A stretch of DNA of 64,000 nucleotides from Cornus controversa (Eukaryota > Streptophyta > Magnoliopsida > Cornales > Cornaceae), in the NCBI GenBank assembly GCA_026545225.1, contig CM048845.1:65485033-65549032 (forward strand), written 5' to 3'. A program made the position numbers and the translations under genes. This document shows, piece after piece, positions 1 through 64,000 of the stretch (the stretch's first letter is position 1; the number at the start of each line of letters is the position of its first letter). The notes beneath the pieces were generated by a model. It ran no database searches and was not told the DNA's origin. It was given only the letters and a program-made list of their open reading frames with translations.

Positions 1-934
1 AATGTTAACATAAAATAAAAAAGTAATTAAATTTCTCTTTCTTTTTCTCTATTCATCTATATATACACTATAATATATAACCTAACATATATAATTATTT
101 ATTTTAAAAAATAATAATATTAATATAAAATAAAAATCTAGTTGCCAATGCATATTATTATGAAGGGTACTCTGGGCATTTTCTTATTATGATATTTTTA
201 TATTAAAATACATTTAAATAATCATGGGAATCAAGAAATTTCACATATTAAAAAAAAGAAAAAGGTGACAGGAGGTTTTGATGATGAAAATTTACAAAGT
301 TATAGGCGCGTGTTATTACATCAAATCTCAAGGAATGTCAATGATATTTACCTAATATTAAAGTTACTTTCGGTATATTAAAAGTTTCATTAAAGTAATT
401 ATTCTCTCTCCCTCTCACTTGTGAAAGAATAGTAAAAATGCAATTTGAGAAGTTAAAGCAATTCCTCGTCATTCCTCATTTTCCTTTCCCAATTGTAAAC
501 GAAACATGAAATATGTAATCCCTTCATTTTTTTTTTCTTTTCTTTTCTTCCAATTCCATCTATTCAAAAGAAGCCTATTTTAGCATGCATGTATGGTCAT
601 GACACAAAATGATGAACATATTTGCCACAGTGCACATATGCATCAAAATCTCTCTCTCACACATACACACCCAACAGGTACATATATAGCATTTCCTTGT
701 CATTTTATTTTTCATTTTCAATTTATATACATAATGTGAAGAGGGTCGAGATTGCCGTATGCCTCTTTATCTTTTGAAAACATTTCGGGTTCTCCCTTTG
801 GTCTTTATGTCATGAACACCTAAACATCTACCCATTTTTATAATTTTTTCTTACATTTGATGGAAACTATGTAAAACGGCAGTATGCCCCTTCCCAAGAT
901 AATGCAAATTAAACTATTGAACCACTTTTCTAGG
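1..934. other. AT-rich intergenic DNA, no gene seen
   Basis: I see no coding region, RNA gene or recognisable element. The stretch is AT-rich with short pyrimidine tracts (for example around 525-550) and a short CA/CT-rich patch near 650-670. Confidence 0.6.
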
Positions 935-1410
935 GAATTTAGCATTCTTTATTTTGCCGCCTCTTATATCAAATGTAAACGAGTATGCCCCTTCTCAACT
1001 TCAAATAACTAGATCAATGTTTTTTTTTGGTAAGGAATAACTAGATCAATGTTAAAATGATATTAGCATTATTTTACCCAAGGAAAAAAAATAGCATTAT
1101 TTTATGGAATTTTAGTTTATTAGTGATAAAATATTCTTGAATTTGAATATTGTAGAACATACCAACATTGTTTTAATCCCAAAGGTAAAGTAGCTAACAA
1201 TCGAAAAAGGAGATGGGGGTAATTAAGTTTCTTTCTCTAGGCAAGTTGAAATTACCATTCATTTAACTTTGAGAAATGCTACAATACTTGATCAATTTTT
1301 TTGTGCAACTCATGCTCAAATTGAGGTTCAGCCCCTTAAAGCCATTGTTGAGAATGGTGAAACAAAGTTGACTCTTTGTCTCGTAGGCTATTTCATGGAT
1401 CAAAAGATCA
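935..1410. repeat. DUF247-flank block, copy A (matches 45425-45800)
   Basis: This block shares long stretches with 45425-45800 in the same orientation, starting near a shared GAATTTAGCATT and running to a shared ATGGATCAAAAG. Both copies lie to the left of (downstream of) a minus-strand DUF247 gene. I read it as part of a duplicated unit that included the gene. By eye the similarity is high but carries small indels. Confidence 0.7.
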
Positions 1411-1454
1411 CCTTAAATCAATTACTATAAAATATGAGGTAATTAAGGCCTAAC

Positions 1455-1876
1455 TGACGCAGAACGGAAGTATAAGGGGTTACCAGCGTAAACCCTAAGA
1501 ACAAAAACTGGAATCCACCAGCACAATTAATTGTAAACCAAAATAAAACTTTATTGATAAATTGATTAATTGATTGATTTCTGTCCTATGGCAGTACATA
1601 TATTTATAATAGACAAATCATAATCCTAACAATACTAGGAAACCTAAAAATAAAGAAAACTTGTAGAAATTCTAATCCTAATAGTACTAGGAAACCTAAA
1701 AACAAAAGAAAACTTGTAGAAATCCTAATCCAAACACGAAAAGGAAATCTATTTCCAAAAGGAAACTAAAATAAAAGAAAATTAGTATCTAAAATTAAAC
1801 TTTCTTTTAAAAAAAATATTATATATATATATATAAATATATATAATATGAAACCTACTAAAACTGTCCTACATCA
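1455..1876 (-). repeat. 3' LTR of the gag-only element
   Basis: It is 422 bp and matches 7192-7618 almost throughout, including an internal AT-rich patch near 1820-1845. On the minus strand it begins TGATGTAGG and ends GCGTCA. Confidence 0.9.
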
Positions 1877-1890
1877 GTCTCCCCCACTTC
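1877..1890 (-). other. Polypurine tract of the gag-only element
   Basis: On the minus strand this reads GAAGTGGGGGAGAC and directly abuts the LTR start. That is the expected place and composition of the plus-strand primer. Confidence 0.75.
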
Positions 1891-2213
1891 AAAAAAAATC
1901 TCGTCCTCGAGTTTAGTTGTGATGAAGAAGATATATCATATATGAGAATGAATAGAATTTTATACCACGCAAGACCTGATCTCAAAGCTTCATAAACTGG
2001 TTTCAATATTGTCTGCCAATTTTCTTTGCTTTGTTTCAACTTTTCAACAACACCACTTGATACTCCATATGGCTGAACTTCACTTTTAATGCCAAGATCC
2101 CAAATTTTAATGCTTGATTGTATCATTCTAGTAATTATAAAATTTACCTTTTCTCCACCTTTAAGTGGCCATTCAAGTCTTTTGGTGAATAAGGAACATT
2201 CTGGAATAATTTT

Positions 2214-3320
2214 TCAGTGAACATCCATGTTGGAATAACCATCAGCTAGGGTCTCATGGATAACATCATCATCCTCATTCTTGGTGCAAACCATGGAAGC
2301 ATCCTCAACATATTTGATCGTGTGCTCAAACTCTTGTGTCACGTCATTACCTTGACTCCTTGAATATGGGTCCATGTCGTAAGTGTTCCCATGCTCCATG
2401 CCTTCATCCTCTTCGAATTTGTTGAACAACAAGGAATCACAGGAAACTTTTGCGACTGATTGTTCTTCCAAGTTATCATTAATATCAACATATTCTTCCA
2501 CCTCCTTTTGGACATGCAATTTGAGATTTTCATCGTTTCGATCATCACCTAATTTGGCGTTGAAATCATTTTTTTTGTAATCTTTTGTTACAAGAGGTGA
2601 AACAATAAAATTTTTCTCACAATCAATCTCCTTAAAATAACTAGTGACTCCAATAAAATTACCTTCAAACTCCTTCGTCCAATCGTTGATAGACATATCA
2701 TCTTTCCTATAATTATGATATTTGTTATACATTATCTGCTCATAATCTGGTGGTAAAAACCTGCTCATCAGAAGTTATTTCATTCTCCTCCAGGTTCGTA
2801 TAGGAGTCTTGCCTTGTCGTCGCCTATCGTTTTGCAACTTCTCTCACCAAACAGTAGTCCCGCTTCTCAACTTATACGCCACCATCTTGACTTGTCGATC
2901 CTCCGTAACTTCAGTCATCTCGAAAAACCTCTCAACCTCAGAAATCCAGTCCAAAAATTCTTCAATATGCAATTTACCATGGAACAGCGGTATGTCTGTG
3001 CGTATTCTATAGTCATGTTGATTTTGATTTCGATTTTGTTGACGAATCCCTTGGTGATCCCCAACGTCCTCATCAGAGTCTTCATCACTCAAATCTTTGA
3101 ACTGCTCGTGTCTCGCCGCTCTAGGCGGATGTCCACCTCCAGGGCGGCCAAGGGCAACTCCCTCGACTCTAACTCTGTTGGCAGGGGCTTGAGCGTTACC
3201 AATAGGGATGTTGGGATTAGGCTGCCGCTCCATCAGTTGCTATAATGTGGCCGTCAACCTTTCCATCGCCTGTCGTTGCCCGTTAATCGCTACCCATATA
3301 TATGCATCCCTACGACCAGT
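2214..3320 (-). pseudogene. Ty3/gypsy gag pseudogene, split by a CACTA insertion
   Basis: Minus-strand reading frames at 2844-3233 and 2214-2768 form one degraded retrotransposon gag. The first contains the capsid signature [16 protein letters not shown] followed by a lysine/leucine segment ending in a conserved W. The second continues with a gag-like RFLPPDYEQIMY and an acidic tail. Between them (2769-2843) coding similarity continues but a stop separates the two parts. The N-terminus lies across the CACTA insertion: an ATG at 7155-7157 begins a frame that is cut at 7116 and resumes at 3320, where another in-frame stop follows. No zinc knuckle or pol follows. The capsid part resembles the gag at 33541-34260, so the two belong to related gypsy lineages. 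Confidence 0.8.
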
Positions 3321-3429
3321 CACTACAACAAAAGAGGTCTTAGGTGGCAAATATTTGGTGGCGGCCAAAAATAAGCCGCCACCTAAAAGCACTTTAACAT
3401 TTCTATCGACACGTTTTAGACATCACGTC

Positions 3430-3672
3430 TATTCTTCCTTCTCTCTCTCTCTCTCCTCTCGAGAACTCTCTGCTTCCTCTCCGATCGAGAACTCTTTGCT
3501 TCCTCTTCCTCTCTCTAACCTCTTGAGAACTCTTTGCTTCCTCTTCTCTCTCTCTCTCTCTAACCTCTTGAGAACTCTCTGCTTCCTCCCCGATCAAGAA
3601 CTCTTTGCTTCCTCTTCTCTCTCTAATCTCCGATCGAGAACTCTCTGCTTTTTCTTCCCTCTCTAACCTCCG
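3430..3672 (+). repeat. Pyrimidine-rich minisatellite in the CACTA element
   Basis: About six imperfect copies of a unit containing GAGAACTCTCTGCTTCCTC alternate with (CT)n runs and CGATCGAGAA. The layout resembles a 5' leader of a captured plant gene expanded by slippage. Apparent reading frames on both strands here come from the repeat. Confidence 0.8.
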
Positions 3673-3724
3673 ATCGAAAAATTTGGCGATTGAATGTTGA
3701 GACTCTGCATCAAATGCAATTGAT

Positions 3725-3962
3725 TTAAAAACCCTAGCTGATTCGATCTTCGACCTCAATTGATTTCAAAACCCTAGCAAATTATCGGGATCATTGTCGA
3801 TGTTTCTAATCGATTCGCGATGGACGACGAGTTTCTATCTCACAAATTATCGATTTCGCTGAGTTCTAGAAGACGCCATGAAAGGACCTATAACCTCCTC
3901 CACTGCTCACAAGAAAATTGATGCAGAGTACAACATGTCTTCTGATTGCGATTCTACTGGTT
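3725..3962 (+). pseudogene. Captured 5' leader and first-exon-like segment
   Basis: Two AAAACCCTAG boxes (near 3728 and 3768), typical of plant housekeeping-gene leaders, precede candidate ATGs at about 3821 and 3878. The second begins a short reading frame, MKGPITSSTAHKKIDAEYN, that runs into a (CT)n(AT)n microsatellite at 3968-4024. I do not recognise the protein. Because the piece lies in a CACTA element upstream of Nudix exons in the same orientation, it may be the start of a captured gene, possibly a different one. Confidence 0.4.
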
Positions 3963-3967
3963 ATTCA

Positions 3968-3968
3968 C

Positions 3969-4024
<56 letters not shown>
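3968..4024. repeat. (CT)n(AT)n microsatellite
   Basis: A run of CT dinucleotides passes directly into AT dinucleotides. Confidence 0.95.
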
Positions 4025-4028
<4 letters not shown>

Positions 4029-4814
4029 ACACATTGAAGTTTCTTTGTCTGCAGCGGCCATTGAGTATTCTACTAATATTTCTTGGTAACACTAGAATGC
4101 GAATTTATAGGGTTTCTTTAAGAGACATTTATATATTGTTATGCATTGAACCTCTTTGTCTGATTACAATTTACGGATTCATTTATCTGCTCTGGTGATT
4201 GTTTCAAGTTATTTTATGCTTTATTGAATCCTGACATTGAACATTTGATTTCTTTTGTAGTAAAATTTGAAGTTCTTTTCTGGAAAAGAAAACTCATCTC
4301 ATGTTAGACTAATGATTTTTAGTAGAACAATCCCTGTTCACGGAGTAATTTTGGAGTGTTGATACTTATAAACTGTCAGACCTTTATATCATGGTATTCC
4401 GGGTGGCTCTATTTGTGATTCATCGACTGAAGACCTTAGCAATTTATGTTGCAGCCATGATGCTCAAAACAGGGTATTGGACTGATCAAGATATCAAAGA
4501 TGTGAGCACTACTGTTAATTCCTCAACTCTCTTCACTACTCTTTTTTAATATATATGTTTAATTCAAATATATATGTTTTCAAATAAATTTTGGTGATTT
4601 TGGGAATGATTTTAATTCACATAATGATTTTGTTCACTCTTCAGTTCTCTTATGCATTTTGATTCACCAATAGTTCTTTCAATTTGTTCCTTTAATCCCT
4701 GGACATTCATGCATAGTTAAAAATCCATTGATACCATTGTCTAAGCAAAAGATTTATGTATTTCAGATTTCCCCTCAACTATATAGTGACTTTATTTATT
4801 TGTGTAATTTTGCA

Positions 4815-5198
4815 AGGAAAGAACGGTGTTTGGATTAAATTGCCTAATGAACTTGTAAATCTTGTTGAAGTTGCCTTGCAGATAAGGTAAAAAAAAATTA
4901 TAATAGTATTAACTATCGATGAATTAATCATGTTCGGTCTTCATCATGTTTTGATGGGTTGGTAAATTTGCTCTATGAAGTTCAAACATTTCATTTTGGT
5001 AGATTCTGGTAGTCCAAGAATAGTGACAAATTCAAGAGGCACTGGCATCTGGAAAATGCCCACTGGGGTGATTGATGAGGTGTGTAACCGGCACTTCAGT
5101 GTTCCATCTATTGTTAATAGATTGTTAGGATATCATTTTTTCTCTCTTTTATGTAGGGTGAGGATATATGTGCAGCTGCAATCAGAGAACTATGTTTG
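4815..5198 (+). pseudogene. Captured Nudix hydrolase exons (plant NUDT-like fragment)
   Basis: Three exon-like segments in plus orientation match the plant cytosolic Nudix (nucleoside-diphosphate-X hydrolase) family. Exon 4815-4886 encodes GKNGVWIKLPNELVNLVEVA and ends at a GT donor. The next exon ends at 5079 after RGTGIWKMPTGVIDE. A 77-bp GT...AG intron (5080-5156) follows, and 5157 resumes GEDICAAAIREL. The last two together give the front of the Nudix box: G, five residues, E, seven residues, R-E. The remaining E-E-x-G-U catalytic part is not seen downstream, nor is the segment that should join exons one and two. It therefore cannot make an active hydrolase. In the family, these enzymes hydrolyse ADP-ribose, NADH and related nucleotides. 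Confidence 0.75.
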
Positions 5199-6033
5199 TA
5201 TGTTTCTTTCCCTTTAAGTAGTAATTTATTACAACTATCTTGTGATCATTTCATAGATTGCTCTATTTTTGCTAGTTGAGTTGTAGTAAATTTTTTATCA
5301 TATAATGTCAAAGGATTTGCATCAATGATTTTTATTGAGAGATGCAGACTCAATTTTTATTATATAATATCATAATGACTAACAGTATAGTGCAGTTCTC
5401 TAGTGCTGCTTTGAAATTTTCATTTATGATAGAGCGACATGCATGTCTGATCAACTGGGGGGAAGTAATTGCAAACAAATAGCATAAGTTCTAAATTTTT
5501 AGTGTAAACATAAGTTTCTGGTAGAAAACTGAAACTCCCTTCTCTTGCTAATATAATTTGCTGTAAACATAAGTTGGTTGTTGTAAAACATTATGTGTGT
5601 GTCTTTTTTTTTATATAAAAATAAACGCTCTATGTTCTGTTTGCTAATATATGAAAATCGTCCGGTTCAATTATTCATAGAAGTAGTTTGCTTATAGTTG
5701 AATATCACCTGGTTCAGTTATTCATAGAAGTAGAATCTTGAACGGAATGTGGTTGAAATTGACTGGAGATAGACGGTTGAAAATGAATACTCTCAAGGTA
5801 AAACTATGATCTTTAAGAGAAATGTAGATGAATATTTATGTTTCTTGTTTGATTCTAGAATAAGAAATTTTCCCCTTTCTCTCTCATTTTGTAATAGATT
5901 TCAAAAAGAGAAGGCAGTAAATTTTGTGTGGCAACAACAACTGAAGTTAGTGAAATATATAATAAGGTATTATGCTTTCAGATTATTATGCTCTCTGCTC
6001 TTTAGGCATTATAAGAAAGAATATAATATGGAT

Positions 6034-6163
6034 TCTTGAAGGAAGTATGTTTGGATGCTACATATAAATATATATGGATCTCATCATTATTAGTCAAGGT
6101 TCTTGAAGGAAGTATGTTTGGATGCTACATATATATGGATCTCATCATTATTAGTCAAGATCT
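6034..6163 (+). repeat. Two-copy tandem duplication, about 65 bp
   Basis: TTCTTGAAGGAAGTATGTTT followed by GGATGCTACATAT and a downstream ATTAGTCAAG occurs twice in a row inside the CACTA element. The copies differ mainly by a short AT insertion. Confidence 0.85.
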
Positions 6164-6280
6164 GTTGCATTTCCAATCAAATTGGAACATGTATGTTTAT
6201 ATTCGTAGTGGATTCTTTTGTTTCTCTGTCTTATTCCTAAGATTGTTTCGTGAAGCTTCCAATGTTTGTTCTGTCTTCAG

Positions 6281-6409
6281 GCACTTAAACATACTTGATT
6301 ACCCATTAATTCATGCAAAATGGACGAACATAAAGAAAGTTCTCTCCGAAGAAACAGAGGCTATGAAACAGTTGGATCCAGAGAAAAGAGCTTTCAAAGA
6401 GACTACTGT
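6281..6409 (+). pseudogene. Exon-like captured fragment of an unrecognised gene
   Basis: After a pyrimidine tract and a TTCAG acceptor at 6280, an open frame encodes HLNILDYPLIHAKWTNIKK followed by an acidic/basic helix-prone segment containing QLDPEKRAFKE. Base composition is richer in G and C than the flanking intron-like DNA, as expected for a coding piece. I do not recognise the family. It may come from the same donor as the Nudix exons or from another gene. Confidence 0.4.
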
Positions 6410-6814
6410 GGGTAGAGACGTCCTTCCTCATCGGCAATTTCCGCTAAATTGCCTTTAAATCTGATAATTATCTAATTTGAAATGAAATTTAGATTTATGA
6501 GAAATATTGTTAAGAATAGTTTTTTTTTCTTCTGCAGGTTGCAAATAGATAAAAGTGAATTTACCAAGCAATAATATGTGAATTTTGCTACTCCTTTCTT
6601 ATTGTGTTTGTAATATAGTAGATTCTAAATATATGTATTAATGAAAGTATCAATATCTTTCTATTTTTGTATACTAGATGTAATATAAATCTTATTTTGA
6701 CGAGGATATTCGATTTTTCTTCGTAGACTAGTTTATTTTGGAGTGGTTGCAATACATAGGTAGTTGGTAATCAGGTATTATAGCCATTTTAGAATTTTTT
6801 TTTTATTTGAATTG

Positions 6815-7115
6815 TATCTTTAGTGGCGGTTTAAACCGCTGCTAAAATAGTTATTTTAGGAATAAACTATGTATATATTTAGCGGCGGTTACAACAGCTG
6901 CTATAGGCCTACACTGCATAGAATTTTTTGTTGATATTTTGTTATCTTTAGTGGCGGTTATGGCTGCCACTATAGGCCTAAACTCTATAACGGCTGCACC
7001 TAATACCAGCCAAAAGGATATCCGCCACCCAGGTGCCACTACAAGCTATTGCGGCAGTTTTTGGAGTTTTTAGCGGCGATTTTGACCGCTGCTAAAAGTG
7101 AATTTTGTTGTAGTG
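6815..7115. repeat. Sub-terminal repeats of the CACTA element
   Basis: Repeated GC-rich motifs in both orientations, such as AGTGGCGGTT, TAGCGGCGGTT, CCGCTGCTAAAA and GGCTGCCACTATAGGCC, cluster in the last 300 bp. Related motifs (GGTGGCGGCC, GCCGCCACCTAAAA) lie at 3348-3392. Sub-terminal arrays of this kind are transposase-binding regions in CACTA elements. Confidence 0.75.
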
Positions 7116-7176
7116 AGTGTCGCCAGGGTTAACTCCTCGGTCTTCGTTGTTGACCATCGTACAAGGCAAATCCTTA

Positions 7177-7189
7177 GGCTCTGATACCA
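7177..7189 (-). other. Primer-binding site of the gag-only element
   Basis: On the minus strand this reads TGGTATCAGAGCC, matching the 3' end of initiator tRNA-Met, and begins two bases from the right LTR. Confidence 0.9.
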
Positions 7190-7191
7190 CT

Positions 7192-7618
7192 TGACGTAGA
7201 AGGGAAGTATAAGGGGTTACCAGCGTAAACCCTAAGAACAAAAACTGGAATGGAATCCACCAGCACAATTAATTGTAAACCAAAGTAAAACTTTATTGAT
7301 AAATTGATTAATTGATTGATTTCTGCCCTATGACAGTACATATATTTATAATAGAGAAATCCTAATCCTAACAATACTAGGAAACCTAAAAATAAAGAAA
7401 ACTTGTAGAAATTCTAATCCTAAAAGCACTAGGAAACCTAAAAACAAAAGGAAACTTGTAGAAATCCTAATCCAAACAGGAAAAGGAAATCTATTTCCAA
7501 AAGGAAACTAAAATAAAAGAAAATTAGTACCTAAAATTAAACTTTCTTTTAAAAAAAATATTATATATATATATAAATATATATATAATATGAAACCTAC
7601 TAAAACTGTCCTACATCA
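7192..7618 (-). repeat. 5' LTR of the gag-only element
   Basis: It is 427 bp, starts TGACGTAG and ends CTACATCA on the plus strand, and is nearly identical to 1455-1876 apart from small indels and substitutions. The high identity suggests a fairly recent insertion. Confidence 0.9.
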
Positions 7619-8568
7619 CTGACAGAGGTTCTCTACAATGAAAAGGGGTTTTTCTTTTTTCAATTTGCTTCAGAACAGGAGAGAGATGCAATTCTTGAAT
7701 GTAGTCCATGACACTTCTTTATTCGCCTGTTTGTTCTGAAGTAGGAGAAAAGGATGAAATGTTACAAGGACACTGTAGATAAAATTCTTGTTTAGCACTT
7801 ACTAAACTTCTATTCGGTCATTCAACAGTTGAAAAGAGCGCGTAACTGAGAAAAACTTAAAAAGAAAAAGAAAAATAACTCTCAAAACAACACAAACAAG
7901 AATTGAACTTTTTTTTTATTTTAATTTGAAGTGATTGTGTATAAGATATGAGAAATATTTACATCAGTAAAATGGGAGTACAACTTGGATGACCCATATC
8001 GCCAAGGATAAAAGGAGCTAACATATCCAAAGCAGGACCATGTAAGCTAATCAATAGCAAAGAGTCAATAATATTTGATGCATATAGAGATCGAAGACAA
8101 AGACAGTGGGGAGCTTAAGTCATGGCCCAAAAAAGGAGTGAAGCAACAGTTGTTCCCTTTGGAGCCACATATGCTTTAAATTAAAGGGGTTCTCACTGAA
8201 TTTCATGTGGAAGGAGTTCAGGCCTAAATAGAGATATCTTCAGTGGTCCATAATTTTACACAACAAATTAATGTTCTATTCAATGGCCAGATGGGAACTG
8301 GGAATATCTAATTATTGCCTGAGGTGCACAGAATTTAAGAGGTAAGCACTTGACCCCTAATTAAAATCCATATATAAAATGATCGTTGCTACTGCTACAT
8401 GTGAAATTTGGAAGGAAAGGAACTGCGAAATTTTTGAGAGATCAAATTGTTCATACATAGCAATTAATTGATACAGAAATGTTATTGAAAATTCCCATTC
8501 GGACTAGTTTAAGCAACTGAAACACGCGAATGTTTAATAGAAATAACATAACATGACAGCTGTTTGAA
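7619..8568. other. Downstream flank of DUF247 gene 1
   Basis: No coding region is seen. The part near 7636-7750 resembles 49728-49845, sharing CAATTTGCTTC, GAGATGCAATT and GTCCATGACA. The part 8403-8568, just past the gene, resembles 47101-47265 downstream of DUF247 gene 2, sharing GATACAGA, ATTCGGACTAGTTT and AATGTTTAATAG. These similarities tie the two loci together as duplicates that include the 3' flank. Confidence 0.65.
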
Positions 8569-10275
8569 CTAAGCCAACAACAGATCAATGAGGGCTACTA
8601 CAGTCTGCGTTAGAGTGAGTAAAAGGAGCACAGCAGCTGCAGATGTTGAAATACTTACCCATGGGTTGTGGAAATAGTTGTGCCTTAACTTCGCCTTGGC
8701 TCGATTCCAACATTTTCCACAATGTTTATTCACCTCTTGGCATATTTGTGAGTAATAGAAATTTGATTCTATTATTACTCCATCACCCAACTTGTTAAAC
8801 ATACGAGCCACCTCACTATCATCACCCAACATGTTCTCTATAATTCCATGGAGACGAAGTGTATTCACGTCTTTCTCCGTGTTGATAAGCAAATCCATGA
8901 AGTATTGGTAATCTGTGAAATATTTGATATCGACACTAGAAGAATGCTGCTCGTAGGCAATAATGTTACGCAAGAATGTCTCTGTTCGATCTTGCACTTT
9001 AAATTTAGGAATTTTCATGTGACCATGCTGGAAGACTATATCGAAAATGCTGACATCATCATTGTCATCAACTTTGAAGCTAATACCAGCCTCTTGAAGC
9101 TCGGTCACGCAAGACATTTGGTCACAATATTGATTACCACTTGAATTAGATTTATCATCATTGTCATCAACTTTGAAGCTAATACTAGCCTCTTGAAGCT
9201 TGGTCACGCAAGGCATTTGGTCACAATATTGATGACCACTTGAATTAGATTTATCATCATTGTCATCAACTTTGAAGCTAATACCAGACTCTTGAAGCTC
9301 GGTCACGCAAGACATTTGGTCACAATATTGATGACCACTTGAATTAGATTTAGAGGTTGTGTTTGAATCAAAATCCTTCCCATATAAGGGAAGATAAATA
9401 TTATGCACCAAGTCAAGAAAATGCTTGCTTTCACTAGCAGGTTCCGTCCTAGCAAGTTGGGCAATGATTTCGATAACTGAATCCTTACAACTGGGTAGCA
9501 TCGGAAAAATAGGAAAAATTGCCATCACCATGAGGGGTCTATATTTGAAATCTGGGTTAGAAGTCATGGCAAGCAATTTAGAGAGAATGAAGAAGGGAAG
9601 TTGGTTTTCAAGCAATATGAGGTCGCGGTAGATTTGCATTTCCATCCAAGATGATCTGAAAATAGGGTCATCCTTATCTCTTTGCTCCTTGAACAAACAT
9701 TTGTGAAGCAACTCGATAATAAAGCAAGCATCAACTAGCATCATTTCCACAAATTCCTCACTTTTAAGATGTATGCGGTCTGCGTAACAGCCACGAGCTT
9801 CATCCTCCAGTTCCTCCATGAGGAGGAGGTAAGGCTCTACACTGATGGTGTCATTATAATAATAATAATTATTATCATTATCATTATTGCGTTGAAGAAA
9901 GGAACGTAAGTAGCGCAACTTATGTTGTTCCATTGCATGTAGTTTGGGGTTTCCATGGTGGTAAGGACCAATGGATACCAGTGTGGGCGTGTACGCTTTT
10001 TTATTCACTCTCCGTAGTTCCTCATGCACTTTGAATATACAAGGTTCAGCAGGCAGAGGTGGCAAACGATGGATCTTTTCATCCATAAGTTGCACTGTTT
10101 TCTTCATGAGTGGAATCGGAACAATTTCACTTGAAACACGGGAAGAATCTGAAAGATTTTGACTTTGATCAGCTTTATCGATTACTTCAGTCACAACTGT
10201 AATAACTGATAGAAAACAGGAAATAAAATGATATTCGAAGAAACAAAGAGAGATACTTTTCAGTTTACATATCAT
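8569..10275 (-). CDS. DUF247 (UPF0481) membrane-anchored protein, gene 1
   Basis: An uninterrupted 568-codon frame encodes a plant DUF247 protein (PF03140). The domain opens with PCIFKVHEELRRVNKKAYTP and SIGPYHHG near residues 78-108, continues with VDACFIIELL (181-190) and LILLENQLPFFI (219-230), and ends with a hydrophobic C-terminal segment (about 540-566) of the family's usual membrane anchor. Residues 309-407 are three consecutive 33-residue copies of one segment that occurs once in gene 2, so it is longer than its 474-residue paralogue. Residues 129-142 are an Asn/Asp/Tyr run encoded by an ATT/ATA microsatellite. The first 27 or so residues have no match in gene 2, and a pyrimidine-rich TTACAG stands just before the shared VTEVI, so the true start may lie in an upstream exon. 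DUF247 genes determine self-incompatibility in grasses; elsewhere function is mostly unknown. Confidence 0.9.
   Translation of the reverse strand: MICKLKSISLCFFEYHFISCFLSVITVVTEVIDKADQSQNLSDSSRVSSEIVPIPLMKKTVQLMDEKIHRLPPLPAEPCIFKVHEELRRVNKKAYTPTLVSIGPYHHGNPKLHAMEQHKLRYLRSFLQRNNDNDNNYYYYNDTISVEPYLLLMEELEDEARGCYADRIHLKSEEFVEMMLVDACFIIELLHKCLFKEQRDKDDPIFRSSWMEMQIYRDLILLENQLPFFILSKLLAMTSNPDFKYRPLMVMAIFPIFPMLPSCKDSVIEIIAQLARTEPASESKHFLDLVHNIYLPLYGKDFDSNTTSKSNSSGHQYCDQMSCVTELQESGISFKVDDNDDKSNSSGHQYCDQMPCVTKLQEASISFKVDDNDDKSNSSGNQYCDQMSCVTELQEAGISFKVDDNDDVSIFDIVFQHGHMKIPKFKVQDRTETFLRNIIAYEQHSSSVDIKYFTDYQYFMDLLINTEKDVNTLRLHGIIENMLGDDSEVARMFNKLGDGVIIESNFYYSQICQEVNKHCGKCWNRAKAKLRHNYFHNPWVSISTSAAAVLLLLTLTQTVVALIDLLLA
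9055..9351 (-). repeat. Three exact-length 99-bp tandem repeats in the DUF247 gene
   Basis: Three in-frame units of 99 bp encode residues 309-341, 342-374 and 375-407, each beginning KSNSSG and ending KVDDNDD. Units differ by only a few substitutions. The single equivalent in gene 2 lies between SGGHQ and VDESDD. The small divergence points to recent duplication by unequal exchange or replication slippage. Confidence 0.95.
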
Positions 10276-10476
10276 TTTTTTTTTTTTTTCAAATTCTCAA
10301 TCATTAATTTTTTAGCAATAATCACTTTTTGTTACAAAAGTTTTAATTTTTTTTTTCCCAAAGTTGAAATATTTGAAGGGTTGTAAAATTAATTAAAATA
10401 ATAATAAAAATAGGGATGGTCTACTATTCTTAGTTCCATGGTTCGTGGAACCGATGGACTACGAGGTTTAATGTAA
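10276..10476. other. Upstream region of DUF247 gene 1
   Basis: Two poly-T tracts (plus strand, about 10274-10290 and 10349-10357) and AT-rich DNA lie just 5' of the frame. No clear TATA box or additional exon can be fixed by eye. The foldback element at 10477-10637 lies within the presumptive promoter. Confidence 0.4.
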
Positions 10477-10637
10477 AGGATAATGATACTTAGGCAGAAT
10501 TCGTAGACAGAAACATTTATATTCATTGGATGCAGGTGGTGAGTGTATGTGGTGGAGCCTACCACATGCATCTAATGGATCTAAAAATTTCTGCCTAAGA
10601 ATTCTGTCTAAAATTTTTGCCTAAGTAACATTGCCCT
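10477..10637. mobile_element. Foldback MITE, 161 bp
   Basis: The outer arms AGGATAATGATACTTAGGCA and, from the other end, AGGGCAATGTTACTTAGGCA are inverted copies. An inner pair (ATTGGATGCAGGTGGT against ATTAGATGCATGTGGT) makes the element almost fully self-complementary. AATGTAA (10470-10476) and AATATAA (10638-10644) could be a decayed 7-bp target duplication. It lies about 200 bp upstream of the DUF247 gene 1 frame. The superfamily is not clear. Confidence 0.65.
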
Positions 10638-11789
10638 AATATAAATTATCAATTTAAACTTTTGACATATATTCCCAAACACACATACTCTGTTATATGT
10701 CATCATAGTCTACTTATTATTCATAAGTTTTCAATGGCTCCACTTACACACCGTATCCTTATTCTGTGCAGATTTTTATCACCAAGTCTCTCACATAGAG
10801 TAAACGAAGGGAGCGTGATGATTGCTTTCATTTGGGTGAGGCTGCTTTGTCATGCATTCCTTGCTTCCATTCATATCATTTTAACACTTCAAAAACATAA
10901 ATAAATGTCCAAAAGGGCCAAAGCAGACTCCTAAAGAAAAGAGGTCTACCATTTGGATAACTTATCTTATATTCAAATTCTTTTTTTATAATACAAACGT
11001 TCAAAAAAGAAATAATAAATAAAAGGAAAGAAAAACAATCCCACCAAAATTTCAAAATATATGGTTAGTCCAAACTACCAAGCTTAAAAAACACATAATA
11101 AAAATTATAATACAATCTCATGAAAAAAATTATTTTTATGTCTAATTTATTCTATATATAAGTAGACAAAATCATATACTTTTCTAATTTATTTAATTTT
11201 CAAATTTATTTTTATTTGTATGTTTTGTTTTTTTTATTCTCTCATGTTATATGTGGCATGAGTATTAATTTATTCATAGTCGAGTTTATTTTTATTCAAT
11301 AATCTCATAAAAATTGTAATACAAAGCATTTTTAATAACGATAGAACATAAAATTCATTAGTAAGTCATTATTTGTGTTAAATGGTCTTAAAAAATTTAA
11401 TAAAAAAATACTAAAATTCACTTAAAAAAACATCTTTATCTAATTATGTTGTAAAACATTGCCGATCAATGCACTCTGGGCACTATGTGTGAAATCAAGA
11501 AACTTTTATGACTACAATAATCGATACTGCTATCTTACGTTGATACAAACTCGACTTCATTATACTGCGTCTGTGACTGCGAACCTTGATAATAACTTTT
11601 ATTAAAATGATTAATTATAAAATAAATTAAGAACAATACTTACATAGTCACCATCTTAATATGACAGTTGTCAATTAAAAATAAAAAATAAAACAGAATC
11701 AAGTGAATTCATTTTTTTCGGAGTTATGAAAATGATATGTATTAATTAAAGGGAGCTGATATTGGCGCTCCACCAATATTCTTAAGGGC
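10638..11789. other. AT-rich intergenic DNA
   Basis: No gene or element is recognised. Short open frames here have no domain features. Confidence 0.5.
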
Positions 11790-12475
11790 TCCAGTCTATT
11801 TTTCTTTAAAATAAAATTATAAAAGAGTCTCTATACCACACAATGTTTAATTTTTAATATCAAAATTATCCTTTTTCATTAAGGTTAGGACTCTTGACTC
11901 TAAAATAAAAATTCATTTATCTTTTCTCTCTATACATAAATGAAATATTTTAGTAATCATAGTGTTTGAGTTAGAGAAAGTTATTGAACTTGTTAAGACA
12001 AGCAATATAAAAAAATCTCAAAAATCTATGAATTATTAAATGTTTCTAATTCTCGTGATAATGGTGAATTTTTTTTCTTTAGAATATATTTTTTGACTTG
12101 ATTTTGAAAATAATGATTTGAGAAAGTATCGATGATTAGGATAAAAATGTATGTGATTAGGATAAAAAAAATATTTGAATTGAAATTAAATTTTATATCA
12201 AGGAAAGATTGTTTACTTTAAGAAGGAAACTTTTAGAAATTATATTATTATGTGATTAAATTTATTTTTAATTATTGTATAATATATTTACATATAGTGT
12301 GTATATATATACAGTGTGTAATTTCAATATGAGAGAGAAAATACTTGAGAATGAATTCAAGTGTTTGACTTTAATAAAAAAAAAGGGTGATTATGGTATT
12401 AAAAAGTGAGAATCAAGTATTTTGTAGTTTATGGACTCTTTTATAAACTTTATTTAGAAAAGAAAAATAGTGAAA
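11790..12475. mobile_element. Candidate long inverted-repeat MITE, about 690 bp
   Basis: The left arm (about 11794-11835) contains CTATTTTTCTTTAAAATAAA and TATAAAAGAGTC. The right arm (about 12430-12471) is its imperfect inverse, with GACTCTTTTATAAA and AAGAAAAATAG. The interior is AT-rich and non-coding. Exact ends and target duplication were not found. Confidence 0.45.
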
Positions 12476-12488
12476 CGCCTCAGGCTAG

Positions 12489-12998
12489 GAAGCATGGACA
12501 TGGACACGAGACATGGGTACAACACTACACAGCGATACGAGAATTTCTAAAAAAACACAACTAGGACATGGCAAGGATGCTGCTATAAAATAATAATATA
12601 ATATATTAATATATATTAATTATTTAACAAAAAAAATTACATTATAAAAATACTTTAATTCATCATCAAGCAATTAAGAACCAAACAAACTTATAAACAA
12701 ATTAGACAAATAGATTAAAATAAATTAAAGAATCAGACTTATTTAGTCATCTATATACTTTTATTTTTGATTTTTAATCATAAAGTTGCATATAATATTC
12801 TTTCGAAATATTTGAATATATATCATTGTTACGAAGTGTCTGAAACGTGTTCGAGGAGTGTCTAAGGAGTGTCCGAGAAGTGTCCATAAACAAAAATGTC
12901 AGGACACTTTTACGAAGTGTCCGAAACGTGTTCGAGGAGTATCCAAGTGTCCGACTGTCAAACACGAATACAACACCTCATTGAAGTGTTTGTGTTTA
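12489..12998. repeat. Dispersed repeat with AAGTGTCCGA-type motif array
   Basis: The left end carries GGACATGGACACGAGACATGG. From about 12830 to 12960 variants of GAAGTGTCCGAAACGTGTTCG and GAGTGTCCGAGAAGTGTCC recur. Similar GGACACG/CGTGTCC dispersed repeats are common in plant genomes. The coding potential is spurious. Confidence 0.5.
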
Positions 12999-13800
12999 AT
13001 ATACTTCAGGTTATCAGTGGAGGAGACTAATTAAATATATATATATATACACACACATACATACTATATAATTTATATTATTATTCCATGACTGACTTTA
13101 AAGAAACCAAAGGCTTGCCAGAAAATCTTTCCCTGGCTATTTTAACCTTTGAAATCACAACGAAGCCATTTTTTTGGGTATGTGATATATATCATACACC
13201 TTTAGTTCTCACGAAACTTTGAAGAAACCAAAGGCTTCATTGTCGGTTCTTGCTATTTCAACCTCTGAAATCCCAAATTCACATTGCATCACTCACCTGC
13301 GAAATCTTTCGCTGGCAAGAATCTTTCTAGATCTCAATATCACAGATTGTTCTTAATTTTTACCTCCCAACATCACTACATCATTCACCTGTGAAATCTT
13401 ATATTCACCGGCAACTCAGAATCTGAACGTATATGAAAAGGTCCGCTTCGATGAAACCAATAGCTCTGATTGATTCTCATCATTAAGGTTTTGGTGAATA
13501 TGATAGGGGATGGCGATGTTAAACCAACCCAATTTTTAGAGAGCCTCCAAGAACTCGAAGACAACAAATTTTTCCAATGGATTCAGCTTTGGTAGAGGTA
13601 GCAGTCGGAATCTTACCATTCCGGCCAAGTTGGTCTCATTCCTGTATTCGTACATCAACTGCCTACAAATTAGATCAATGACTAGTAGAAATATGGGGCT
13701 TTCCAACTTCAATTTCTTTATCTTTTATACTTTTTTTAATGGACAACTAAAGATAATGTCTCGTAATAAAATTTTGTACATATGAGTTCAACAGGGAGAC

Positions 13801-14282
13801 TTTAGGCTATGTTTGATAGAATAAAAAAGGAAAGAAAGGATAATATTACAGATGAGAGAAAAGAAAAGAAAGGAAAGGAAAAAAAAGAATAGTGTTAAAC
13901 TTTTATCGTTTTTGATTGATTAGTAAAGAATAAGAAAGGAAAAGATAGTTAACATGTTTGGGAAAAGAAATGAAAAGAAACAATTTAAAATTTTTACCAT
14001 TATACCCTTTTATATTTAAAAGAACAAATTTTAGTTTTTATCAAAATAAGAACAAAGTTAATATTAACAAAATTTCATTAAAAATTGTAGCATTTTCTTT
14101 CATTTCTTTCCATTTTTGGAAGAATAACAAAAACTATTATTCATCCTTAATTTATCCCTCCAAATCCTTCCACTTTCTTTCCTTTCCATTAAAAATTCAT
14201 ACCAAACACACAAAACCATATCCTTCCATCACCTTTGTTTCCTTTTCCTTCTATTTCTTTTCTAGCAAACAAAGCCTCTAAG
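13801..14282. mobile_element. Candidate MITE with purine/pyrimidine arms
   Basis: The left end AGGCTATGTTTGATAGA and the inverted right end AGGCTTTGTTTGCTAGA match at most positions. The left arm is purine-rich (GGAAAGAAAGG) and the right arm is its pyrimidine-rich counterpart, giving a long potential stem. I could not identify a target duplication. Confidence 0.5.
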
Positions 14283-14441
14283 CTAATATCAGAAAATATG
14301 ACTCCGCGCAATTTGGATTTACTATATATAATCTCCAATCCCGGAAAAAGAGGAAAGGAGATAAGAGTCAGAGGCTCGCCAATCAATCATGTCACTTTTG
14401 AATCAGGTACGTAGTATTTACCTAATTTACAATGATTACTA

Positions 14442-14704
14442 CTCCCTCCGTCCCATAATTTTAGTCCACTATTCCTTTTTTGGACGTCCCAAAATATATG
14501 TCCATTTTCTAAAATGGATTATATGATTCATAAACTACCATTTTCAAACTCTACTATCCTAAAAGTTGGACCCACCATATAATAATAATATTACTTTTAA
14601 ACAAGGACTAATATGTAAATTCATTCATTATCACAATAAAAAGTGGGTCCCACCATAAAAAGTTGGATTCCCCAAACATCCCAAGAATTATGGGACGGAG
14701 GGAG
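14442..14704. mobile_element. Stowaway-type MITE (Tc1/mariner), 263 bp
   Basis: Perfect terminal inverted repeats CTCCCTCCGTCCCATAATT and its complement bound the element. TA dinucleotides at 14440-14441 and 14705-14706 form the target duplication. The terminal sequence and TA duplication are the hallmarks of plant Stowaway MITEs. Confidence 0.93.
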
Positions 14705-15228
14705 TATATTTTAGTATAATGTAAAATTTAATTTAATTAGTTTAACCAATATTAAATTACTTGATCGAGATGATGATCATGTATATTATGTATCATGTAC
14801 ATAAAATTGTATATTTTTTTTGGAATATTGGATAGTTGCTAGATTGTTAAAACATCGATGAAAATATGAATGGGACTAATTTTAGATCTTAAATTCATAT
14901 TTTATTGAGTATTTTCAATATATTTAAATGGTCTACAAACTTTACAAACCCTAGTTATTTTTTCTTGACAAGAAACTCACACATCTATTTGTTCTCACAG
15001 AAAGTTCAACCCTCAACTGTCACTTTAAAAGTAGAAAATATACCACTATGTTATAATTCTTAGTTATTATAAAATCGAGTTCTTTTTATTGAAAGTTGGT
15101 TAAAACTTTAGTTGAATGCATGTAAATTTTCTTAGTTGGATACTTTCTCAATGTGTTGACACTCTTGCACACAAGCTCTGGGCAAGAAATGGTCTATAAG
15201 AGGTTTTATAAAATGAAAAAGAAATTTT

Positions 15229-15789
15229 CTTTTTGGGAGAATTACTCTGACCTCTTTTGAGATTTGTCCAATTTACTTGCGAGCTGAAACTTTTAGTGAA
15301 AGTATGATTGACCTCCCTTGAAGTTTGTTGAAATTACTCGGATTACCCCTGACGTTGATCAGGGGTTATGTTCGTTAGTGGAATACTTCCTAAATGTAAA
15401 ACTACCCTTAAGTAAAATCAAATGACTTAAATGAACTTATTAATATACCAAATGACTATTTCAATTGATTATATCTAAACAAAACTACTCTTGCTTGTAT
15501 TTTATATAACATACCCTTGCTTATAACTATATTTTTCTCACTCTATTTTTTTTTCTCTTTCTTATTTTTTTGGGAGAATTACTCTTACCTCCTCTAAGGT
15601 TTGTCCAAATTACTCGTAGTTTGAAACTTTTAGCGAATGTATGATCAACCTCCCTTGAGGTTTGTCAAAATTACTCAAAGTACCCCTGATGTTGGTCAGG
15701 GGTTAAGTCTGTTAGTGAATACCTCCTAAATGTCAAAACTACCCTTAAGTAAGATAAAATGACTTAAATTAACTTATTAATATAGCAAA
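15229..15789 (+). repeat. Two-copy tandem repeat, period about 338 bp
   Basis: A block starting TTTTTGGGAGAATTACTCT and containing ACCCCTGA-GTTG-TCAGGGGTTA and CTACCCTTAAGTAA occurs at about 15229-15470 and again at 15567-15789. A weaker relative with GACCTC-GAGGTTTG-ACAAATTAC is present near 26800-27060. The block resembles a dispersed plant repeat of unknown class. The small open frames are not genes. Confidence 0.8.
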
Positions 15790-16667
15790 TGTAATACCTC
15801 GCTCCAACACATGGTATGATATTGTCCGCTTTGGGCCTGAGCCTGCACGATTTTGCTCTTGGGTTTTACCCTAAAAGGCCTCATACCATTTGAAGAGAAC
15901 ATAATATATATAAGCACATCCCCTTTTCCACACCCAAGTGATGTGGGATTGAGCACCCTATACCCTGTCAGTGTGACAGCTCAGCCCAGTGTCTGTCTTC
16001 GCACTCGCTCACTCACACCCGCCCACAAGGGTTACTATAATCCACCCCCTAGGAGGCCCGACATCCTCGTCGGCACACTTCTGGCTGGGTTCAGGATCGG
16101 ATACCAATTGTACTATCTCGCTCCAACATATGGTATGATATTGTCCGCTTTGGGCCTGACCTCGCACGATTAATTTGCTCTTGGATTTTATCTCAAAAGG
16201 CCTCATACCATTTGAAGAGAACATACTACATATAAGCACATCCCCTTTTCCACACCCAGGCAATGTGAGATTGAGCACCCTGTACCCTGTCAGTGTGGTA
16301 GCTCAACCCAGTGTCTGTCTTCGCACCCGCTCACTCACACCCGTCCACAAGGGTTACTACAATCCATCCCTCTACGAGACCTGATGTCCTCGTCGGCACA
16401 CTTCCGACTAGGTTCAGGCTTTGATACCAACTGTAATACCCCGCTCCAACACATGGTATGATATTTTTTGCTTTGGGCCTGAGCCAGCACGATTTTGCTT
16501 TTGGATTTTACCCCAAAAGGCCTCATACCATTTGAAGAGAACATACTACATATAAACACATCCCCTTTTCCATACCCAGGCGATGTGGGATTGAGCACCT
16601 TGTACCCTATCAGTGTGGTAGCTCAGCCCAGTGTCTGTTTTTGTACCCGTCCACAAGGGTTACTACA
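15790..16667 (-). mobile_element. TRIM retrotransposon array: three LTRs, two mini internals
   Basis: Three copies of one LTR (about 15790-16039, 16109-16361, 16432-16667) are separated by internal segments of only about 70 bp. Each internal segment has a polypurine tract next to the left LTR and an initiator-Met primer-binding site next to the right LTR (minus strand TTGGTATC-AAGC, intact before 16432 and degraded before 16109). LTRs begin TGTAATACC and end TTACTACA on the plus strand. There is no coding capacity. The outer flanks (GCAAA and CCTTC) do not match, so the array probably formed by recombination after or during insertion. Confidence 0.85.
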
Positions 16668-17062
16668 CCTTCAAGACCAAAGCAACCTGTACCCTTTGAT
16701 ATCTGCAACCAAAGAAAACACATATCCAACCTTCCTCTAAGACCACCTAAAAGCCAAGAACCTATTCTGAACCTCCCATCATCCTCCCTTCCCTTCATCT
16801 CTCATTCCATCTACAAAAAAGTTTTGAAAGCCCTTGAAGATGATCGCTCTCTCAACCCTTCTCATGAAACCTTTTCAGAAATTAGAATCTTACCTGAGGG
16901 GCTTAACCAAACCATTATGGAGCTTGCTAAAGTTGACCTTATTCAGGAAGTTGTAACCCTCAAAATGCAACTAAATGATGCCTCACTTTCTTTTGATAAC
17001 CTTCAAACCACCATGAAACAAATTTTTTTCTTCTTCAGAATTTCAAACAATTGTATAACTAA
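16668..17062 (+). pseudogene. Probable 5' part of LINE ORF1
   Basis: An open stretch from about 16641 encodes a Pro/Ser-rich start followed by a helical segment with KVLKALEDDRSLNPSHETF. I do not recognise the domain. It is assigned to ORF1 because it has the same low-G, C-rich composition as 18240-19700 and because the reading frame appears to continue at 18146 once the inserted antisense LINE is set aside. It could instead be a host exon. Confidence 0.35.
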
Positions 17063-18136
17063 AGTATAGATTTACAAGGTCATATGTGATAAGGCTTTAG
17101 GGAGACCAGGCCCAAAGCAAATCAAAAGCCTAGGTTAGGTTGAAAGCAAACTAAGAAAAGTTTGAGTCCAAACTAACCAATAAGAAACATGGCCTAAATC
17201 AATTAAAACATGGGCACAACAAGCATTAAAGCTCAACCGAAGAAAAGTTTGAGTCCAAATTAACCAATAAGAAACATGACCCAAATCAATTAAAACATGA
17301 GCACAACAAGCATTAAAGCTACAAAAAACCTGATGAAGTAATGGGTTTGCCAACAGAGCAGATAGCTACTTCGAATCCAGTGACCACATGAGGAATGCAA
17401 CTGCACCTAGCTTTGTGCAGCTGAGGGAGAGGGGACAGGCAGTTGAGAGGGAGGACGGATGACAGAGGAAGGGAGATCCCAACTCAACTGAATTCTACTT
17501 GATGATGCATTGTCTTTCATCAAAAGAGGAGAGCAATCTTCCTTTGATTGAATCACTAATCTTGGAGAGAACCATGTTCTGTGATGATCGACATTTGTCG
17601 AAGTTTCGTCGATTTCTTTCTTCCCATATGTGGTAAACGGATGCAGAGAAACAGAGCTTGTTGACTGAGTTGGTGTAGCTCTTGGTTTTCCAATGACTTG
17701 ACATCCACATCACCAAGCCAGGCCAATTGAGGGGGGCAATGTGTAACCCACATTGTGTTTGAATAAATATCCAATGGGTTGCACAAACGAGTAGTCGAAG
17801 AAGAGGTGAGAGAGTGATTCAGCATTAGAGAGGCAGAGGCAATAGATATTAGGAATGTGCTTATAGGCCATGGCTTTGCTGTCAAAGGTTTTGAGTCTTT
17901 TTAGAATTGCTAACCATAGGATGAACCTATGTTTTGGGATTGAAAGTGCGTTCCAGACCAAATGACTCCAATGTACAGTTGTGAAGGGAGTGGAAATGAA
18001 AAGTACGGTGTGTTTGAGGGAGAACAGTCCAGATGGGGAGGGAGACTAAGTGAAAGAATCTATGGATAAGGAATTGGGAGAGGCAGATATGTGCAGGTTA
18101 AGAAGAGGATAGAGATGGAGTCAGAACCATCAATGC
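17063..18136 (-). mobile_element. 5'-truncated LINE fragment, antisense, nested
   Basis: The minus strand holds a LINE 3' end: a zf-RVT domain (about 17960-17720) with HLVWNALSIPKHRFILWLAI followed by the C-x-x-C / H-x-F pattern around YCLCLSNAESLSHLFF. A second frame (17716-17495) has HIWEERNRRNFDK, the usual C-terminal motif. A frameshift separates them. TATAACTAA occurs at 17054-17062 and 18137-18145, a plausible 9-bp target duplication. The tail (about 17152-17322) contains a tandemly duplicated segment of about 86 bp. No clear poly-A tract remains. Confidence 0.75.
17152..17322 (-). repeat. Two-copy tandem duplication in the LINE tail
   Basis: AGAAAAGTTTGAGTCCAAA...ACAACAAGCATTAAAGCT occurs twice with a period near 86 bp and a handful of differences. 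Confidence 0.9.
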
Positions 18137-18606
18137 TATAACTAATGCTGTTTCTCAACTAGGCCATTATCATTAGATAAGTTCTCATGGAACTAACCAT
18201 GCATTAAACTCTATGATTATTGGTGATATAAGCATTCCCCTCTCCCCTATGTCACCTACCTTAGCTCCTCCTAAAACTTCTTTTCTTTCTCATCTCCTGA
18301 ACCACAATCACCCTCACACCATTGCTGAAAGCGTCTGACCCTCACTCAATGAACCCCCACATGCCTCCCTAGAACATGAGAATTCAAACTTTCATAATTC
18401 AAATTTGAATTCAGCATCTACCCCTCATCCAGTCAACCATACTGACAATGCTGAAAGTCAGTAACCATCCCTTAAAACCAGGGCCTCTGCAGCTGTCACA
18501 ACACCCTTAACCACCTTATCACTCAACCAAACTATTATTCCATCCCAACCAACTCTGCTCAGTCCTAACCATCCTAGTTCTGAACCATCATGCTCAACCC
18601 AAACCA

Positions 18607-19303
18607 ATGACCTTTGATTACCAACCATCCTTTGCTAATGGAAATCTTCTTGTTAATCCACCACCTGAGGCATCACTTGAGGGTATTTATCAATCGACCT
18701 CGACATTGGTTGGGCATTTTTTCAACTCTAAGGTGTCTTTCAAAGCTGTTCAACAGAACGCATTCAAACTATGGAATAAAAGAGGCCTTATTGATGTCAT
18801 CGCCAACAATAAGGGGATCTTCCTTTTCAGATTCATCTCTGAAAAGTTAGCATCTTCCATCCTTATTGAGCGCCTTTGGATGATTGCTAACAAGAAAATG
18901 GGCTACTGACTGTCAACTGCAAGTTTCCCCTACTCTCAAAATTCTAATTTGGGTAAAACTCTTCAACATCCTTCTCCAATTCTTGAATTCTAAGGGGTTG
19001 AGCTACATTGCCAGTGCCATCGGCAAGCCCCTCTATGTTGATCAAATGACCCAAAGCTTAAAAAGAATTGATTATGCTCAATTATGCATTGAGATTGATC
19101 CATCATCCACTCTTCCTGACCACTTTCTCCTTAACCCTGGAACTGGATCGCCAATTCAAATCAAGGCTGAATACCCCTGGAAACCCTTTGCATACACCCA
19201 CTACAAAACTTTCAACCATACTATTGAGCATTGCCCATCTCATCTTCAATTTACAAGTAATGCTCCCATATTTACCCCCATTAAACCACTCTCCCAACAA
19301 TGA
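18607..19303 (+). pseudogene. LINE ORF1 gag-like region (DUF4283 type)
   Basis: Frames at 18607-18909 and 18884-19303 together resemble the plant LINE ORF1: a segment ending NKGIFLFRFISEK, then LKILIWVKLFNI, LSYIASAIGKPL and an AEYPWKPFAYTHYKTFNHT region that normally leads to a C-H-C zinc knuckle. A frameshift near 18900 separates them and the knuckle is eroded (a cysteine remains in EHCPSH). Downstream, 19303-19740 is low-complexity and Asp-rich. Confidence 0.7.
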
Positions 19304-20059
19304 CTGGACCTTTATCACTAGGAAATCCAATCTTAGAACAAAACAAACCTCCACCTCTAAACTCAATGACCCCCAATCCTCTATTTCTTCTCCACCAACA
19401 AGTCAGATTATGAGCCTACCAGAGGAACTGCAACTACTAGCTGAAGCCTACAAACCCATCAACATTATTTTTGACTTATCACCTTATAAACCCTTAACCA
19501 ATACCAACTTTCTTCCCCCACTCACCATGCCCATCCAAGCAACCAATCATTTTGATGCACTCTCTGGAATCTATGTTGATAATGATCATCAAAATGATGA
19601 TGATTTTGTTATTTCTCTCCATGCAACCAATCAATTTGAGGCACTATCTGGCACCAATGGTGATGATGATCATCAAAGGGATGATGATAATGACCCAAGA
19701 TGAAGAAACAATGATGCCACCCTTCCAGTTTCCTCTAGTCCTGAAGCACTCTCCACTTCAATGGACATCCACTATGGCTTTGAACATGCTCTCCTTAGAA
19801 TTGAGGGAAATGAAACTAATGATCAAGCATGCACAGATTCTGATGCTAATGATGCTGAGTCCACCCATAATAGCTGTTTTAAAGCCAATTCAGCTTTCTC
19901 TTCCATGGGTATCAAATCTAGCAGCAAGAAAAAGGGGAAAAACATATTTGTAAGAAATCAAAGCCAAAGGGCAAGGTCAAAGAGAAGAATCAACAGCCAA
20001 AGTTTACCCTCAAAAGATTTAGAGGTTTGATCAGTTACCAATCAAATTCCAAATGATCA

Positions 20060-21170
20060 TCTCAAGTTAGAACATGAGGGGTCTCAATTCCCCTCTTAAA
20101 CAAATTGAGATCAAGAATTTTTTGTCTGAACATAAGATTGGCATTCTGGCCATTCTGGAAACCAAAATTCAGAGTCCCAACATTGGCTCTATCTTCAAAA
20201 ATATTACTCGTTATAATAACACCACTTAGACCCTTACTCACAATTACAACTACTATGAAGGTGGACGAATATGGATCCTCTGCAACTATTCCGTGTATTC
20301 CATTCAGCTTCTACAAGAAACTAAACAGGTAATTCATGCCTTATAAGAAATTTGGTTAGCAAATCCTTATTCCACACATCTTTCATTTATGGCTTCAACT
20401 CCATATTGGGAAGACATAGATTATGGCACAACCTTATCTCTCACTCTATATTCATTCATCATCAACCATGGCTGCTAATGGGGGATTTTAACACTGTGCT
20501 TAATATCAATGAAAGAGATGGATGAAGCGTCAGATGGACTCCAGAAATAGCTTATTTTAAAGATTGCCTCACCACTAATGGCCTTGAAGACCTCAAATTC
20601 TCAAGTATCTTCTTCACTTGGTTAAATAAAAGCTTTGGTCCTACAAATGTTTCTAGAAATCTTGATAGATCATTAGTCAATCACCACTGGCACTCCATGT
20701 TCCATAGCTCTAAATGCACCTTCCTTCCCCCATGTATCTCTGATCATTGCCCTACTATTGTCACTTTAGGCCCTCCATCACCATTTAGAGCCTTGCCATT
20801 GCTACACCTTGTTGAACAAGCATGGAATGCACCAAGTATGGGTACTCCCATGTTTAAAGTCACTCAGAAGCTGAAACTGCTGAAACCATTGCTCAAATCC
20901 TTAAATAAGAAGGACTCCAATGACTTATCCAAAAGAATTCACTCATGTAAAGTTGAACTTTCAGGATGCCAAACCATCTTGGACCTTAACCCTGGTTATA
21001 GTAACCTTAGAGCTATTAAAAAGTCCCTTTTTACATTCTTACTCACACATCAGATTATGTGAAGAGAAACTTTGGAAGCAAAAAGCAAGGATTAAACGGC
21101 TTTTTGTAGGTGATCACAAGACCTTTTTCTTCTTCAAAATAGCCAAATACAAACAGAAAACAAAATTCTG
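20060..21170 (+). pseudogene. LINE ORF2 endonuclease region
   Basis: After NMRGLNSPLKQ near 20073, the conserved start of plant LINE ORF2, the frame gives ILAILETKIQ (metal-binding E of the exonuclease-endonuclease-phosphatase fold). Further pieces follow in shifted frames up to an SDHCP segment near 20740. Multiple stops interrupt it. Confidence 0.7.
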
Positions 21171-21425
21171 AGTTTGACATACTTCTCAGGTGAAACTGTT
21201 TCTGATAAAGATGATATTGTTCAAGCTTTCATTAGCCATTCCCATTCTCTTATGGGCTCCACTCCTCCATACCTTGGAATACACTTACTTTCAAGTACAT
21301 AATTACCCCTATCCCCACCTCCTTCCATCACTTACTCACATCCATTCTAATTGATGTCCAACAATGCCTATTCTCTCTTGGCAATGAAAAATCCCTTGGC
21401 CTGATGGTTATACATCCTTTTTATT

Positions 21426-21668
21426 TGTTAAATATACTCTAAAAATTGAAGCTGTTAGAGAGGGTGCAACTTGAATATTTATATCTCTAACACGCCCCAT
21501 CAAGTGTGACTTGGTCGAACACTTGCGTGGGCCCAATGTGCAGGGTGATGGCAAGGTTGGAACCCAGGACCTATTGCTGTCTGAAGCTCTGATACCATGT
21601 TAAATACCATCTACTCTAAAAGCTTAAACTGTTAAAGAGGGTGCAACTTGAATATTTATACTCTAACA
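21426..21668 (-). mobile_element. Complete miniature LTR element (SMART/TRIM-like), 243 bp
   Basis: Two direct LTR-like repeats of only 67 and 71 bp (21426-21492 and 21598-21668) begin TGTTAAATA and end CTCTAACA. Between them are 105 bp with GCTCTGATACCA directly before the right repeat; on the minus strand this is TGGTATCAGAGC, the initiator-tRNA-Met primer-binding site. TTATT (21421-21425) and TTCTT (21669-21673) look like a 5-bp target duplication with one change. The insertion interrupts LINE reverse-transcriptase coding sequence, which continues in register on both sides (GYTSF before, KKCWHTIGQDV after). There is no coding capacity. Confidence 0.85.
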
Positions 21669-22347
21669 TTCTTCAAGAAATGTTGGCACACTATTGGACA
21701 GGATGTTATAATTGCAATAAAAGACTTTTTCATTTATGGAAAAATGTTGAAATAGATTAATTCAACCTTGATTGCCCTTATTCCCAAGATACAAAATGCA
21801 TCCATAGTCAATGATTTCAAGCCAATTGCTTGCTGCAATACCCTCTATAAGTGCATATCCAAACTTCTGGCCAATAAAATCAAATCTATCCTCCCTTCCC
21901 TGATCAATGAATCTCAATATACATTCATCAAATCAAGAAAAATAGCCGATAACATTTTTCTAGCTCAAGAGATTCTAAGAGGATACCACAGACATTCCAC
22001 ACCACCAAGATGTGCATTTAAAGTTGATCTAAAGAAAACATTTGATACCCTTGGTTGGGAGTTCTTATTGGACTGTCTTAAACTCATGGGATTCCACTAT
22101 GCTTCATCAAATGGACTGAGCTTTGTATCACCACACCTATATTCTCCATCTCATTAAATGGTGAGAGCCATGGATACTTCAAGTGCTCAAGAAGGATAAG
22201 GCAGGGTGGCCCTCTGTCACTCTCCTTATTTGTTATTGCAATGGAGATCATATCCCTCATTTTTGCCAAACTAACCTCAAACAATACCAACTTTACTTTT
22301 TATTGAAAATGTCAATCCTTGCCTTCACTCACCTCATTTTTGCACAT

Positions 22348-22495
22348 GACCACCTGTTATTTGCTAATGGAAGCCTTAGAGCTATTAGCATTATCAAAGA
22401 GGGGCTTGAATTTTTGCAGATGACCACTTGTTATTTGCTAATAGAAGCCTTAAAGTTGTTAGCATTATCAAAGAGGGGCTTGATATTTTCTGCTC
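22348..22495 (+). repeat. 74-bp tandem duplication in LINE reverse transcriptase
   Basis: GACCACCTGTTATTTGCTAA...AAAGAGGGGCTTGA at 22348 recurs from 22422 with about half a dozen changes. Confidence 0.9.
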
Positions 22496-22780
22496 TCTTT
22501 CAGGTCTCTCTGCTAACTCAATGAAAAGTTAAAATTTTTTCTCAGGGGTTAATGAATCCACACAGCAAGCCATTGTTGATCTCATACATTTTAACATTGG
22601 CTCACTTTCTTTCAATACCTTAGTGTGCCCCTCATTTCTTCAGCCCTAACCACCACTGATTGTAGAACCTTAGTTAAGAAAATTTTCAATAGAATCACCC
22701 ACTGGACCAACAAAAGCCTTTCCTATGCTGGTAAGCTTCAACTCTGTAAATTTTTCCTCTGCAATTTGTAGCTCTACTGG

Positions 22781-23460
22781 ATGAACATTTTCGTTCTACC
22801 CAAAAATGTCAATTCATCAATCAATTCATTGTTTAGAAAATTCTTATGGTCACAATCAGAAACATCAAAGAAACATTGTAAGGTTGCATGGTCTAGCATT
22901 TGTTTTCCTAAAGCATGTGGAGGTCTAGGACTACCCAACATCTCCTCTCTCAATAGGGTCGCCATGGTTAAACATATTTGGTTTTTCTTCAAAACTCCAA
23001 GGAGCTTATGGTCAAGATAGATTCAAATGATCACTGTGAAACATAAAAGCTTTTGGGATGCCAAGATACCTGCTAATTACTCATGGTCACTAAGAAAACT
23101 TCTGCAACTTAGGACACTGGCTAGACCTCTCATCTCTGTCAAGGTTGGTAATGGTTCTTCTACCTTCTTATGGTTTGACTCGTGGATGGACTGTGGGCCA
23201 TTGGTCAACAGAGTTGCAAATCCACTCACCCTTACCACTGCCATTGGAAGAAATGCTAAAGTTAGCTCACTTATCAATAATGGATGTTGGTTAATTCCTA
23301 TAAACCACCAAAGACTTCTGCCTGAACTCAGTAACCCCTCTGCTTTGCCTCCAATAAATATCACACAACCTGACTCATTCTTATGGATTAACATGCCAAC
23401 CTTTTATCTGAAACTCACAAGTAATACAATCTTGCCTCCACCTGCCCCATTGTAGAATTC
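22781..23460 (+). pseudogene. LINE ORF2 C-terminal region
   Basis: FRKFLWSQSETSKKHCKVAW, SICFPKACGGLGLPNI and the following segment with GSSTFLWFDSWMDCGPL match the post-RT and pre-zf-RVT part of plant LINE ORF2. A stop near 23018 and further breaks are present. The conserved Cys/His cluster is not clear. Confidence 0.75.
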
Positions 23461-23902
23461 TAGATGTTTCAAGGACAAATCATCATCTATAACAATAATC
23501 ATCAATTTAATCTCTAAGATTATCAAGTTAAGACTTCTTAGCTGCAAATTTAAGGATTGCAGATCAACTAGAGTGTTAAGAGCAACATGGCATCTATCCA
23601 GACATACCATCAGGCCAGAAAGGAAGCCACCAGACTATACTTCTGGAACTCGGTTCCAACTCTTCACATTACCATTAACCATCATGAGCTCCTAATGCTA
23701 TGCTGCTACTGATCCCTTTGCTTCTCAAATCCATCTTGCAGAATTTAATCATGTTGATCAAATTGTTATCTTCTGTTTCATTCAATTGTTACATATTGTA
23801 GTGATTATGTTGTTGATGCACTACATCTTGATTGTAATTGTTCCTATATCCCTTGGGATATTGTTTGTTAATTTCCCTCTTCAATACTACTGACTTACAT
23901 TA

Positions 23903-23906
23903 CCAA

Positions 23907-23939
<33 letters not shown>

Positions 23940-23940
23940 T
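23903..23940. repeat. (GT)n(AT)n microsatellite at the LINE 3' end
   Basis: Short GT run followed by AT repeats, just past the LINE tail. Confidence 0.9.
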
Positions 23941-25740
23941 GTCTATAAGCATTATAAACCTAATTCCATGCATGTAGAATTGGGTATGTTTAGTGGGACA
24001 TTTTTGATTTAAGAAAGAACTTTCTTTTGGAAAAAAACAGGAGCCTCTCTCTAGTTGCTCTCTCTACATTCCAGTGACCTAGCTTTACGGGGCAGTATTG
24101 TCACCGCCATTATCATCTCCGACAACTTCCTTTCTCTCCTCCTCTCCAAATTCTAAGGAAGATGATGGGTGGGTTTGGGTCAAGCGGGTAAAACTAGTTG
24201 GGCTAGTATTGTTCAAAATGCAAGCGAAGAGTTCAAAATGAAATTTCAATTTCATAAGCATTTTGTTAGCATTGGTTAATATATACAATTACTTTCTTAC
24301 CATAAAAAAATGGTTTGATTTTTATACTTGATGACCACTTAGTTGTGTAACAAATTGGTTGAGATTGATGATTGATTAATTAGAATGATAATTATAGTTG
24401 ACCAATGAGAATGATAATTATAGTGGACCAATGAGTAGAAATTTTTGGTTGAGTTGTTGAAAATCCCAGATTTTTACATGGTTAAATTCCTCCAATTTAG
24501 GGAATGAAATCTCGGCGTCTTTAACAATTTCTATTGATTTGAAGATGAGAAAACAAATCCATAAGATTCAGTTGGATTTTCACATGGTTTGGATTCTTAT
24601 TTGGAGCTTGATATCGGCATGTCATGAAAGCTAGTTGCTAATATTGTTGTACGTGAACTAGGAATGGCAGCAGGGGCAGGTTTGGGGTAGGGGCACTCTT
24701 CTCCATCCCCGTTTAGCTACTATGCCAACCCAAAACCGTTTAGCAGAGCACTCCCTAACCCTGACGACTTCGATTAACTTTTCCCACCTTGCCCTCGCAT
24801 AACCTTGACATATGCTTTAAGAACAAGGTCAAACTACTCTATCTTTCAATTTCCTTGATGGAAATCTTCCAGAAAAAACTGGTGTTTGCACCATATGTAC
24901 TACATCATGTTATGTATAATCTTAACATGTAAGAATTCTATTGCATTTTAAATCCCGAAAACAAACACATACAAACTAAAATGCCATCGTTGGAAAGGAA
25001 TTTATTTTACTTTTTACATTGCATCGCATTCAACAGATTAGTAATTTTTTCGGAAGATACATTCAACATAGAAGTTGATAAGCATATTAATGAATTCTCA
25101 ACTCTTTTTAATGTTTACACCTAAGAAACTATATGTCAATTAATTGGAAAAACAAAGAATCACGAAATATGAATTACCCAACATCCAAGGCAAAATTTTA
25201 GAAAATGAAATTCTCTGAACTAAAAATTTCAATAAACACTTGAGATGTCTATAACTTTGGAAGAAAAATATAATTCAGCAAAAAAGATTGAGAAGGTCAT
25301 GAATTACACAAAATGAACCAGAGATCCAAGAACTGAAACAATTCACAACACAAAAATCTAAATTATTCGATAGTAATAATTAATATATGCATTGTCGAAT
25401 AAAAGTCGCATATGGATTTTATGACGAAGAGTGAAAAACGAATTGGAGAGAGACCAAATAAGCTAACCTCGTGATTGAAGAAGTGTTGCACTCTGTTTGA
25501 AGAAGAAAGCTTCAATTCAGCTAGCTTGTTCCTTTTCACCTTAGAATTTAAAGAATCTCCTGTAAGTGGTGAGTCAACTAAAAGAATTGGGGGCAAACAT
25601 AGAGAGAGAATCAAAGGAGAGCGTTTTGATATATAAATTAATTGTTTGAATTCCCCACCCCCCAAAAAAAAAAAAAAGAAAAAGAAAAGAAGATTTTTTC
25701 TTTTATTATTATTACTGGAAAAAATTAAAGGTATCATAGG
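23941..25740. other. Intergenic DNA without recognisable genes
   Basis: No domain-bearing frame is seen. There is a G-rich patch at 24664-24700, a short local duplication of AGAATGATAATTATAGT near 24381-24430, and a homopolymer A tract near 25660-25676. Confidence 0.5.
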
Positions 25741-26100
25741 CTTGCATACAGCCTTTGGTCAAATGTAACTTCTCTGTCACAGTGAAAGTTATCACACATG
25801 TTGATAAGCAAATCCGGAAAGTACCTATAATCAGTCACACTGGACATTTGGTCACAATATCGACTTAAAGCATTTGTTTGAAAAATATTATGCACCAAGT
25901 CAAGAAAAGCGGGATTAAGCCAATATAAGCATCAAGTCATGAGGATGAAATTAAATTATTATACAGAATTAATGGCTTCACAATAAAGTTCATTTATTAG
26001 AATTTGGCCAAGTTAAAAAATGATTTGAAATTACTTGGATACTCAATTTTGGATTCACAAAAAAAAAAAAAAAAAATTCTTCTAATCATTAGAATTTTAT
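25741..26100 (-). pseudogene. DUF247 gene remnant and its upstream flank
   Basis: Short blocks match the minus-strand DUF247 genes in the same order. TTGATAAGCAAATCC and the following AAGTA-TA-TCAGT correspond to 8882-8915. GACATTTGGTCACAATAT corresponds to 9110-9128. AATATTATGCACCAAGTCAA followed by GAAAA corresponds to 9398-9422. Immediately right, 25916-26100 matches the upstream flank of gene 2 (48990-49180): CAGAATTAATGG-TTCACAAT, TTTATT-GAATTT and AAGTTAAAAAA. Most of the gene has been deleted, leaving about 120 bp of coding remnant joined to promoter-side DNA. It shows there were at least three DUF247 copies in this window. Confidence 0.75.
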
Positions 26101-26290
26101 TTGTCATATGGTACGCAGTGAGTTACCAAGCATCACGCGTTTTAGTCAATTAATGCTGCTTCAACTTGAAAGGAATTTGTCATATGGTACGCAGTGAGTT
26201 TCCAAGCATCACGCGTTTTAGTCAATTAATGCTGCTTCAACTTGAAAGGAATTAATGATAGGGTACACACGGAGTTTCCACTCATCACCG
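26101..26290. repeat. 76-bp tandem repeat, about 2.5 copies
   Basis: TTGTCATATGGTACGCAGTG at 26101 recurs at 26177 with one change in the next bases, and a decayed partial third copy follows near 26250 (GGGTACACACGGAGTTTCCA). A related single copy lies near 49168 upstream of DUF247 gene 2. Confidence 0.85.
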
Positions 26291-27290
26291 AGCTAGCCGT
26301 CGACAGAAAAGTCAGCCCCAATGTGTTAGTAGAATATTTCGAGACTTCTCACATTTTTCCTTACCTTTGCAAAATTATTATTTTCTAAAAATCTCTTTAA
26401 TTTCATTTCTACTTTTCTTCTTCTTTTAAAAAATAAATGCATTTCTAATTAATGCAATCGATGGTAGTTTTGGTTTTTTTTTTTTTTATGTTAATTGACT
26501 TTAACAGAGCTGATTGCCAATTAACGACATGACTACACGGAGTAAAGTCAACTAAATCTCAGAAGAAATTGACAGTCATATTTAAAAATTTTTAATCCGA
26601 GAGTAATTAAGCAAAACTTCAGAAAAGTAAGAGTAATTTACCTAATTTATTTTACCTATTTTCTATTGGATAAATTACAATAATCTTATTTATTTATCTT
26701 AAAATTTTCTAATTATCTCATAATTGATAAGTAAAAAACTGTTTGAAAATTTCTTTGATTGATATTTTTGTGAAAACTGATTTGAATTTTGATTTTAAAA
26801 AGGGTTAAATTCACTGACCTCTCATGAGGTTTGGACAAATTACACTCGAAGAAACCGTTTGCCTTTATTTCTTTCACCTCTCCTAAATCAATTTTTTCGG
26901 TGGCCAAAATAAATTTTAAGAGTGAAAAGACAATTTTGTCATTGCATTATAGTGTCACATTATATTTCAAATAGGGTAAAATATTATGACATCCCCTGAG
27001 ATTTGTCGTAATTGCACTGACCTCCTATGAAGTTTGCCATAGTTGAATTGACCTATGTATAATGATTTGAAATAATATTTTAGGATGATTTAACTATTAT
27101 ACACTCAAATAATTTAATAATAAAAAAAGTAAAAAAAAATCTTATTTCTAAAATGATATGGACACTTCCACGCACACGACACCACCAGTCGAGTTATTTT
27201 CGTCAACCCGTACTCGTGACTCACGACAAAACTCAACAACTCGGTCCATAGATCCGATCTTGCGTTGTATTTTATCCTATTTGAAATATA
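26291..27290. other. Intergenic DNA with a weak dispersed-repeat relative
   Basis: No gene is seen. 26797-27060 contains TCACTGACCTCTCATGAGGT and similar phrases, a distant relative of the repeat at 15229-15789. A poly-T tract lies at about 26474-26489. Confidence 0.45.
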
Positions 27291-27754
27291 ATGTAAGAAC
27301 CCCGAGGATAATGTTTTATGCCTAATTTTATGAATAATATATATTTTTGTTCCACCAAAACATATACATACTGTTTTCTCAGCTAGCTTGGATAGTTAAG
27401 TTGTGTGAGAGAGAGAGTAGTACAAAAATGTAATAGGATACGTATATCTAGAATTAAATAATATATAGATATTTATTCTAACAAACTTCTGTTAATTTCT
27501 AGATATTGTGTAGATATTATCTCATGACAATCGTTGAGATATTTTCTTGATATTCTGGATAGTTTGTTGTAGGAACTCCTATATATAGTTAATGATAATA
27601 ATGAAAACGATCATCGATGTTTCGCCATAAATATCATGTATTAAGTTATTCTTTATGGTATCAAAGCTTCCCAAGCTTTAAAAGAGCACGATCCATCTTC
27701 AAATTATTATTAATATTTTTCCCTTGTCGTTACAAATTATATCTTCTCGATTAA

Positions 27755-28273
27755 ATGGCTGCACCTCCACTTCCAAAATACCCATATCCTGCAAATCTCA
27801 ATGTAGCCAATTTCGTATCTTTGAAAATCACATCTTCCAACTATCTGTTGTGGGAAACACAAGTCCTATCTTTGATTGAAAGTCAAGATCTTCTTGGTTT
27901 TATCACTGGAGACACACCACCACCTGAAGGTAAGATTGATGGTGTCAATAATGCAGGCAAAGTGCCTAATCTTGATCTGGCGGCATGGACACGCACAGAT
28001 AGATTGGTTAAAGCTTGGCTCACGACTACTATTTTTGAAGAAACTATCGGGACTGTTGTCGGCATTATCACCTCGTTCGATGTTTGGAAGGCTTTATCCC
28101 ATACTTATTCACAAGATTCTCAGGCTCGTAAATTTGAATTACTTCTCAAACTTCAAGAGAAGAAAAATGAGTTTCTTCACTTAATGACTAAATCAACTTG
28201 TGATAAACTCAATGCCATTGGCAAACCAGTATCCGATATTTTGGCTTTTAAATGGTCTAGGACCATGGTATGA
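27755..28273 (+). pseudogene. copia gag (UBN2/retrotran_gag type), degraded
   Basis: The first 172 codons are open and give NFVSLKITSSNYLLWETQVL, the N-terminal gag motif of copia elements, then WLTTTIFEE and SFDVWKALSHTYSQDSQARK. A frameshift near 28250 leads into a separate frame with LLPLLHSHEL-like sequence and a basic region near 28440. The usual zinc knuckle is recognisable only weakly around 28575-28640. Confidence 0.8.
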
Positions 28274-28689
28274 ATCATTCTCCACAGCTATGCTTAAGCC
28301 TCCTGTTCCTTCTTATAATGATTTAATTCCACTACTGCATAGTCATGAATTATGAAACAAGTCTCAATTATTTGAGTATGCCAATCCCACACTTGCATTT
28401 GTTGGACAACATTCTAATTCACGCTCCCATCACAAACGTGGATCATTTTCCTCACGAGGACGCGGTTTCACTCAGGCTAGTTCTCAGCATTCCCATGGCC
28501 ATCGTAATTTTTAATCAAGTATAACACCAAAACATTTTTCAAAGCCTAAACAGAACGCATCCACTTTTCTTCAATGCCAGATTTGCAAAAGAAAGGCCAC
28601 GATGCTCTTAAATGTTGGCATCGCTTTGATCACAATTATTAAGATGACCAAGTTCCTCAAGCCCTATCTACACTTCATCTCAATACAAC

Positions 28690-29612
28690 CAATGACAGTG
28701 AATGACATCCAGACACTGGTGCCACGACACATATTACAGATGATCCAGGTACTCTCTCCAATTTCAGAACTTATATCAGATCTGATCATGTTATGGTGGG
28801 TAATAATGAAAAATTACCCATCACGCATATTGGAGAAGCACGAGTCTTTCCTAATGACTCACGATTATCTTTAAACAATGTACTTGTTGTTTCCAATATA
28901 AAGAAGAATCTGATCTCTGTCTCTCAACTTACAAGTGACTATCCATGTTATCTCGTATTTAATGATCATGGTTTTCTTATTAAGGATCAAACGACACATC
29001 AAGTGTTGGCATCGGGGAGTAAAAAAGCTGGACTATATATTCTGGAGAATGCCACGGTCAAAGCTCTCTTCTCAAACAAATTTCGTGTAGTAAATGCAGA
29101 TACTTGGCATGGACGCTAAGACATTCCCAGACTAGAGTTCTGACTTATATGCAATACCATAAATTTATTTCAGTTAATAAAAAGACGTTTGGTTTATGTC
29201 AAAGTTGTGCTTTAAGCAAAAGCTCTAAATTACCATTTTTTCCTTCCAATAAAAGGGCTTCTACACCCATTTGTCAAGATACATTTTGACCTATGGGGTC
29301 CGACACCTATTTTATTTAATCAGGGCTTTCATTACTATGCTATTTTTGTTGACGACTTTTCTTGTTTTTCATGGATTTATCCTCTTAAACAAAAATCAGA
29401 CTTTTACAGGGTATTTTTCATGTTTCAAGTTATGGTTGAGAAACAATTTCAAAGAGAAATACAACTGTTTCAATCAGATAATGGTGAGAAATTTTTGAAG
29501 TAGGAATTCATTAATCATTTACTTCACAAAGGCATCATTCATCAGTTATCATGTCCAAGTACCCCAGAATAGAATAGTGTGGCAGAAAGGAAACATCGAC
29601 TAATGTAGAGGC
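28690..29612 (+). pseudogene. copia protease, pre-integrase and partial integrase
   Basis: Broken frames give an aspartic-protease-like region (DTGATTHIT equivalent at about 28706), LITVSQL-like spacing, then the pre-integrase zinc motif with WHGR and CQSCALSKSSKLPF (about 29100-29245). The integrase core follows with FVDDFSCFSWIYPL and QSDNGEKF (about 29345-29500) and is cut at VAERKH. Several single-base breaks separate the frames. Confidence 0.8.
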
Positions 29613-30720
29613 TGTCCATTGTAATCTATCATTTGAGTGAGGGTTAGGTGGAGGAAGGTTAGCAAGCTAGGGAATAATGTTTACAAGGGATGTGGGAAAG
29701 ATCCATGAGGAGTTGGTAATCACTTAGCATGCTTGCACATTTCTATACAAGTCTCACATATATACACATATGAATATATATATCACATTTCCACATTTCA
29801 TAGCATCCGTTTATTACATAAATCATACTTCATAGAGAATCATGCTCGTTAGGGCCATTAATCAAACACATAGAAGCCATATTCACATATATCCCCAGAA
29901 CATGTATAATTCTTCCACATTTCTCACACAACATTCTATATAATAACATATAACAATTTAAAGCATATAATTACATCTATTCATGGTAGAATTAATTCAA
30001 TTTCAATATATAACATGCTTTAACTTTAAAATATACGTAATTGTACACAAATAACCAATTAGGTGCCATATTTACTCACACAAACCTCAAATTTCATGGA
30101 TTAGGCATCCCTACCTCAGTTTAGAAGAGTTTCTAAACAAAATTCCCAAATCTCACTGAACTCAACTTTGTCCAAATTTGACTTTGAACCGATCAAACTC
30201 AAGCCCTTGTCACTTAGAACAACTTTTCCTTCTTCGGTGTCTTCCAATTCACGCCCTAAATCCACCAAATTCAAGAGAGAAAGAAGAGGGAATTTTAGAG
30301 AGATGGTAGAGCTTCAATGGCCGGCTGCTATAAAGAGAGAGATGAGAGCTAAAATGTTCTCTCCTTTATTTATAGCCCTAGTCTCTTATTTACCAAAATG
30401 CCACTACTCAATTAGCATACCATCCTAGCCTCCGTTTTCAATTTCAAAAACTCCTACAGACTCAAAATCGATTCCATGACTTTTTTAATATTTTAATTAG
30501 TCTAATATCAAATTTTGGTATTTTCTAAAAATTTCGGGTTTCCAGGATCCACCCGACCCGCGTCCTGGGCCTAACCAACCCAAAAATCTCAAATTTTACT
30601 AAACGCTCCCAAAACTTTCCTGGACCCTTATACAAGTCCACAAACATGTATTTCTCATTTAAATCACTTATATGACAATAAATGAAAATAAAAAAGAAAA
30701 TCAGCCAAAAATGGTCACGA
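29613..30720 (-). repeat. Possible gypsy LTR-like sequence, minus orientation
   Basis: On the minus strand, a TATAAATAAAGGAGAG promoter-like box (about 30360-30375) is followed by a transcribed-leader-like stretch rich in CTCTCT. Upstream lies AAAGTTTTGGGAG with GGGCCCAGG-like segments as in many gypsy LTRs; a related composition appears at 44900-45060. Borders and target duplication were not found. The open frame at 30168-30428 is not a gene in my view. Confidence 0.3.
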
Positions 30721-30950
30721 TTTTTATATTGTAAATCTGCATGTAGTACATAGGAATGCCATGGTTGTATTTCATGTAGGTCACGTCGAGTCGATGCATA
30801 AGTTAATTTGGGTATCTTTACTAGGCATGTTGGCGCTCACCCCCTCCCCCCAAACATTTTTACAGATAAGGCACTGGTGGTCGACGGAGTTTAAGGTACT
30901 AGAATCGAAAGACTCGATCTTTTATTATAATTAACAATGTTATGTTTATG

Positions 30951-31225
30951 CATGTCATGTTTGGGCATTTATCGAAACTTTGTAATTTGAATATGGATAT
31001 TGGATAACATATGTATGAGCCATGTTTGGCACTTGAAAACAATTGATCGAGAATGAGGCTCGGAATTTATATATAAATTTGAGTTGTTTCCTTTCATATA
31101 ATGGAATTATGATTTTCTTGTTGTTTATACATGCTATGACTTAATTGGACATATGTATATCATTTGGAATGTTGCATGTTAAGGATGAAAGCAAACTATG
31201 ATATTTTAATAATTCTGCAGGATTT
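30951..31225 (+). repeat. Direct repeat R1, left copy
   Basis: It matches 43932-44213 in the same orientation with high identity, from CATGTCATGTTT through GAACGAGGCTCGGAATT-like sequence to AATAATTCT-GAGGATTT. It lies outside the 11-kb CACTA element. The class is unknown. Confidence 0.85.
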
Positions 31226-31639
31226 AAAAAGGTAGATTTAGAGTAGCAATCGAGAAATCAATTTATTGGTTACTCAAGATTTAACAATAAATCACTACGA
31301 AAAATATATTAAAAAGGTAGATTTTCCTTCGCTTTACTAGTGTAAAATTCTAAGCATCTTATGTATCCAATTTAATGAAAAAAACATAAGATCAAAGATT
31401 ATCACTTTTAAGAAATACAAACCCAAGCTTAGATTAATTATAATACTTTCTAACTACCTCATATACATGATATAGATTGTGAAAGAACTATAAAATAATT
31501 AATCACAAGAAGCGAAAATCATAAGCATTTAAATCATACACATGAGAATCAATTAATGAACAAAATAACTTCATTTCATTAATGGAGGTTTCCTCCACTA
31601 CAAGAAAGAAAGCCTTTTATGAGAGGCCAAAAATGTTGT

Positions 31640-31990
31640 GAAAAGTCATTCATGACGCACACCAAGCCCATGTCTATTACGGTCCCGTAAATACTCTTAA
31701 CCTTTTACGAGAGAAAATAAATCTCGTAAAAAAGTAAAATATTCCTCATCAATATATATTATCTACATAATAAATTTATTTACAATAGGCAAATTTTCTC
31801 GTTAATAATTAATATACGTCATATCTAGCCTCTCGTATAAAAGTAAAATATTCTCCGTCAAAAAGTTTTTTTGTCTACAGAATAAAATTATTTACGATGT
31901 GCGTAATTCCTCGTTAATAATTCATTTACGTCATACCTAGCCCCTCGTTAATACATCTAAATATTGACGACCTTTTATTTATGGGGTTTG
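31640..31990. repeat. Left sub-terminal region of the 11-kb CACTA
   Basis: Repeated TACGAG, CTCGTTAATAATT and AAAGTAAAATATTC phrases occur several times. This is consistent with a sub-terminal transposase-binding array. No coding potential. Confidence 0.6.
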
Positions 31991-32801
31991 TTGCTCCCTG
32001 TTAATAACATATAATTTTTTATTTATTTTTAATAAAAACACTCTCAAATGCTGCCAAATCATTCGCATATACCCTGTATTTTCAACAATTATAACTAAAC
32101 ATTATACAATGCTAACAAGTCTCACTTAATTCCAATAAGTAAACTAATTCATTGAAATACACCATTATATATATCAAAAGACTAAAGATGTACATTTTCA
32201 CAATTCATCAATGTCCAAAAAAAAGAAATCCAGTTGTCAAAAACACTATCAATTTTCTAGCACTCCTGTTGAACAATTCATCAATGTGAAATTATCATTC
32301 AATTTAAAAAGCTAGCACTCCTCACTCGAATATGTCGATCTTCACATTGTTGACTTTCAATTTTCCCACCTCATTGTCCATGGTAGATATTAAACTGCAC
32401 AAAATCTAAGCAATTAGCTACATCACACAAGTCTCAATTTCAGTATGCTAATAATGCCAAGAACTTGAAGGGGAAAAAATTAAAGAAATAAAAAGAGTAA
32501 CAGTAAACAAATGACCAAATAAAACCAACTCAAGTGGAGATAGAAACAATGTTGTAGAAAGAAACAAAGTCGTAGATAGAAACTAAGTCGACAATCCAGC
32601 AAGCACACTATTCATAGTTCAAAATTGGTGAATCATGAATGCCATTTAAAAAGGGTTCATGTAGCCAACCATGAGGTGCTGGTACAAAAGATAGACCCTT
32701 CTGGTAAAAATTGATGACTTGACAGCTTATATGAGTCCCAACCGGATGTGATCACACAATGCCTTGGTTAAAGCTACCACTGTTAAAAGACACTTCTTAC
32801 A

Positions 32802-33331
32802 TGGTGGAAATTGGGGCAGTTTTGGGTGCGTTTCGGTATTCTGGCCATAACTTTTGCTACGGGTATCAGATCACTCTTATAACCTCAATTCGGAAAGCTC
32901 TCTTTGGCGCACACGTCATGGGTACCCAGCAAAGCTGGGTGCATATTTTTGCGAGCCCAAACTCCGCTATTTTTCCTTCTGAATCCCCATTTTAGTTTTT
33001 CTTTCCTTTTATAGTAATATTTTCTTTTGTCGTTTTAGCATTGATTCTGAACTCGATTTGGGCCAGATTTTTGACAGCTTACTAATTTTATTTCGTATTT
33101 CATTTTGGCGTGATTATTCGGATTTTTCTATTTTTGGTAAGATTCTGATATTTACGATTTTTTAGCTATATAGCCCGGCTTGTGGGCTAACTTGAGGTGA
33201 ACTTTGATTTTGAATAATAATTTGAATACGAGAGGATTTTCTTTGTGTTTTGGGTGATTCTCTTGCGTTCTTCTCTGTGAATTGCATTTTGATATTAGCT
33301 TACAGAATAATCACTATTCTGTCCGCCGTCA
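32802..33331 (+). repeat. 5' LTR of the gypsy element
   Basis: It aligns with 37732-38263 from GGGCAGTTTTGGGTGC to ATCACTATTCTG and ends CCGTCA next to the primer-binding site. The first 15 bases are uncertain. Confidence 0.85.
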
Positions 33332-33333
33332 AT

Positions 33334-33345
33334 TGGTATCAGAGC
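33334..33345 (+). other. Primer-binding site of the gypsy element
   Basis: TGGTATCAGAGC, complementary to initiator tRNA-Met, begins two bases after the LTR. Confidence 0.9.
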
Positions 33346-33379
33346 TTCAGCATCTTCCTGGGTGAGATTTCATCAGTTT

Positions 33380-34310
33380 CCATGGCTGGTGGTCGTGGTT
33401 GTGGTCATCGCAGGCAGGTTTCGAACGAGGAAGTTCCACACCGTGATCGTAGTGTTTAGGATTTGATGATTGAGGATTTATAGAGGCTAGTTGTAGAGTT
33501 AACCCAGCGTCTAACGACGCAGGCTTTCAGTGACCGTGAGATGGAAGATCACGAATCTGATTCCAGTTTCGAAAACCCATTTCACAATCGTGCTCGATTC
33601 TGGGAGCATCGTGGTCGGGGGGATTGTCATGGAGACCTCAGTTTCAGAGTGGATCTGCTCGAGTTTTCTAGTACATTACAGGCCGAAGGATTTGTCGATT
33701 GGTTGAATGAAATAGAGCGAATCTTTGAGTATAAGGAAGACCCAGATCGTGTCAAAGTGAAACTGGTTGCCATCAAACTCAAAGGCAAAGCCTCTGCATA
33801 GTGGGAGCAGTTGAGGCGATCACGAGATAGGCAAGGCAAGGCCAAGATCACTGATTAGGAGAAGATGAAGAAGAAGATGATTCCTTTCGGCTACATTCAA
33901 ACCTTGTTTCAGTGACTTCATTTGTTGAGGCAAGGCACAAGATCGATTGATGATTACATGGAGGAGTTCTATCAATTGATAGCCCAGAATGATTTATCTG
34001 AGATGGAAGAGCAGATGGTGGCGCGGTATTTGGGAGGATTGCGGCAACCCCTACAAGATATGCACAACCTTCACTCTCTTTGGACTATTTCTGAAGCATA
34101 CCAGCGCGCACTTGCTATAGAAAAACAACAGAATATGAGCCGAGTGGTCAAGAGCGATCAAAGCAATCGGCCAGTTCGCCCTCAAAAATCCCGTCCTGTC
34201 CAGCAGCCACCGCAGGATAATTCTAACTCAAACATTAGATGTTTCAGATGTGGTGAATAGGGACATAGAGCGACTGAGTACAGGAAGCCTGCTAGTTAGA
34301 AGGGCAAAAA
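33380..34310 (+). pseudogene. gypsy gag, degraded
   Basis: The ATG at 33380 starts a frame that stops at 33457. From 33541 the frame gives the capsid segment EGFVDWLNEIERIFEYKEDP, then is broken by stops around 33799-33915. It resumes with TRSIDDYMEEFYQLIAQNDL and ARYLGGLRQPLQD (33922-34260) and reaches the CCHC zinc knuckle CFRCGE...GHRATEC with a stop inside it at about 34258. At least five inactivating changes are visible. Capsid-region similarity to 2844-3233 is evident. Confidence 0.9.
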
Positions 34311-34329
34311 TCTCCTAATTGAGGAAGAT

Positions 34330-34842
34330 GTGGTAGACGAAACTGAGGAGATTGGAGAGCCTGTGTTTAACGATGATGAAGATGGAGATGTGTTGTATGG
34401 AGATGGCCGTGAGACTCTGGTCATTCGTAAGAGTCTATTGACTCCCAAGGGCGATTCAGGAGATAAATGGTTAAGAGCCAATATTTTCCACATGACTTGC
34501 ACAGTTGCAGATAAAGTCTGTAAGATGATCATTGACAGTGGCAGTTGTAAGAACGTCGTGTCTGAAGAGGCTGTCCAAAAATTGCAGTTAAAGACAGATC
34601 GTCATCCCAACCCGTACAAATTGTCATGGCTGAATAAAGGCAGTGAGGTAATAGTGTCTTTTTCGATCGGCAAAAAATATTTTGATAATGCTTGGTGTGA
34701 TGTTGTGTCTATGGATGCTTGTCATGTACTGTTAGGCAAACCTTGGCAGTATGATCGTAGTGTTATTGATGATGGGCAAAAAAACACATATTCCCTTGAC
34801 ATCAAGGGGAAGAAGATTGTGTTGGCCCCTCGTTGGGAATGA
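34330..34842 (+). pseudogene. gypsy aspartic protease region
   Basis: An open frame of 170 codons contains the protease active-site motif IDSGSCKNVVSEEAVQKL (about residues 66-85) and MDACHVLLGKPWQYDRSV, matching retropepsin-like proteases of plant gypsy elements. A stop at 34840 cuts it from reverse transcriptase. Confidence 0.85.
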
Positions 34843-34884
34843 ACTACTCCTACCCCGGTAGCCAAAACTACTAACCTGTTTTCT

Positions 34885-36290
34885 ATGTCCAGGTTTTTAA
34901 CTGAGATTGAGCGTGGGGACGTGGTCTATGCTCTGCTGCCTTGTGGGAATAGTGCAGCAGATGTGAACGTGAATCCAGATTTACCAGCAGAGGTGCAGCA
35001 GCTGCTAGCAGAGTTTTCTGACCTGATGCCAGAGGATCTTCCTCCTGGGCTGCAGCCTATGAGGGATATTCAGCATCAGACCGACCTTGTTTCGGGGTCC
35101 AGTTTGCCTAATCGATCGGCGTATTGCCTCAATCCCAAGGAATCTGAAGAACTGTAGCGACAGGTGGTAGAGTTGCTGGAGAGGGGCTACATCCGTGAGA
35201 GTATGAGCCCATGTGCAGTTCCTGCTCTGCTAGTGCCAAAGAAAGATGGCTCTTGGCGTATGTGTGTTGATAGCCGAGCAATCAACAGGATTATAGTGAA
35301 ATACAGGTTTCCAATTCTCCATCTAGATGATATGCTAGACCAGCTGTCCGGTTCTAAGATTTTTTCAAAAATTGACCTTAAAAGCGGATACCACCAGATC
35401 AGAATAAGGACTTGGGAAGAGTGGAAGACATCGTTTAAGATACAACATGGGTTGTATGAGTGGATGGTCATGCCTTTTGGGCTGTCCATTGCGCTCAGCA
35501 CATTTATGAGGTTTATGTATCAGGTTCTACGACCTTTCATGGGGACATTCATCGTATATTACTTCGATACATCCTCATCTATAGCCCGACATGGACGTCA
35601 CACTTTGATCACCTCCATGCCATTTTTGATATGTTGAGGACAGAGCACCTGTTCGTCAATCAGAAGAAGTGTTCTTTCTTCACTACTTCTGTAAATTTTC
35701 TTGGGTTTGTTGTATCTACTGATGGTGTTCATGCAGATCCGTCGAAGATAGACGCGCTCTTGGAGTGGCCCAAACCAAAAATCTTGCACGATGTCCAAAG
35801 TTTCCATGGATTGGCATCTTTCTACCGTCGGTTCATCAGAAACTTCAGCACTTTAATTGCTCCTGTCACAGAATGCCTCAAGGGAAATGATTTCCATTGG
35901 TTCGAGGAGGCGAAGGCCAGTTTTTATCTGGTCAAGCAGAAGATGACAGAGGCACTAGTTTTGGCACTTCCTGATTTTGAAAAGGTGTTTAAGGTAAACT
36001 GTGATACATTTGGGGTTGGCATTGGTGGTATTCTGAGTCAAGAGGGGCACCCAATAGCCTTTTTCAATGAGAAGCTATCAGGATCAAAGAAAAATTATTC
36101 CACCTATGATCTGGAGTTTTATGCCATTGTTTAGTCCCTGAAGCATTGGCGTCACTACCTAATAAAGAAGGAGTTCATTATCCTCACTGATCATGAGGCC
36201 TTGAAATACATTAATGGCCAACACAAGCTGAGTAGACGGCATGCCAAGTGGGTGGCGTACTATAGGAGTTCACGTTTGTGCTGAGGCACT
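34885..36290 (+). pseudogene. gypsy reverse transcriptase and RNase H
   Basis: Frames at 34885-35157, 35164-35637 and 35460-36134 share one ancestral reading. Present are [44 protein letters not shown] and the post-active-site [19 protein letters not shown] frameshift falls close to the catalytic Y-x-D-D region (about 35550-35580), so the enzyme is dead. RNase H follows with [18 protein letters not shown] and a stop after EFYAIV (about 36132). The RVADALSRR equivalent is at about 36311-36340. Confidence 0.9.
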
Positions 36291-36496
36291 AAGCAGGGAG
36301 TCTGAATCGTGTTGCAGATGCACTGAGTCGTCGTACGCTTCTATTCACCACCATGAGCACCAAAATTACAGGATTTGAGGCCTTCTCTGATATGTATGCT
36401 ACAGATCCTTCCTTCGGGAGGATAATTCAGGACGTAACTGATGGTCAACGACATGATTTTATTTTGCATAATGGTTACCTGTTTCGTTGATTACAG

Positions 36497-37710
36497 TTGT
36501 ACATTTCAAATTGTTCAATAAGGCAACAGATTATTAGTGAACTTCATAACGAGGGTCATTTTGGGCGAGATAAGACGTTGGCTTTGATCTCTTCCAACTA
36601 TTATTGGCCCAAATTATCCAGTGACGTGGCTCATTATGTGGAGCGTTGTTATGTGTGTCAGCAGTCCAAGGGAGTTCTCACTATTGCGGGCCTGTACACA
36701 GATTTACCGGTACCTGAAGCCCCTTGGCTTGATGTCAGTAAGGACTTTGTGTTGGGTTTATCCCGTACCCAACGGGCCTTGGATTCTATTTTGGTTGTGG
36801 TTGACAAGTTTTTCAAGATGGCCCATTTTGTAGCTTGCAGGAAAACAATGGATGCTGCTCTAGTCGCCCATCTTTACTTCAAGGAGATTGTGCATTTACA
36901 TGATGTTCCCCAATCCATTACTTCAGATCGGGACACCAAGTTCATGAGTCAATTCTGGAGGAGTCTATGGGAGAAACTAGGGACGAAGTTGAATTTTGGC
37001 AACGCCGACCATCCCCAGACAAATGGTCAGACCGAGGTGGTGAACCAGAGTTTGGGGAACCTTTTGACGAGTTTGGCAGGAACTAAATCAAAGCAGTGGG
37101 ATTTGGCATTAACTCAAGCAGAATTTGCCTATAACAGGTCAAAGAACAGAATAACAGGAATGAGCCCATTTGAGATTGTCTATGGTCAAACTCCATTCAG
37201 GGTGCTTGACTTAGCCCCTATTCCACGTGTGGGTCGTTTCAATCGCAAGCAGATGAAATGGCAGAACATCTTCGTGGTATCCACGAGCAGGTCAAGCTGG
37301 CCATTCACGAGAGTAATGCCAAGTACAAGGTTCAGGCTGACAGCCACCGTCGTCAGGTACTTTTTGATGTTGGTGATTTTGGTTAGACGATATTAACTCA
37401 TGACCATTTTCCTGTTGGAGAGTATAATAAGCTTAAGGAGAGGAATATTGGTCCCTGTGAGATCCTGCAGAAGATCAATGATAACACCTACAGACTACGC
37501 CTCCCCAATCATTTGCGGACTTCTGATGTCTTTAATGTAAAACACCTGAGTCCTTATTTTATGGATTCTGATGAAGCTATTGTGAACTTGAGGACGAGTT
37601 CTTTCCAACCCGGGGTGACTGATGCAGGAGTATCCGAGTCAGATGGTGCTGAGTTATCAGATGACACATTGATGGTACTGAGATACCTTGAGTTGGCATA
37701 TTAGCGCAAA
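36497..37710 (+). pseudogene. gypsy integrase
   Basis: The HHCC zinc-binding segment begins HNEGHFGRDKTL and closes at CYVCQQSKG. The D-D-E core has WLDVSKDFVLGL, SITSDRDTKFMSQFW and NGQTEVVNQSLGN. The 299-codon frame stops at 37394, and the C-terminal end continues in other frames to NVKHLSPYF (about 37530-37560). No chromodomain is seen before the 3' LTR. Confidence 0.9.
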
Positions 37711-37731
37711 GATGGCAGGAAGCCATGATCT

Positions 37732-38263
37732 TGTCCCTAATTAGGGCAGTTTTGGGTGCATTTCGGTATTCTGGCCATAACTTTGGCTACGGGTATCAGA
37801 ATCACTCTTATGACCCCAATTCAGAAATCTCTCTTTGGCGCGCACGTCGTGGGCACCCAGCAAAGCTGGGTGCATATTTTTTCGAGCCCAAAATCTTCTG
37901 TTTTCCCTTCCGAATCCCCATTTTTAGTTTTTCTTTCATTTTATAGTAATATTTTCTTTTGTCGTTTTAGCATTGATTCTGAACTCGATTTGGACCAGAT
38001 TTTTGATAGCTTACTTATTTTATTTCATATTTCATTTTGGCGTGATTATTGGGATTTTTCTATTTTTGGTAAGATTATGATATTTACAATTTTTCAGCTA
38101 TATAGCCCGGCTTGTGGGCTAATTTGAGGTGAACTTTGATTTTGAATAATAATTTGAATACGAGAGAATTTTCTCTGTGTTTTGGGCGATTCTCTTGCGT
38201 TCTTCTATGTGAATTGCCTTTTGACATTAGCTTACAGAATAATCACTATTCTGTTCGGCGTCA
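37732..38263 (+). repeat. 3' LTR of the gypsy element
   Basis: Matches the 5' LTR closely over about 515 bp, with scattered substitutions. Confidence 0.85.
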
Positions 38264-38539
38264 GAGACTTAATTACCCTACCTAAACCTTTCTAAAATCA
38301 CTTATTTTAGCATGATTAAGTCCATTATGCTAACTCACACATTTGAGTGAGATTAATCATTAAACATTAGATTATTTATTCTCCTTTTCTACTCTCCACA
38401 TTAGTATTTTTTTTTCATTCTTAACACACCTCTACATACCCCCAAACAATACATGATTTCTATTCAATTCTTCACATTATCAATTCATATGATTTTTCAA
38501 GTTTCAATCTTGTGAGCAGATTAACCTAATTTCACCCTT

Positions 38540-38570
<31 letters not shown>

Positions 38571-39112
38571 ATATGTGACCTATATATACACACTTCAACC
38601 AGATCATCTATGTATACACATAAACATATGCATCAAGCATTCAAAGTTCACCACCTTAATGTCTCACACCAGAATCGCTCATATATTCCATGTGTGGATG
38701 TTCTTCATATATGAGTGTTTAGAAGTTCACCACACAAGGATTCAAGATTCAATTCATGATTATTTTATTTTCGTTTAATAAAATCTAGTAACTGATTATT
38801 TAACCAAGATTCTCGGTATAACCATGGTTTATGCTATTAACATTAAATAAAATGAACTAACAATTTAGAAATTCACATATAAAAAAAAAATAGGCAGAGT
38901 CAACTGAGTGAGAAAAAATGGTTGAACCTCTCTCTATCTCTGACTCAGTATATATATTTATAAATCTCTCTCTCACAAGGATATGTTTGTTGGTAATTAT
39001 GGGAGGTGTAAAACTTTTTTTGTTGAGTTCAAAAATTTACATATTATATGGTAAACTATTGACCCTAAATTAATACTAGATTTACATCAAATGGTTGTTC
39101 CTGACTACCACT

Positions 39113-39172
39113 AAGGTGGCTTGGTTCACATTGTGCAAGCCTAGAAAAGATGGTGGTCTTGAGTTTGTGGAC
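39113..39172 (+). pseudogene. Tiny LINE reverse-transcriptase-like fragment
   Basis: The frame KVAWFTLCKPRKDGGLEFVD matches the conserved post-RT segment of plant LINE ORF2 (compare KVAWSSICFPKACGGLGL at 22882-22935). Nothing on either side extends the match. Confidence 0.55.
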
Positions 39173-40404
39173 AATAAGAATGGAACAAAATCAATTAACA
39201 AAATGAAATTATAAGGAAATAAAAGACACAAGACTCTATCAAATGTTTGTTGTTTAAATTAGTTAACCATAATTAAAGATCTCTTTAAGAATATGGAATT
39301 AATAAGATAATAAAAGAGTCCTGATCAATGATTGTTCCACTCAGTAGTGGCATGATTAGATTCAAATAGACATTAACATCTAATATAATTTGCACATACA
39401 ACACAATGATTATTCTGAGACCTCAACAAGAATGCTACTATTTGTTTTCTTCAAAAAGTTCAAGAAATAAGTCAAATACAAATTAAAATAAAAACTTGAG
39501 AAATATATGATTTGAGATAAATAATAGCAAATTGAGAACAAATAAGCTTATAATAAAAGTCCCACAACATTATGGACATCATAGCCTATAATTCTATTCT
39601 CTCTCTTAAGCTTAGAAACTAGTGCAATAATTGTTATCGCATAGCTAAACTTTCTCTTAACCTTAGAAGTTGGTGAAATAATTGTTATTGCATTTAGGAT
39701 TTCATGCACAAGGTTATTTATGTTGTTGTTCTATTTTTCTCAACTTTTTAATGTGTAAAATAATCTGATTATGTATCTCTTTTTTTGCACTTTGATTGGT
39801 TTTAAACCTTTTATAAAAACACATATATATTGTTTGTTACGGCTTATATACTTAATATTTAGTAGATTGTGCTACAAAATTTTCTTGTTTTATTTCGGTA
39901 AATAGTAATTTTGATTTCATAAAGAAACTAGAAGGTGGTTGATGTTGTAAAATCATGCACATTTTTAATTTAAAATGTCTTTATGAGAACACAATTGGAC
40001 ATTTGGACTATAACCACTATCCTCCTATCAAATTAAATTGCAAGGCTTGGTCCAATCTATAAAAATGATCCACCTTAGTTTTTAAATTTTTCTTAATTGT
40101 AGTTTTGCATTCAAAAATCTTTTAACACCACTATAGTTTTCTTATTTATTTAACAAGTAAATTTATTTTCAAATTTCGGACAAATTGCAACAAGTCAATC
40201 AGTCAATCAATAGGCTTAAAACAATTAATAATGATCCCATTACCATCTCATTTAACTTTCAGTCCCAGCGTTGGTGCACAATGGGTACACCAATTGTGCT
40301 ACACCATTCTTCAATAGATCTTGTAGACTACTGAAGTAACGCACCTAATGGATTTGAAACTGTTCCAACTAGCAAGCTATCTTCTACTAAGTAGAAAAAA
40401 AGAG

Positions 40405-40548
40405 TAAGGTTATATTAGTAGAAAAATGAGCTACACATCCTATATGGGGCATATCCAGCATTTACAAATATATATAATAAGATTATATTAGTAGAAAAAG
40501 GTGTTGCTCATCCTATGTGGGGTATATCCAGCATTTACAAAATATAAG
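40405..40548. repeat. Two-copy tandem repeat, about 73 bp
   Basis: Two consecutive copies share TTATATTAGTAGAAAAA, CATCCTAT-TGGGG-ATATCC and AGCATTTACAAA. Confidence 0.85.
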
Positions 40549-42499
40549 CAAACAAAAACTCCAACCACAGAAACTTCTAACTAGAACCAGAACCAACCAA
40601 AGCCCAAAACACCCAGAAAACTATACATCTAAAAAACAACAATAGTGCCCAAAAAAGCATGCAGCAACACCATCAAATCAAAAGCTCCCGAAACTAAACT
40701 GCAAACTTAGCCATACATAGTACTCCAGACAAACCAATATTCAAACAATCACCAAGAAATCTATATAAATAACAAAGCCTGACTTTCAATGAAAAGAAAA
40801 AAATGTATCATTTAAATCTCATTACAATCACCAAATACTCATGCCAAAAATAAGAATATACAAGATCCATCAAGAAAATATGTGAGAACCAAATAAAGGA
40901 GGAGAGAGAGAGCAACATACCAAGAGCAATTTTGAGGAAAGATGGGGGAGGAGGGCACATATGCAAGGGCAGTCACAACTTAAATCTCCATGTTGTGACC
41001 AAAATTTAAGGTTAGATATAAAAATATTAGTCTCAACCACTTAGAATATAGATTAATGGAGACAATATACATCAAACAGGGTATCATACCCATAGGCATG
41101 ACTGTGGAAGAGTGCAAATCAAACTCTTATCACTTTCTAATTTAGAGAGGTTGAGTACAGGGTAAACACAAACAATAGAGTAAGAGCTGTAGAGAGTTCT
41201 TAACAGACACTCAACGAACTCATTCTTGAAACCCTAAAGACCAAATTAAAACCTCAAAATCCCTTAATTGTAAATTAAATCCTCATTATAGAGTGAGAGC
41301 TCTTACGAGTGATGGATAGATAGATGAAGTGAAAGATTGAAGTAGATAGTGATCAGATGTGGTTTTCTCTGCAGTGGAAGAGAGAGCGTCGTTACACTAG
41401 GAGTAGAGGAGAGGAGAGAATGAGAAATCGTACCTAATTAGGTTTAGCATCCCAATAAGGAAACGATGTTTCCTTTTTCCTTCTTAATTCCAAAAATTTC
41501 TTGGCGCCAAACTTTGGCGTTCTTCAATGCATTACCAAAGAAAAAGTTAAATACAAAAAAAATTATTGCAAATATTTTTAGAACAATTTTTTGAAGAGTT
41601 TTTTTATAAACTATTTAAATATTTTTAAAGCTATTAGTTAAATAGTATGATATGTACCATAAATATCATACAAATCAAACTAATTTTCATATATGTGAAT
41701 AAATTAATTTAAAAAATAAATAAATATAAACTCTAATTATACTTAATCTTAGTTTTAATATATAGTTTCTACTAATTTTTTTTTATAAAAAAAATTAGAT
41801 TGTATATATGTTGGTTAAATTTGATGAAAAATATATATATATTTTTCAAAAATACAATCATCTAAAAAAAATAAAGAAATTCATCTTCAAAATTGTTTAC
41901 AATATCAATTAGTGTGTATACATGTGCACTCATCATATGCATGTATATATTTACAAACTAATTGATAAATAAATAAATAAATCATCGTAGTGTCTTAGTA
42001 CTCTCTCTCTAATGATAGCAACATAAGTTTCATTCAGTATCTTTTAAAAAAAACTTATGTTATTCTGCCCTTTTACGTTGATCGATCAATAAAATTGACT
42101 CAAATGGACGTACATAGTTGGAATTTTTACTATATTACATTTTCTTTATTAATACTTCTATATTATATTTCATTGAATTGTGTCTAATAGAGTACACTTA
42201 ATTAAATCTTCACTCTAGTGACAATAATTTATGCTTTATGAATTCAATTCAGGCGGGTAAGGGCTTGGCTTCATCGTGTGTTCTCTCCTAATCGGGGTCA
42301 GAGGCAAAACTGGCAAAGTTCAGCATTTGGCCAACGAGTGACATATTTGGATGGAGTCTCATTTGTATGCTAGGGAGATCCATAAATCTAGATAGCGTCT
42401 CTCTCATAGAGGAAGAGTAAGCGCTAACACTACGACTTATACAGTTGATCGGATCAGATAACCATTTAGGCAACCCGTCAAAGTGTAATTTTTAGTACT

Positions 42500-42752
42500 T
42501 ATTCATGAGGGGCCAGTAATCCCGTTAAAGTTTACCAAATATGTCGTTAATATATGCAAAGTTTAACGAAGTTTTTAATGCGCCATGAAAACTTTATTTT
42601 ACGATGATCCTACTTGAACGCTGTGAAACTTGACCTTTTATAAATCAATGATGAGGGGCCACTTGTGGAACACCATAAAAAGTAATTTTTACGATGCAGA
42701 ACATAAGAACGTCGTATATATGACGTCGTAAAAACCAAGTTTTCTTGTAATG
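42500..42752. repeat. Right sub-terminal region of the 11-kb CACTA
   Basis: It carries repeated GAGGGGCCA, TTTACGATG and GTCGTA motifs in both orientations before the inverted terminal repeat. Confidence 0.6.
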
Positions 42753-42755
42753 CTC

Positions 42756-43931
42756 CTCAACCTTAGTTAAGGAATTTAGTTACACATGGTAGAAGAAGAA
42801 GATAGCAAATTAATAAAAGACATAATGAAATAAAATAAATAAAACCCGGATTATCTCTGTCTTCTCTGCTCTGGCCTTCCACTACTTTTCTCCCCCTCAA
42901 AATAGCCTCCAATTCGCTACTTTATACCCTAAGAGAATACATAAAGTTCTAATCCAATTAGGAGATAATTAGGGTTTTACTACAGCCCTAAACAGGTGAT
43001 TTTTCTGCTGACTTTCGGCCCAAGTTTTGACCCAGTAGAAGTCCGATTTATAAAATTTACGTGAAATACAAAAGTGTCCAGAATCGAATTTCGTTCAATT
43101 TAAGCGAAAATCAAGTCAAATTGACACTCAAAAATAAGAATTTCAGTCAACTTTCCAAAACGGGATTAAAACTGGATTAAGTGCATAATTGGGCTTCAGG
43201 CCTATAACCTTCTTAAGCAGTTATAATTCTCTTGAACCACTTTATTGGGTTATTTTGAGTTAAAATATGAAGTTGAATGGATCCATTTGATGTAGGCTTC
43301 ATCTAACCATCTTGAATGTCTTCTTTAAAAGCCCAAAAATTATGGTTTTAACTGAAATAATTATTAAAACCCCCTTGCCCACCTTATGCCAAGACTTTAC
43401 ATAACTCGAACAAGTGCTTTGCCCCCTACTTGCTACCTTACCCTCTTGATGGCAGGCTTGTTATCGCCCTAAATGATAGATTTGAAAAAGCACTTGGATC
43501 ATTGCCCACCTTCTTAGCGTAAAAATGCGCACTATCAATCTACTCTGGACAACCCTTGACCTGTATGCTTTTCTGCCTGAAGCTGCTAGCCTTGACCTCG
43601 AACACCTTCAAGACCACACCTATCGACCCTCATTCAATGAATGCCAAAAGAGGATAACCTCTACCCTCTTTACTTTCCTGTATCACCCTCATGACGATCG
43701 CCTAACGAGAAAAATGCTCATTCCTACCGACACTAACAACTGCTACCTTACCATGAACAACTGGAGACCACCTGTACAAGACCTATCCTGACGCTTACCT
43801 TTCAGGGACAAACCTATCATTTAGGAGAGACAGAAAATACAAAAATAGAGTAATATCATAAATAAATTATTACTAAGAGAATAAAATATGAAAATTAAGA
43901 TGCTAGAATGCGTAACATTCAACGCCGATCA
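42756..43931. other. Right flank of the 11-kb CACTA, non-coding
   Basis: Joined to the sequence left of 31593 it reads continuously across the insertion site (TTTCCTC then AACCTTAGTTAAGG). No gene is recognised; the 88-codon frame at 43525-43791 has no family features. Confidence 0.45.
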
Positions 43932-44213
43932 CATGTCATGTTTAAGCATTTATCGAAACTTTGTAATTTGAATATGGATATTGGATAACATATGTATGAG
44001 CCATGTTTGGCACTTGAAAACAATTGATCAAGAACGAGGCTCGGAATTATGTATAAATTTGAGTTGTTTCCTTTCATATAATGGAATTATGATTTTCTTG
44101 TTGTTTATTCATGCTATTACTTAAATTGGGCGAATGTAAAGTCATTTGGAATGTTACATGTCAAGGATGAAAGCAAACTATCAAATTGGACATTTTAATA
44201 ATTCTAGAGGATT
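43932..44213 (+). repeat. Direct repeat R1, right copy
   Basis: See the left copy at 30951-31225; the two differ by a small number of substitutions and short indels. Confidence 0.85.
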
Positions 44214-44221
44214 TTCTGTCG

Positions 44222-44400
44222 AGAGTTAATCGTAAACCCTTCTTCGATTAATCGTAGACATCATTTCGATTTATCGTAATTAATTTAAGTAAAAATGGAG
44301 GTAAATTCTAGTGTGTTTCAATGTATCCTACGATACATCTACGATTGATTGTAACTTATCATTAATTGTAAAGAGAGTTACGATTAATCGAAGGGCAATG
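44222..44400. repeat. Cluster of TTAATCGTA-type motifs
   Basis: GTTAATCGTAAA, GATTAATCGTAGA, GATTTATCGTAAT, CCTACGATACATCTACGATT and GTTACGATTAATCGAAG occur within about 180 bp in both orientations. I know of no annotated feature with this form. Confidence 0.6.
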
Positions 44401-45424
44401 TTCACTTGATCGCACTAAGCAGCTATTATGAAATTGATGTTGGAGCTTAAGTACACATATGCCTTAATAAGGGACCCACTTGTAACAGTTGACTTATATA
44501 TACACACATATACATGTTATATATATGGTCATGATTATGCTTCCGCGGTTATGAGATTTTGAATTGATTAAATGTTAGGTGACGAATCGTAGTACATTCT
44601 ATAATCACCAACTCCATTTTCGTCGCTCTTAACCGGATAGAGAGTCACACCCTAAATCACTCATAGTGTATATATGTGTGTGATCTCTCAAAACTATAAA
44701 CAGAAAAATAAAATCCTCTGCCAAAAAAGTATCTCAATGTTTTCTCTCTCTAAAATATAAATTTGATATGTATTGAAAGTATAATGAGAGAGAAATCATA
44801 TGATATTTTTATAGATGTTAAAAAATATAATTTTACTTGAAAAACAAGTTTAAAACATTAAAAAACAAATCCCAAAGTTTAAGAAAATTTCAGAGTCAAA
44901 ATCTAGTCAAAACAGGAAGGATGTAGAGCCAAAAGGCCACATTAGGAGGCTTGGACCGGTGGGGCCCATGCCAGGACAATCGAGGGCTCTGCCCTGCAAG
45001 TTTTGAAGTCCCAAAACTTTATAAACCAGTTCGAGTTTGAGTTGGACCGGTCCAACCTTGAATATTTTAAAATTCTGTCCAAAAATCCTAATTTTTAAGG
45101 TTTGAACCCCCTGTTTCGATATATATATCTGTTTTCACCACTTTACCTGGACTATTTGACTCTCATACTTGATCAGCAATGTCCACATGCAATTAAACTC
45201 ATCCAAAAACTTTCAACGATCAAATCCTTGTTCAGATGACTGATGCATTCTTCCGAAGATTCAAACTTCACGCCTTTGAAGACCATTTGCATGTTTGGTG
45301 TAGAACTTCATGCTCACTCTGAAATTTCACTTGCATGATTAATAATAAGAATATAATAACATCTTATAACTCGATCATGTGAAGTTTTGACACCAAATAT
45401 TGTCAATTACAAAGTTATACATCA
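44401..45424. other. Intergenic DNA, no gene seen
   Basis: A G/C-richer patch (44925-45060) on the minus strand resembles parts of gypsy-type LTRs (AAAGTTTTGGGACTT), but borders are absent. Confidence 0.4.
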
Positions 45425-45800
45425 CACTTTTATAAGGAATTTAGCATTTTTATTTTGCCTCTTCCTTATATCAAATGTAAACTAAGTAAACCCGTTCTCA
45501 AGTTCACGAAACTAGATCAATGTTGCAAAGAATTTTAGTTTCATACCGATAAAATATCCTTGAATTTGAATATTGTCAAACATACCAACATTGTTTAATC
45601 CCAAAGATAAAGTAGCTAAGGGTTGAAAAAGGAGATGGGGGTTAGCTTCTCTCTCTTGGAAGGATGAAATTACAGTTCATTTAACCTTTGATGAAGGATG
45701 CTCAAATCGAGGTCTAGCCCCCTAAAGTCATTATTGAGGAAGGTGAAACAGAGTAGGCTCGTTGTCTAGTATTCTATGTCATGGATCAAAAGTTGACCAA
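45425..45800. repeat. DUF247-flank block, copy B (matches 935-1410)
   Basis: It shares GAATTTAGCATT, CTTATATCAAATGTAAAC, ACTAGATCAATGTT, TTGAATTTGAATATTGT and AAAAAGGAGATGGGGGT with copy A in the same order. Confidence 0.75.
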
Positions 45801-46353
45801 AATTATACATACCAAGATACCTAGTAACACATCAAATGACCTTCTTCAAATATTACAAAACAATGGAGTTTTCAAGCATTTACTCAAGTTGCCTTACACA
45901 AATATTTACAAGACTACGTGTTGCAAAGATAGCAACTAAAGCATCTTTCAAAAATATCTCAAAAACATTTGAACTCTCACAAAAGTACCAGCAATATTGT
46001 CTTCACATAGCACCAACGTTTTCAGCAAGTGTTTATACCTAAAAATGTCAAGGAATCAGATGACTACCAGTAAAGAAATACTAACAATCATCACCTTAAG
46101 GTTTGAAAAAGAGTTAAAAACACAAATTTAAAGGAAATTTTTTGAAATAAAGTACCAATACGAGATAACTCTTTATGAGATTAAAAACTACCAGCTTTTC
46201 AAACTATAAGATCTCAACTCAAAACCAAACTAAAGTACTTTACAACATAAATTCCAATTCATAGATTTCATTACCAAATTGGTGAATAGCATTTATCAAC
46301 ATCCATGGTGGCCCTCTGAGAATTAACGACCGCCAGCCTTTCACACCAGCGTG
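45801..46353. other. Intergenic DNA before the solo LTR
   Basis: No gene or element is recognised. A short frame at 45836-46042 lacks any domain. Confidence 0.45.
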
Positions 46354-46602
46354 TGTAATACCCCGCTCCAACACATGGTATGATATTGTCCGCTTTGGGC
46401 CTGAGCCCGCACGGTTTTGCTATTGGGTTTACCCCAAAAGGCCTCATACCATTTGAAGAAAACATACTACATATAAGCACATCCCCTTTTCCACACCCAG
46501 GCGATGTGGGATTGAGCACCTTGTACCCTGTCAGTGTGGTAGCTCAGCCCAGTGTCTGTCTATGCACCCGCCCACTCACACCCGTCCACAAGGGTTACTA
46601 CA
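46354..46602 (-). mobile_element. Solo TRIM LTR with perfect target duplication
   Basis: This 249-bp sequence is the same LTR as in the array at 15790-16667, starting TGTAATACCCCGC and ending TTACTACA. GCGTG occurs on both sides (46349-46353 and 46603-46607), a perfect 5-bp target duplication. A solo LTR arises by recombination between the two LTRs of an inserted element, deleting the internal part. The duplication confirms the LTR borders used for the array. Confidence 0.92.
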
Positions 46603-46607
46603 GCGTG

Positions 46608-47265
46608 GCCCTAACTTTCAATACCTAAACAAGAGTCTACCGCTGCGAGTTTAGATTTTGACCCATGGCTAACTCTTACCCAACTATCTCTTTAAGGATT
46701 CGCATTAGGATCTTAGTCCTACCATTGTATGATTCAACACATTCACCAATTCGATAACTAGATTAATTTCTACTATTTACAAAAATTACGGCTTAGCCTT
46801 TAATAGGCTCTAGTCAATTTTCAGAACGTAACTTGTCAGTAAAACAATTTCAGTGAGAAATTCACCCATTTCAAAGCACTGTGCAAAATCACCACTTAAC
46901 AAAAGAGTTTATAATAACAATTCTGATGAAGGTTCTTTACATAAAAACCACTAATAATGATAAAAGCTAGTAGTTCCGACCTGATTATGAAGATTCAAAG
47001 GTTCCGAAGTTCCCCCCTGTTTTCTACTTCTCTCTCTTCTCCTTCTTCTTAAATCTTACTTATCTGTTTTTCTCTTTTCTTTTCTTTCTACATTCTTGCA
47101 ACTCTGCAAGAAAGAAACTGCAGAATTTTTGAGAAATTAAATTATTTATATACCACAGTTAATTGATACAGATATGTTATTGAAATTTCCATTCGGACTA
47201 GTTTTAGCAAATTAACCACGCCAATGTTTAATAGAATAACATACCATATCACCTATTTGGACTAA
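46608..47265. other. Downstream flank of DUF247 gene 2
   Basis: The part 47101-47265 is conserved with 8403-8568 downstream of gene 1. The rest has no recognisable content. Confidence 0.6.
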
Positions 47266-48690
47266 TTAAGCCAGTAGATCAATGAGGGCTACTACAGTCT
47301 GTGTTGTAGTGAGTACAAGGAGCACAACAGCTGCAGCCGTTGAAATACTTGCCCACCGGTTATTGAAATAGTTGCGCCTTAACTTCGCCTTGGCTTGATT
47401 CCAAGGTTTTTCACAATGTTCATTCACCTTTTGGCATACATGTGAGTAAGAGAAAGTTCGTGGATCTATTAATACTCCATCACCAAGCTTTTTAAACATA
47501 CCAGCCACCACCTCATCATCACCCAACATGTTTTCCATAATTCCTTGGAGACGAAGTTCATTCACATCTTTCTCGGTGTTTATAAGCAAATCCATAATGA
47601 ACTTATAATCTGTGAAATATTTGGGTTCAACAGTAGAAGAATGCTGCTCGTAGGCAACAATGTTACGCAAGAATGTCTCTGTCCCATCATCCACTATAAA
47701 TTTAGGGATTTTCAATTGACCGTGCTCGAAGCTTATATCAAAAATGCTGACGTCATCACTTTCATCTACTTGGAAGCTAATACCAGCCTCTTGAATCTCT
47801 GTTACGGAAGACATGTTGGTACAATTTTTTTGATGACCACCTGAACCAGAAATCTGTCGAGATGAGGGAAGATAGAACCTATGCACCAAGTCAAGAAAAT
47901 GCTTGCTTTCACCAGCAAATCTCTTCTGAATTAGTTGGTCCGTTATGGTTTTGGTATACTGTCTTGGCACACTCTCATTGACTAAACGCACTGCCATCTT
48001 GATGAGGGGCTCATAGTTGGAATTTGGGATATGGGTAATGTCAAACAATTCGGAGAGAACGAAGAAGGGAAGTTGGTTTTCAAGCAATAAGAGGTCGCGT
48101 AAGATTTGCCCTATCATCCAACCTGTTCTGAAAATCGGGTCATCCTTGTCTATCTGCACCTTGTTAGAAATTTTGCGAAGAAACTCAATGATAAAGGAAG
48201 CATCAAGGAGCATCATTTTCGCAAATTGGTGTCTCTCGACACAGTTGAGGTCTGCATAACAGGCTAGAGCTCTATCCGCCAGTTTCTCCATGTGGAGGAG
48301 GTAAGGCTCCACGTTGATGGTGTCACTATGATTAATGCGTCGAAGAAGGGAATGCAAATAGCGCAACTTATGTTTTTCCATTGCACGTAGGTTGGGGTTG
48401 GGGTTGGGGTTTCGGTGGTGGTAAGGACCTATAGATAGCAGTATGGGCGTGTACGCTTTTTCATTCACGTTGCGTAGTCCCTCGTGCACTTTGAAAATAC
48501 AAGGTTTAGGGAATAGAGGTGGCAAACCATGAATCTCGTCATTCATAACTCGCACTGTTTCGTTGAATTGAAGAATAATTTCACTTGAAACCCGTGAAGA
48601 ATCTAGAAGATTTTCACCTGGATTGACTTTAGTAATTACTTCAGTCGAAACTGGAGCAGCTTTTTTCTCAATATTAACGCAATGTTCCAT
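47266..48690 (-). CDS. DUF247 (UPF0481) membrane-anchored protein, gene 2
   Basis: A 474-codon intron-free frame encodes a close paralogue of 8569-10275, also on the minus strand. The first ATG is at 48690; an upstream GTG in frame is not a credible plant start. Family landmarks are PCIFKVHEGLRNVNEKAYTP, SIGPYHHR, LLDASFIIEFL, LLLENQLPFFVL, TFLRNIVAYEQHSS and FTDYKFIMDLLINTEKDV. It ends in a hydrophobic anchor (STAAAVVLLVL...ALIDLLA). Length is typical of the family, and the segment triplicated in gene 1 is single here. A short Asn-Pro run (about residues 94-100) comes from a GGTTGG repeat. Members are thought to sit in a membrane by the C-terminal helix; substrate and partners are unknown. 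Some grass relatives act in self-incompatibility, which cannot be extended to this gene. Confidence 0.93.
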   Translation of the reverse strand: MEHCVNIEKKAAPVSTEVITKVNPGENLLDSSRVSSEIILQFNETVRVMNDEIHGLPPLFPKPCIFKVHEGLRNVNEKAYTPILLSIGPYHHRNPNPNPNLRAMEKHKLRYLHSLLRRINHSDTINVEPYLLHMEKLADRALACYADLNCVERHQFAKMMLLDASFIIEFLRKISNKVQIDKDDPIFRTGWMIGQILRDLLLLENQLPFFVLSELFDITHIPNSNYEPLIKMAVRLVNESVPRQYTKTITDQLIQKRFAGESKHFLDLVHRFYLPSSRQISGSGGHQKNCTNMSSVTEIQEAGISFQVDESDDVSIFDISFEHGQLKIPKFIVDDGTETFLRNIVAYEQHSSTVEPKYFTDYKFIMDLLINTEKDVNELRLQGIMENMLGDDEVVAGMFKKLGDGVLIDPRTFSYSHVCQKVNEHCEKPWNQAKAKLRRNYFNNRWASISTAAAVVLLVLTTTQTVVALIDLLA

Positions 48691-49500
48691 CACTCCCGTG
48701 TCGTGTTCTATATCACCTGTTTATTTCATAAAAGTATCAGTCTTGTGAAGGAAAGGAAGATGCATGCAATGCAAACGAATTATTATATATATAAATATAA
48801 TTTGAAGGGAAAAATAAAGTAGAAAAATGATATGGGAACTGAAAAAGTTTCTCTATTTTATCCTCTTCTTTTCCAACCAAACTATATATATTTTTTGAGA
48901 AATGTTTGAATTCGAATTTTATTTGACCAATACTTATAAGATCAGATGCAAAGTTTTTGGTTGTACACCTTAATGCTCAAGTGAGAAGCAAAATTAAAGC
49001 AATATATGAATCAAGTGATCAAGAAGAAATTCAATCATTATGCAGAATTAATGGTTTCACAATAAACTTAATTTATTGGAATTTAGACAAGTTAAAAAAA
49101 ATGAAATTACATATATGGACACTCATTTTTTTTTTTTACTCAATATTTTTTCTAATAATTAAAACTTTATTTGTCACAGTGGACACTGCGACAATGTGCA
49201 CTTAATTTTGCAATGGAAAGATTCATTGGAAAAAGGAAAAATTTCATAACATGTAAAATAAGATGTAATAAAATGAAAAAAAAAATAAGATGTAAAACAC
49301 TGATTGTCTCGTATAAATTCAATATGATATTTTGAGCTGATTTTTTTTTTTGTGTCAGATGATTTTAGTATTGGCTACGTTGTGATATATTTTTTATATT
49401 TTTTTATGTTCAAAAATATTTATTTTGAGAAAGAGCTCATAACAAGAGCCATGAGAGCTCTCTCATAGTAACATTATTCTTTTAGTATGAGATTATGAAT
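48691..49500. other. Upstream region of DUF247 gene 2
   Basis: AT-rich with a long run of T (49128-49138). 48990-49180 is conserved beside the DUF247 remnant at 25916-26100, suggesting retained promoter-side DNA. No TATA box is assigned with confidence. Confidence 0.5.
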
Positions 49501-49845
49501 TCTTTGATGGTATTATTTTAGAAGAACCAAATTTCTTTGAATTATTTGATCATAAAAATGAAAATTTAGAACTCATAGTATTCTTGTTTGAATTATTCGA
49601 ATTATTGTACTTTTAGCAACAAAAAGAAGCTTTAAAGATGAAAAAAAAAAACCATCACTTATTCTTGTTTATTATTTTTCAATTATTTTCTCCTCTGCTT
49701 GATTTGTTAGTTAGTGATAATACAATGAAAATGGAATATTTTTCCTTTTTGTCAATTTGCTTCGGAACCAGAGAGATGCAATTGATCATAGTCCATGACA
49801 GTTTTTTAATATCTTATTTGTTCTAAAGTAGTAGAAAATTTCCAT
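49501..49845 (+). repeat. Duplicated block E, copy 1
   Basis: 49501-49700 matches 56717-57122 (TTCTTTGAATTATTTGATCA, GAACTCATA, ATTGTACTTTTAGC, CCATCACTTATTCTTG), except that the latter has an extra 214 bp. 49728-49845 resembles 7636-7750 near DUF247 gene 1. The short open frame at 49638-49826 comes from this repeat. Confidence 0.75.
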
Positions 49846-50665
49846 GACAGTTTTTCAATACCTTATTTGTTCTAAAGTAGTAGAAAAATATCAAATCGTA
49901 CGAGGATATTCTAGAAAAAGTTTCAAATTATTTTTTAGTTAACAAAAGCTCATACACCCATTTATTTCTAAGAGAACTTTAATACTCACCGTTCACTTTG
50001 AGAGATAGAGAAAATATCACTATATTACCATCATTGGTAAATGGTTGTTCTATTAATTGAAAAGCTTTTGATAAATTAAATAGGAATACTCCAGCCACCA
50101 TATCACTAGTTCAATTGGTATGAAATCTTGACCCCAGGTCCGTCTGCAAAACCACAACTACAGATTTGGAGAAGACAGTAAAGAGAGCAGGTCGGACCAT
50201 TTGAGCCAACAAGCATAGACCTCCTCTAGAGAGCTGGTTGAAGATCCCACCATAAACAAAATTTGGGCCCAAGGCCCAATTTCCTCTTCCAATCCAATAA
50301 AAAAAGAAGCATTGCTTTCCAAAGAAACCCAACCAAACACGACGATCCAAGTCCCTAAGCCCACAGTAAAAATCAAAACAGATATTAGTTTTACGAATAC
50401 ATCTTTATCAATATTTCACCAAATACATATTTCCACTGTTTTTTCTCCTACCCTCAGAACATGGAAGCGCAAAGCTAGAGGCACAGAACCATGGTCCTCA
50501 AATGAGAATTTTAAGATCTAGAAAAGAAAGATTATCAACAAGGAGGATGTTGGCTCCATCAAACCAAAGAAGTAGGGGAAAACCAGCAACAAAGCTAATA
50601 AAGAGACAATTCCAATCAATCCAACACGGTGGTGGTAGCAGCCTTGAGTGGCCCCAACCCCTCCA

Positions 50666-51365
50666 ATGAAGGTTCTGGTGTGGAATTGTCAGAGATTGGG
50701 GAATCCCTAACAATTTTCCAGGTAAGGAGGTTGGTTCACCTCCATTCCCCTCCTTTAATTTTTCTTTTCGAAACAAAAAATGCCAGTGATCGAGTAGAAA
50801 AAATCAGGGTCTCGTTGGGGCAGTATGAGTCATTTGTTGTCCCATCTACAGGTAGGGCAGCAGGCATTGCTTTGTTATTTTCAAATGATTGGCAAATTAA
50901 GATTATGGATTTTTCTAAATTCCAAATTACTTGCAAAATTGTGGGTGGCAATGGCGATAATCCATGGTTCTTCACAAGCGTTTATGAATCTTGTACCGAG
51001 AGAGAAACGGTTTTCCTATGGTCTTATATTCAGATTTTGAAATGTCAGTTGGGTCCGAATTGGTTGTTAATGGGGGATTTCAACGCCTTGCTCCATTGAG
51101 ATGAGAAACGAGGTGGCAGAAGGAAACATGGATAGATGCTCAAAGAGTTCAAACAGTTTGTCTCAGACTGCGACCTCATGGATCTCCACTTCAAAGGTTT
51201 TCCTTTTACTTGGCGAAATAATCGTGAAGAAGGACACCTCATCATGGCAAGATTGGACAAGGCTCTCTATACCTAATCGTGGTCTTAGATGTTTCAACGT
51301 TGTATGGTGCATCACTTATCTGTTCAAGGGTCTGATCATAAAGCTATCTTTCTCTGCCTGAACGA
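50666..51365 (+). pseudogene. LINE endonuclease region
   Basis: The frame 50629-51099 contains LIFLFETKNAS (metal-binding E), GRAAGIALLF, and NWLLMGDFNALLH, the G-D-F-N motif of the EEP fold. Pieces in other frames downstream give DLHFKGFPFTWRNN and GSDHKAIF, the terminal S-D-H motif. A stop falls right after the GDFN motif. Confidence 0.85.
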
Positions 51366-51899
51366 TTCTATTACTCACCATAGAAGAAATTTTCATTTTA
51401 ACGCAAGATAGGTGAAAGAAGAGGAACTTAAAACTATCGTGCAAAGGGCCTGACAAACTCCAATCTTGGGATTTGCTATGTTTAAAATCAATCAACACTT
51501 AAGACAGTGCATATCCGATTTAAACTACTGGAGAAGAGGAAAAGAGAATAATGCTCAAAAGAATATCAATGTCCTTCAAGATAAATTGGTCAATTAGAGG
51601 AACAGGTCGATTGCTATAACAATGCATAAAAGTCATAGACTGGAAAAAAAATTGGCAAATGCTTGGCGGGAGGAAGAGCTTTATTGGAAACAAAAATCTC
51701 GGGTGGCATGGCTTAGTCATGGTTATAAAAAGAGTAAAAAAATTTCCATCAAAAATCCATGATCAGACGATGTAAAAATGAAATCATTGGTTTAGAGGAC
51801 TCTTCTGGACAGTGGCACGATTCTAAATATGAGACCCATAAGGTGGCTGAAGACTATTTCATCAACCTTTTCTACTCCTTTGAGGTGCATGATGACCAG

Positions 51900-53043
51900 G
51901 GTTTTTGAAATCTCATTTCTCCAAGAGTAACACAGGAGATGAATACAAATCTTCTCAAAGAAGGCACGAAGGAAAATTAGCGCTTAGTAGTATGGGCCCC
52001 CTCAAAACTCCAGGACCTGACGGTTTTACACCACTTTTCTTTCAATCCAATTGGGAAATCCTCAAGGAGGATCTGACCAAAAGTTTCAATTCCTTCCTAG
52101 AAGGCAGACATGTGCTTATAAATTTAAATGATACAAATCTTGTCCTAATTCCCAAGGTACGCAATCCTACTAATATGTCTCAATTCCGGCCAATCTCACT
52201 ATGTATTGTTGTGCATAAACTTTTTCTAAAGTTCTTTCTAACCACCTTAAGCAAATCCTTCCTACGATCATTAGCGAAAACCAGAGTGCTTTTGTGCCTA
52301 ATAGGCTTATTCATGATAATATCATCATTGCTCATGATCTCATGCATGTTCTAAAGTACAAAAGAAAGTAGAGTTCCCATTCTCTTGCCCTGAAATTGGA
52401 TATGGCGAAGGCTTATGATAGAGTCAGCTAGGTTTTTCTCCAAAAATTCATGGAGCATCTCGGTTTTGACAAACAGTGGGTGGAGTTGATTATGGAATGC
52501 ATTAGTACTGTGTCTTTCTCAATGACAAACGGTGGGTGAGGCACTCAATTTTCTCCTTTCAGGGGTCTTAGACAAGGCGACCTAATATCTCTTTATTTGT
52601 TCCTGTTCTATACTGATGGCCTCACAATTCTTTTTTGCAAAGCAATAAGACGAAACCAGCTTAAAGGTCTTAAAATTGGCCAAGGATGCACTACGGTTTC
52701 ACACTTGTTATTTGCAAATGACGCCCTTCTCTTTTGCCAAGCCAAGGAAACTGAAGTGATAAAAATCAAACACATTTTGGACAAATATGAAGCTTTAACT
52801 GGGCAAGTTGTTAATTTTGAAAAGTCTTGCATATATTTCAGTCCACATACTTCTCCTTTCCTAAGAAACCAACGTAGACTCTTGTTGGGTATTAGAAATG
52901 TTGATTGGGCAAATAGTTACTTGAGAATACCTTCCCTCATTAGGAGATCAAAAGTTGCTTCATTCCAATACATTTCAGATAAGGTTTCTTCAAAAACTAA
53001 ACTTCCCAAAGGCAATCTTCTTTCCAAGGCAAGAAGAGAAGTT
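51900..53043 (+). pseudogene. LINE reverse transcriptase region
   Basis: The frame 51905-52354 gives KTPGPDGFTPLFFQSNWEIL, LIPKVRNPTNMSQFRPISLC, conserved fingers and palm motifs. 52597-53073 gives the active-site region LLFANDALLFCQ (normally F-A-D-D, here F-A-N-D) and NFEKSCIYFS. The gap between them (52355-52596) continues in other frames, with LKLDMAKAYDRV and GLRQGD-like segments. Catalytic loss and breaks show it is dead. Confidence 0.85.
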
Positions 53044-53470
53044 GTCACACCCCAATTTCCGACTCCCGAATAACCGGAGGTGACTTCCGTCCATTAACTC
53101 TAACAGACCATTTCAATATCTCAACTACTGTGGAAGCACATCTCATATGCGTACACGTATGTGTGTGCATTGCAAACCCAACCAACCTTTGTGGGCCCCT
53201 CCTGAACTTCCATTCAATAAAAGCCAACCATTTCTCCTATGAAGATTACGATGCATCGTAATCCTCATTACGATGCATCATAATTTCAATGCATCGCACA
53301 AGTATCATAATAAAATGGGTAATCATCTGGATTTTGTACAGACACCTGACTCTCCTATTACGATGCATTGCTCTGTACATTATGATGCATCGTAATAGGG
53401 ATTATGATCCATCGTAGTTTCCCTGATGCGACTCCTGCAAAAATGTTGTAGTTTCACACTTAGCTCAATT
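53044..53470 (-). repeat. LTR-like sequence with ATGCAT palindrome cluster
   Basis: It begins TGTCACACCCCAATTTCCGA immediately after LINE coding sequence. Many plant gypsy LTRs carry a TGTCAC...CCCC boundary of this sort, so this may be one end of an LTR inserted in the LINE. The other end, a target duplication and the continuation of the LINE were not found. 53239-53421 holds the palindrome cluster described separately. Confidence 0.4.
53239..53421. repeat. Cluster of TTACGATGCATCGTAAT-type palindromes
   Basis: Near-palindromes centred on ATGCAT occur at least five times: GATTACGATGCATCGTAAT (about 53244), ATTACGATGCATCATAAT, TTCAATGCATCGCA, ATTACGATGCATTGCTC, ATTATGATGCATCGTAAT and GATTATGATCCATCGTAG. 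Spacing is irregular. Confidence 0.8.
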
Positions 53471-54503
53471 TGAGCTAAATCATCATCCTATCATCCTAGA
53501 ATCCTTCTCATAACATTTAATTCACCTATCAATGCTAGGTCATCACTCACAAAGTTCCAATCACTCACATGACAAAAATTAGGAGTCCATCCTAACATTT
53601 TTCTCATTCTTTAGTTACAAAATGCATACCATTGCATACATTCACAAAACTCATACACCAACTTCAGTATCCATACGTACGAAGTCTAATAAAACATGAG
53701 TTACATCCACAATGTTATTGTAGCTACCTCCCCTAATCAGTCTATTTGTCTACATCTCCTCCCAGTGTTATCTCCCTCATTTCTATGATTCAGTCTCACA
53801 ATTCTTTTATGCACCCTAAAGTCATTGAGGCAAAAAACACTCAATAGAGAGTTTGGTATTTTCTTCCCGTAGCCAATCGCTTGATCCTACATTATTTTCA
53901 AAAGAGATACTTTATTTGACCAACTCATTCTCTTTTAAGTCAATTTCATGGCTTTGGCAAGCTCGCACACATGTTGACAATAATCGCCCAATCTAGTCGA
54001 TTAATTGATGGAACACGCATATACTAAAGATTTTAGTATGTTAATTCCATAAGATAGGCATGCAAATATATTTTCTATAAACGGTAATAAAGAAAAAAAA
54101 AAAGGAATAAAACAGATGAATCACTAACATTACTTTTTTGTTTCAAAATTATGTTGATAACATGTTGTATCTACTTTCTATAGCAAGAAATAAACAATTC
54201 ATTTGCAAAGGCCTCGATCACTTACCTTAGATTCAACTAGTGATCCCCTTTGCTCTTGAGTCACCACACTTATTCCCATCTGGTTTCTACATGGGACATT
54301 TAATGCTTCTTTAGGCTCTCCCTTGTCCTTGGACTCCTGTTTGTCAACTGGTGTTGGGAAAGTAAAAGTTTGAAGTAAATTTACACGCATTAGATTATAT
54401 ATATTTCTTATTATATCTGTTGTTATATTATACATATTTTCCTATATGATGAAGAGAGAATGAGGTGTCAAATTCCATCGCATCAAATGAATAGTATATA
54501 AAA

Positions 54504-54542
<39 letters not shown>

Positions 54543-54643
54543 ATGTACAAAGGAGGTGGATAGCGTCAAGAGCCAAGCACTCTAATGGAGAGCAATCAAG
54601 CTAGTAGGTCGTCCTGATTCCTTAGGCCATTCGTTGTGCGGCG
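53471..54643. other. Intergenic DNA, no gene seen
   Basis: An (AC)n(AT)n microsatellite spans 54503-54545. The small minus-strand frame at 54199-54435 has no domain features. Confidence 0.5.
54503..54545. repeat. (AC)n(AT)n microsatellite
   Basis: About 15 AC units pass into AT units. Confidence 0.95.
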
Positions 54644-54718
54644 GAATCTTTACAATTCAATTGGAAGAGTCACATCAGTGTTTTGAGCTTCCGTGACTCT
54701 TCTTAATTGTAGAGATTC
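54644..54718. repeat. 75-bp imperfect hairpin
   Basis: GAATCTTTACAATT and GGAAGAGTCAC on the left pair with GTGACTCTTC and AATTGTAGAGATTC on the right, with a bulge in one arm and a loop near 20 nt. It could be a tiny foldback element or a structured transcript; sequence alone does not decide. Confidence 0.6.
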
Positions 54719-55639
54719 TAGTCCTCATATACTACTTTTCTATATTATTATTTTAATATTATTTTTTATAAAAATAATTTTTTACAAAAATTTAAAACTT
54801 AGTTATTTCAATTATTTGCAATGAATAAAATATTATTTTTTAAATTATTTTTGTTTCTAATATATTTATTGACAAATAAAAAGACAATTACATATTTTGT
54901 CGTACAAATAAAGAAATAAAATAAAAATACATTACATATTATCTCACAAATAAATAAATAAAATAAAAAACATTACATATCACCATTCTCTTGATATAAT
55001 TCTATTATTTTAAATATTTTCTTCTCACAAAATAATTATATGTTACATTATTAACTAATTTTATAATTTGAAATATATATTATAATATTTGAAATATTTT
55101 TTTTGTATTTAAAACAATTGATTTCAATACAATTTTAATTAAAATAGAATTTGAATAAAAAAAAGATAAAGACACAAAGAGAGAGAAGGGGAAAGTCCAT
55201 AGAAAGAGATGAGAGAAATTAAATAAATAAAAAACAAAAAACAGATAGCGCTCACACGTGCTCTATTCATAAATCGTACATGACAGAGAGCCTATCAAAA
55301 AAAGAAAAAAGAAACCCGCATTTGAGCAAGCTTCCCACCATTTCAAAATAATTTTAACATATCTGGCAGGGGCCGTGAATAAGAAGCCATTAATAAATAA
55401 CGACATAGAGGGTATTATTGTGTTGTCGAGTACCTAACCAAGCGCAGCTCAACTTTTTGTCACGGGATGCGAGCAATAAGAAAAAACTAATAATGTGGAC
55501 ATCCTAATTTACCAAAAACAAAAATATAGAAAAATGTGAGTGGCCTTTGAAAAAGGACCAAATCCTCCTCATTACACTTTTGTCTAATTAATTTTCAGTA
55601 TAATTAAATCAAGGTTACAAACACCTTATCAAACGATTG
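54719..55639. other. Very AT-rich intergenic DNA
   Basis: No gene is seen. Short AAATAAATAAA-type runs and a weak internal repetition of TTACATAT-TCTCACAAATAAA (about 54880-54980) are present. Confidence 0.5.
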
Positions 55640-56040
55640 TGAGACATTGTCCTTTGTAATATTTATAATTAAGTGAGGAAAAGAAAAATGACAAAAACAA
55701 TTAACCATTGATTATCCCATTTTAATGTGGTGCAGTCACATCAAGAAATATCAGCTATAGTGAGAAAGCTCTACCTTGCATGAGTAGGGAAGTGCTGTTA
55801 TTCTATTTTTAAATATTTTTTACTGGACAACATAAAACGAATCATATACCTTTTAAAAATTAGAATATGCAAAAAAAAAAATACAAGTATCGAGTAAAAT
55901 TTATGAAAATTGATATATAAAATTTTACCGAAATTATTTGGCACTCTCAATTTGGTATTAGAGCACGTATGTTTAACTTTATAAAATACTACAATTTGTA
56001 CATGAATATTCAAGTCCGTTATTACGAAGAAAAGAAGACC
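55640..56040 (+). repeat. Duplicated block D, copy 1 (matches 58670-59120)
   Basis: Shared phrases in the same order include ATATTTATAATTAA, CCCATTTT-ATGTGGT, GTTATTCTATTTTTAAAT, TTGAATATGCAAAAA, GGTAAAATTTATGAAAAT, GGCACTCTCAA-TTGGT and CGTATGTTTAACTT. The minus-strand frame at 55798-56067 comes from this repeat and shows no domain. Confidence 0.75.
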
Positions 56041-56714
56041 CATATACTTACCATACCCATTGGTCATCTAATTTTGAAAAAAAAAAAATTTGTTGGTCAA
56101 AGAAATAATCTTACATACAGCATATTAAAGCAAAAGAGTTAGTAAATAGAAATAATAGATTATTAGAAAATATAAAAATTTATAAGAAAGAATTATTAAA
56201 TGGGAAGAATCCATAAAAGTTCAAATTAAAGATTATGCCCCCATCCTAGAAAAATAAAAAAATACATTAATTTTTTTTATTAATATAGACAGATTTAATT
56301 GATCAAATCTTAACTTGAATATAAAAAAATATTTATATCAAAATTGAGAATTTTAACTGTACAATTGAAAAGAAAAAACAGTAAGATCTATAATAGAAAT
56401 AAGAGAAATAAGGAAACAAAAGAATACTATCCTCCTAATAATACTATATAAAAATAAATAATAAAAAACATAAACGAAACTAGGCGTCTATAGGATCTAT
56501 AATAGAAACAAACTAAATCAAAAAGCAGTAAGAAAATAATAATTAGAAAGAAAAAAAAAAAAGAAGAGAAAGAGTTTGAATCTATACATAGAAATTTAAT
56601 TTAATGATAGAAAAAAATAGAGGAGCCAGAAGAATATATAGATCTAGACAATAAGCTAGCTTTACAAAGAGAAAATAAATTAAAAATATATAAGAATTGA
56701 AAAAATGAAGAGCA
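56041..56714. other. Purine-rich AT DNA, no gene seen
   Basis: Long A/G-rich stretch on the plus strand with no codon structure. Confidence 0.5.
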
Positions 56715-56716
56715 TT

Positions 56717-57122
56717 AATTCTTTGATTAGAAGAACCAAATTTCTTTGAATTATTTGATCATGAAAATGAAAACTTAGAACTCATAAGTTCTGTTTAGAT
56801 TGGCTTTTGAAAAGCGATTTTGGAATTGTCAAGCTCAAATGTATTTTGAAGAGTGTTGGGATAGGGAAGGCCGAAGAGTTTTGAAGTTCAGAAAGAGCGT
56901 TCAAAGGAAGTTGTGGGTATCAGCTTCTTCATTTAGTTTCTGCTTCTACTTCTCTTTTTCTTCTGCGTAAAAGTCGATGCAAAAGTTCTGTCAAAAAGGG
57001 TCATAGTATTTTTGTTTGAATTATTGTACTTTTAGCGACAAAAAGAAACTTTAAGATGAAAAAAAACCATCACTTATTCTTGTTTATTATTGTATTTTTA
57101 ATTTTTTTTTCTCCTCTGCTTC
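56717..57122 (+). repeat. Duplicated block E, copy 2, with a 214-bp insertion
   Basis: It matches 49501-49700 either side of an insertion at 56787-57000. The flanking pentamer TCATA is present on both sides of the insertion and only once in copy 1. Confidence 0.8.
56787..57000. mobile_element. Short non-autonomous insertion, 214 bp
   Basis: The segment is absent from the paralogous site near 49577. TCATA at 56782-56786 and 57001-57005 looks like a 5-bp target duplication. The left end contains ATTGGCTTTTGAAAAGCG, and an inverse-like ATCGACTTTTACGCAG is near the right end, so weak terminal inverted repeats are possible. The superfamily is unknown. Confidence 0.6.
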
Positions 57123-58189
57123 ATTTAAAAAAAAAAAAAATTACTAATAACTATTTGTCTTACACATTTTTTTTTTTTAGAACTCATTTTCTTTTATTCT
57201 TCTATTTTCACAAAGGCAATGCAACGACTTTCCTTTGAAAATTGTGAGCACTTTAATTGATAATTTTGCAACTCAAAATGCAAGACGATCACATCACATT
57301 TACTTTGATATGAATTTCAATTTTGATTTTTGTGACTAAAGTGTGTTGAATATTTCTTTTAATTTTTTTATGTGAATTGGATCGTGTTATATATAAAGCA
57401 CCAAGACCAGGAATTTTTTTTCAACATTAATATATTTTATTTGCTTATTGTCTTATTTTAATAAAAATTTTGCACTCCTATAGAATTTATCCGCACGTGA
57501 AAATTTAGGTAGAAAGGGTCCCATTTGAAAGTCCGCCTAGGTCTCTCAACATTTTTGGAATCTCAGGGCGGCATTGATATGAGTGTCTATATATTTGCAT
57601 GTGAATATTTACGTTCAAAACTAAAATATTTCCTTTTTATTTTATTTATGCAAAATTTATATTTCTGTCAATTTTATTATTGTTAAGCTTGGTGTAATTT
57701 TCATTCAAGTTATTAGCATACAAATTTTTAGTTTTCAAAACAATCTAAAGTTGATAGTTTCTCTATATCTGTCCGTATTGTTCTGTTTTGGTAATTAAAA
57801 TTTGTTGTTCTTTTATAAATTAAAAGGAAAAATCAGTTTTATAATATTATGTCTTTTAAAACAGTTTCTTTATCAGCACCATTATTTTTTTTTTCTTTCT
57901 TAAATTCTGTTTTGTTGTTCTGCAATTAGCATTGTTATAAAAACAGCTTTCTATGTTTTAAGTATAAGAGGAAAACTGTCCGTTTTCAAGGTTTCTTAAA
58001 AACAGTGTCTATAGGTCTAGTTTCTATTCTTAAAAGTTGATCTGAGGGAAAGAAAAATAAAATAATAATTATAAATAAATAACTGTTTTTTTTAAAAAAT
58101 AATTTCTTTTGTTTTATAAAAGGTAAAAACTGTTTCTGGATTTTTTTTTTTTGTTTTTTTTACAAATTAAAACTAGTTGAAACAGTTTC

Positions 58190-58242
<53 letters not shown>

Positions 58243-58452
58243 GTTTTCTAAAACTGTTTTAAATTCCTTAAACTTGTGATTCCTAGTGAATCTTATAAAT
58301 ATTTATAGAAATCATACTGACAAATTTTTGGATTTTCAGTTTGTTGGAAACTTTCTATGCCTTTAGTCTTTTAAAGAAAATGAAAATATTAGAGGAAGCC
58401 AGTTGGGTACCTGATTTCTGCGATCTCAGCCCTAAAAAAAAAATCAAAAAAA
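57123..58452. other. AT-rich intergenic DNA
   Basis: No gene is seen. It has homopolymer T and A tracts and an (AT)n microsatellite at 58194-58239. Confidence 0.5.
58194..58239. repeat. (AT)n microsatellite
   Basis: About 22 consecutive AT units. Confidence 0.95.
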
Positions 58453-58556
58453 TCTTTCTTCTCTTTATTTTTGTAATAATAAAAATGGTAAAATGGTTAT
58501 AGAAAATGTTTCTTCTCTTTATTTTTGTAATAATAAAAATGGTAAAATCGTCATAA
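58453..58556. repeat. Two-copy tandem repeat, about 56 bp
   Basis: TTTCTTCTCTTTATTTTTGT followed by AATAATAAAAATGGTAAAAT occurs twice. It creates a repetitive minus-strand frame that is not a gene. Confidence 0.9.
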
Positions 58557-58579
58557 AAAAAAGAAAATATGTACAAACC

Positions 58580-58690
58580 TATCGTATGTCGGGCGGATAA
58601 GCTACTTCCAAGTCTCGAACTTGAGACATCGCTTTTGGACAAAAGCAATGTCCATTGCACCAAGATGCGACACTATCTTAATATTATTTA
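58580..58690 (-). mobile_element. Candidate tRNA-derived SINE head
   Basis: On the minus strand TGGTGCAATGG fits the RNA polymerase III A-box pattern and AAGTTCGAGAC, about 30 bp further on, resembles a B box. The spacing suits a tRNA-derived SINE promoter. A 3' tail and target duplication were not found, and no matching copy is in the window. Confidence 0.4.
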
Positions 58691-59120
58691 TAATTAAACG
58701 AAAAAATAGAAGGAAAAAATTAACCCATTTTGGATCAAACTATCTCAAATTGGTTTTAACCCATTTTCATGTGGTAAAATAATATTACTCCCTCCTTTTA
58801 TAATTACTGGTTTTGCAATTTCGGTTAAGGGGACACGTAATTGGAAACTGAGAGAGTATGAAATATCATGTATTACCTTACACATAAGAAGACAAGTGTC
58901 GTTATTCTATTTTTAAATGTGTTTTATGTACTTAGTAGACTACATAAAACAACCTTTTAAGTTTTAACTTTTAAAAATTTGAATATGCAAAAACATATAA
59001 GTATTAGGTAAAATTTATGAAAATTTAAATATAAAATTTTATTCAAATTATTCGGCACTCTCAAATTGGTTTCAGAACCAGGAAGATCGTATGTTTAACT
59101 TAATAAAATATTACAACTCA
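58670..59120 (+). repeat. Duplicated block D, copy 2
   Basis: See 55640-56040. This copy has an extra segment containing a short Stowaway-like CTCCCTCC...GAGAGAGTA stretch (about 58787-58860). Confidence 0.75.
58787..58860. mobile_element. Possible degraded Stowaway-like remnant
   Basis: TACTCCCTCC and a downstream GAGAGAGTA recall the ends of the MITE at 14442-14704, but the inverted repeats are poor and the total is only about 73 bp. The segment is missing from the paralogous block at 55720-55790, which supports an insertion. Confidence 0.35.
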
Positions 59121-59222
59121 AGTTAGGTACAGTATAATATATACGGTAAGCACTCTATATCTAGTATTTTCTTTCGTTTTATATCTTGATTTATATATAT
59201 ATAATATATATATGTATATATT

Positions 59223-60341
59223 CAGGGGCGGAGCTAGAAAATTTAGTTTGGGGGGGCCAAATTTACATTATGTACTTAAAAATTGAAAATATTAGCAACC
59301 AATTGTAATATAATTTTTTTAAATTTTAGTTATAGTATTATATATCTTGAGAAATTTGTTTAGGAAAAAAAATTTCAAAATTGAAAAAAATGCAACTTAG
59401 ATAATTAGACGGAAAATTGATGTGAGAAAGAAAAAAATTGAGAAGATAATACGATAAGTTACAACTAAAAAATGAAGAGGTAAAGAAAAAAAAAATAGTG
59501 AACCAATTTTCCTTTAACAATTAATTGTTTCAATTTTTAGAAAAAGATTTTGAGTAATTTGATTCTACTTCGCTAAACAAAATCTTACAAGTTTTAACAA
59601 AACAAGATTATTTTTTTAGTGAGTTATACATAAATTAGTCATAGAACTTGTTATTTATTAGTAAATGACTATTAAAAGTTTTAGTATATACGATCATTGT
59701 TGTGGTTTACAATCTCACAACACTTGTTTTTCCTCCTTTCAATTTGTCATTTAGCAAATGAAGATTGATATATAATTCTAGATGTTTTTCTTGTAAACAT
59801 CAATTTAAAAAAATATTTGATAAGAAAGGTTCATGCATTTTTATTGAATATGAGGGGACATTAGTGTATTTCTCTTTTGAATTAATATAATAGATATTAT
59901 ACATGTGTATATGTAATTGAAATAACGATTTGTTGTGATAAGGATTACAATATTAATGAACTTAAATTTTTATTTCACAATATTTGGACGTTCAAAAGTA
60001 TGGTTATAAGGTCTAAGTTTAATTTTTTTATATAGTTTTTAAGGGGACACAAGCTAAAGTTATTTTCAAATTCTCTATTTGGGGTCAATATATAAGTGTT
60101 TTGAAAAGATTTGGGAGGGCCAAATTAAAATTTTTAATAAATCTTATGATATTATTTAAAATTAATTATTTTTTTAGGGATATAATAAAAAAATTTAAAA
60201 ATTGGGGGGGCCAAATTGAAATTTTTAATAAATCTTAGGGTATTATTTAAAATTAATTATTTTTTTTAGGGGTATAATAAAAATTTAAAAAAAAATTGGG
60301 GGGGCCATGGCCCCCCCTAGCCCCCCCTGGCTCCGCCCCTG
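59223..60341. mobile_element. hAT-like non-autonomous transposon, 1.12 kb
   Basis: Ends CAGGGGCGGAGCTAG and CTGGCTCCGCCCCTG are inverted repeats of the CAGGGGCGGAGC type common in plant hAT-like elements. TATATATT at 59215-59222 and 60342-60349 is a perfect 8-bp target duplication, the hAT length. The AT-rich flank lowers the weight of the match somewhat. No transposase is present. The interior has a tandem duplication of about 94 bp (60108-60300) starting GGGCCAAATT-AAATTTTTAAT. The frame at 60285-60485 crosses the element end and is spurious. Confidence 0.88.
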
Positions 60342-60349
60342 TATATATT

Positions 60350-60877
60350 TATATCGGATGAAGACGGGATGGGAACGAGATTTCGATTTCATTGGGGCCT
60401 TGGGGGGTAGGAATGGGACAAGGATTTTATAATCAGGCCAAGGTAAGGTTAGGTTTAGGCAAATCTGTACCAAAGCCGTTGCCATCCCATTGACAAGACC
60501 ATATTCTTTCTTTTCTATCTCCTCGAAGACTAGCCATATATCCTCTTTCTTGCTTTTTCTCTCTAAGCAAAATCACAGATCCAAAATCATGAACCATCAC
60601 AATCTCAAAAACCACAAATTCATCATGCTCTATTTAACTAATATAAGTAAATAAATTTAACTAGCCACAGTAAATGAATTTATCTTTTTTTTTTTATTTA
60701 TGTTCTACCACAAATACTAATTTACTTTTGTATTTATTTATTTTGTCTTAACTTTTCATTAGGATCATCCAAGACCAAATGTAAAAAAAAAAATGGATTA
60801 ATGTCATATAGACAATGATGATGATATTTGTAAACACTCTTGTCTAGTATTTTTTTTGGTTTATATCATGATTTATA
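60350..60877. other. Intergenic DNA, no gene seen
   Basis: A G-rich patch (60365-60425) resembles the G-rich stretch at 24664-24700. No coding feature. Confidence 0.45.
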
Positions 60878-61871
60878 TGTTGGGAAATTAATTTCTTCTT
60901 GTTCAACACAAAGGAATCACACACAAATGAGATTCAAAAACAAAAACAAAAACAACACCAAAAGAGAGCCAATAGTTTACATGATTCGGCTAAATAGAGT
61001 CTATATTTATAGAGTTTAGATTCCACTATCTGTTGGAAAAATAATATTAATAATAATACTTTGGATTTTCTATTATTTAATTCAATATACCATAAATAAA
61101 CAACACTCGATTGAAATAAAAAGTACAATTTATTTATTCAATACACAACAATAACATTAATAAATAGAACCTGATTGTAGACCGAGGCTCGAATTAAATT
61201 CGATCTCCTTAAGACAATTATCGCCCCGCAATGGTGTTGAACGGACTCTTGACGATTGTCTCCCAGGATACAACGATCTTCATCTCGATTGGTAGCAACA
61301 CTTCAAACCAATTGAGCTTCTGCGAACCACCAATGTGTTAGTACTCTCTCTTTGACTTGACTCTCTTGAACTGTTGATTGAAACTAGACCACGAAAACTT
61401 GATATACGACTACTTGTGTTAGGCTATATAGAAAGGGAGAGTAGAGACGTAGAGAGAAGGAAAAGAAATCAGAAAACATATATTTTTTACAAATGAGGCT
61501 AATCGGCCTATTTATAGACCACTAGGTGCCTTTTCACGTTTGTCCGAATAGGCATGGGACATGTTGTTTCACTCCAAGCGTTAAGAGTTGTGATCTTTCG
61601 CTGTAAGAGTTGTGATCTTGTGTTGTTTCACTCCAAGCGTTAAGAGTTGTGATCTTTCGCTGTAAGAGTTGTGATCTTTCGCTGAAAGTGTCTGTTCGTA
61701 ATTCATATTTAAATGTTTGCTCATTACGAACTAACAATCTCGTGTCTGTTCATTACTTAACAGACATTCTACCACCATGTTATATTCCAACGATGCTATG
61801 ACAGACATTCTGCCACTCATTCAATATCACTTACAACACATACATGTAATTTTCATTTAATTTTTTCAACA
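60878..61871 (-). repeat. 3' LTR of the copia element
   Basis: On the minus strand it starts TGTTGAAAAAATTAAATG directly after the polypurine tract and ends CCCAACA. A 59-bp tandem duplication lies at 61563-61690. The outer end is inferred from the TG...CA rule because the other LTR is outside the window. Confidence 0.75.
61563..61690 (-). repeat. 59-bp tandem duplication inside the copia LTR
   Basis: GTTGTTTCACTCCAAGCG followed by TTAAGAGTTGTGATC recurs with period 59, and the shorter AAGAGTTGTGATC unit is itself repeated. Such repeats in LTRs can act as promoter elements, which is not shown here. Confidence 0.85.
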
Positions 61872-61883
61872 ATCCCCCACATA
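61872..61883 (-). other. Polypurine tract of the copia element
   Basis: Minus-strand ATGTGGGGGAT lies immediately before the LTR start. Confidence 0.8.
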
Positions 61884-62443
61884 AATGAAAATTAACCTCA
61901 AATGTAAAAAATACTTGACTGACACTAGAGAGAGTACAATTGAAAAGTTATTGCATCGGGATAGATAGCTTTTGGCTTTGAATCTTCCTTAGTGTAATAC
62001 TATCGAATTTACTTGGCTAACTAGTGACATATAGTCTTGAACTATTCAGCCGTTTGTGTAAAACCAGACAATAGTATACACACAACACCTTTCCGCACAA
62101 AGTTGGTTCTTTCGGTTGTGTTCATTTTGGCCCTGAACAAATCCTGGTATTCATGAGTGCTCTAGAGAATTTAGCCTTTCATTCTCATAGAAACGGCCCA
62201 CTTCACACTCATATAGGTGATTTTCTATTAAGAATATCCTGCCATACCCCACTTGGATTTCCAAGATATAGGAATCACTAAAAGCGTAACTTAACCTAAT
62301 TCACACGACAGGCAGCACTGTGTCATCATAGAAATGGGTAGAAGATATACATCTTCCCAGTGCTACTGATGAGCCACTCAAAACTTCAGTTGTCCCTTTG
62401 AATCTAGATCTTGGGATCTCCAGTCAACTAGATGGGGTTTCCA

Positions 62444-64000
62444 TTAAGGTGACTCGGTAAATATAGGCTTTAAGCCCATTCCCCTCGATGACTTATATAC
62501 TTGCTCTCTTGGTAAACCTTTTGTAAAAGGATCTGCTATATTGTCCATGGACTTCACATATTCAATGAAAATTATTCCATTTGAGAGCAACTGCTTAATG
62601 GTATTATGTCTCCTTCTTATATGCCGAGATTTACCATTATATATATGACTCTGTGCCCTCCCAATTGCTGATTGACTATCACAATGTATACAAATCGCAG
62701 GCACAGGTTTCGGCCAATTTGGAATATCCTCTAGGAAGTTACGAAGCCACTCTGCTTCTTCACTTGCCTTATCCAAAGCAATGAATTCAGATTCCATTGT
62801 GGATCTGGCAATACACGTTTGTTTTGAAGATTTCCAAGATACGACAGCACCACCAAGAGTAAAGATATATCCACTCGTGGATTTTGAGTCTTTTGTATCT
62901 GAGATCCAGTTAGCATCACTGTATCCCTCAAGAACAGCTGGGTACTTTGTATAATGTAATCCCAAATTCAGGGTGTATCTTAAATATCTTAATACCCTAA
63001 TTATTGCTGTCCAGTGATCCTTTCCTGGATTATTAGTATATCTACTCAGTCTATTTACTGAGTAAGCTATATCGGGTCGTGTGCAGTTCATCACATACAT
63101 TAGACTGCCTATGATCCGAGAATACTCGAGTTGTGATATGCCAGGACCATTATTCTTTGATAAATGAAGATTTAAATCTACAGGAGTTTTAGAAATATTC
63201 CTGTCATTTTTATTGAATTTATCTAGTATTTTCTCAATATAGTAAGATTGAGATAACATTAGACCTTCTGATGTTTTAGAAATTTTAATTCCTAGAATAA
63301 CATCAGCAATACCCATATCTTTCATATCAAAGTTATTCGTCAGCATTTTCTTAGTAGCTTTAATGGTGTCATTACTACCCATGATTAACATATCATCCAC
63401 ATATAGGCAGACAATCACATATTCATCTTGAGTTCTCTTAGTATACACACATTTATCACACTCGTTGATTTTAAATCCGTTTGATAACATCACTTTATCA
63501 AATTTCTCATGCCATTGTTTAGGTACTTGTTTTAATCCATAAAGAGATTTAACAAGTCTACACATTTTCTTCTCTTGTCCTTGAACAATAAACCCTTCTG
63601 GTTGTTCCATATAAATTTCTTCATCCAACTCACCATTCAAGAATGCTGTCTTAACATCCATTTGATGTATTTTGAGATTTTGCAATGCTGCAATTGCGAT
63701 TAACATTCTAATGGATGTAATTCTTGTTACTGGTGAGTATGCGTCAAAGTAATCTAAGCCCTCCTTTTGTTTGTAACCTTTAGCTACAAGTCTGGCTTTA
63801 TACTTATCTATTGATCCATCAGCTTTCATCTTCCTTTTGAAAATCCACTTACAACCAAATGGTTTATTTCCAGGAGGAAGATCCACCAATTCCCAAGTAT
63901 GGTTTTGTAAGATGGATTCAATTTCACTATTAATAGCCTCTTTCCACAAAGGAGCTTCTGGAGAAGACACAGCTTCTGTGTATGTTTGAGGCTCATTTTC
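62444..64000 (-). CDS. copia pol: reverse transcriptase and RNase H (5' end outside window)
   Basis: The frame is open from the window edge (64000) to a stop at 62444, at least 518 codons. The valine codon at 63970 is an internal residue, not a start. Counting from 63970, the RVT_2 domain begins with [20 protein letters not shown] (9-28) and has KWIFKRK (41-47), the catalytic Asp in [11 protein letters not shown] (about 105), the active-site YVDD (190-193) and [18 protein letters not shown]. The type-I RNase H follows with [20 protein letters not shown] and HCDSQSAIG, and the end is [10 protein letters not shown]. All key acidic residues are present and there are no stops, so this part could be functional. 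The enzyme would copy element RNA into DNA inside cytoplasmic virus-like particles. Confidence 0.95.

Follow-up and report, generated by a model that had tools for sequence, protein, structure and literature searches.

The 3,795-bp segment at positions 3321-7115 of the 64-kb window (the whole stretch of DNA that was analysed) is very probably a non-autonomous transposon of the Pack-CACTA kind, which carries pieces of a Nudix hydrolase gene and, most likely, of a katanin p60 gene, and which is nested in an LTR retrotransposon. Host coding fragments lie between its terminal inverted repeats, and the Nudix and katanin pieces share one orientation. The preliminary description, of a CACTA element carrying Nudix exons together with other gene pieces, is upheld by a match to Arabidopsis NUDT7, by the Pfam family PF00293 and by the likely katanin piece. 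The element belongs to a known kind of gene-shuffling transposon and is a further example rather than a new principle. It offers a clear CACTA case with well-supported boundaries and pieces of two unrelated plant genes, of which the second is most likely katanin.

Ends and subterminal repeats of the CACTA element

The element lies on the plus strand and is defined by its terminal inverted repeats, target-site duplication, empty site and subterminal repeats. The left terminal repeat, CACTACAACAAAA (3321-3333, plus strand), and its right counterpart, TTTTGTTGTAGTG (7103-7115, minus strand), start with CACTA and are identical as inverted repeats at 13/13 positions. Among the 821 CACTA/TAGTG pairs of the window with a spacing of 100-20,000 bp, the score of 13/13 is reached only at 3321/7115; one other pair scores 12 or more (12/13, with unequal flanks). 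The trinucleotide AGT is read directly outside both ends, at 3318-3320 and 7116-7118, as a 3-bp target-site duplication of the CACTA (En/Spm) type. Target-site duplications of Pack-CACTA elements are 3 bp long.

The subterminal repeats are of a GGCGG type. Counts of the unit TTTAGYGGCGGT describe the element and do not test it, the pattern being derived from the element itself: with up to one mismatch the element has 6 sites, which all lie at the right end (four forward and two inverted), and the remaining window has 0; with up to two mismatches, 7 versus 2 elsewhere; and with up to three, 13 versus 43 elsewhere. The right subterminal repeats, TTTAGYGGCGGTT ... ACCGCTGCTAAAA, occupy 6815-7102 (repeat families D4 and D5). 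In the left subterminal region (3334-3395) an inverted repeat, TTAGGTGGC ... GCCACCTAA, has its arms at 3331-3348 and 3378-3395, and the best forward unit, at 3354, carries 2 mismatches. Direct and inverted subterminal repeats are therefore found at both ends, weakly at the left one. The ends, the AGT duplication and the subterminal repeats named in the preliminary description were all recovered.

The end pattern CACTACAACAAAA, a gap of 0-30, and GCCGCYRCTAAA gave 0 matches in the viral_contigs and genome_contigs collections, which are non-plant and thus uninformative on sibling elements. The 13-nt terminal string was absent from the literature text searched, where a 12-nt form occurred only in an unrelated context.

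The surrounding retrotransposon and the empty site

The CACTA element sits within an LTR retrotransposon at 1455-7618 (minus strand), recognized by self-blastn and by minus-strand open frames. This context is not mentioned in the preliminary description, which was correct as to the element itself. The two LTRs, at 1455-1876 and 7192-7618, share 95.55% identity over 427 positions in self-blastn, and their divergence (K2P) is 0.034 over 422 sites. Free of the CACTA insert, the retrotransposon would be about 2.4 kb long.

Removal of the CACTA element and one AGT leaves on the minus strand a frame of MVNNEDRGVNPGDTGRRDAYIWVAINGQRQAMERLTATL, followed by a stop and, still in frame, by QLMERQ.... When the insert is present, the first gag-like frame shifts after NPGDT and stops seven residues on. 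The rejoining of the frame upon excision is the strongest support for the exact CACTA ends. The stop after TATL belongs to the retrotransposon, the copy of which was not intact or decayed afterwards. The gag and Ty3 labels are our reading of a gag-like start and of a primer site, TGGTATCAGAG, which we take to be a sign of the Ty3 type. No Pfam gag match was obtained for the two longest retrotransposon frames, and a GPAT_N match to a gag-like frame (E 0.25) was judged to be chance.

Nesting in a datable LTR element sets an upper limit to the age of the CACTA insertion. At substitution rates of 1.3e-8 and 7e-9, the LTR divergence of 0.034 places this limit at about 1.3 to 2.4 million years.

Transposase content

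The CACTA element contains 28 stop-to-stop frames of at least 45 aa, 26 of which were scanned against Pfam; the remaining two (3432-3593 and 3964-4104) are both on the minus strand. The element is called non-autonomous because no transposase domain was found in these 26 of the 28 frames. Weak matches to ACT_7 (E 0.25), 2TM (E 0.31) and CATSPERB_head (E 0.071) were attributed to chance.

Nudix pieces

Three pieces on the plus strand can be assigned to a Nudix hydrolase gene. Piece A (4816-4886; GKNGVWIKLPNELVNLVEVAL), in which GKNGVWIKLP reads from 4816, corresponds to the pre-Nudix domain and to residues 77-97 of Arabidopsis NUDT7. Its independent E-value against these residues, 0.16, is weak when taken alone, and its match to PF18290 (E 0.0004, 20.8 bits) lies below the cut-off of 26.5. 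Piece B (5003-5079; ILVVQE..SDKF..RGTGIWKMPTGVIDE) matches NUDT7 jointly with piece C (5157-5192; GEDICAAAIREL), and together they align with NUDT7 residues 145-182 at an independent E-value of 3.2e-6. Residues 98-144 have no counterpart in the alignments, so the middle of the Nudix domain seems to be missing.

The E-values for Nudix and the PF00293 scores rest on queries that we joined from the pieces. The joined read-through query of A, B and C matches Arabidopsis Nudix hydrolase 7 (PDB 4zb3) at two collinear places with an E-value of 5.7e-12; the same comparison gives 7.1e-9 when piece B is read in the frame of the preliminary description. Against PF00293 (NUDIX, cut-off 21.1) the read-through query scores 28.1 bits and the other joined query 23.7 bits. 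The single frame of piece B, 4966-5214, has no Pfam match on its own. A tblastn search of the window with a NUDT7 query that we wrote out ourselves gave an E-value of 6.7e-6.

The stretches GKNGVWIKLP, RGTGIWKMPTGVIDE and GEDICAAAIREL are thus present in plus orientation, as had been described, and the stretch as a whole is recognizable. However, its part before RGTGIW is out of the NUDT7 frame, with ILVVQE and SDKF in other frames; by our reading, which the NUDT7 alignment supports, piece B changes frame twice between ILVVQE and RGTGIW. As to the splice signals, earlier regarded as intact, pieces B and C join in phase across a 77-bp GT-AG intron, and the acceptor of exon A is weak (caag).

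A complete Nudix box ends in the motif REUXEEXGU. In piece C the sequence reads REL and then CLYVSF, so that the box, NUDT7-like up to this point, ends at REL. The claim that it is cut before its catalytic glutamates agrees with this reading: the EE pair is absent, and the E of REL is retained. As judged from the sequence, the Nudix part is a fragment and not a working enzyme.

Probable katanin p60 piece

The exon-like piece at 6281-6416 (plus strand; HLNILDYPLIHAKWTNIKKVLSEETEAMKQLDPEKRAFKETTVGR), left as an unknown exon in the preliminary description, is indeed present, and its source is now most likely a katanin p60 gene, as indicated by PF21126 and tblastn. It would encode the last part of the MIT domain, in a frame that is open to 6455. 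PF21126 (cut-off 23.1) is its one credible Pfam match, and none of three queries reaches the cut-off: the window's own frame 6027-6455 scores 16.2 bits (E 0.0083), a joined query 17.8 bits (E 0.0026), and a trimmed peptide preceded by three residues of the upstream piece 19.1 bits (E 0.0011). The match covers positions 29-63 or, with the trimmed query, 32-63 of the 64 positions of the profile. One joined katanin query also matched Egg_lysin (E 0.099), which was judged to be chance.

A tblastn search with an AtKTN1 N-terminus that we wrote out ourselves finds 6281-6416 at an E-value of 2.8e-17, the next place in the window having 0.15. This self-written query itself matches the katanin MIT family at 3e-22 and katanin A1 in the PDB at 7.5e-12. 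The piece, alone or with upstream pieces, had 0 PDB matches at E-values up to 10. Since the strong E-value depends on a self-written query, derivation of 6281-6416 from katanin p60 is held to be likely, with good though incomplete confidence. A katanin p60 has an N-terminal MIT domain followed by an AAA ATPase; part of the former is found here, and no AAA ATPase match was seen in the 26 of 28 element frames scanned. The piece is accordingly read as a fragment. The stretch preceding it, at 6033-6159, is a tandem duplication of 61-67 bp with 90% matches.

Leader and other exon-like pieces

A pyrimidine-rich leader at 3432-3677 (plus strand) contains tandem repeats of 26, 40, 45 and 109 bp, as found by repeat analysis. 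It is followed by an exon-like leader at 3700-3959 (plus strand), the start of which was set by us, with an ATG (MKGPITSS...) and two telo-boxes at 3729 and 3769. Both boxes of the telo-box-bearing leader described earlier are therefore there, but their weight is reduced: across the 64 kb, the two strands together contain the motif AAACCCTA 8 times, and the pair consists of parts of one duplicated 27-nt unit. Peptides of the leader 3700-3959 have no Pfam match.

Also on the plus strand are a 47-base exon-like piece at 4455-4501, one frame of which reads MMLKTGYWTDQDIKD, and two candidate GT-AG exons at 5698-5797 and 5898-5966 (together spanning 5698-5966), which have no Pfam match of their own. 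A UPF0220 match to 4455-4501 (E 0.048) was judged to be chance. No convincing Pfam family match was found for 3432-3959, 4455-4501, 5698-5797 or 5898-5966.

Coding capacity of a possible chimeric transcript

Nine candidate exons were defined with GT-AG sites picked by us, the outermost ends of the first and the last being set by hand, and 502 exon combinations (by arithmetic) were tested. The longest ATG-to-stop frame, 148 aa, is that of the chain E1-B-C-D2-F and includes the Nudix box and the katanin piece. Of the 128 chains that begin with E1 and end with F, 4 contain both pieces. None of the 502 combinations places exon A and the Nudix box in a common ATG-to-stop frame, and the chain of all nine exons has no such frame above 52 aa.

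In a phase-randomized control of 40 trials, every exon after the first was shortened at its start by a random 0-2 bases. A frame of at least 148 aa was reached in 14/40 trials (median 144.5), and four or more chains with both pieces were obtained in 10/40. Since the controls reach 148 aa this often, the coding compatibility is at chance level when exons are skipped freely, and the 148-aa frame was rejected as a coding signal. The idea of a chimeric transcript put forward in the preliminary description keeps its published precedent in Tgm-Express1, but the coding support does not go beyond chance.

Origin of the element and alternative explanations

In the preferred account, the pieces would have been captured from DNA rather than mRNA, as the intron-like stretches between them suggest. 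They may have been acquired when closely spaced elements were excised aberrantly, a model put forward for Pack-CACTA elements of Arabidopsis (PMC13317346). The element would have been mobilized in trans by an autonomous CACTA transposase recognizing its ends and subterminal repeats. The coding pieces are probably neutral debris by now; transcripts, if there are any, would be spliced chimeras that encode no working enzyme.

The probability that the exons are those of a resident host gene, with the CACTA ends lying there by chance, is negligible. We found nothing in favor of this reading; LTRs stand on both sides, and excising 3321-7115 with one AGT restores an open frame in the LTR element around it, an in-frame empty site that argues against a host gene passing through the element. 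Exons of a host gene reaching outside the element, which would have undone the preliminary description, are contradicted by this site in the gag-like frame, and that reading was rejected. A mobile chimeric gene, in which a promoter in the leader would drive the Nudix and katanin exons into a spliced mRNA and a fusion protein (E1-B-C-D2-F, 148 aa), can point to one chain that is open from ATG to stop across the leader, the Nudix box and the katanin piece, and to the spliced chimeric transcripts reported for soybean Tgm-Express1 (PMC1947982). It is nevertheless highly improbable, given how readily the controls equal both its 148 aa and its 4 of 128 chains, the limit of 52 aa for the nine-exon chain, and a Nudix box lacking the EE pair.

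A role at the RNA level, with transcripts or small RNAs of the element acting on the donor Nudix and katanin genes, is given a small probability. The captured pieces are collinear and share an orientation, as such a role would have it, but a CACTA element inside a retrotransposon is likely to be silenced. Captured fragments may affect their donor genes; section 6 of PMC1947982 raises effects on donors for translated products only. It is quite improbable that a leader-driven chimeric RNA joins the Nudix-box and katanin MIT pieces in a small fusion peptide or yields co-regulating small RNAs. If it did, the peptide could bind katanin partners, and the small RNAs would regulate both donor genes together. 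The nested Pack-CACTA element with neutral gene pieces remains the preferred explanation.

Other features of the window

Two minus-strand frames encode DUF247 plant proteins (8572-10296, E 1.6e-131; 47269-48720, E 1.8e-120; Pfam). They are 72-84% alike in DNA, and the former contains an in-frame 99-bp tandem repeat at 9055-9352 with copies 96-98% alike. A second LTR retrotransposon lies at 32809-38263 (plus strand), with LTRs at 32809-33331 and 37739-38263 (93% identity); between them Pfam finds the zinc-binding domain of an integrase (E 3.9e-20) and, slightly under its cut-off, an aspartyl protease. A repeat of about 230-320 bp is present in three tandem-like copies at 15782-16667 and again 30 kb away at 46334-46602, with 86-92% identity. 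At 62447-64000 (minus strand), a reverse transcriptase frame of the Copia type (RVT_2, E 6.4e-78) is open to the window end. The DUF247 genes and the element types point to a plant origin of the DNA.

Comparison with known systems

A search of the literature by title or start of abstract found no report of CACTA capture of Nudix or katanin sequences. Further cases of CACTA capture are described in papers on lettuce (PMC8195511) and Chenopodium (PMC8978399). The Tpn1 family of Ipomoea (PMC8195511) is, compared by description, similar in being of the CACTA type, its elements sharing subterminal regions and carrying a variety of host fragments that they captured.

In maize, Pack-TYPE elements frequently carry coding DNA from more than one locus, Pack-CACTA elements most of all (Gisby and Catoni 2022, PMC8903248). 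The element studied here resembles the Pack-CACTA elements of that article in being non-autonomous, in having terminal inverted repeats that start with CACTACAA, as in the Arabidopsis set, and in its target-site duplications; in some members, too, the coding DNA comes from more than one locus. The published pipeline uses copy number and donor loci, whereas our element is classed from its own sequence.

A precedent is Tgm-Express1, a CACTA element in soybean wp with five gene fragments and chimeric spliced RNAs (Zabala and Vodkin 2007, PMC1947982). In both, CACTA ends surround several unrelated host fragments kept as exons and introns. As far as the published description allows the comparison, Tgm-Express1 is larger (5.7 kb versus 3.8 kb), holds five fragments, has demonstrated transcripts and is inserted in F3H intron 2, whereas the present element holds two identified fragments and occupies a site in a retrotransposon.
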